A program made the position numbers and the translations under genes. Below the pieces are notes generated by a model. That model made no database searches. It saw only the letters and a list, made by a program, of their open reading frames with translations, and had not been told where the DNA came from. From the IMG/VR virus record IMGVR_UViG_3300021376_000227, positions 1-31,645 of that record: a stretch of 31,645 nucleotides of DNA; one strand, given 5' to 3'. The stretch is from a virus. This document shows, in pieces, positions 1-31,645 of the stretch; position 1 is the stretch's first letter; the number at the start of each line of letters is the position of its first letter.

Positions 1-36
1 ACCTTGTAATGGGAGAGGTATGGTTCTCGTAAACAA

Positions 37-51
37 CTAAATCAAATCAAT
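37..51 (+). promoter_or_regulatory. Leader box directly before the first gene
   Basis: The 15 bases CTAAATCAAATCAAT end immediately before the ATG at 52. The same box (consensus CTAAATCNAATCAAAT) occurs at 730-745 and 1003-1018 on this strand and, with small changes, at 28421-28436 and 31042-31055 on the other strand, always just before a start codon. No clear -7 box is visible in the 36 bases before it. It supports the choice of 52 as a real start. Whether it works as DNA or as a 5' UTR is not known. Confidence 0.55.
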
Positions 52-255
52 ATGGAAATGTTCTATGACTTTTGTGGCACTTTTGACAAGCAGTTAAAAG
101 CTGACTACCGTAAATCAAAAATGAAAAAGAAGGGCGTTACCTTCTCGCAGTTTTGCGTTATCACCTTTGCCAACTTTATGGAGGAGGCAAATCAAGCACT
201 TAACATTAAACCCAAGAAAAATGGTACTCGTAAAAGCAAAATGGCTAAGGTGTAG
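52..255 (+). CDS. Hypothetical small phage protein (67 aa)
   Basis: Not recognised. The 67-residue product is strongly basic, with a Lys-rich stretch at about 16-27 (KADYRKSKMKKK) and a Lys/Arg-rich tail at about 53-66; a short hydrophobic helix could lie at about 30-43. It has no cysteine pair or nuclease motif. The start is supported by the leader box that ends one base before the ATG. The gene opens a run of very small overlapping + strand genes and its last 35 bases overlap the zinc-ribbon gene. A nucleic-acid-binding role would fit the charge but is only a guess. Confidence 0.6.
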   Translation: MEMFYDFCGTFDKQLKADYRKSKMKKKGVTFSQFCVITFANFMEEANQALNIKPKKNGTRKSKMAKV

Positions 256-379
256 GGCGTGCAAGCGCCTGTTCACGCAGACCATCTATAAGAAAAAGAA
301 AAGTAAACCCGAGTGCCCACATTGTAAAAAGATTAATTATGATAGTTCAGACCATACACGAAATCTTAAATCCGTTTGA
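221..379 (+). CDS. Small zinc-ribbon protein (52 aa)
   Basis: A 52-aa product starting at the ATG at 221; a longer reading from 167 exists but would lie almost wholly inside the preceding gene. Two CxxC knuckles are present, C11-x2-C14 (CRAC) and C32-x2-C35 (CPHC), 17 residues apart with a basic KKKK stretch between them. This spacing is typical of a four-cysteine zinc ribbon, a fold used for binding DNA, RNA or protein partners. The gene overlaps its neighbours on both sides (35 and 41 bases), which is common in compact phage early regions. Function beyond zinc binding cannot be told from sequence; small phage zinc ribbons are sometimes transcription modulators. Confidence 0.62.
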   Translation: MVLVKAKWLRCRACKRLFTQTIYKKKKSKPECPHCKKINYDSSDHTRNLKSV

Positions 380-566
380 TGTAGAGACCCCTATCGGGAC
401 AGGCACAGCCCTGTTCCTGATAGCAGGGTCAATTCACTCAAACCCTCAGTTTATCGTCCGGCTGTACAATGGAGGAGCTGTACGGACTATTGACCAAAAC
501 GACATCACCATCTATGGCAATCCAATGGACGGGCGTGGGTGGGATATTAAACCACCGCATTTATGA
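339..566 (+). CDS. Hypothetical small phage protein (75 aa)
   Basis: Not recognised. The 75-aa product has a middle part rich in beta-type residues (about 15-60) with GTGTALFLIAG and a later NDITIYGNP turn; this looks like a small SH3/barrel-like fold rather than a membrane protein, though no family can be named. The ATG at 339 lies inside the zinc-ribbon gene (41-base overlap), and the stop overlaps the next start in an ATGA arrangement at 563-566, so translation of this gene and the next is probably coupled. Confidence 0.6.
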   Translation: MIVQTIHEILNPFDVETPIGTGTALFLIAGSIHSNPQFIVRLYNGGAVRTIDQNDITIYGNPMDGRGWDIKPPHL

Positions 567-706
567 AAGAAAGATTCAATTTACTTGGCGAGTTTATGTA
601 CTTCATATTTGTCGCCATCCCTGTGTTCGTACTGACAATCTCAGCGGTGTACATAGGCTTTTTTTTCTACGACATTTATCACCTAATAAAAAAGATTAGG
701 AAATAG
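563..706 (+). CDS. Small single-helix membrane protein (47 aa)
   Basis: This 47-codon reading frame starts at the ATG at 563, sharing four bases (ATGA) with the stop of the preceding gene, and ends with TAG at 704-706. The product has a short charged N-terminus (MKERFN), a hydrophobic segment at about 12-36 (runs such as IFVAIPVFVLTISAVYIGFF) and a basic C-terminal tail (LIKKIRK), i.e. one transmembrane helix with the positive tail probably in the cytoplasm. It has no signal-peptidase site. Small membrane proteins in phage early regions can be holins, superinfection-exclusion proteins or host-membrane modulators; nothing here decides among these. Confidence 0.6.
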   Translation: MKERFNLLGEFMYFIFVAIPVFVLTISAVYIGFFFYDIYHLIKKIRK

Positions 707-719
707 TAAATCTTTATAC

Positions 720-750
720 TAATTTTGTACTAAATCTAATCAAATTAACA
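720..750 (+). promoter_or_regulatory. Bacteroidota-type promoter and leader
   Basis: TAATTTTG at 720-727 is a full match to the Bacteroidota -7 consensus TAnnTTTG. It is followed two bases later by the leader box CTAAATCTAATCAAAT (730-745) and then the ATG at 751. No good TTG -33 element is seen at the usual distance. Transcription would begin inside or just before the leader box, giving a very short 5' UTR. Confidence 0.6.
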
Positions 751-978
751 ATGAAAAAAGAAACATTTATCAACAGCGGTCGCATCACCGACCTCAAGAC
801 ATTCCTGAATTTAAGACCCAATGAAAACCTGCAGTTCGACTGCACAGACGTTGTTTTGTATGAGGGCGGACACTACATTCAAGTGCTCAAGACAGGTCAC
901 TTCTTTTATGATGGGTTCGGAGACAAGAAATTGGATAATGTAGAAGAATTTATGTGGAAAAAAATTGACATTAATTAA
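751..978 (+). CDS. Hypothetical small phage protein (75 aa)
   Basis: Not recognised. A 75-aa acidic/aromatic product with no cysteine motif or membrane helix; the N-terminal half could be a mixed alpha/beta unit and the C-terminal part (FFYDGFGDKKLDNVEEF) is charged. The start is well supported: a -7 box and the shared leader box sit directly upstream, so it is probably the first gene of its own transcript, expressed early. It is followed by another promoter-like region before the DnaA-like gene. Confidence 0.6.
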   Translation: MKKETFINSGRITDLKTFLNLRPNENLQFDCTDVVLYEGGHYIQVLKTGHFFYDGFGDKKLDNVEEFMWKKIDIN

Positions 979-1016
979 ACAAATTAACTTATCTTAGCAG
1001 ACCTAAATCGAATCAA
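965..1016 (+). promoter_or_regulatory. Probable promoter and leader of the DnaA-IV-like gene
   Basis: TTG at 965-967 lies 22 bases before TATCTTAG at 990-997, which matches TAnnTTTG except for one base. The leader box CTAAATCGAATCAAAT follows at 1003-1018 and runs into the ATG at 1017. The arrangement (-7 box, two to five bases, leader box, start) is the same as at 720-751. The -33/-7 spacing is at the long end of what is usual for this promoter class. Confidence 0.5.
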
Positions 1017-1319
1017 ATGAAAAGTGACATCTTCTATCAGTACGTGGAGAGAATCACAGAGCTGTTCAGAATCCCCAAGGAAGAGCTCTTCTCCAAATCA
1101 AAACGCAGAGACCTTGTCGATGCAAGATACTTGCTTTACTACCTATGCTACAAACGTCCGATGAGCCTGATCTATATTCAAAAGTATATGAGCGAGAATG
1201 GCTACTTCATCCGACACTCATCAATTATATATGGCATCAACACCGTCATTGAAAAAGTCAAGGAGGACAGCGACTATATGCAAGTCGTTAAGGACATCGA
1301 AAAAGCAGTCTTTATTTAA
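1017..1319 (+). CDS. Stand-alone DnaA domain IV-like helix-turn-helix protein (100 aa)
   Basis: The stretch at about residues 29-82 follows the pattern of the DNA-binding domain IV of DnaA: K-R-R-D-L-V-D-A-R-Y-L-L-Y-Y-L, then a helix ending near YIQKYM, then HSSIIYGI in the place of the DnaA signature (D/S)HTTV-x-H. In DnaA this domain reads the DnaA box. There is no AAA+ domain, so the protein cannot be a full initiator. It sits just before the recombination cassette and has its own promoter. It could be an origin-binding helper, a competitor of host DnaA, or a transcription regulator. A second protein with the same kind of domain lies at 7244-7756. The family resemblance is by eye and would need a profile search. 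Confidence 0.65.
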   Translation: MKSDIFYQYVERITELFRIPKEELFSKSKRRDLVDARYLLYYLCYKRPMSLIYIQKYMSENGYFIRHSSIIYGINTVIEKVKEDSDYMQVVKDIEKAVFI

Positions 1320-1340
1320 TCACTTCATATACCTAAAACT

Positions 1341-1961
1341 ATGGCAAACGAAAACAAATCCGTTTACGGTACGCTGTCGTCCATAAGCGTCAAGGACAAG
1401 ATCGAAAGGAAGGGAAACCTCGACTACCTGTCGTGGGCAAATGCTTGGTCAATGCTCAAGTCAAACTACCCTGATGCGCAGCGCATCGTGTACGAGAACA
1501 CTGATGGGATGAACTACTTTACTGATGGCACGAGCTGTTGGGTGAAGGTGGGCATCGTGGTGGGAGGCATCGAGCACATCGACTACCTGCCTATTATGGA
1601 CTTCAAGAACAATTCAATTCCTCTCGCAAAGCTCACGTCTACTGACGTGACCAAAGCAATTCAGCGAAGCACAGCCAAAGCAATTGCAATGCACGGACTC
1701 GGTCTTTCTTTGTGGACAGGCGAAGACCTGCCTGAGATGGTGACTGAATCACCAAAGAAAGCTGCTGCTGAGAAATCCTCAGCTCCTGCCGTAGGCGGTG
1801 AGTTGATCGAGCTCAAGAAGGGCACAGCTAATTGGGATGCGGTAGTGAAATATGTTCAGGCGAACAAGAAGCTCGGCATCGAGGCAATTGGGAAGCAGCT
1901 CATCCGTAAGTACAAAATCTCTCCTGCACTTAAAAAAGAAATCGCTGAGCTATGCAAGTAA
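1341..1961 (+). CDS. Single-strand annealing recombinase, DUF1071/Sak-type
   Basis: The N-terminal 135 residues fit the DUF1071 (Sak3-like) family of phage single-strand annealing proteins: the opening KGNLDYLSWANAWSML, the central VGGIEHIDYLPIMD, and the conserved block TSTDVTKAIQRSTAKAIAMHGLGLSLW with E-D-L-P just after it. These proteins anneal complementary single strands and promote phage recombination and repair together with a partner exonuclease. The C-terminal part (about 140-206) is a Lys/Ala linker followed by a helical unit. The stop overlaps the start of the exonuclease gene by 10 bases, the expected pairing of annealing protein and exonuclease. Confidence 0.82.
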   Translation: MANENKSVYGTLSSISVKDKIERKGNLDYLSWANAWSMLKSNYPDAQRIVYENTDGMNYFTDGTSCWVKVGIVVGGIEHIDYLPIMDFKNNSIPLAKLTSTDVTKAIQRSTAKAIAMHGLGLSLWTGEDLPEMVTESPKKAAAEKSSAPAVGGELIELKKGTANWDAVVKYVQANKKLGIEAIGKQLIRKYKISPALKKEIAELCK

Positions 1962-2683
1962 TCAACCAACTAAGAGACGACCACGAGTACTATCGTGGCG
2001 TGGGTAAAAACTACTTATCCAATTCAGACATCGAGTCACTACTCACCAACCCTAAAGCTTTCCGTCAAGACAGAGGGGACAACAAGAGCTTTGCCGAAGG
2101 CAGGCTCTTTCATCAACTCTTACTTGAGCCTGAGAAGGTAGACAAGGTGACGAGCGTAGACGTGAGCAGTCGCAACACCAAAGAGTATAAGAAATTCGTG
2201 GAAGAAAGTGGGCTTGACTTCGCACTACTGACCAAGGAGGTGGAGGAAATCCATAACCTTGTGGCTGTAATCAAATCGAACATTGCTTTCTACGATGACA
2301 TCTACTCAGATGGCAACACCTACGAAGAGCCTGCAATCGGAACCATCAAAGGAATTGAGTGGAAGGGTAAGGCTGACATCATTACAACTGACACCATCAT
2401 CGACTTAAAGACAACGTCCGACATCAACAAGTTCAAGTGGAGCGCCAAGGCATACCACTACGACTCTCAGTGCTACATCTATCAGCAGCTTTTCGGGAAG
2501 CCTCTTGTCTTTTACGTAATCGACAAGGAGACAGCGCAGCTCGGCATCTTCAGACCTACTGAGAACTTCATCAGGGGTGGAGAATTGAAAGTTGATCGGG
2601 CTATCGAGGTCTACCACAAGTACTTTGGACCCAATGCGACCGAGGATATTGACAACCATTATATTGACGAAACATTAGATTAA
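1952..2683 (+). CDS. RecE-like PD-(D/E)XK exonuclease
   Basis: The 243-aa product has the plan of the phage PDDEXK/DUF3799 (RecE/YqaJ-like) exonucleases: an N-terminal helical part with LSNSDIESLLTNP, then EGRLFHQLLLEPE (49-61) with H54, then the nuclease core with D142 (GKAD), D151-x-K153 (DLKTT) and the QxxxY motif Q173-Y177. These residues bind metal and DNA in this family. The enzyme would resect double-strand ends to give the 3' single strands used by the annealing protein encoded just upstream, with which it overlaps by 10 bases. The SSB-like gene follows after 11 bases. Length and motifs look complete. Confidence 0.85.
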   Translation: MQVINQLRDDHEYYRGVGKNYLSNSDIESLLTNPKAFRQDRGDNKSFAEGRLFHQLLLEPEKVDKVTSVDVSSRNTKEYKKFVEESGLDFALLTKEVEEIHNLVAVIKSNIAFYDDIYSDGNTYEEPAIGTIKGIEWKGKADIITTDTIIDLKTTSDINKFKWSAKAYHYDSQCYIYQQLFGKPLVFYVIDKETAQLGIFRPTENFIRGGELKVDRAIEVYHKYFGPNATEDIDNHYIDETLD

Positions 2684-2694
2684 AACCTACAATT

Positions 2695-2970
2695 ATGGCA
2701 GAAAATCAAGAAAGAATCTTTGCGGATGGCTTTATCATCAAGCGCAGAGACAATGCACCCGAGTTTGTAATCGCTAACATCAGCGTAAAAGTTGACGAGG
2801 CTATTTCTTTCCTACGCAAGTACGAGAAGAACGGGTGGGTAAACCTAAACGCTAAGACCGGCAGGTCCGGCAATCCCTACATCGAGCTCGATACGTTTGA
2901 GCCAAAAGGTAAGGGTGGTAGTAAACCAAAAGCAGCGGAGCCCGAAGAAGACGGGAACTTGCCCTTCTAA
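2695..2970 (+). CDS. Small SSB-like protein with acidic C-terminal tip
   Basis: The 91-aa product has a compact beta-rich N-terminal part (about 8-68; FADGFIIKRR, FVIANISVKV, NPYIELDTF), a Gly/Lys/Pro linker, and an acidic tail ending D-G-N-L-P-F. The tail resembles the DDDIPF tip by which bacterial SSB binds its partner proteins. Together with its place right after an annealing protein and an exonuclease this suggests a phage single-stranded DNA-binding protein. The core is shorter than a usual OB-fold SSB (about 110 residues), so the fold assignment is an inference. It is the last gene before a strong terminator. Confidence 0.6.
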   Translation: MAENQERIFADGFIIKRRDNAPEFVIANISVKVDEAISFLRKYEKNGWVNLNAKTGRSGNPYIELDTFEPKGKGGSKPKAAEPEEDGNLPF

Positions 2971-2980
2971 ACCAAACTAA

Positions 2981-3007
2981 AGAGGGGGTTCAGCCCCCTC
3001 TTTTTTT
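2981..3007 (+). terminator. Rho-independent terminator after the recombination cassette
   Basis: AGAGGGGG at 2981-2988 pairs with CCCCCTCT at 2994-3001 across the loop TTCAG, giving an 8-bp GC-rich stem, followed by an unbroken T tract to 3007. It begins 11 bases after the stop of the SSB-like gene. It separates the recombination cassette from the helicase operon. Confidence 0.88.
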
Positions 3008-3169
3008 CTCTAAGCTGTGTCAATTTAAGTCTTCCCCTATTCTCTATATATATATCTATATATTATTATTATTCTATAGAATACAGGTTAAAAAAAATAT
3101 TAACATAATCGACATCACGCTTTGAGTCAATGAGTTACACGACATATTATCGACACAACCTAAACATTT
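3008..3169 (+). other. AT-rich non-coding gap; candidate origin and promoter region
   Basis: No gene is seen here. It holds an alternating TA run at about 3043-3068, a 12-bp perfect palindrome ATTCTATAGAAT at 3071-3082, and an A-tract at about 3090-3097. A weak promoter can be drawn as TTTG (3121-3124), 20 bases, TATTATCG (3145-3152). Such an easily melted stretch directly before the primase-helicase gene is a reasonable replication origin candidate. No clear array of DnaA boxes or iterons was found, so the origin idea is an inference. Confidence 0.4.
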
Positions 3170-5578
3170 ATGACATCACAAGTAACCATATTCCAAAACA
3201 TTAAGGAGACGAGCACACCCTTTCACAGGGAGGTGAGCATAATCCTTGAGCGTATCAAAGATGGAGCAACCAAGGAGCTTGTCAAGAAGATTCGTGCAGA
3301 GAAGCGTAAGGCTGAGCGCAACGAGCTGAAGAAGCAACTGCCTGCCATCTGTTTCAGCGGTACGTTTAACAAGCGTGCAGACACTGCACTGATTGAGCAC
3401 AGCGGTCTCATCTGCCTTGACTTCGATGGGTACGATAAGCAGAAACTATTATTGAACGACAAGGAGACCTTGAGTAAGAATAAGTACGTCTATTCTGTGT
3501 TCATTTCCCCGTCAGGGAGCGGACTAAAGGTGCTCGTTAAGATACCTGCAGATGCAGAGAACCATCAGAATTACTTTAATAGCTTAGAAAAGCACTTTAA
3601 TTCGCCTTATTTCGATAAAACGAGTAAGAACATTAGTCGAGTGTGTTACGAGTCCTATGACCCTCTAATACACGTTAACGAGAACTCTTCGATATGGGAC
3701 ACCATCGAAGAGCCTGAGTACACAGAGGTGAATAAGCTAAGAGACCAAGCAACCATCCCGATCACGGACGAAAACAAGATAGTGGAGATACTTGTCAAGT
3801 GGTGGCAGAAGAAATACCCGATGACCGAGGGGCAGCGTAATCAGAACTGCTACGTCCTTGCGATGGCGTTCAATGACTTCGGGATAAATAAGAGTCTTGC
3901 CGGCTACGTCCTAAATCAATACGCAACGGCTGATTTTAGCCTGAAGGAGATTCAAAGGACCATCGACTCAGCTTATCAGAACACAGCTAACTTCGGGACT
4001 AAGTACTACGAGGACGAGGAGAGAGTAAACCAAATCAAAGCAAAGCTGAGACGTGGTGTCTCAAAAAAAGAGGTGCGCCTCCAACTGCAGGACTCCAATT
4101 TGGATGGCGACACGATCGAAGCGGTACTTGCAAAGGTCGAGGAGGAGAACTCAAAGCAGACCTTTTGGACCAAGAACGACAAAGGGGTCATCAAGATAGT
4201 ACACATTCTCTTTAAGCAATTCCTCGAGGACTCAGGATTCTACAAGTACTGTCCCGAGGGTGGGAAGAACTACGTGTTCGTGAAGGTAACCAACAACCTT
4301 ATCGACCATACCTCAGAGAAAGAGATAAAAGACTTTATCCTAAACCACTTGCTTGAGCTTGACGACATAATGGTGTATAACTATTTTGCCGACAACACAC
4401 GCTTCTTTAAGGAAGAGTTCCTATCAATGCTATCTACTATTGACATCTACTTTATTGAGGATACCAAAGAGGCAGCCTATCTGTACTACAAGAACTGCGC
4501 AGTGAAGATAACAAGCGAAGGCATAACATCAATTGACTACCTTGACTTAGGTGGGTATGTATGGAAGGACCACGTTATTGATCGCAACTTCAGTATGTGT
4601 AAGGTAACATCAAGGTGTGACTACCGTCAGTTTATCCGCAACATCTGCGGTAATGATAACAGCAGGGTGTCATCAATGGAGAGCACAATTGGATTCCTAC
4701 TGCACGGATACAAGAACCTTAGCTTTTGTCCTGCAGCCATCCTGAATGACGAGGTCATCAGCGACAACCCTGAAGGGGGTACAGGTAAAGGATTATTTAT
4801 GAACGCCCTCAGCAATATGAAAAAGGTGGTAACAATTGACGGTAAGAGCTTCACCTTTGAGCGGAGTTTCGCTTATCAATTGGTGAGTGCCGATACGCAG
4901 ATACTCGTGTTTGATGATGTGAAAAAACACTTTGACTTCGAGAGACTCTTCAGTGTAGTAACCGAAGGGTTAACCCTTGAGAAAAAGAATAAGGATGCGA
5001 TTAAGATTCCGTTCAGTAAATCACCGAAGATTGCTATCACTACCAACTACGCCATCAAGGGCTCCGGTAATAGCTTTGCCCGTAGGAAATGGGAGCTTGA
5101 GTTGCATCAATACTATTCCAAGGCATACACTCCACTCGATGAGTTTGGTAAATTAATGTTCGGGGATTGGAACGATGATGATTGGTGTGAGTTTGACAAC
5201 TATATGATTGGGTGTCTAAAGAGTTACCTCGACACAGGACTTGTGAAGAGTAGGTTTGTAAACCTTAAGATTCGTCAGCTATCAGCAGAGACAGCACACG
5301 ACTTTATTGAATGGTGTGGATTAGTGGATGGGCAGCAGCGTAACACCTCACTCGAAACTGATGTAAGGCTGTATAAGAATGACCTATACCACGACTTCAT
5401 TAACGAGTATCCTGACTACGGACCAAAGGCAAAGATGACTATCAGTAGAACAAGGTTCTATAAATGGCTTGTGTCTTATGCTTTGTATAAGGAGGGAGTA
5501 ACGCCTGAAGAGGGTCGTGATCTAAATGGAAGATGGATTATTATTCACAAGAAAAAAGAAAAAGATGGAGATAGTTGA
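3170..5578 (+). CDS. Primase-helicase (BT4734/VirE-N-type primase domain with SF3-like ATPase)
   Basis: The 802-aa product fuses two modules. The N-terminal 180 residues look like the BT4734/VirE-N primase-type domain common in Bacteroidota elements: ICLDFDG (81-87, the metal-binding D-x-D), SPSGSGLK (113-120) and ISRVCYESYDP (155-165). The C-terminal module is a ring-helicase ATPase: Walker A PEGGTGKG (534-541), Walker B ILVFDDV (578-584), and a sensor-like strand IAITTN (621-626), followed by an Arg pair in FARRKWELEL that may give the arginine finger. It would make primers and unwind the fork. The middle (about 200-480) contains helical and winged-helix-like segments. The gene starts after the AT-rich gap and its end overlaps the SF2 helicase start. 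Confidence 0.82.
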   Translation: MTSQVTIFQNIKETSTPFHREVSIILERIKDGATKELVKKIRAEKRKAERNELKKQLPAICFSGTFNKRADTALIEHSGLICLDFDGYDKQKLLLNDKETLSKNKYVYSVFISPSGSGLKVLVKIPADAENHQNYFNSLEKHFNSPYFDKTSKNISRVCYESYDPLIHVNENSSIWDTIEEPEYTEVNKLRDQATIPITDENKIVEILVKWWQKKYPMTEGQRNQNCYVLAMAFNDFGINKSLAGYVLNQYATADFSLKEIQRTIDSAYQNTANFGTKYYEDEERVNQIKAKLRRGVSKKEVRLQLQDSNLDGDTIEAVLAKVEEENSKQTFWTKNDKGVIKIVHILFKQFLEDSGFYKYCPEGGKNYVFVKVTNNLIDHTSEKEIKDFILNHLLELDDIMVYNYFADNTRFFKEEFLSMLSTIDIYFIEDTKEAAYLYYKNCAVKITSEGITSIDYLDLGGYVWKDHVIDRNFSMCKVTSRCDYRQFIRNICGNDNSRVSSMESTIGFLLHGYKNLSFCPAAILNDEVISDNPEGGTGKGLFMNALSNMKKVVTIDGKSFTFERSFAYQLVSADTQILVFDDVKKHFDFERLFSVVTEGLTLEKKNKDAIKIPFSKSPKIAITTNYAIKGSGNSFARRKWELELHQYYSKAYTPLDEFGKLMFGDWNDDDWCEFDNYMIGCLKSYLDTGLVKSRFVNLKIRQLSAETAHDFIEWCGLVDGQQRNTSLETDVRLYKNDLYHDFINEYPDYGPKAKMTISRTRFYKWLVSYALYKEGVTPEEGRDLNGRWIIIHKKKEKDGDS

Positions 5579-7046
5579 GCGTACACCTGCATATTCAGAT
5601 TACAGTATGTGGAAATACTGCGAACTATTATGCAAGGTAATGGGACAAATGAAAGAGGTGAAGACGGGGCGTGGTAAGACTATTAAGACGACATTCGTGT
5701 ATAAGTACAAGGATGCTCCGGATATTCTGCCACGCCTCCAACGTAGCCGAGACTATTACAAAAACCTACACGAAAAAGGAGGTAGCCAAGTGGAGTTTAG
5801 ACAATATCAGAAAGACATTATCGCTTCGGGGTTTACCATACTGCAGGAGCACCGCTTCTTATACCTCGCAATGGAGGTGAGAACAGGCAAGACATTAACA
5901 AGTCTCGGCATTGCCAATGAGATGAGAGTTAAGCACGTTCTGTTCATCACCAAGAAGAAAGCAATGAGTAGTATTGAGGAAGATTATGCAATGTTCAACC
6001 CATCATTTAAGATGACGGTCATCAACTACGAGAGCTTGCATCACGTAATGGATGATGAGATGTGGGACTTGATCATCCTTGATGAGGCGCACGGATTGGG
6101 AGCTTTTGCTAAACCAAGCGAGAGAGCTATAATAGTAAAGGACTTAATTGATAAATGTAGACCAATGGTGATACTGCTGAGCGGTACGCCAACGCCTGAG
6201 AGCTACTCACAGATGTATCATCAGGTCTATGGTATACCAAATAACCCGTTCAAGCATTACAAAAACTTCTACCGATTTGCTGACGACCACGTCAAGATTA
6301 AGCAGAAAAAGATTAATGGATTGTTTGTAAAGGATTACAGTCACGGAAAGGATAGTATCATTGATGCAATGAAACCATACACCGTCAACTACTCTCAAGA
6401 GGAAGCAGGGTTTGTTACTCAGGTAACAGAAGAAATACTTTATGTTACTTTGAAGGACTCAACCTACAATATGATTCAGAAGCTGCAAAGAAATAAGGTG
6501 ATTGAAGGAAAGACTGAGGTGATACTTGCTGACACACCCGTAAAACTAATGATGAAGGTCCACCAACTATGCAGTGGAACTATTAAGTTTGAGAGTGGAA
6601 ATAGTATGGTGCTTGATACCACCAAGGCAGAATACATCAAGGAATATTTTGCCGGCTGCAAGATTGGAATCTTCTACAAGTTTAAGGAAGAGTTGTCTGC
6701 CCTGCAGTCAGTATTCAAGGATGACTTGACAACTGAGCTCAGTGTCTTTGAAGACACCGATAAGAACATCGCACTGCAGATTGTGAGTGGGAGAGAGGGC
6801 ATCAGCCTACGCCAAGCTGACTATCTTGTATACTACAACATTGACTTCAGTGCTACAAGTTATTGGCAAAGCAAAGACAGAATGACCACAAAGGAACGTG
6901 CGTTCAACCACGTCTATTGGGTATTCAGCAAGAATGGTATTGAGGATGACATCTACAAAGCGGTAACTAAAAAGAAGGACTACACAGTAAATCATTTTAG
7001 GAAAGACTTTTATGACGGAACAGCAGATACAGAGCAAGCTGATTAA
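5565..7046 (+). CDS. SF2 (SNF2/DEAD-like) DNA helicase
   Basis: Read from the ATG at 5565, preceded by a purine-rich stretch; an in-frame ATG at 5526 would add 13 Lys-rich residues inside the preceding gene and is less likely. The 493-aa product has the superfamily 2 motifs: Q-rich entry EFRQYQKDII, motif I EVRTGKT (K109), motif II DEAH (173-176) and motif III SGT (206-208). The second RecA lobe contains IVSGREGISLRQADYLVYYN and a motif VI-like QSKDRMTTK. It resembles the small SNF2-like helicases of phages, used for branch migration, replication restart or fork remodelling. Its last 35 bases overlap the VRR-NUC gene, a common helicase-nuclease pairing. Confidence 0.86.
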   Translation: MEIVERTPAYSDYSMWKYCELLCKVMGQMKEVKTGRGKTIKTTFVYKYKDAPDILPRLQRSRDYYKNLHEKGGSQVEFRQYQKDIIASGFTILQEHRFLYLAMEVRTGKTLTSLGIANEMRVKHVLFITKKKAMSSIEEDYAMFNPSFKMTVINYESLHHVMDDEMWDLIILDEAHGLGAFAKPSERAIIVKDLIDKCRPMVILLSGTPTPESYSQMYHQVYGIPNNPFKHYKNFYRFADDHVKIKQKKINGLFVKDYSHGKDSIIDAMKPYTVNYSQEEAGFVTQVTEEILYVTLKDSTYNMIQKLQRNKVIEGKTEVILADTPVKLMMKVHQLCSGTIKFESGNSMVLDTTKAEYIKEYFAGCKIGIFYKFKEELSALQSVFKDDLTTELSVFEDTDKNIALQIVSGREGISLRQADYLVYYNIDFSATSYWQSKDRMTTKERAFNHVYWVFSKNGIEDDIYKAVTKKKDYTVNHFRKDFYDGTADTEQAD

Positions 7047-7266
7047 AGAGCTTGAGGATAAGGGATACTACGTGATCAAGTTGGTAAAGACCAACAAGAA
7101 TGGCATCCCCGACCTCATAGCTATCCCTAAAAATTCTGACGTAGAGTTCTTCGAGGTGAAGCAAGCCGATGGTAAGGTATCTAAATTACAAGAGTATCGA
7201 ATTAAAGAATTAAAAAAATATGGAATCAAGGCAACAGTATTTTATGGTCTCAAAAAAACCAAATGA
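7012..7266 (+). CDS. VRR-NUC domain nuclease
   Basis: The 84-aa product is a single complete VRR-NUC domain: an N-terminal helix with E3/Q-rich face, the GIPDLIA strand with catalytic D34, the E48-V-K50 motif, and Q60 in the following helix. This is the PD-(D/E)XK plan in its shortest phage form. Stand-alone phage VRR-NUC proteins are thought to act as structure-specific nucleases, e.g. on Holliday junctions or flaps. It overlaps the SF2 helicase by 35 bases and the next gene by 23, so the three are likely translated together. Confidence 0.85.
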   Translation: MTEQQIQSKLIKELEDKGYYVIKLVKTNKNGIPDLIAIPKNSDVEFFEVKQADGKVSKLQEYRIKELKKYGIKATVFYGLKKTK

Positions 7267-7756
7267 ACAAGAGCACACTCAGCGTGTAGTAGAGATGGTG
7301 ATGGGGGTAAGAGTTGGTGACAAGAACCGGAAGAGGCAGGTTGTAGAAGCAAGAATGATGTTCTCGTCAATGCTTAGAGAGATGGGATATTCTCTCAAGC
7401 AAATAGGAGGCGTGTTGAAGAAAGATCACACCACCATTATACACTATTTACGAAAGCTTAAAGAGTTAACCGAGGTGGATAGGTCTCTGTTCAAAAAGTA
7501 TTTAAGGTGCAGGGAATTATTGATGATAAAGGAAGACCCTGTAAATTTAGAGGACGAAAATGAACGCTTACGCAAACAGGTTGAGTTGCTAAAGATGGAG
7601 AACTACCTTTTATCAGAAGAGAAAGCCGAGTTGATCAAGCAGCTATCAAGTGATGATAAGCGTCTACAAAAAATTTTCAAATTGATTGAAGAGAATACAC
7701 AGCACGGATATGAGGGTGTTGTTGAGCGCAAAATAAAAAAGATGTTTGATGATTGA
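7244..7756 (+). CDS. DnaA domain IV-like protein with coiled coil (170 aa)
   Basis: Read from ATG 7244; an in-frame ATG at 7220 would add eight residues. Residues about 29-74 closely follow DnaA domain IV: KRQVVEARMMFSSMLRE, the first HTH helix in YSLKQIGGVL, then KKDHTTIIHYLRKL, which matches the DnaA signature DHTTV-x-H. There is no ATPase domain. Residues about 102-145 (heptad-like L, E, K pattern) should form a coiled coil, so the protein may dimerise two DNA-binding domains. It could bind DnaA boxes in the host or phage genome without firing replication. It is tucked between two nuclease genes in the replication operon. Confidence 0.78.
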   Translation: MVSKKPNEQEHTQRVVEMVMGVRVGDKNRKRQVVEARMMFSSMLREMGYSLKQIGGVLKKDHTTIIHYLRKLKELTEVDRSLFKKYLRCRELLMIKEDPVNLEDENERLRKQVELLKMENYLLSEEKAELIKQLSSDDKRLQKIFKLIEENTQHGYEGVVERKIKKMFDD

Positions 7757-7934
7757 GCAGGAGAACAAGCGTGCTCAACGCATAGCATATATGACGGAGG
7801 GCTTTCACGACATTGTGGCTTCCATCTACGAAAAATTGGTGGACAGGGAATACGACTCTGCTACTCAAGACATCAAGGAACTAATGCGTGACCTACGTGC
7901 GACAATAAAACTTATAGAAGATGAAGACTTTTGA
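7749..7934 (+). CDS. Small helical protein (61 aa)
   Basis: Not recognised. The likely start is the ATG at 7749; the TTG at 7746 would add one residue. The product of about 61 residues is acidic and nearly all helical, with a pattern fitting a short two-helix hairpin (GFHDIVASIYEKLVDREY, then IKELMRDLRATIKLIED). It starts inside the end of the DnaA-IV-like gene (8-base overlap) and ends inside the start of the next nuclease gene (14-base overlap), so it is part of the same translated run. A partner-binding or regulatory role is possible. Confidence 0.6.
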   Translation: MIEQENKRAQRIAYMTEGFHDIVASIYEKLVDREYDSATQDIKELMRDLRATIKLIEDEDF

Positions 7935-8337
7935 AACAGAACAAGACAGACAACGAGAGCAAAAAGCCATCGAGACATTTGTTAAAATGTTTGGTGGCTC
8001 ATTTCAAAAGCTCGGGCAACAAGATGTTGACTATAGAATATTTGATAAAGAAAAGAACCTTATAGCTTACGCTGAGGTAAAGGGTAGGATACGCCCACTT
8101 AGAGACGCTTACCCTTTGCCGGTAGCTGTTTCTAAACTAAGCAAGCTAATTGAAAAGAGGCATAACCCCGTTCTAATATGGGCGTGCGAAGACGGAATTA
8201 TTTATGGTAAAGTATTATCTCTTGTGGGAGAGGTAAAGTTAGGAGGTCGCCCATCAAGGGAAGGCGCAGCCAATGACGTAGAGATGATGGTCTATTATGA
8301 AAAGCAAAAAGGACTAAAGTACGTAAGGTTTACTTAG
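7921..8337 (+). CDS. Probable PD-(D/E)XK-type nuclease (138 aa)
   Basis: The layout is that of a small PD-(D/E)XK fold: an N-terminal helix (QREQKAIETFVKMFG), a strand with Q34-D35-V-D37-Y, a turn, then the A-E52-V-K54 strand (IAYAEVKGR), a helix with VAVSKLSKLIEKR and a strand PVLIWACED. D35 or D37 with E52 and K54 would be the active site. Such proteins act as Holliday-junction resolvases or structure-specific nucleases in some phages, but the closest family is not known to me. It is the last + strand gene, and its stop lies 8 bases inside the convergent giant - strand gene. Confidence 0.62.
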   Translation: MKTFETEQDRQREQKAIETFVKMFGGSFQKLGQQDVDYRIFDKEKNLIAYAEVKGRIRPLRDAYPLPVAVSKLSKLIEKRHNPVLIWACEDGIIYGKVLSLVGEVKLGGRPSREGAANDVEMMVYYEKQKGLKYVRFT

Positions 8338-11300
8338 ACTTTTTTTCTTTTCCATAAACAGTGTTACCACCTGACTGCTTCGGTACGTAATTGTATAAGT
8401 CATCTTTAATCTCACGCCTGATTCTCTCCTTCTCTTTGCGAAGTTCTTTCTTCATTTCTTCTATGTCGTAGAGGGAGCCATTCGGACCGTACAAATCTTC
8501 ATACATATCAGGGAAATAACGCTTCATATCCTCTTTACCAATCTTATTCATTGGCTTTTTTACCTCAGCGTTCTCTAAATCTTTGTATAGCTCAGCATTA
8601 ACAATCTTGCGCACGTCTTTATATAAAGGAATCATACCAAGGTTGCCAAGAATTTCAAGAGGCAAACGGATTTGCTTTTCTTTATCCACGAGCTTACGGG
8701 CTGCCGATTCTTTTTTCTCAGGCTCTGTAGCCTTTCTAATTGCAAAGTCAAGAGTTTTAAAAGAAGGTCCAAATGGTCCCATCATATTCATAATCATTTC
8801 TTCCGTAACAGACCTCGACCCCTTTCTTTCAGATGGAATAATAGTGTACTGTATTGCGTCTTTGTATGGGTCGTAATCACCATTACGTAAGAAATCAAGA
8901 TACTTTTGGTTCATATATTCAACCCCTTGATTAACCACAGATTTTGTTGCATTGCCAAAGTTTCGCCCAAGAAACAATGAGGTTGCAGAAGAAGATATAG
9001 CTTGTCCTATTTTCTGCATCAAAGTTTTCTCATCGTCTTCTTCTTCGTCATCAACAAACAAGTTTACAAATCCCTGAGATAGCAACTGCATAAGCAATGT
9101 ATACAAAGTCATCCTTGTAGCAACACCGGCAAGTATAGCAGCGCCTTGCTTCTTTGATATGGAGCTGTTTCCAATAGCAGCCATTATTCCGGTACGTGCA
9201 GCAGAGTATTCGTACATCAAAAAGTGAGTCATAAAGTTGTTGAACAGATTGAAGGCTCTAATGAAACCGCTTTGGTTTGCTTTAGGCGTGCCCTTGAGTA
9301 TGCCCATATAAGCATTGTCTGATGCACCAATAAGAACAGCCTTTTCGTCAGCGTATATACGAGCTTTTTCAATAGATTCTTCATTTGCGGACATATACTT
9401 TTCGTCATTCGATCCTATTTTTTCAAGGTCTATTTCTTTCCCTGACACTTTTTTAAATTCGTTTGCAAAAGCGCCAAACCAAATTGGTTGCATTACCATT
9501 TTATCGGGGCTTGACATTATTGAATCAGCCGTAAGTTCTACAACATTCTGATATTTCTTAAAGGACATATTGTAGATTTGGTTAATCTTATTTGCGACAT
9601 CACTCTTGGCTCTACTTCCCCTTAAACCACTTGCTTGACTTAAGACAGACGGGTCAATCATTCTACCGCTCATAGTATTATGAGGATAAATTCTTTTTGT
9701 AAGCTTGCTTTTCACATTAAACATTATGTTTGGAGCGTCAGCAGAAAGAATAATATCCCTATATGAAGCACCCTTTTTAAAATCTTGAGGAGCAGCAATA
9801 ACAGCCATCCCAACATTTGATGAAAGCTCGGCAGCAAACCTTGGAAGACTTGCAAGCACGGTGCGGTATCCTTGCTTTGCTATAAAGTTTATAGCATCTT
9901 CTGTAATAGAGGTAGACACAAAGTTATTTGTAAGCATATTTTTTGTAGCTTCCTCAAATGCGTTGTCAATAGAGTTTAATATATCACGCTGTTTTTTGGT
10001 AGCCTTTTCTTTTTTCAAAACCTTCCTTGCTTCTGCTAAAGCTTTACGAGATGTGCGTATTGGCTCAGTTAAATAGTAATCCATATAAATATACCTTGCA
10101 CCACGACTTGCAGATGAGAACACATCGAAGTTAAGAGCAGACAATTCTCCGGTACGAGATATTAAAGACTTTGCTCTTGTAGATGGTTTAAGAGATGCGC
10201 TATATTCATCAACAAACGCAGGTCCTGATGCTGTCTCCTCGGGTCTAAACTCGTGCAATACGTTGTGATGGACATAATTTGCAAGAGGACTGATTTTATC
10301 TCCACGAATTGTAGAGGCTGTATAAATAGCCTTGTCTCTTATGTCTTCATTTATTCCTTGAACAACTTTGATTGCGTTTTTCTCAGCACTATTAAAAGAC
10401 CTATAAAGCTTCTCGTTGTTTATTTCGATAATTTCTTTGCCATCTTTATCTTTTCCTACAGTTTCCCCGAACTTGTCAAGTATTTCTTGTAAGAACTCGG
10501 CATCTCTTTCACCGAAACTTGTCTTGGCTGAATTAATATGGTCAATAGTTTTTTCAAGAAACTTTGCAGCAGAATTTACTTTAGGGTTCCCGGGGTTTGA
10601 ATTATACTCAAGCTGAAGCAAGTATGTCATCATTCTAAACTTAGACTTCTGCGTCTCGTTCCCGTTGTATTTAAAAGATTTAAACACCTTTTCTTCCGCT
10701 TCATCAAGCTTGCTTTTAAGGTCGCTTATCTCTTTGTCGTATCGAGACACCGCATCTGCAGGAGCTTCAAATATGTTATTGAATATCTGCTTTGTTTTAA
10801 AGTCACCATAGACTTGGTCGATATAAAACAATGGTTCCCTTCTAACCAACTCTGTCATTCCATCTTTTTTGGTCAGCTTTGCTTTAATCTTTGAGTATAT
10901 CAAAGATGCGGGGAATGGCTTAGCAGACTGCATTGTTTCTGCTGTGGCTTTCCCCCTGTTTATGCCATTGATTTTTTCTACCATCAACTGTGCATAGTGA
11001 GGGAAGTACCCGTTGTTTATGTTGTCGATAACACGAAGCAGGTTGTTTAGCTGAGCATTATCAAGACCTTTTATACCATCGGTCTTGACAAGTTTATTTA
11101 ATTCACGTGATTTATCTCTTTGGTCCTTTAATGGAAGCCCATCAAAATCAATGCTTGAATCTCTAATAGCTTTAATCAGCACTTTCTTTTCTTCAGCAAG
11201 TTCCTCATTTGTTTTTTTAACAGGAGCTTCTTTAGGAATGATTGCGCTTTTATACTTGCGCATAATATCAGAATCTTCCTGACTAATCTTATTAGACTCA

Positions 11301-14300
11301 ACCATTCTCTTAATCGTTTCGGCAAAGTTTATTTTGCCTTCATCGTCTACGACCTTGTTGTCATACTCGTTAAATATTTCCGCAAGGGTCTCAACCTTAA
11401 GAGACTCTTCAGCAACGGCATCAAGTATTTCCTCTGTAGTTTCTAATATCTTCCCGTATTCTTTAAGCTCAATCACAGCCTTACGCTGTCCCATCATTTC
11501 AACTAAGCCAACATACTTATCGAAGACTGCGTCAGGAATAAGTGTTGGGTTGATTGCGAATAGTTGGTTTAACATTGGCACAAGAGACTCGGATACGCCA
11601 AGCTTTTTACCTACGTTTTTCTTTGCGCTTGGTAGCATTGAGCGAATCTTTCCAATTTGTTCTACATAATTAGCGTTCTTAAACACCTTAGCCATATAGT
11701 CTACAAACCTGCTGATTGAGTTGGGGTCAAACATATTGACACCGCTGAACTTACTTACAATGGCTGCTGTTTGCTTAGCGGTGATAAATCCTTTATCAGC
11801 CATTGTTTTCAAATACTTGACAAGCTCTGCGCTTGTTTGTACCCATAACTTGATGGCATCTTTAGCCCCCTTTGCTTTGTCGGCAAGCTGCTTTTTCAAC
11901 AGCTCGTACTCAGACATTGTAATCTCATTCACATCTTTAGTCTCACCAAATAGTTTCTGAGGTTTAGGGGCAGCCTTCTCACGCTTGCCAAATCGTTTAC
12001 GTATATCACGGACCATCTTCTCACGCTGCGTATCTGAGGCTGTCTCATACACTCGTGAGCCTTGCAAATAAGCAATGGCGTTCTGCATTGCCTCCTCATT
12101 TGTATTGCCACGCTGCAGAGACTTTCTTACCACGCCCTCAAGCTCAGTCATCATCCTATTAAATCCGGGCAGCTCCATCTCCGTTGTACCCTCCGGCTGA
12201 GCTTGCATTGCACGTTGATTAGCAATAGCGTTAATAGAATCAATCACGTCTTGCTCACTGACATTGTTCTGAGCGGCTGCTCTTGAAATCGCTTCTTGTA
12301 ATGTAATACCCGTAGAAACAAGAGCCTTTACAGTTTTGATTATAGCTTTCATAACCGGTATGGCTATGTTTATACCGGCAGTCTCACGACCAAACTTAGT
12401 GAGGTCGTTGTCAAGCTTATCTAAGAAATCTTTTACTTTCTCAAGGGTCGTAGCATCTTTTGTATCTGCGGTCATCAGGTCTTCCTCAACAGCAGGAGCC
12501 ATATCACCTGTATCTGTCTCGTCAATTTCGTAGAACTCTGCCGGCAATAGACCAATCTTTTGATCGGCAAACTTAAACTTCTCGTATATCTGCTCCTCAA
12601 TCTTGCGAGCCTGTGAGTATAGTCCTTCTTCACGAAGGTCACGAGCTTGCTGACGCAGCTCTTTTATTGCGTCATTTTCTCCTGAGAAGTTAACGTATGA
12701 GTTTTGACCACGTGTCTCTGTGGTCATAGCTGCACGTGCAAGTGGTGAGTACATACGGGCGTGGACATTCCAAGCGTTCTCCTCACCTTTTGGACCAAAT
12801 GAGTTGCCGAGTTCAGCGTGTCCAAAGAAATCGTGGATGGCACGGAACACATCATTAACGAGCATTGTCTGCCCGTTCACATCTTTGAATCCTGAATCTC
12901 TTAATAGTGGGTTTTCTGCACGCTGCTCTTCGGTAATGGCAGCATCACCAAATCCTGACTCGGTAGAAAAGATTTTCATACGTTGATTATTTCTCAGGTC
13001 GTCAATCATCTCCTGAGAATTAGCGTATGGTTCTTCGTTATTTATTTCAACAACATAACCGGCATCAAGGAAATCCTGATACTGATCAAGGGTTTCCTCA
13101 GCCATCGCTTCGTATGCAGCTCTGACCTGTGGGTCAGTTGGATTGTGCTGCATAGCAGCAAACGCATTGGCTATCCGCTTTGCTCTTGCTTCGTCTAAGC
13201 TTTGCGACCCTTTATACCTCGGTCTTTTTTTGCCGAAAACTCTTTGATAATATCTATCCGCAATTTGCGCAACTCTCTCGAGGGGCTTATTGAAAAGTCG
13301 GTTGCCGGGACTTGGCTTGAAATACTCTCCGCTATCAATGCCTTGGAACTCGGCATCCCTCCTGACTGCATCTTCGACTGTCTGAAGAATGTTTTGCCCA
13401 CTCGGTCCAAGTTCGGACCCTTTAGCCTTAATTCTTCCAAGAATTTTTTTCCTGCTTGCAATGCCAACTCTTCGGGAATCGACCGGACGGAAGTCTTGTT
13501 GTTCATAATTTATTCCTTTTGATTTAAGTAGTTCTACAAATGTACCAATATTTTTCTGTAATTGTGGGTCAGCAAAGTCTAACACATCAATAAAAGATAC
13601 CTCACCTGTTTTCTCGTTGATACTAAAGTCAGTAATGCCTGCTTCTTTGAGTGCATCAATTGCGCCATCTACGTCAGATACTTTAACGCTATACTCGTTG
13701 GCGTTGTGGTTCTTACCATCCTGCTCAGTGTACTGCACAGCAATGGCTGCCTCTTGTACTTGTGGAGCAAAGGCGCTTACGAGAGCTGCGTATTCCTCAG
13801 CTTGCTCAATAGTTGCACCTTCAAGCTCTACAGCGTTTGATATTTCTACAATCCTATCTCCCTTCTTGTTCTCGTACCCACCGATAAACTCAAAGACGTT
13901 TGTCTTTATACCAAGAAGATTGCCAATATCTGCAAGCGTTTGTAAATATGATTTGTAAGCAGGAGATTCTCTTAGTGCTGCAGCTTCAACAGTTGAGCCA
14001 ATCTGCGTGTCAAAGAACGGAGCAATATTAACCCGTGTCTTTGAAGACACTTGTGGCTCACGATACATCGTGTCCTTTATGGTAAAGTCTTTGTTATCCC
14101 CTTTGTTTTCTACGAAGCCAAATCTTTTATAGAAGTCAGTCAGTCTTTCAACCGACTCACCGCCAAAGTCTATTGATGGAGTGAGAGTTACTTTTACTTT
14201 ATTCTCATCAGCGTAGTTGACAATGTCCTCCATCACCTGCGTTCCAATTCCTGTACCACGCTGCCCTTCAGGTATTACAATTCTTGAAAGACTAAGGTTG

Positions 14301-16588
14301 CCCTTATCCAAACTACCTAACAGGTCCACTTGAACACCATATTTCTGCTCGAGCTGAGTAGAAAAATCAACAGGCTTTACTTTTTCTTGCGGGACACCCT
14401 CTTCGGTAACGCCTTGAGGTTCTGCTTGTTCTAATGCCTTTAGTTCAGCATCATATTTAGCGTTGATTGTATTTAAAAACTCACCATTAACCTTATTGTC
14501 TATTTCTCCTGACAATCTTGCTTTTAAAAACTCTCTAAATGCAGTAGGGGAATTACTTACTGATTGAACAAATCCATTAGTTTGTAATAATTTTTGAGTT
14601 CTATCTACATCTAATCCACGTTCTTTAGCCGAATTGATAATCATTTCTGCTTCTTCAATTTCAGATTCTGTTAGTTCTGTATTTTCCCCATCACGATTGT
14701 ACTTTACAAGAGAGTTGGCTCTTCTTCCTTCATATCTATCTAACTCCTCTTGTCTTCTTCTCTCTATATCATTTATTTTTTCTTGACCTTCTTCGGTAGT
14801 GACTTGAGGTTCTGTTTGGGGTTTTCCTTCCTCCACTTTTTCGCTAACTCCGGGTGTTGGCTGTACAGGTACTTCACCTGCTGCTTGCTTTTGAACGGCA
14901 TCTTGTTGTATGGTTTTAATTTGTGAACGGATAGCTGCAGCCCTGTCTTTGCCGGACTGTGTCTTATTTTCTTCAAACTTCTTTAATTCTTTTTCAAGTT
15001 CTACTAATTGATTAATAGTAGTTTCATCCGCATTTGGATTAGCTTGCTGAACTTCTTTTTTTATTTGTCCTGTAACAATTTTGTCTTGTATTTTAAGCTT
15101 ACGACCTTCAAAGTCATTAGTAATATCAATCTTTGTCTTAACCAATTGATCAGGAGTCATAGTATTAATAAGCTCATCAACTTGATTAGCGTCTACTTTT
15201 TCTCCATTCACTTTGAATGTTGGCTTAGCAAGTCTTGATTGAATGGTAGACCTTATACCACCGGGTAATTCTGCAATACCTTCAAGAGTAATTTCAGACA
15301 CGTCCATCTCTTGACCTATTGCTAATCTTGCAGTAGCTTCACCAACGGAACCTCCAACCGCCTCCACTGCTGCACCTGCGCCCGTAGCTTTTGTGAGAGT
15401 GCTTTTTGTTACAGCACCGGTTGTAGTTTTGGCAACACCTTTTTCAATAACCTTAGCGCCAACACCGGAAGCAAGCTTAGCTGTTAGAGCATCAACAGTA
15501 CCAATAATAAGACCTCTTGCTATAGCCTTATTTCTTATTGAGCTTAGTTTATTTGGGTCTTCAAGTATTTGCCTTACATTTTCTTTTGTCATTTCTTTTC
15601 CACCCAACTCCTCCTCCAATAGCTCACCAAATGTAGAACCTGCCTCAACAACACTGCTTGCTAATCCAAATGCGTAAGGCAGAGATGCGACTGCTCCCGT
15701 GTAAGCACCTGCTGCTCCACCAACTACAGTACCAAGCCCGGGTACAACTGCAGTACCACCCCCTGCTCCTGTAGCTGCTCCTATTGATGCACCTGTGCCT
15801 ATTGCCGTAGCACCTGCTAATAGGGCATCGCTATTGGTAGCCATTGCAGTAAGAGAACTCGTAATCAATTCAGCAAATACAGTGGGATTGGTGGCTAATC
15901 CTTTTACTACTCCCCAAAAACCTTTTCCTTCTTGCTCATATATCTTTTGGTAATCTCGCATCTCTTTTGATGGTGCGAGAGCTGCAAGGTCTTTTCTTGC
16001 ATTAATAAATTTTTGTATTTGCTCAGGAGTTGCTTTGGTCCCTTTTAATAATAACTTATCAGCTTCTTCGGCTGCTGTTCCTTGACGATAACCTTGGGCA
16101 ACACTGCGTGCCATATCATCAATAAAGTCTCCAATTCCTATCGGAGAGTATTCATCAATTTTTCTTAATACATCACCAAATCCTCCTTGAAAATAATCAA
16201 CTTCATCTTTTCCTTCAATTACAGGAGCCTGTTTTTTTACTACAGGCATAGGCATTAATTGCTTTGTAGCAGTAGATTCAGCGACAGCTCTTTGTGGTTC
16301 AATTTTTGACAAGTCCGATAAACCACCTGCCGAAGGTAATACCGTAGTGACTTTTTTTTTAGAAGGCTCTTGTTCTGTTACTACTGCTTGAGGAGCGATA
16401 GATGCAGCGGACAAATATTGTTTAGTGAAATCAGTCTTAGGTTTTGTGTATAAACGGTCACGAGTTAATACTCCGTATACTTTATCTTGATAAGTGGGGT
16501 CTTTAATCTTTTCCTTGAATACTTCATACCCTTGAGTAAAGTATCCCTTTTCTACAAGTAAGTCGTATAGTTTCTGTAACTCGTCCAT
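8330..16588 (-). CDS. Giant internal virion / injection protein (2752 aa, polyvalent, T7 gp16-like position)
   Basis: The largest gene here and the last of the virion operon. Residues about 245-310 are Gly/Ala-rich and hydrophobic (VPGLGTVVGGAAGAYTG), suited to membrane insertion. About 745-835 is a GNAT domain with an intact acetyl-CoA motif R777-G-T-G-I-G782. About 1190-1320 is a domain with HDFFGH (1252-1257), followed by GEENAWNVHARMYSPLARAA, a block I associate with large polyvalent phage proteins. Long helical, charged regions follow. A further hydrophobic segment lies at about 2482-2512, followed by an acidic DDEEEDDE patch. Its place after gp14- and gp15-like genes matches T7 gp16 (about 1300 aa), which enters the cell with the DNA, but it is about twice as long. 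I see no lytic transglycosylase motif. The gene ends 8 bases inside the convergent nuclease gene. Confidence 0.75.
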   Translation of the reverse strand: MDELQKLYDLLVEKGYFTQGYEVFKEKIKDPTYQDKVYGVLTRDRLYTKPKTDFTKQYLSAASIAPQAVVTEQEPSKKKVTTVLPSAGGLSDLSKIEPQRAVAESTATKQLMPMPVVKKQAPVIEGKDEVDYFQGGFGDVLRKIDEYSPIGIGDFIDDMARSVAQGYRQGTAAEEADKLLLKGTKATPEQIQKFINARKDLAALAPSKEMRDYQKIYEQEGKGFWGVVKGLATNPTVFAELITSSLTAMATNSDALLAGATAIGTGASIGAATGAGGGTAVVPGLGTVVGGAAGAYTGAVASLPYAFGLASSVVEAGSTFGELLEEELGGKEMTKENVRQILEDPNKLSSIRNKAIARGLIIGTVDALTAKLASGVGAKVIEKGVAKTTTGAVTKSTLTKATGAGAAVEAVGGSVGEATARLAIGQEMDVSEITLEGIAELPGGIRSTIQSRLAKPTFKVNGEKVDANQVDELINTMTPDQLVKTKIDITNDFEGRKLKIQDKIVTGQIKKEVQQANPNADETTINQLVELEKELKKFEENKTQSGKDRAAAIRSQIKTIQQDAVQKQAAGEVPVQPTPGVSEKVEEGKPQTEPQVTTEEGQEKINDIERRRQEELDRYEGRRANSLVKYNRDGENTELTESEIEEAEMIINSAKERGLDVDRTQKLLQTNGFVQSVSNSPTAFREFLKARLSGEIDNKVNGEFLNTINAKYDAELKALEQAEPQGVTEEGVPQEKVKPVDFSTQLEQKYGVQVDLLGSLDKGNLSLSRIVIPEGQRGTGIGTQVMEDIVNYADENKVKVTLTPSIDFGGESVERLTDFYKRFGFVENKGDNKDFTIKDTMYREPQVSSKTRVNIAPFFDTQIGSTVEAAALRESPAYKSYLQTLADIGNLLGIKTNVFEFIGGYENKKGDRIVEISNAVELEGATIEQAEEYAALVSAFAPQVQEAAIAVQYTEQDGKNHNANEYSVKVSDVDGAIDALKEAGITDFSINEKTGEVSFIDVLDFADPQLQKNIGTFVELLKSKGINYEQQDFRPVDSRRVGIASRKKILGRIKAKGSELGPSGQNILQTVEDAVRRDAEFQGIDSGEYFKPSPGNRLFNKPLERVAQIADRYYQRVFGKKRPRYKGSQSLDEARAKRIANAFAAMQHNPTDPQVRAAYEAMAEETLDQYQDFLDAGYVVEINNEEPYANSQEMIDDLRNNQRMKIFSTESGFGDAAITEEQRAENPLLRDSGFKDVNGQTMLVNDVFRAIHDFFGHAELGNSFGPKGEENAWNVHARMYSPLARAAMTTETRGQNSYVNFSGENDAIKELRQQARDLREEGLYSQARKIEEQIYEKFKFADQKIGLLPAEFYEIDETDTGDMAPAVEEDLMTADTKDATTLEKVKDFLDKLDNDLTKFGRETAGINIAIPVMKAIIKTVKALVSTGITLQEAISRAAAQNNVSEQDVIDSINAIANQRAMQAQPEGTTEMELPGFNRMMTELEGVVRKSLQRGNTNEEAMQNAIAYLQGSRVYETASDTQREKMVRDIRKRFGKREKAAPKPQKLFGETKDVNEITMSEYELLKKQLADKAKGAKDAIKLWVQTSAELVKYLKTMADKGFITAKQTAAIVSKFSGVNMFDPNSISRFVDYMAKVFKNANYVEQIGKIRSMLPSAKKNVGKKLGVSESLVPMLNQLFAINPTLIPDAVFDKYVGLVEMMGQRKAVIELKEYGKILETTEEILDAVAEESLKVETLAEIFNEYDNKVVDDEGKINFAETIKRMVESNKISQEDSDIMRKYKSAIIPKEAPVKKTNEELAEEKKVLIKAIRDSSIDFDGLPLKDQRDKSRELNKLVKTDGIKGLDNAQLNNLLRVIDNINNGYFPHYAQLMVEKINGINRGKATAETMQSAKPFPASLIYSKIKAKLTKKDGMTELVRREPLFYIDQVYGDFKTKQIFNNIFEAPADAVSRYDKEISDLKSKLDEAEEKVFKSFKYNGNETQKSKFRMMTYLLQLEYNSNPGNPKVNSAAKFLEKTIDHINSAKTSFGERDAEFLQEILDKFGETVGKDKDGKEIIEINNEKLYRSFNSAEKNAIKVVQGINEDIRDKAIYTASTIRGDKISPLANYVHHNVLHEFRPEETASGPAFVDEYSASLKPSTRAKSLISRTGELSALNFDVFSSASRGARYIYMDYYLTEPIRTSRKALAEARKVLKKEKATKKQRDILNSIDNAFEEATKNMLTNNFVSTSITEDAINFIAKQGYRTVLASLPRFAAELSSNVGMAVIAAPQDFKKGASYRDIILSADAPNIMFNVKSKLTKRIYPHNTMSGRMIDPSVLSQASGLRGSRAKSDVANKINQIYNMSFKKYQNVVELTADSIMSSPDKMVMQPIWFGAFANEFKKVSGKEIDLEKIGSNDEKYMSANEESIEKARIYADEKAVLIGASDNAYMGILKGTPKANQSGFIRAFNLFNNFMTHFLMYEYSAARTGIMAAIGNSSISKKQGAAILAGVATRMTLYTLLMQLLSQGFVNLFVDDEEEDDEKTLMQKIGQAISSSATSLFLGRNFGNATKSVVNQGVEYMNQKYLDFLRNGDYDPYKDAIQYTIIPSERKGSRSVTEEMIMNMMGPFGPSFKTLDFAIRKATEPEKKESAARKLVDKEKQIRLPLEILGNLGMIPLYKDVRKIVNAELYKDLENAEVKKPMNKIGKEDMKRYFPDMYEDLYGPNGSLYDIEEMKKELRKEKERIRREIKDDLYNYVPKQSGGNTVYGKEKKSK

Positions 16589-16606
16589 TTGGTTATTTTT
16601 GTTCTG

Positions 16607-18442
16607 TTAATCCAATTCACCCTTTAAGATACCTTTACCCTGAAGATTTTTTAAGAATATAATTTGATCTTCAGGAGTAGCCCCCGAAACATTTGATAGC
16701 ATAAATCGTTTTATATTTTCGGCTGCTTTTGCAGGATTGCTTAGGTATATTGGAGAAGATGATTTACCTTCTGCATTTGTTATGACAATTGCATCGGAAC
16801 CAATTACAGCTTCTCTAACGCTAAACCCAAGCTCATTAAACTTAGTTTCATTGGCAGATATGAAATATTTTTCGTTTGTGGGTTGGTCTGCACCTGCCGC
16901 ATCTTTGCCTGTAAATGTAGTGTTTAAGTGGTCTGCGTATGCTTTGTTTGGGTCTCCCGATTTCTTAGGACCTGTTGAAGTTGCCTTTGCTTCACCTGCT
17001 TGGAATGTAGTTGTCTTAGTTTGAAGCGCACCTTTAACTACTTCGTTTACGTCAACTGTTCCTCCAAGAAGCAGAGGAGCTCCTGAACGTACAAAGTCTT
17101 GCTGAGTCATCATCTCTCCGGTGTTAGCGTTCTTGAATGGTATAGACTTGGTTGACCCGTCATTAAAGGTAATGCTAACGCCATCATTATTTCTGCTGAT
17201 GTCTTTAACATTTGGCATACCATAGAAGTGGTTGATAGCTGCTTGTTGTTCTGCAGGTGTACCACTATACAATTTAGCCAACATATTTCCTGACGTTTGA
17301 GCGTTCTTCTTTTGGTCACCTCTTTCGTAAACGTATTGAGGAGCATACTCTTTACGTGGCTGACTGAATGGTTGCACCTCAGTCTTCTGCTCAAGCATAC
17401 TACGAAACTTGTTCTTAGTATATTCTTCAGCAGTTTTATATTGTTGTTTTCCGTTTGGTGTACTTTCAAAGTCGGGCTGAAATACCCCGTTTGTTTGAGA
17501 CCATAAAATATAATGAGAGCTTGACTTGGCTACATTAACATCTGTTGTAACCTGATACGCTTTCCCTGATGTAGGGTCAATGCCGCCCGTCCAATCAAAA
17601 AGAATTGAAGATACGTGCAATGGATTGGAAAGCTGTGCGTCTATGATTAACTTCTCTGTTTCTATGTATTTATCAGCAGCTTGTTGTCCTGCTTGACTAA
17701 GTCCTTTTCTTTTAGTAGGGTCAGTTACTTTGGTAAGAAACCCTGTTTGGGTGGAACTACCTGTAGAGGTTATGACTTCATTTACAACGTCTCCCAATAA
17801 TTTTGATTCCGCTTCAAGGGCTTCATTAAGTTTATACTTATCAATCTTTTCTTTTATACGATTACGCAGTTGGTTAACCGTCATATAATTATCGGGACCT
17901 TCGGCAAGAGTTCTCACACCGTTTTTATCCACCATCTTGCCAATGCTGATAGCACCGGTAGTCGGATTTATTAAAGCTTTGGTTTGACTAAGATTTGCAA
18001 ACCCCTCAACCATTGCCATAAACTGCGTTTCAGCCTCAGAGCTTTGGTCTTTTTGTCTACGCTCTGTCTTTACTGAAAACTCTTCTTGATATTCTTTAGC
18101 AAGATCAAACATTCTCTTAGTACCATCTTTGCTATTTTGACGAATAAGGGCATAATCTTTTGGCTTAAGCTGACCCGACTTTAGAAGTCTATCAGTAAGA
18201 AGCCTATACTGCTGCATATCACCCGAATAGTCTGTGATGTATTGATTAACTTCATCAGACATTCCCTGTGGTGCGTTCTCAAGTTCCTCACCAAATTGAC
18301 GAGACGCATCATCGAGCGCTTTCTTTTTTGCCTCACGAAGTAAAGCCTCTTGCTTTAAGGTGTTTGTCAATTGACTACCAACCTCTGACCAATCTATTTG
18401 ATTCTTGGCTTCCCGTTCAGCGTATTTGTAATATGTTGCCAT
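16607..18442 (-). CDS. Probable internal virion protein (T7 gp15-like position, 611 aa)
   Basis: No motif names this protein. The N-terminal 140 residues are highly charged and helical (TLKQEALLREAKKKALDDASRQFGE and onward), and the rest mixes helices with Gly/Ser/Thr-rich beta stretches; no signal peptide or membrane segment is seen. Its neighbours are a gp14-like gene upstream (13 bases away) and the giant gp16-like gene downstream (18 bases away). In T7 this is the place of gp15 (747 aa), the second ejected core protein that builds the DNA channel across the periplasm. The call therefore rests on synteny and composition. Confidence 0.6.
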   Translation of the reverse strand: MATYYKYAEREAKNQIDWSEVGSQLTNTLKQEALLREAKKKALDDASRQFGEELENAPQGMSDEVNQYITDYSGDMQQYRLLTDRLLKSGQLKPKDYALIRQNSKDGTKRMFDLAKEYQEEFSVKTERRQKDQSSEAETQFMAMVEGFANLSQTKALINPTTGAISIGKMVDKNGVRTLAEGPDNYMTVNQLRNRIKEKIDKYKLNEALEAESKLLGDVVNEVITSTGSSTQTGFLTKVTDPTKRKGLSQAGQQAADKYIETEKLIIDAQLSNPLHVSSILFDWTGGIDPTSGKAYQVTTDVNVAKSSSHYILWSQTNGVFQPDFESTPNGKQQYKTAEEYTKNKFRSMLEQKTEVQPFSQPRKEYAPQYVYERGDQKKNAQTSGNMLAKLYSGTPAEQQAAINHFYGMPNVKDISRNNDGVSITFNDGSTKSIPFKNANTGEMMTQQDFVRSGAPLLLGGTVDVNEVVKGALQTKTTTFQAGEAKATSTGPKKSGDPNKAYADHLNTTFTGKDAAGADQPTNEKYFISANETKFNELGFSVREAVIGSDAIVITNAEGKSSSPIYLSNPAKAAENIKRFMLSNVSGATPEDQIIFLKNLQGKGILKGELD

Positions 18443-18455
18443 TCTTATTTATCTT

Positions 18456-19286
18456 TTATTCTACAGGACCAATAGCTCCTACCCCCGGTATAGATTGAGT
18501 ATATATCCCTGTTGGGTTAAATGATTTCATCAAACTTTTCAAATAGTCAGGACTAAGACCTCCCATAAAAGCTTGAAACTCTAATGGATTCATTACACCA
18601 ACTCCTGCTAATTGACCGAAGGTTGGAGTTTTAGCACCAAATGCAGCGAGCTGTTCTTGAAATTTTTGTTGAGTAAGACCTGCTTTCTCTGCGGCTTTTG
18701 CTATTTTACCAAATTGTTTTGCTCCTGCAGACTTAGAATATAAAGGAGCCATACCTGCTACTTGACCTGCTGCACTTACCACTCCCTCCATTGCTTGTTT
18801 TGTTGCAGCCTGAGACCTTGTTTCAGCTTCTCTTGCTCTTAACTGAGCCCCTTCAACTTCTGCAAGATCAAGACCCATTCCTACATCACGAAGTCTACTT
18901 TCTTCTGCTGCTACAAGTTTGTCAAGAGCTTGCATCTCACCACCCATTTGAGTAGCAATATCACGCTGTGCTCTTTCAGCACCTAAGAACACACGTCCTG
19001 CAGTAGCTGCTGCTCCACGCTCACTTTCTTTAGCTGCCTCAATTGCTTGCGCTGCGGTAGATGTTACTGCTTCACGTGCAAGCTCATAGGGTTCCCTCTG
19101 AATACCCAACTGCTCGTAAAAGTTTACGTCAAGTTTTTTACGAGCATCAGCCATAAATTTTTTTGCATCTGCTTCAGCTTTTTTCTGAATCTTACGTTGT
19201 TTTGATGCCTGAGAAAAAGAAGCTGCGGTTGTACCTGCTGTAGCCGCTAATCCTATTCCTGCTGCAATTGCTGTAAATCCTGCCAT
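18456..19286 (-). CDS. Internal virion protein with N-terminal membrane segment (T7 gp14-like, 276 aa)
   Basis: Residues about 3-25 (FTAIAAGIGLAATAGTTAAS) form an Ala/Gly-rich hydrophobic helix. A Lys/Gln/Ala coiled-coil follows (SKQRKIQKKAEADAKKF), then long Ala/Glu/Arg helices to about 170 and a second Ala/Gly stretch near 165-180. T7 gp14 and its relatives in many podoviruses have this plan: a small, Ala-rich protein that leaves the capsid first and forms the pore in the outer membrane. The gene lies directly after the GNAT gene (one base apart) and before the gp15- and gp16-like genes, in the T7 order. Confidence 0.7.
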   Translation of the reverse strand: MAGFTAIAAGIGLAATAGTTAASFSQASKQRKIQKKAEADAKKFMADARKKLDVNFYEQLGIQREPYELAREAVTSTAAQAIEAAKESERGAAATAGRVFLGAERAQRDIATQMGGEMQALDKLVAAEESRLRDVGMGLDLAEVEGAQLRAREAETRSQAATKQAMEGVVSAAGQVAGMAPLYSKSAGAKQFGKIAKAAEKAGLTQQKFQEQLAAFGAKTPTFGQLAGVGVMNPLEFQAFMGGLSPDYLKSLMKSFNPTGIYTQSIPGVGAIGPVE

Positions 19287-19287
19287 A

Positions 19288-19698
19288 TTACAATACTTTA
19301 ATTAGTTCACCTATGTACCCGTCTCCTAAGATATACCCTAATTCTTTATAGGTATCCTTAAGCCCCGGGTGTTTAATCAGAGCGTAGCAATATCTATGCC
19401 CTGTATTTCTACAAATATTAGTCAATGTTTCGACTAACAATTTTATTGCTTCACTTCTCTCAGGCTTTTTCTTGTACTCCTTATTGGAAATAATCCAATC
19501 AACCCACGCCACCTTTGAGTTAGTGGTATATATAAACCCTGCACATATCGGCTCCTCACCATCAAGAACCATTATACCACCCTTGCCATCGTCCGGCAAA
19601 AAATCTCGTTGAGCAGGCTCCCATCCCCAATCTTTCCACCACCCTACTAACGTAGAATCATAATCATTTTCGTTCAATGGTCGTATAATTAATGCCAT
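19288..19698 (-). CDS. GNAT-fold protein in the virion operon (T7 gp13-like position, 136 aa)
   Basis: The product has the strand/helix order of a GNAT domain: an N-terminal IIRPLNENDYDSTLVGWW, the central strands EEPICAGFIYTT and AWVDWIIS, a helix SEAIKLLVETLTNICR, and the C-terminal KHPGLKDTYKELGY that is typical of acetyltransferases. The acetyl-CoA loop (usually R/QxxGxG/A) is changed to KPERSEA, so activity is doubtful. T7 gp13, which is needed for virion assembly, is to my knowledge in the same fold clan and in the same map position. A structural or assembly role is therefore more likely than free acetylation, but an active enzyme is not excluded. Confidence 0.7.
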   Translation of the reverse strand: MALIIRPLNENDYDSTLVGWWKDWGWEPAQRDFLPDDGKGGIMVLDGEEPICAGFIYTTNSKVAWVDWIISNKEYKKKPERSEAIKLLVETLTNICRNTGHRYCYALIKHPGLKDTYKELGYILGDGYIGELIKVL

Positions 19699-19719
19699 CT
19701 ATACAAAGATATTGAAAAA

Positions 19720-20526
19720 TTAAGGATAACTTTTCATCACTTCTGACTCTACGGCAAAGAGTTCTACCTGACTAACACTATTGTTTTCAAGGTTGAAAAC
19801 GCAGTAGTGTCCGAGGACCCCGTGCGATTCTGCCACAGCGTTTTTAATGAACATTATATACGGGTTCTGTATAGCCGGGATTGTTGCCCCGGGTATAGTC
19901 GTGTCTACGGTAATCCTGTTAAGGTTTGATGGGTAGTTGACCTGAATATTGGTTACTTTCCCAAACAACAAAGGAGTATTATAGGTAGGGGGTAGACTGT
20001 AGTACAGCATATCCCCAACGCTTATGATACTGCCAATGGATATAGGGTTTGCTCCAATCGCAAAGTTGACCTGAACAGCAGCTCCTGTTCCGGTGATGGT
20101 AGCACTCCTGCCGATACCATTGGTAAGCCTTAAAGCGTACTCTGATGGCTGTGCCGGTGTAGTACCTGCGTTGCGGACAAAGGCAAAGAAAGAAGCTTCC
20201 TTCTTCTCAAAATAATTGCTTTCTACAAAACCATCGTCCATTAAATCAGTTACCATTGTAACCGCCCAAGGTGCATCTCCTTCCAAGTTAATAGTCTTAA
20301 AAAGCTTGTTTTCAAGCGGAGCCTCATTAAACACACTCTGAATTGTAGAAGCATATTGAACCCCATAGAAGTTATTACGTATGTTGTTTACGTTGTGTCG
20401 GTACAGGTTTCCCCCCTTAAACGTATAGAAATAGTTGTTCATCCCAATCATCCAATCAGGATGAAAGGAATAGAAGGACGCCCATCCTTCTACCCCTTCG
20501 CTATATGTTAGTGTATAGTTAGGCAT
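19720..20526 (-). CDS. Tail-associated structural protein (268 aa)
   Basis: A beta-rich protein with the opening YTLTYSEGVEGWASFYSF and HPDWMIGMNNYFYTFKGGNLYRHN. I have seen this kind of stretch (SE-x-V-x-GW-x-SF, then YTFK-x-G-x-L) in structural proteins of marine phages, where it forms part of the tail tube/nozzle. The product has no signal peptide or coiled coil. It lies between the Cys-rich 218-aa gene (3 bases upstream) and the GNAT gene. It may be a split-off part of a larger nozzle protein, since the 1573-aa protein is only one gene away. The exact role is not known. Confidence 0.6.
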   Translation of the reverse strand: MPNYTLTYSEGVEGWASFYSFHPDWMIGMNNYFYTFKGGNLYRHNVNNIRNNFYGVQYASTIQSVFNEAPLENKLFKTINLEGDAPWAVTMVTDLMDDGFVESNYFEKKEASFFAFVRNAGTTPAQPSEYALRLTNGIGRSATITGTGAAVQVNFAIGANPISIGSIISVGDMLYYSLPPTYNTPLLFGKVTNIQVNYPSNLNRITVDTTIPGATIPAIQNPYIMFIKNAVAESHGVLGHYCVFNLENNSVSQVELFAVESEVMKSYP

Positions 20527-20529
20527 TTA

Positions 20530-21186
20530 TTAACATTGAATTGCTGAAGAAGAAACAATAACACCATTTCCATCCAAATCCCAATTCTGTGTAGGAACAA
20601 ACGCATATATCTCTGTGACAGGAGACTGCAATGCTGCATCCCAACAAAGAACACAACCCGGAGCCAAGGTTGAGCAGTCAGAATAAAAAGTTTTTGGATT
20701 ATTATCTGCGTCACCGCACGCAGCACCTTCGTTTATGTTGCTAACTCCACTGCTTCCGAATGAATAAGATGGTGTACAAGTCTCGCATATACCTGTAACA
20801 GTAGCTACAGGGTTTCCTAATGTAACACTAACCTCAAGGTAATATCCTCCATAGGAAACAAAGTATGTGCCGGTAGAAGCTGCAGAGAATATAGCTCCTG
20901 ATAAAGTAGTACAGTTGCAGAACGTAGGGTCATCACCCGTTACAGTTCCCGAAACTAAAAAGTCACAGGCATCTTCTTCTGACGCATCAAAGCCTACCAA
21001 AAATTCGTTGTTACAAGATGGACACGAGACTTGAGGAAGCAGTGCTCCTGAAGATTGTTCACGTGAGATTACTCCGTCAGAGTAAAATCCATCAGCCGCA
21101 ACCGTTGTAAGGTTGGCATCGTCATAAATCACCGAAGCTGCGCTGAGCGATGGTCCGTCTAAATAATAAGTTCCTTGTGTTGCCAT
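20530..21186 (-). CDS. Cys-rich tail accessory protein, paralogue of the end of the 1573-aa protein
   Basis: Residues about 6-60 (YYLDGPSLSAAS, then LTTVAADGFYSDGVISREQ, SGALLPQVSCPSC) repeat the last complete module of the upstream 1573-aa protein (YYLGGGSTLASA, LTTQAPNGYYSQGGIVREQ, SGVLQAQQSCPGC). The rest is beta-rich, with CxxC and CxC pairs (CPSC, CNC, CETC) and about 14 cysteines in 218 residues, far above its neighbours. No signal peptide is present. A duplicated host-binding or tail-tip module is the simplest reading. The cysteines may bind metal or form disulfides in the finished particle. The gene starts 11 bases after the 1573-aa gene. Confidence 0.65.
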   Translation of the reverse strand: MATQGTYYLDGPSLSAASVIYDDANLTTVAADGFYSDGVISREQSSGALLPQVSCPSCNNEFLVGFDASEEDACDFLVSGTVTGDDPTFCNCTTLSGAIFSAASTGTYFVSYGGYYLEVSVTLGNPVATVTGICETCTPSYSFGSSGVSNINEGAACGDADNNPKTFYSDCSTLAPGCVLCWDAALQSPVTEIYAFVPTQNWDLDGNGVIVSSSAIQC

Positions 21187-21197
21187 TTTATTTTATT

Positions 21198-24100
21198 TTA
21201 TAGTAGTAAGCATCCGCAACAAGAGTCAAATGCACTTGTATCGGAATAACAAAGTGATACTTCAGTTCCGCATCCCGGACAAGATTGTTGCGCTTGCAAT
21301 ACTCCTGAGATTTGCTCACGAACAATACCACCCTGAGAGTAGTACCCGTTAGGAGCCTGTGTCGTAAGCGCTGCATCTATATAAATACTTACCGCAGAAG
21401 CAAGCGTGCTGCCACCACCTAAGTAGTAACCCTGAGAGGTTGGGCAGTCACAACAAGAATCTGATTCGTTTGTAGCTGCATAGCAGAGTACCGCATAGGC
21501 AGGTAAGCATCCGCAACAAGAGTCATTTCCGTCAATTCCTGAATAACACAATTCAAGAGGCAATGAGCTTCTGTAATCCCATATTAAATATAGGTATTGT
21601 CCGCTACTTGGTACAGTAAAACTTCCTGTATAATATCCTGCTGCTCCTGTAGGTGCAACAACTGTAGCTGCAGCAAGTAAGTTATTCATACCTACTTGTG
21701 TATTAGGATATAGCGTGTTGCTTCTTAAGTACCTGAATTTGTTTGTAGCCGGATTGAAATTAAATGTATCAAACCCTTCTTTGTTTGAAATCAATTGCAT
21801 TGTTGCTCCCGAAGGTGGAAATCCTCCCGTTCCTTGTGGTCCAATAATAATATTATACTGAGAGACAACAGGACTTTGAGCTGAAGAATCAAATGTAACA
21901 AGTGAAGATTGAAGAGGAGATATAAAAGCACCGCTCGTATATCTATATTCATTATGTATGAACTTTCCTGCATCAGGGTTACTTGTCAAACATACGTTTA
22001 CAATCCCAATCTCATTAATATCCACACAATTAACTACAACATTCACATTAACTGTATCTGTTGCAATAATTTGAACATTTAATTCATTAATACTATTACT
22101 GTTTTTATTTATTGTAAGTGTCCCCGAAGTGGTTACAGGTCCTGAAGAAACCACTACGATACCGTATGTTACAATAATCTCAAACTCTGCCGTAGACGAT
22201 GGGTCTACTGTATATACAATCAAGCAATCACCTACTGTCGTACTCTCAAACTCAACATCATAATCTCTGTTTGTTCCGGCTTCAATAGCAAAGTCTTGTT
22301 CAATACCACAACTGTAAATGATGGGAGGAATAGGGACAGTTCTGTCGTTTGTTGTAAGAACATACTCATTCATATACGGATCAAAACCTCCAAGCTTTTG
22401 AGTATTGAACGATTCTATAAAGTTATCTCTAAACCAAGTCCGCATCCCTTGCTCAGATACCACTCTTAGTTGGTCTGTGCTATACGAGTTTCCGATAAGC
22501 TGAAGCACAGCTCCACGTTTTACGTCAGTGAAGAATCTATAGTATCCCCATTGTACATAGCTTTCAGGATGGAAGCTGATGCCATACTTCTCTACACGTG
22601 CAATCTGAGTACCCAATACTTCAGGCACAGAGGTTATAGCACCACCGGCAGCGGCATCTGAGAGTAAGTTCTTACCTGCAAGTACGTATGAAATCTTGTC
22701 CTCTTGAAGAGTAAGCACATCAGTCTCACGTCCGTCTAATTTATAGATTGGACCAAAGGATACCTCTAAGTATTTATAGTTAAGAAGCCCTAAGTTAAAC
22801 TCATTAAGTTTATTAACATTTGACTCAAAGTTATACACACCGCTATAGGTGATGTCTGCAAAGCGTCTTACCTGTCTGTAATCCTGAGCCGATACTGACG
22901 TTACACGATTACCAAGGTTAAAGGTTTTACCGATAATTGAGTCACGAATCTTATAGCTCTCTGCACCATTACCAAAACAGAAACAGTTAAAGAACTCTGT
23001 ATCTACTATGGCAGGTACAGAAGATGTTTGGTTTTGTACGTTACCTAAGTGTCTTCCATTAGCATCAATACCAAAAGACAAATGATTTTCAAAGAACACG
23101 TCAGGAAGTGAATCAAGTGGCTGCGTCTCAAATATCAAAGTGGTCTCTGCCCTAAAAACTTCAATGTTTACAGTAACTGATGACCTACGCTTCTCTCTTG
23201 ACAAGACACCACCACAACGGAGAGTACCGCTTACAATTAAAATAAGTTTATTGCTGTTGGGGTCTCCTGAAACAGTAGGGTATCTATAGAATCTGTAATA
23301 GTTTGTGCATAGTGCAGTTGAGATGTCCGTATTGTTTGATGCAAGCGTTGGTATAAATTCATTTTCAATAGGACATTCATTGCCACCCACCTCCTGATCT
23401 CCATCATCGAGTATCTGCTCTACGTTATCTCCAACCCACCAATCTTGCATATTATCATAATTGGCAGAAGCGACAAGCGTTTTTTCTAAAGTATAAATAC
23501 GTCTTTCACAAGCACCATTACCTTGACCAACCCCAAGACGCTGAAACTTAAAACTCATCTTGATACGACTGCCTGCAGGAACGGTATAGTCCACCCACGC
23601 ATTTGTTGCAGTATCAAACCTGTTCATTGGGTAGTTCAAGATGGGATATTCTCCTGCATCATTTTGATCTACCTGCTGAGTGCCGGGAGCAATAATTGCA
23701 AGTTCGTCCTGAACAACTGCAAAACTGTTTGGATTAATCTTCATATATACCCCTGATGGCACAGGTATATTTACAGCAGGGTCAAGCTCACTTGGTATCT
23801 CAATAAATCCTGCCTGCTTGGCTTCTTTCTCAAGCACTGTTGCGTATACACAACTATTAGTTGGTCCACTCGTGTCAGCTTTAACAATAAGCCTATCTCC
23901 TTGCTGAACCTTGCGTGCGTTCTCTCCCTCAAGCAAAAAGTATGCGTTATTACTTTCAGGGTCATCAAAGAAGATACTGCTATATATGGTATCATAGCTT
24001 TCCTCGTCAGGCTTAATAACAAACTTATATCTTTTTGCCCAAGCAGGAGCTATCTGTGTTGTAGGTATCGTAACCCTTATAGAGTTCTTGGTATCAGATG

Positions 24101-25919
24101 CAGAGCAAGGGACATTCACTGTATTATTTGGACTTACCAAAGCTGTAGTTGAACGATTAAAATCATCCATATACACAATACCAATCTCATATCCTCTATT
24201 GCTATGCAAGCTTCGAGGAGAGTTTATTTTCTGATAAAAAGCTTCAGCAAAGTTTACAGACAAATACTCATATACGTTAAACGTAGGCGTAGTTGTGTTG
24301 TCAACATACCGCATAGCAGGAAACTGAAAACCAATTATCTGACTTGCAGGAGTTGTAATAATTTGAATTGGTTGACCTGCAGAAGCGATACCACTTTGAA
24401 ACTTTATTAGCGCATCTAAGTTATTGGGTAACGCACAGTTAAACTGATCTGTAAATGTTATGCCATTACAAGAGTTTGCTACAGGTTGAATATTTGCAAC
24501 AGTTCCTATGACATCTTGAAAAGCTACACTTGTAGCCATTTGATACACGGAGGTATAATTAGTTGGCAGCGTAAATGTTAAAGTGAGGTTGATGTTTTCA
24601 CTCGTCTCTGTAGGGAATGGTGTACTCCCTGCAAATGTATTGTGAGTTAGTCTTACGTCTAAGGTAATTGAAGAGCCTGCAATTAAATCAACACCTGTAA
24701 GATTAATGTTTACAGTAGCATTTGGTATTACTTGAGCGCTTCCAAAATTATATATACCAACAACTGTAGTGTCGGGTAAAGAAGTAGTGCCAACTAATTC
24801 AGATATAAGATTAGTCGTATATTCAAACTTTGTAAAGTTTCCGTTTTTATCAATCAAGTCATACCCCTCGACATAGTTTCCGTACATCAAACGATTGCCC
24901 ATAATAGTTTGAGCTCTTGAAAGAAGCGGCACATTATCGTAAAGTCTAAGAAGTTCAGACTCGGGAAGAACTGTAAATATCTTACTGTTGCTAAAAGTGT
25001 ATGTATAATTAGTATTGTTTGCGAGACCAAGCTCAGCTTTGTCAAGCTTCTCAATAACCTTAACAATACTCGTACCTGCCTCCTTAAATAAAAGGTCAAT
25101 CCCTTTGACAAGTGAACCACCTGTATTGTATGTGAGTATGGCTGTATTGTTTATGTTAACCATACCCTCATTGAGGTAGCTATTAATACTAAACTCAAAT
25201 GGGTTTGGTGTAAATGCAGGAGCAGACCACTGAGAGGTTGCTGAATACTCGCCATCCTCGTACCTATAGCGATATGCAAAACAGATGAACCTCGTCTCCA
25301 TAAAATTCTCTTGCTGACCGGTTCTTATTTCACGAACAGCAGGAGCTAATACAGGCGGTTTTTTAATTACAAGCAGAGACTCTGCAGTAAATTGGTCTAT
25401 GTTGGCTACGGGATTAGGATAGTTCCTTCTTATGTTAAAAAAACGTGGAGGATTGTAGTTGTCAGTAAAGAATATCAACTGATCAATTAAATCTACACCC
25501 GTAATTAAGTACTCAGGGTTAAAGTTTAATGTAGTATTTATATTACCACCATCATTAATGCTTATTACGTGGTAAGTAAGAGCATTTTGAGTTGTGTTGT
25601 ATGACACAATCATATCAAGTTTTCCGGTAGCTCCAACCGGGAAATTTGGGTCGTGAACAAACCAAAATATTCTTTCGTTTGCACTATCATCAATTGCGCC
25701 AATACATTTTGCGTTTGCACTAAGAGGAGTATTATTGATATACTTTAATTGAGTAAGTAATACGTTCCCTTTTGCGTTTTCAATTACACCAATCTCAGCC
25801 TGTTCCGTAGAACCCATACGGACGTTGAGTGCATCAATATACTCTCCGTTTGGAACAAGTCGCTCGTCTACGACCTTGTTCATTCTGCCTGATATGAAGT
25901 TCCTTGTTATGTTTGGCAT
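21198..25919 (-). CDS. Large tail tube/nozzle-type protein with Cys-rich C-terminal repeats (1573 aa)
   Basis: The N-terminal part (NITRNFISGRMNKVVDERLVPN and EYIDALNVRMGS, then repeated beta segments such as IFWFVHDPNF and LIFFTDNYNPPRFFN) has the look of the beta-propeller nozzle/stabilisation proteins (T7 gp12, P22 gp10, crAss-like muzzle). A middle block (about 1130-1210: FHPESYVQWGYYRFFTDVKRG and DNFIESFNTQKLGGFDP) is typical of large tail structural proteins of aquatic phages. The last 120 residues (about 1453-1573) hold three CY-x(5-8)-DSCC-x-C units and one module repeated in the next gene. The C-terminus probably points outward. At 1573 aa it is about twice T7 gp12, so it likely combines nozzle and adhesin. 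Confidence 0.7.
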   Translation of the reverse strand: MPNITRNFISGRMNKVVDERLVPNGEYIDALNVRMGSTEQAEIGVIENAKGNVLLTQLKYINNTPLSANAKCIGAIDDSANERIFWFVHDPNFPVGATGKLDMIVSYNTTQNALTYHVISINDGGNINTTLNFNPEYLITGVDLIDQLIFFTDNYNPPRFFNIRRNYPNPVANIDQFTAESLLVIKKPPVLAPAVREIRTGQQENFMETRFICFAYRYRYEDGEYSATSQWSAPAFTPNPFEFSINSYLNEGMVNINNTAILTYNTGGSLVKGIDLLFKEAGTSIVKVIEKLDKAELGLANNTNYTYTFSNSKIFTVLPESELLRLYDNVPLLSRAQTIMGNRLMYGNYVEGYDLIDKNGNFTKFEYTTNLISELVGTTSLPDTTVVGIYNFGSAQVIPNATVNINLTGVDLIAGSSITLDVRLTHNTFAGSTPFPTETSENINLTLTFTLPTNYTSVYQMATSVAFQDVIGTVANIQPVANSCNGITFTDQFNCALPNNLDALIKFQSGIASAGQPIQIITTPASQIIGFQFPAMRYVDNTTTPTFNVYEYLSVNFAEAFYQKINSPRSLHSNRGYEIGIVYMDDFNRSTTALVSPNNTVNVPCSASDTKNSIRVTIPTTQIAPAWAKRYKFVIKPDEESYDTIYSSIFFDDPESNNAYFLLEGENARKVQQGDRLIVKADTSGPTNSCVYATVLEKEAKQAGFIEIPSELDPAVNIPVPSGVYMKINPNSFAVVQDELAIIAPGTQQVDQNDAGEYPILNYPMNRFDTATNAWVDYTVPAGSRIKMSFKFQRLGVGQGNGACERRIYTLEKTLVASANYDNMQDWWVGDNVEQILDDGDQEVGGNECPIENEFIPTLASNNTDISTALCTNYYRFYRYPTVSGDPNSNKLILIVSGTLRCGGVLSREKRRSSVTVNIEVFRAETTLIFETQPLDSLPDVFFENHLSFGIDANGRHLGNVQNQTSSVPAIVDTEFFNCFCFGNGAESYKIRDSIIGKTFNLGNRVTSVSAQDYRQVRRFADITYSGVYNFESNVNKLNEFNLGLLNYKYLEVSFGPIYKLDGRETDVLTLQEDKISYVLAGKNLLSDAAAGGAITSVPEVLGTQIARVEKYGISFHPESYVQWGYYRFFTDVKRGAVLQLIGNSYSTDQLRVVSEQGMRTWFRDNFIESFNTQKLGGFDPYMNEYVLTTNDRTVPIPPIIYSCGIEQDFAIEAGTNRDYDVEFESTTVGDCLIVYTVDPSSTAEFEIIVTYGIVVVSSGPVTTSGTLTINKNSNSINELNVQIIATDTVNVNVVVNCVDINEIGIVNVCLTSNPDAGKFIHNEYRYTSGAFISPLQSSLVTFDSSAQSPVVSQYNIIIGPQGTGGFPPSGATMQLISNKEGFDTFNFNPATNKFRYLRSNTLYPNTQVGMNNLLAAATVVAPTGAAGYYTGSFTVPSSGQYLYLIWDYRSSLPLELCYSGIDGNDSCCGCLPAYAVLCYAATNESDSCCDCPTSQGYYLGGGSTLASAVSIYIDAALTTQAPNGYYSQGGIVREQISGVLQAQQSCPGCGTEVSLCYSDTSAFDSCCGCLLL
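21206..21228. repeat. 23-bp direct repeat, copy 1 (Cys-rich repeat DNA)
   Basis: A 23-bp stretch starting GTAAGCATCCGCAACAAGAG is repeated exactly at 21503-21525, 297 bp (99 codons) away. On the - strand it encodes the D-S-C-C-G-C-L motif in the tail protein. Exact identity at the DNA level suggests a recent copy event or gene conversion. Confidence 0.85.
21503..21525. repeat. 23-bp direct repeat, copy 2 (Cys-rich repeat DNA)
   Basis: The second exact copy of the repeat at 21206-21228, in the same frame and encoding the same D-S-C-C-G-C-L motif. A third, diverged copy of the same protein motif (DSCCDC) lies between them at about 21436-21475. Confidence 0.85.
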
Positions 25920-25920
25920 A

Positions 25921-26844
25921 TTATTTCAACCACTTGTCCATACCACGCAGATTCATAAGAAGTCTGCCCGGATGAATGTTACTCATTCTAATTTTTGCAT
26001 TGCGAAGTAAAGCTGCCTTTTCTTTACGAGCACGAGCAACGATGTACTCTTGCACACCAAGTTTAGAATTTAGTATCTCGTATTGAATATATGCGTAGAT
26101 ATACTTCTCAAATAATTTGTTTACACTTACGATTGAATCATCGCCATTCTCCATACCATCAGAGATGTACTCGAGAATAACAGACTGATTATACATATCA
26201 GAATTAAAGTTTATTACACCCATCCTCTGATCAATAGCAAATGTTGGGTTGAAGTTTGCGGTCTCGGTATTCAAGCCATAGCGCTCACCGAGGCTATAAT
26301 CAAAATACCAAACCCCATCAATATTCCAACCAAGCTGCCCATTATACCTGCTTTGTGGATTTAAGTAAATGCTTTTCTTTATACCATCCAATCTCTGCAA
26401 ATCAATCTGAGAGAATTGAGGAGATATTGCGTTGCCATCTTGGTCAAATAATATCGTACCTGTTTGATCCTGCAGATATGCAAGAGAAGAGAGTATCTGA
26501 ATATTCTCTGTAAGTGGTCTTAAGTAACCATCTTTGTACAGGTTTACTCTCACCCAATTTACGTAGTCTGATGGAAAAATGTAGCGAAGCGTATCGTCAA
26601 CTGTAAGTTGTAATACTTTTATTTGTTTGAACGCATCGTAGTTGAGCTCCTGTATCGCACGTTTTGCGTGAAATAAAATCTTGAACCGCTCTTCATTATT
26701 TACAAGAGAGTGATTACCGGCATACATCAACATAAAATTGTTGACAATATCAAACAGACTTACATACTGATACGAACCCCAATTAACATCTGTTGGTGGT
26801 ACACCGTTATTCTCGTAATATTTATATTGAGTAATGTATGCCAT
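25921..26844 (-). CDS. Head-tail ring/adaptor protein (T7 gp11 / crAss ring-like, 307 aa)
   Basis: The N-terminal half matches the plan of podovirus tail-tube/adaptor proteins: SLFDIVNNFMLMYAGNHSL, then RFKILFHAKRAIQELNYDAFKQ, then a strand-rich part with YIFPSDYVNWVRVNLY. The helix AKRAIQELNYD followed by FP-x-DYV is shared, as I remember, by ring proteins of crAss-like phages. The C-terminus ends in a basic helix (ARARKEKAALLRNAKIRMS). It would bind below the portal and hold the nozzle protein, whose gene follows one base later. The gene starts 2 bases after the preceding stop, so it is in the same operon. Confidence 0.68.
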   Translation of the reverse strand: MAYITQYKYYENNGVPPTDVNWGSYQYVSLFDIVNNFMLMYAGNHSLVNNEERFKILFHAKRAIQELNYDAFKQIKVLQLTVDDTLRYIFPSDYVNWVRVNLYKDGYLRPLTENIQILSSLAYLQDQTGTILFDQDGNAISPQFSQIDLQRLDGIKKSIYLNPQSRYNGQLGWNIDGVWYFDYSLGERYGLNTETANFNPTFAIDQRMGVINFNSDMYNQSVILEYISDGMENGDDSIVSVNKLFEKYIYAYIQYEILNSKLGVQEYIVARARKEKAALLRNAKIRMSNIHPGRLLMNLRGMDKWLK

Positions 26845-26846
26845 AA

Positions 26847-27587
26847 TTATTGCGATTGTTTTTGTTCTTCAGCAGCACCAAATTGAACAGCCATTATCTC
26901 ACGAATAGACATACCTGCATATTGAAGAATCTTTGTTACAAGCTTGAACTCATCTTCTGCAGGAACTTCAAAGTCTTGATAGTCGGGCTGCGATTGGTCA
27001 AACACCGGCTCTCCACCGGTTAAAGAAACGAATGTCCATTTAGGGGTTTTTGGATACCTAAAATAATTTGCATCAACTTCGTTTGGAAGATTAATAGTGG
27101 AAGGGAACACAGTAAGTATACTCCCCTCTTGTGTATAAGCAGGATATTGTTCAGTTGGTGATGTAAGATTTGATGTGGTAAGCATTGTGATTTTATTATG
27201 CGTTACCTTCTCTGCTTCTCCCTTAAATATACGTGGAACTACCGATGCGTCATAACACATTATTTTATTGATCATAAAATAATCAAACCCTGTAGTAGTA
27301 ATAGACGGAAGAAAGAATCTGTTGGTAGCAGGTGCAACCTGAGATAGGGTTGACGTTACCGCAAAGACCTCCATAGCTTCTTCAATAGCCTTTTTTTGGT
27401 CAGCATAATCTGCCCCGGACCTTCGTAAATTCTCTAAATTTACAGTATTATTATACTGAGAGAAATACTCGTCAAAGACCTCAAGCTGCGCTTGTTTGGC
27501 AAACAGGTTAAAGTCTGCCGGTGATATGTACCCGTAGTTATTTTTATTAAGCACGGATAGTACAGTATTTCTAACCGAATTTATCAT
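26847..27587 (-). CDS. Head-tail ring/adaptor protein 2 (246 aa)
   Basis: The opening NSVRNTVLSVLNKNNYGYISPADFNLFAKQAQLEVFDEYF is a helical adaptor-like start, and ISP-x-DFN-x-FA-x-QAQ-x-E-x-F is a pattern I associate with ring proteins next to the portal in crAss-like and related podoviruses. The rest alternates strands and loops (NRFFLPSI, ANYFRYPKTPKW, PAEDEFKLVTKILQYAGMSIRE) and the product ends in a Gln-rich tail. It is the first gene of the tail block. A perfect -7 box ends only a few bases before the leader, and a terminator hairpin separates it from the preceding gene, so the tail block may have its own promoter. Confidence 0.66.
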   Translation of the reverse strand: MINSVRNTVLSVLNKNNYGYISPADFNLFAKQAQLEVFDEYFSQYNNTVNLENLRRSGADYADQKKAIEEAMEVFAVTSTLSQVAPATNRFFLPSITTTGFDYFMINKIMCYDASVVPRIFKGEAEKVTHNKITMLTTSNLTSPTEQYPAYTQEGSILTVFPSTINLPNEVDANYFRYPKTPKWTFVSLTGGEPVFDQSQPDYQDFEVPAEDEFKLVTKILQYAGMSIREIMAVQFGAAEEQKQSQ

Positions 27588-27600
27588 TATAGTCTTTTTA

Positions 27601-27608
27601 CAAATATA
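27601..27608 (-). promoter_or_regulatory. Bacteroidota-type -7 box before the tail block
   Basis: On the - strand, TATATTTG (27608 down to 27601) is a full match to TAnnTTTG, 13 bases before the ATG of the ring protein gene. It lies just after the T tract of a terminator, so read-through is replaced by fresh initiation. A -33 TTG at the usual distance is not seen, because the hairpin occupies that place. Confidence 0.5.
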
Positions 27609-27611
27609 AAC

Positions 27612-27638
27612 AAAAAAAGAGGGTATAGAAATACCCCC
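27612..27638 (-). terminator. Rho-independent terminator after the 248-aa gene
   Basis: Read on the - strand: GGGGGTAT, loop TTCT, ATACCCTC (8 bp with one G-T pair), then TTTTTTT. It lies 27 bases after the stop of the 248-aa gene and just before the tail-block promoter. Confidence 0.8.
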
Positions 27639-27665
27639 TTTACCTAAACACTATGAAACCATTGC

Positions 27666-28412
27666 CTATGCCAAATTGCTTTCAAGCATCTTGAGGGCAT
27701 CAATCCCTTCGTCCGTCTTCAGAAACTCAGCAACAGTAGAGTAAGGGTCTTGAGCATACGGCACATTCAACATTTTCTTCTTGTTAGAGCCCGTATTAAA
27801 CCATACCTCCTTTTGCCCGTTCCTGAACGTCAACAATTTATTATCAAAGAACACGTGTACGTTTGATTGTAGCTTTAGCGTTGGGTCCCCGAGTACATTT
27901 AAGAACCCTTGGGGGTCTCGCTTGGCAAAAATCAGTACATCTCTCTTAAGCTCGGGTGTTGTGAATCTCGATGGGTCTTTGCCAAAGAGCACCCTTGATA
28001 CGCTTTCAAGCTGCTCCAAGGAGAGCTGTCGAGCTTGAATCAAGGCATCTACCTCTGCACTAAGACTTTCTACCTCTTTTGCAGCGTCTTTCTCATTGTC
28101 TACCTCAACAAATGTTCTACCATTTAACGGGTGATAATACAAGAACTCCTGTAAAACAGGGTTATTCTTAGGAACGCTAAGAAAGCCGTTATCGAATATA
28201 ACAGGTTCGACAATGGCATTACCGTCTTGATCGTCCTCAAAAGGAGTCTTTTGATTGACAGCGTATCGCAAAGGTCTGTTAATGTTGTTTTCTTCATCGA
28301 ACCACAATAATGGATAACGTCTTGTATTTCTTGATGGTAGCGTATATGAGAGGGGGGCTACTTCCCCTTTAAGCTTGTAAATCCTGTCAGCAGGAACCAA
28401 TTTCTTTTTCAT
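27666..28412 (-). CDS. Virion-operon protein of unknown role (248 aa)
   Basis: Not recognised with confidence. The N-terminal 90 residues are strand-rich (APLSYTLPSRNTRRYPLLWFDE and onward to FLYYHPLNGRTFVEV). A charged helical linker follows (about 100-145, EKDAAKEVESLSAEVDAL), then a helical domain with LFGKDPSRFTTPELKRDVLIFAK, then a final strand pair VHVFFDNKLLTFRN. Its place directly after the capsid gene suggests a decoration, head-completion or assembly protein. It forms its own transcription unit: a hairpin and the shared leader box precede it and a terminator follows, so its level can differ from both capsid and tail genes. Confidence 0.6.
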   Translation of the reverse strand: MKKKLVPADRIYKLKGEVAPLSYTLPSRNTRRYPLLWFDEENNINRPLRYAVNQKTPFEDDQDGNAIVEPVIFDNGFLSVPKNNPVLQEFLYYHPLNGRTFVEVDNEKDAAKEVESLSAEVDALIQARQLSLEQLESVSRVLFGKDPSRFTTPELKRDVLIFAKRDPQGFLNVLGDPTLKLQSNVHVFFDNKLLTFRNGQKEVWFNTGSNKKKMLNVPYAQDPYSTVAEFLKTDEGIDALKMLESNLA

Positions 28413-28440
28413 TAGATTTTAATTTGATTAGATTAAAAAT
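28413..28440 (-). promoter_or_regulatory. Leader box before the 248-aa gene
   Basis: On the - strand, TTAATCTAATCAAATT at 28436-28421 repeats the leader box found before several + strand genes, followed by AAAATCTA and the ATG at 28412. A near -7 box (TATTTTTA, last base off consensus) lies directly upstream. Confidence 0.5.
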
Positions 28441-28445
28441 AAGGG

Positions 28446-28467
28446 GGAGTGTCTTTGAAGACACCCC
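28446..28467 (-). terminator. Hairpin after the major capsid gene
   Basis: Read on the - strand: GGGTGTCTT, loop CA, AAGACACTCC with one G-T pair, about 10 bp, followed by CCCTTATTTTTAATC. The T tract is short and broken, so termination may be partial. It sits 22 bases after the capsid stop codon and could also protect the 3' end of an abundant mRNA. Confidence 0.65.
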
Positions 28468-28488
28468 ACCCTATATATTTTTCTTCGA

Positions 28489-29910
28489 TTAAGAACCGTA
28501 ACGGAACAATACGAAGTTGTTAGCACCCAAGGTACAAACGCAACGCTCAGAGAGGAAGTTTACCTCCATTGCATCGAGATCGCTTGTTTGAGCACCACCG
28601 GCAGAACCTGTAATCCAAGTCTTGTATCTGCGGTCTTCTGTTTCAGAAGCACGATAGCGGACGTGGAGGAAAGGACGCTTAGCGTTCTTGCCAAGGATTT
28701 GATCGTACACCGAAGTAGAACCGGCAGGAACCAACAGACCTGTTACAGTGCCTACAGCAGCAGCACCTGTAGGAAGACCGCCACGAAGAGTAGGGTCGTT
28801 CAGGTACTTCCAATCAGACTTGTAGAAGTCATAACCTCTGCGGAAACCGCTGAAGCCAAGATTCAAAGCCATATCCTTGTCGTTGTCAAACAAACCGTAT
28901 GAAGTACCGTTTGCTCCGTAGCTGTTCTGAGCAGCGAGCATATCGTCAATGTCAAAACTAAAGGCACGGTTAACGAAGATTACGTTCTCTTCGATAGAGC
29001 CTTGCTTGTCAAGACGAGAGATAATGCTGTCAAAGTCAGCAAGTGTGGTTGGGTTTCCACCGCCCCATACGTTACCACGAGAGTTTACTACGTAGAAGAT
29101 ACCTTCTGAACCTTTGTTACCGTAGGTTGGGTTCAAAGCTGCGTTAGCAACACCTGAACCTGACTCAGCAGGAACAGCCTCGATCATTGCAGTCTCAAGG
29201 TAGTCCTCAAAACGCAGACGAGTTTCGTGCTCGCTCTTCAAATACCAAAGGTATCCGGTAGCACCATTCTCAGTAGTTACTTCAACCCATCCAATCTGAG
29301 CCATATCAGAACCGCTTACAGCGTATTTGTCCTTGATGATGATTGGTGAGTTGTCGAAGATTTCGTCTTCTGCTTCCAAAGAACCGATCATTCCAACAGT
29401 TCCTTTCTTGAACTCAGAACCGTAAATCCATACAGAAAGAACAGCACTGCCTGAGAAAGTTTGACCACCTGCTTCGTAATAAGCAACATCAAAAGTAGCT
29501 GCAGTGGTATTCACAGCAGTAACGATACCCTTGTTAGAAAGACCGGTAGCGTTGTCAGAAATGAATACAGTCTGACCGGCACGAATAGCGATACCACTTA
29601 CGTTAGCATCGCTTACAGTGATGGTAGCAGAATCTGCCGCAGCAGCAGCAGAAGAGTCGCAGTTTACATACTTAGTATGCAAACGACCTTGTTCAGCCCA
29701 TTTAATCATATCTGAATTAGAGGGCATTTCAGCGCCTACCAAACGAAGGAAGGACGCTACTGTACGATTACCATAACGCTCAAACTCTTTCTCATAAGTA
29801 TCAGGGAGATACTGATTTAGGAAGTTGAAGTTGGTAATGTAGTTTGTTGAGAGGGGGACTTGCTCCGCACTTGGCTGAAGCTGAAACCCCGGAGATGCTA
29901 AAACTGCCAT
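28489..29910 (-). CDS. Major capsid protein (crAss-like type)
   Basis: The 473-aa product begins QLQPSAEQVPLSTNYI and NFLNQYLPDTYEKEFERYGNR, and ends with a long conserved region: GFRRGYDFYKSDWKYLNDPT, LVPAGSTSVYDQILGK, RPFLHVRYRASETEDRRYKTW and SDLDAMEVNFLSER. From memory these stretches match the HK97-fold major capsid proteins of crAss-like phages. Residues about 85-170 are a Thr/Ala/Ser-rich beta region (SATITVSDANVSGIAIRAG) that looks like an insertion domain exposed on the capsid surface. No protease domain is fused. The gene lies after the scaffold-like gene (18 bases) and before a hairpin, in the usual portal-scaffold-capsid order. Confidence 0.88.
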   Translation of the reverse strand: MAVLASPGFQLQPSAEQVPLSTNYITNFNFLNQYLPDTYEKEFERYGNRTVASFLRLVGAEMPSNSDMIKWAEQGRLHTKYVNCDSSAAAAADSATITVSDANVSGIAIRAGQTVFISDNATGLSNKGIVTAVNTTAATFDVAYYEAGGQTFSGSAVLSVWIYGSEFKKGTVGMIGSLEAEDEIFDNSPIIIKDKYAVSGSDMAQIGWVEVTTENGATGYLWYLKSEHETRLRFEDYLETAMIEAVPAESGSGVANAALNPTYGNKGSEGIFYVVNSRGNVWGGGNPTTLADFDSIISRLDKQGSIEENVIFVNRAFSFDIDDMLAAQNSYGANGTSYGLFDNDKDMALNLGFSGFRRGYDFYKSDWKYLNDPTLRGGLPTGAAAVGTVTGLLVPAGSTSVYDQILGKNAKRPFLHVRYRASETEDRRYKTWITGSAGGAQTSDLDAMEVNFLSERCVCTLGANNFVLFRYGS

Positions 29911-29928
29911 TGTTGTAAATTTTTAATT

Positions 29929-31041
29929 TTATATTTTTTTAATGCTGCGGATTTTGAGACTCCTTCCGGAATCCGGTGCTACCGCCTTCACCTGCATCCC
30001 CCCTTTACTTACAACTTCAGGCGCTCTACGCTCTGACATATTAATGTTTTTAGTCTTACGCATTACGTCTTCTGTTGCGTCTGCCTGTCCTTGTTCATAA
30101 AAGTACTTGGCAAACTTATCAGGGTTCATTGCTATGGCTAATGCCTTATGGTATCCTGCAGCGTCCTTGATCAGCCCACTCTCATCCAAATACTTGTTGA
30201 TAAAGTTTAATGGAGTTGATTGAACCTTTTTTAACTCTGCAGCAGACCCGGGAGAAAATACAACCTTCTTGTCATCAATGGAGAACTCAAAACCTTTGAA
30301 GTCTTTACTAAAGACTTCTTCGGACTTTTGGTCAAACCAATTGCGCTTACGCTCGTTTTCCTCCTGCAAGGTTTTCGCCTGTTGTATATACTGACGGTAC
30401 GCCTCAAACTCTTCATTGTCATCGGGAGATAAGCCATTTGCTCTTGACTCAAGAGGCAGCTTGTATTTCTCCTTTTGTTCATTGAAGAAGCCCTTGGCTT
30501 CCGCAACAGCCTTTTTACGTGCTATCCTTACCTTCTTAATCTTGGACTCATCATCAATGTCCTCATCGTATTTGTAGTCCTCCATTAACACATCAATGTC
30601 TTCTTTGTCAAGACCCTTCTGTGTGGTGGCAAGGTATTCACGAAGAATTTGATCAGGGTCCATATCATCGTAGTTCTTGTTGACTTTAAGGAAGTCCTCA
30701 AAACCACGCCCTGTCTCCTTCTTAAATTTCATATAAGCAGCAACATCTTCAGGAAGTGGCTCAGACTCTTTACGTTCTGACACCAACTCATCAAAAGAGT
30801 TGATTTGCTTATTATAGCGTTTTCCGATATATGAAAGAACTTGCTCTTCTGTCAGCTCTGCCTCTTTCTGCTCCGTTTCGTTTGTTTCGTTTGTGGCAGG
30901 TTCAAGCTTAGATGTGTCTATTTTAACCTCATCTGTTGCCTCTCCGCTCATCTGCTTTTCGTGCTTCTCAAGAAGTTCTTTTTCAACTTCCTGTATACTT
31001 TTACCCTCCACCGTGTCAAGAGCTCTTACTTTAATTTCCAT
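29929..31041 (-). CDS. Scaffold-like head assembly protein (370 aa)
   Basis: The product is acidic and charged throughout, with long helices: a Glu/Thr-rich N-terminal third (about 40-75), a middle with Asp/Glu runs (DPDQILREYLATTQKG, EDIDVLMEDYKYDEDIDDE), a coiled stretch at about 195-250, and a basic C-terminal tail (SGRSLKIRSIKKI). A basic tail binding the capsid protein is typical of scaffolds, and the gene sits between portal and capsid where T7 gp9 and related scaffold genes lie. No protease motif is seen. The start is supported by a -7 box and leader box directly upstream. Confidence 0.68.
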   Translation of the reverse strand: MEIKVRALDTVEGKSIQEVEKELLEKHEKQMSGEATDEVKIDTSKLEPATNETNETEQKEAELTEEQVLSYIGKRYNKQINSFDELVSERKESEPLPEDVAAYMKFKKETGRGFEDFLKVNKNYDDMDPDQILREYLATTQKGLDKEDIDVLMEDYKYDEDIDDESKIKKVRIARKKAVAEAKGFFNEQKEKYKLPLESRANGLSPDDNEEFEAYRQYIQQAKTLQEENERKRNWFDQKSEEVFSKDFKGFEFSIDDKKVVFSPGSAAELKKVQSTPLNFINKYLDESGLIKDAAGYHKALAIAMNPDKFAKYFYEQGQADATEDVMRKTKNINMSERRAPEVVSKGGMQVKAVAPDSGRSLKIRSIKKI

Positions 31042-31070
31042 TAGATTAGATTTAATTTGTTACAAATTTA
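31042..31070 (-). promoter_or_regulatory. Bacteroidota-type promoter and leader before the scaffold-like gene
   Basis: Read on the - strand: TAAATTTG (31070-31063, full match to TAnnTTTG), seven bases, then TTAAATCTAATCTA directly before the ATG at 31041. This is again the shared leader box. The promoter lies in the 48-base gap after the portal stop codon, so scaffold and capsid can be made in excess over the portal. Confidence 0.58.
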
Positions 31071-31089
31071 TACAAAAATTACGAAATTT

Positions 31090-31645
31090 TTAGCGAGGTT
31101 CAAATTCAGCTAAGTCAAACCCATCAAGGCTATCCTCATTAGACTCAAAGTCCATAGGGGGTAGGTTGTTCTTTCTTTGATTGATTAGCTTTGACTGCTC
31201 ACTATTTTGTTGGCTAATACGCCTTGCCTTCTCCTTTTCCTTCATATCCTCTCTGCTCATTAAAGCTGACTCTTTTAGACCACCCAACTGCATTTGATAT
31301 TGGAACTCTTCGTTCATTAGCATCCGCTTCATCTCAGCCTCAGCTTTAAGTTTCTCAATATCAAAAGCCACCTCAGCCTGCTTAATTTGCATCTTAGCCT
31401 GAGCCTCGAGCTGTATCTTTTGCATAGCTGTCTGAGCAGCAATCTGTTGCGATTGCAATTGTTGCTGCGCCATCATAGCCTGCTTTTGCATTGCCATTTT
31501 CTCCTCACGCTCCTGTTTCTTCATTCGCTTGACCTTAAGAAGCTGATTGGCAAGCTTGATATTCTTGAGCTCACGTATGTCAATGGCATCCTCAAGGTTG
31601 ATGTCACCTTTAGAAAGAGCCATCTGTATGTTCGCTTCAAGTTGA
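31090..31645 (-). CDS. Portal protein, C-terminal part (cut by the window edge)
   Basis: An ATG at 31623 would give a 177-aa product, but the frame stays open to the window edge, giving LEANIQ before that Met with no stop. LEANIQMALSKGDINLEDA, then IDIRELKNIKLANQLLKVKR and a long Gln/Ala/Met-rich coiled coil (about 55-130) match, from memory, the C-terminus of crAss-like portal proteins. This part lies in or under the capsid lumen and is helical. The acidic tail ends SLDGFDLAEFEPR. So this is most likely the end of a longer gene, 3'-complete and 5'-truncated. A separate small coiled-coil gene starting at 31623 is the alternative. Confidence 0.72.
   Translation of the reverse strand, partial: QLEANIQMALSKGDINLEDAIDIRELKNIKLANQLLKVKRMKKQEREEKMAMQKQAMMAQQQLQSQQIAAQTAMQKIQLEAQAKMQIKQAEVAFDIEKLKAEAEMKRMLMNEEFQYQMQLGGLKESALMSREDMKEKEKARRISQQNSEQSKLINQRKNNLPPMDFESNEDSLDGFDLAEFEPR

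Follow-up and report, generated by a model that had tools for sequence, protein, structure and literature searches.

Our analysis of the window, a 31,645-nucleotide stretch of viral DNA (positions 1 to 31,645 of IMG/VR record IMGVR_UViG_3300021376_000227), indicates that the cysteine-rich end of its large tail protein is probably part of a connector. Comparison with relatives suggests that the recurring cysteine unit found there, which we call A, is probably the docking tail that ends the N-terminal part of a split muzzle (tail-tip protein) in an aquatic crAss-like phage, and that it is stapled by disulfides to a second module, B, belonging to a swappable, hypervariable adhesin. An initial annotation made from the letters alone had described three units of the form CY-x-DSCC-x-C and a 23-bp repeat with copies 297 bp apart, and both are exactly as it described; it overlooked B, some 55 residues lying between the second and third units, and the copy of B that opens the next gene.

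The tail protein itself, P0001 (21198..25919, minus strand, 1573 aa), matches phrog_14478 over nearly its full length (E 4e-224), and its residues 1-1188 align piecewise to residues 1-1072 of gp097 of Cellulophaga phage phi38:1 and also to the Elemovirus muzzle. The whole of P0004 (19720..20526, minus strand) is likewise homologous to these muzzles, aligning to gp097 residues 1078-1323, and it carries the muzzle C-terminal family PF25729, crAss_MUZ_C (E 7e-15, 55.7 bits against a cut-off of 27). Homology identifies P0001 as the N-terminal part of a muzzle of the crAss-like type, which upholds the initial assignment to a tail protein; the initial placing of the cysteine units at its "tip" needs rewording, since what they end is one part of a split muzzle, the N-terminal one. 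Since gp097 matches both P0001 and P0004, and since crAss_MUZ_C and the remainder of the muzzle share one chain in phi38:1 and Elemovirus, the alignments indicate that the muzzle of the window's clade is split in two genes and that a 385-residue extension (1189-1573) has been added at the break. The C-terminal part has an ORF of its own in 157 loci, the window included, and is found inside the muzzle chain only in Elemovirus and phi38:1 (loci L085 and L086); we therefore class the window protein, on its gene structure, as a split muzzle and not as a standard one. In phage phi-crAss001 six copies of the muzzle assemble at the end of the tail (PMC10172136), and by homology the window muzzle would have the same virion position and oligomeric state. 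Muzzles of this kind are characterised by a hexameric ring with a gated beta-propeller and a crass fold. The likeness is that of large tail-end proteins of crAss-like phages, phi-crAss001 gp44 among them, and of crAss_MUZ_C in P0004; gp44 itself was not matched in our profile search. We found no credible PDB match for P0001, its tail, P0004, a 12-sequence muzzle profile or a B profile (P0001 residues 1228-1314 reached E 0.05 against a DUF3992 protein). Neither Pfam nor NCBIfam holds a family for P0001 or for the product of the next gene, P0002, and PHROGs holds none for P0002.

The extension begins with beta-rich domains running from residue 1189 to the conserved strand YLYLIWDYR at residues 1442-1450 (21570..22355, minus strand). 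After it comes the first A motif, A1 (CYSGIDGNDSCCGC, residues 1458-1471, 21507..21548), followed by an additional copy, A2 (CYAATNESDSCCDC, residues 1479-1492, 21444..21485), a B module that ends in SCPGC and was recognised by an HMM match (residues 1498-1550, 21270..21428), and the C-terminal motif A3 (CYSDTSAFDSCCGC, residues 1557-1570, 21210..21251), all on the minus strand. B is about 55 aa long and has the pattern YYL...GYYS...R.Q..GVL...CPGC; the second copy opens P0002, the putative adhesin (20530..21186, minus strand), in which B occupies 21013-21168 and is followed by a variable, cysteine-containing domain. Fourteen of the 30 cysteines of P0001 fall within its last 120 residues, and CCxC is absent upstream of residue 1400. 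The A units are not a product of chance, since two or more motifs arose in none of 100,000 shuffles of the P0001 tail. AlphaFold2 gave the extension a mean pLDDT of 89 (the input alignment left out the L068 muzzle tail and one phage-database row). The predicted domains are nearly all beta, with pLDDT mostly at least 95 (mostly 90-98 up to YLYLIWDYR); A1 is modelled as a bridge and a short helix bearing CC (about 85-90), B as short strands (84-94) and A3 as a helix (about 55-80), while A2 is mostly below 60.

The 23-bp direct repeat GTAAGCATCCGCAACAAGAGTCA is exact in its two copies, of which one (21206..21228) encodes the end of A3 and the other (21503..21525) the end of A1. The initial annotation took these copies to have been recently exchanged. 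The A1 and A3 cores do agree at 18 of 18 nucleotides, as against 12-13 of 18 in L007 and L008; however, L003 carries identical core codons in its own A1, and we regard recent exchange, by gene conversion or otherwise, as weakly supported.

How general is this arrangement? We collected 370 loci from IMG/VR and phage records, giving 211 distinct muzzles. Nearly all complete muzzles among them contain YLYLIWDYR followed by a C-x-CCxC motif, mostly at the extreme C-terminus, and in about 200 relatives one or more A motifs end the muzzle tail. With few exceptions, the next gene opens with B (55 aa, ending CPxC), continues into a hypervariable domain and is followed by the C-terminal part of the muzzle. 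Moreover, a B-only profile retrieved 80 loci, and A lies upstream in all 80. The order muzzle, B-adhesin, muzzle C-terminal part, small acetyltransferase-like gene is constant on all contigs long enough to show it, full fusions excepted. If lower-case letters denote modules in separate ORFs, the commonest layout (116 loci) is Ab, a single A ending the muzzle and a single B opening the next ORF; other layouts are ABAb (19 loci), AABAb (6), AAb and AAbba. The number of A motifs ranges from 1 to 5 and changes 18 times on the tree, so that the comparison of copy number that had been suggested at the outset shows it to be variable. We found neither A nor B at the muzzle loci of phi18:3, phi38:1 and Elemovirus. 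Among the phage records, the pair occurs only in MW202828, a metagenomic assembly. A single match to a bacterial or archaeal genome, in an Aenigmatarchaeota MAG (L371, CP070801.1 550884-562030), contains a muzzle tail, a B-adhesin and a muzzle C-terminal part; it is an N-bounded fragment, probably an assembly chimera, and we set it aside.

A few further features of these loci may be recorded. The acetyltransferase-like gene of the window (P0008, 19288-19698), right after the muzzle C-terminal part, is kept in most relatives and occurs also in Elemovirus, at 31% identity. The structural gene run of the window ends with a 2752-aa protein, P0007 (8330-16588). In L005, which otherwise resembles L003, the muzzle ORF has an in-frame stop after residue 1391, upstream of A, either a sequencing error or a real truncation. 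Five muzzles (L029, L036, L077, L080, L306) carry further cysteine modules past A, ending CGC or similar, with several repeats in L077 and L080.

The part of the adhesin beyond B behaves very differently from its surroundings. Within sister pairs, mean identity is 87% in the muzzle body, 85% in the C-terminal part and 78% in B, as against 55% in the distal domain, whose two versions are often unrelated. The distal domain falls to 40% between the window and L003, to 25% between L012 and L017, and to 40% between L115 and L221; in this last pair the body is 97% identical, B 98% and the C-terminal part 98%. We thus see a constant N-terminal module joined to a C-terminal domain that is swapped between near-identical phages, as in modular adhesins. 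In one relative the distal domain is Fib_succ_major. Swapping of this kind is typical of receptor-binding parts, and the distal domain presumably binds a receptor. The adhesins of L063 and L069 have long PV-rich repeats after B, possibly a stiff spacer.

The first line of evidence that A and B dock comes from natural fusions, because sequences that are fused in some species and separate in others usually cooperate. A, B and the variable domain form one chain in three clades, L072/L316/L318, L346/L349/L351/L352 and L171, which sit in three parts of the tree, and in these clades we found no separate adhesin gene ahead of the C-terminal part (in L316 that part lies beyond the contig end). Moreover, the B-A stretch, which in the window belongs to the muzzle, has an ORF to itself (83-88 aa) in L003 and L068. 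These free mini-proteins lie between muzzle and adhesin (L003:9485-9727; in L068 an 88-aa ORF from about 6843) and are possible adaptor links.

A second line of evidence comes from the cysteines. In all four loci where CCxC has become CFxC (L046, L054, L206, L375), B lacks the second cysteine of CPxC. A muzzle tree from which these columns were excluded counts L046/L054 as one event and L206 as a second; L375 is not in the tree. The co-loss is not simply the mark of one adhesin type, because the distal domain of L375 appears not to resemble the other three. Among 133 A-B pairs the overlap is 3 of 3, with a probability of 2.6e-5 if phylogeny is ignored. A DNA pattern for CFxC picked out six stretches, two of them by chance. 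In 12 loci of one clade an extra cysteine in A (SCQxFCYD) goes with an extra cysteine in B (YCFD), and in L354/L355 the first A has lost C1 and C4 together and retained CC. The joint number of cysteines in A and B is even in 127 of the 133 pairs, including 3+1 and 5+3 combinations in which each chain alone is odd; among the exceptions, L059 has an intact four-cysteine A and a B with CPSY, its second cysteine lost, and L045 counts as odd only because the contig end cuts its B module. Within B, a further cysteine pair (in LTxCA and at the G before VLL) has both members in 64 loci and otherwise neither, with 22 changes on the tree, the sole apparent single (L216) being an artefact of a shifted module start. 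In an unbiased MI scan of 1860 A by B column pairs, A28C-B56C ranked 6th; the inter-gene signal is 3.7 SD, not outstanding among other pairs, as against 11.6 SD for the pair within B. The evidence within B is thus strong, while that between genes comes from a few events, and transfer of muzzle end and adhesin as one cassette could reduce two of these to one. Paired gain and loss across chains, the sequence signature of a disulfide-bonded tail though not proof of one, is nevertheless present, in few independent inter-chain events. The simplest pairing compatible with these data would join C1 to C4 inside A, and CC of A to CPxC of B.

The covariation fits disulfides rather than metal, and bonding after release, one of the possibilities raised initially, appears to be the best reading of the paired losses and gains. 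Metal-binding tips of phage tails are known, and four-cysteine clusters with near-invariant cysteines resemble metal sites, so that A, alone with four cysteines or together with B with six, might be a zinc or iron-sulfur site that fixes the tail end structurally, as the initial annotation also considered. We think this unlikely. Cysteines are lost and gained in pairs across the two chains and within B, a poor fit to metal binding; C3 of A is lost on its own in the CFxC loci and CC outlives C1 and C4 in L354/L355, so the cysteines do not come and go as one ligand set; and P0001 and P0002 match no metal-site family in Pfam or NCBIfam. We give a similarly low probability to the idea that A and B are ordinary tandem fibre modules, spacers or receptor-binding repeats with intrachain disulfides only, which the next gene shares by descent and without docking. 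The alternation of A and B within one chain in the ABAb and AABAb phages, and the frequent gain and loss of extra copies, would suit such modules. But the commonest state is a single A and a single B in different genes, cysteine states agree across the gene boundary, and in the adhesin it is the part distal to B that is swapped, B itself being conserved.

Least probable of all, to the point of being hardly tenable, is that the cysteine repeats are themselves the host-range determinant and were recently exchanged, as first proposed. Their copy number does vary and the 23-bp repeat is exact; against this, the first A is nearly invariant across about 200 relatives, A1 of L003 has identical core codons, and swapping is seen in the next gene, in its C-terminal domain.

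How would a disulfide-stapled joint between A and B work? We suppose that A, at the C-terminus of the muzzle N-terminal part, acts as a plug that docks on B, a socket opening the next gene, and that disulfides staple the two once the virion is outside the reducing cytoplasm, that is, after lysis. One bond, C1-C4, would close A, and CC of A would bond to CPxC of B. Because this joint would remain constant, the adhesin domain could be exchanged. In the window, the additional A and the A2-B-A3 segment fused in the muzzle chain may, more speculatively, provide a longer arm or more docking sites, with A3, and perhaps also A1, receiving P0002. Some A units are left unexplained by one-to-one pairing, because tandem A motifs outnumber B in several phages, the window included. 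A broader scheme, which we advance tentatively and hold to be somewhat less probable than its opposite, is that an ancestral muzzle was split with an adhesin cassette between its halves, and that A and B serve as interchangeable covalent connectors, so that B-A adaptors or fused extenders could lengthen, branch or multiply the adhesins at the tail end.

Much of what surrounds this proposal is already known: crAss muzzles, modular adhesins and disulfide-bonded tails have all been described. In phi-crAss001, disulfides lend stability to the tail barrel and to the fibre hubs (PMC10172136). The muzzle there, gp44, is one chain, whereas in the window it is encoded by two genes that flank an adhesin gene, and it carries a clade-specific cysteine docking extension. 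Similarly phi38:1 gp097 and the Elemovirus muzzle are single chains without the A motif or B module. The closest parallel to the split is Cellulophaga phi18:3 (Pachyviridae), whose muzzle is divided between gp114 and gp115 as in the window, both proteins having MS/MS-based structural annotation; its extension, unlike that of the window, has a cadherin/Ig-like domain and neither A nor B. In phage Milano, according to the portion of the published account on which we draw, disulfides covalently link tail and baseplate subunits in the virion; its tail is contractile, and that portion describes no modules like A or B (PMC10811340). More generally, modular receptor-binding proteins combine an N-terminal dock that stays constant with a distal part that varies. 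The window shares with them the constant dock and the swapped distal domain; its joint differs in appearing to be a cysteine-paired plug and socket, whose partner is the muzzle C-terminus and is sometimes in the same chain. Neither the family libraries nor the literature yielded a split muzzle whose new C-terminus shares with the adhesin of the next gene a cysteine-paired connector open to duplication, release or fusion; as the literature was covered in part, its silence is a weak indication of novelty.

The crAss-like phages are the most abundant viruses of the human gut and have many aquatic relatives, and how they attach and exchange their receptor-binding parts is poorly known. Our results suggest that two short motifs in adjacent genes would predict which small proteins are adhesins, how these are held on the muzzle, and that reduction would release them. 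Because the modules have no match in Pfam, PHROGs, NCBIfam or PDB, A and B could flag many adhesin genes beside muzzles. If the joint is confirmed, the A-B pair could moreover be used as a genetically encoded, redox-controlled protein linker.
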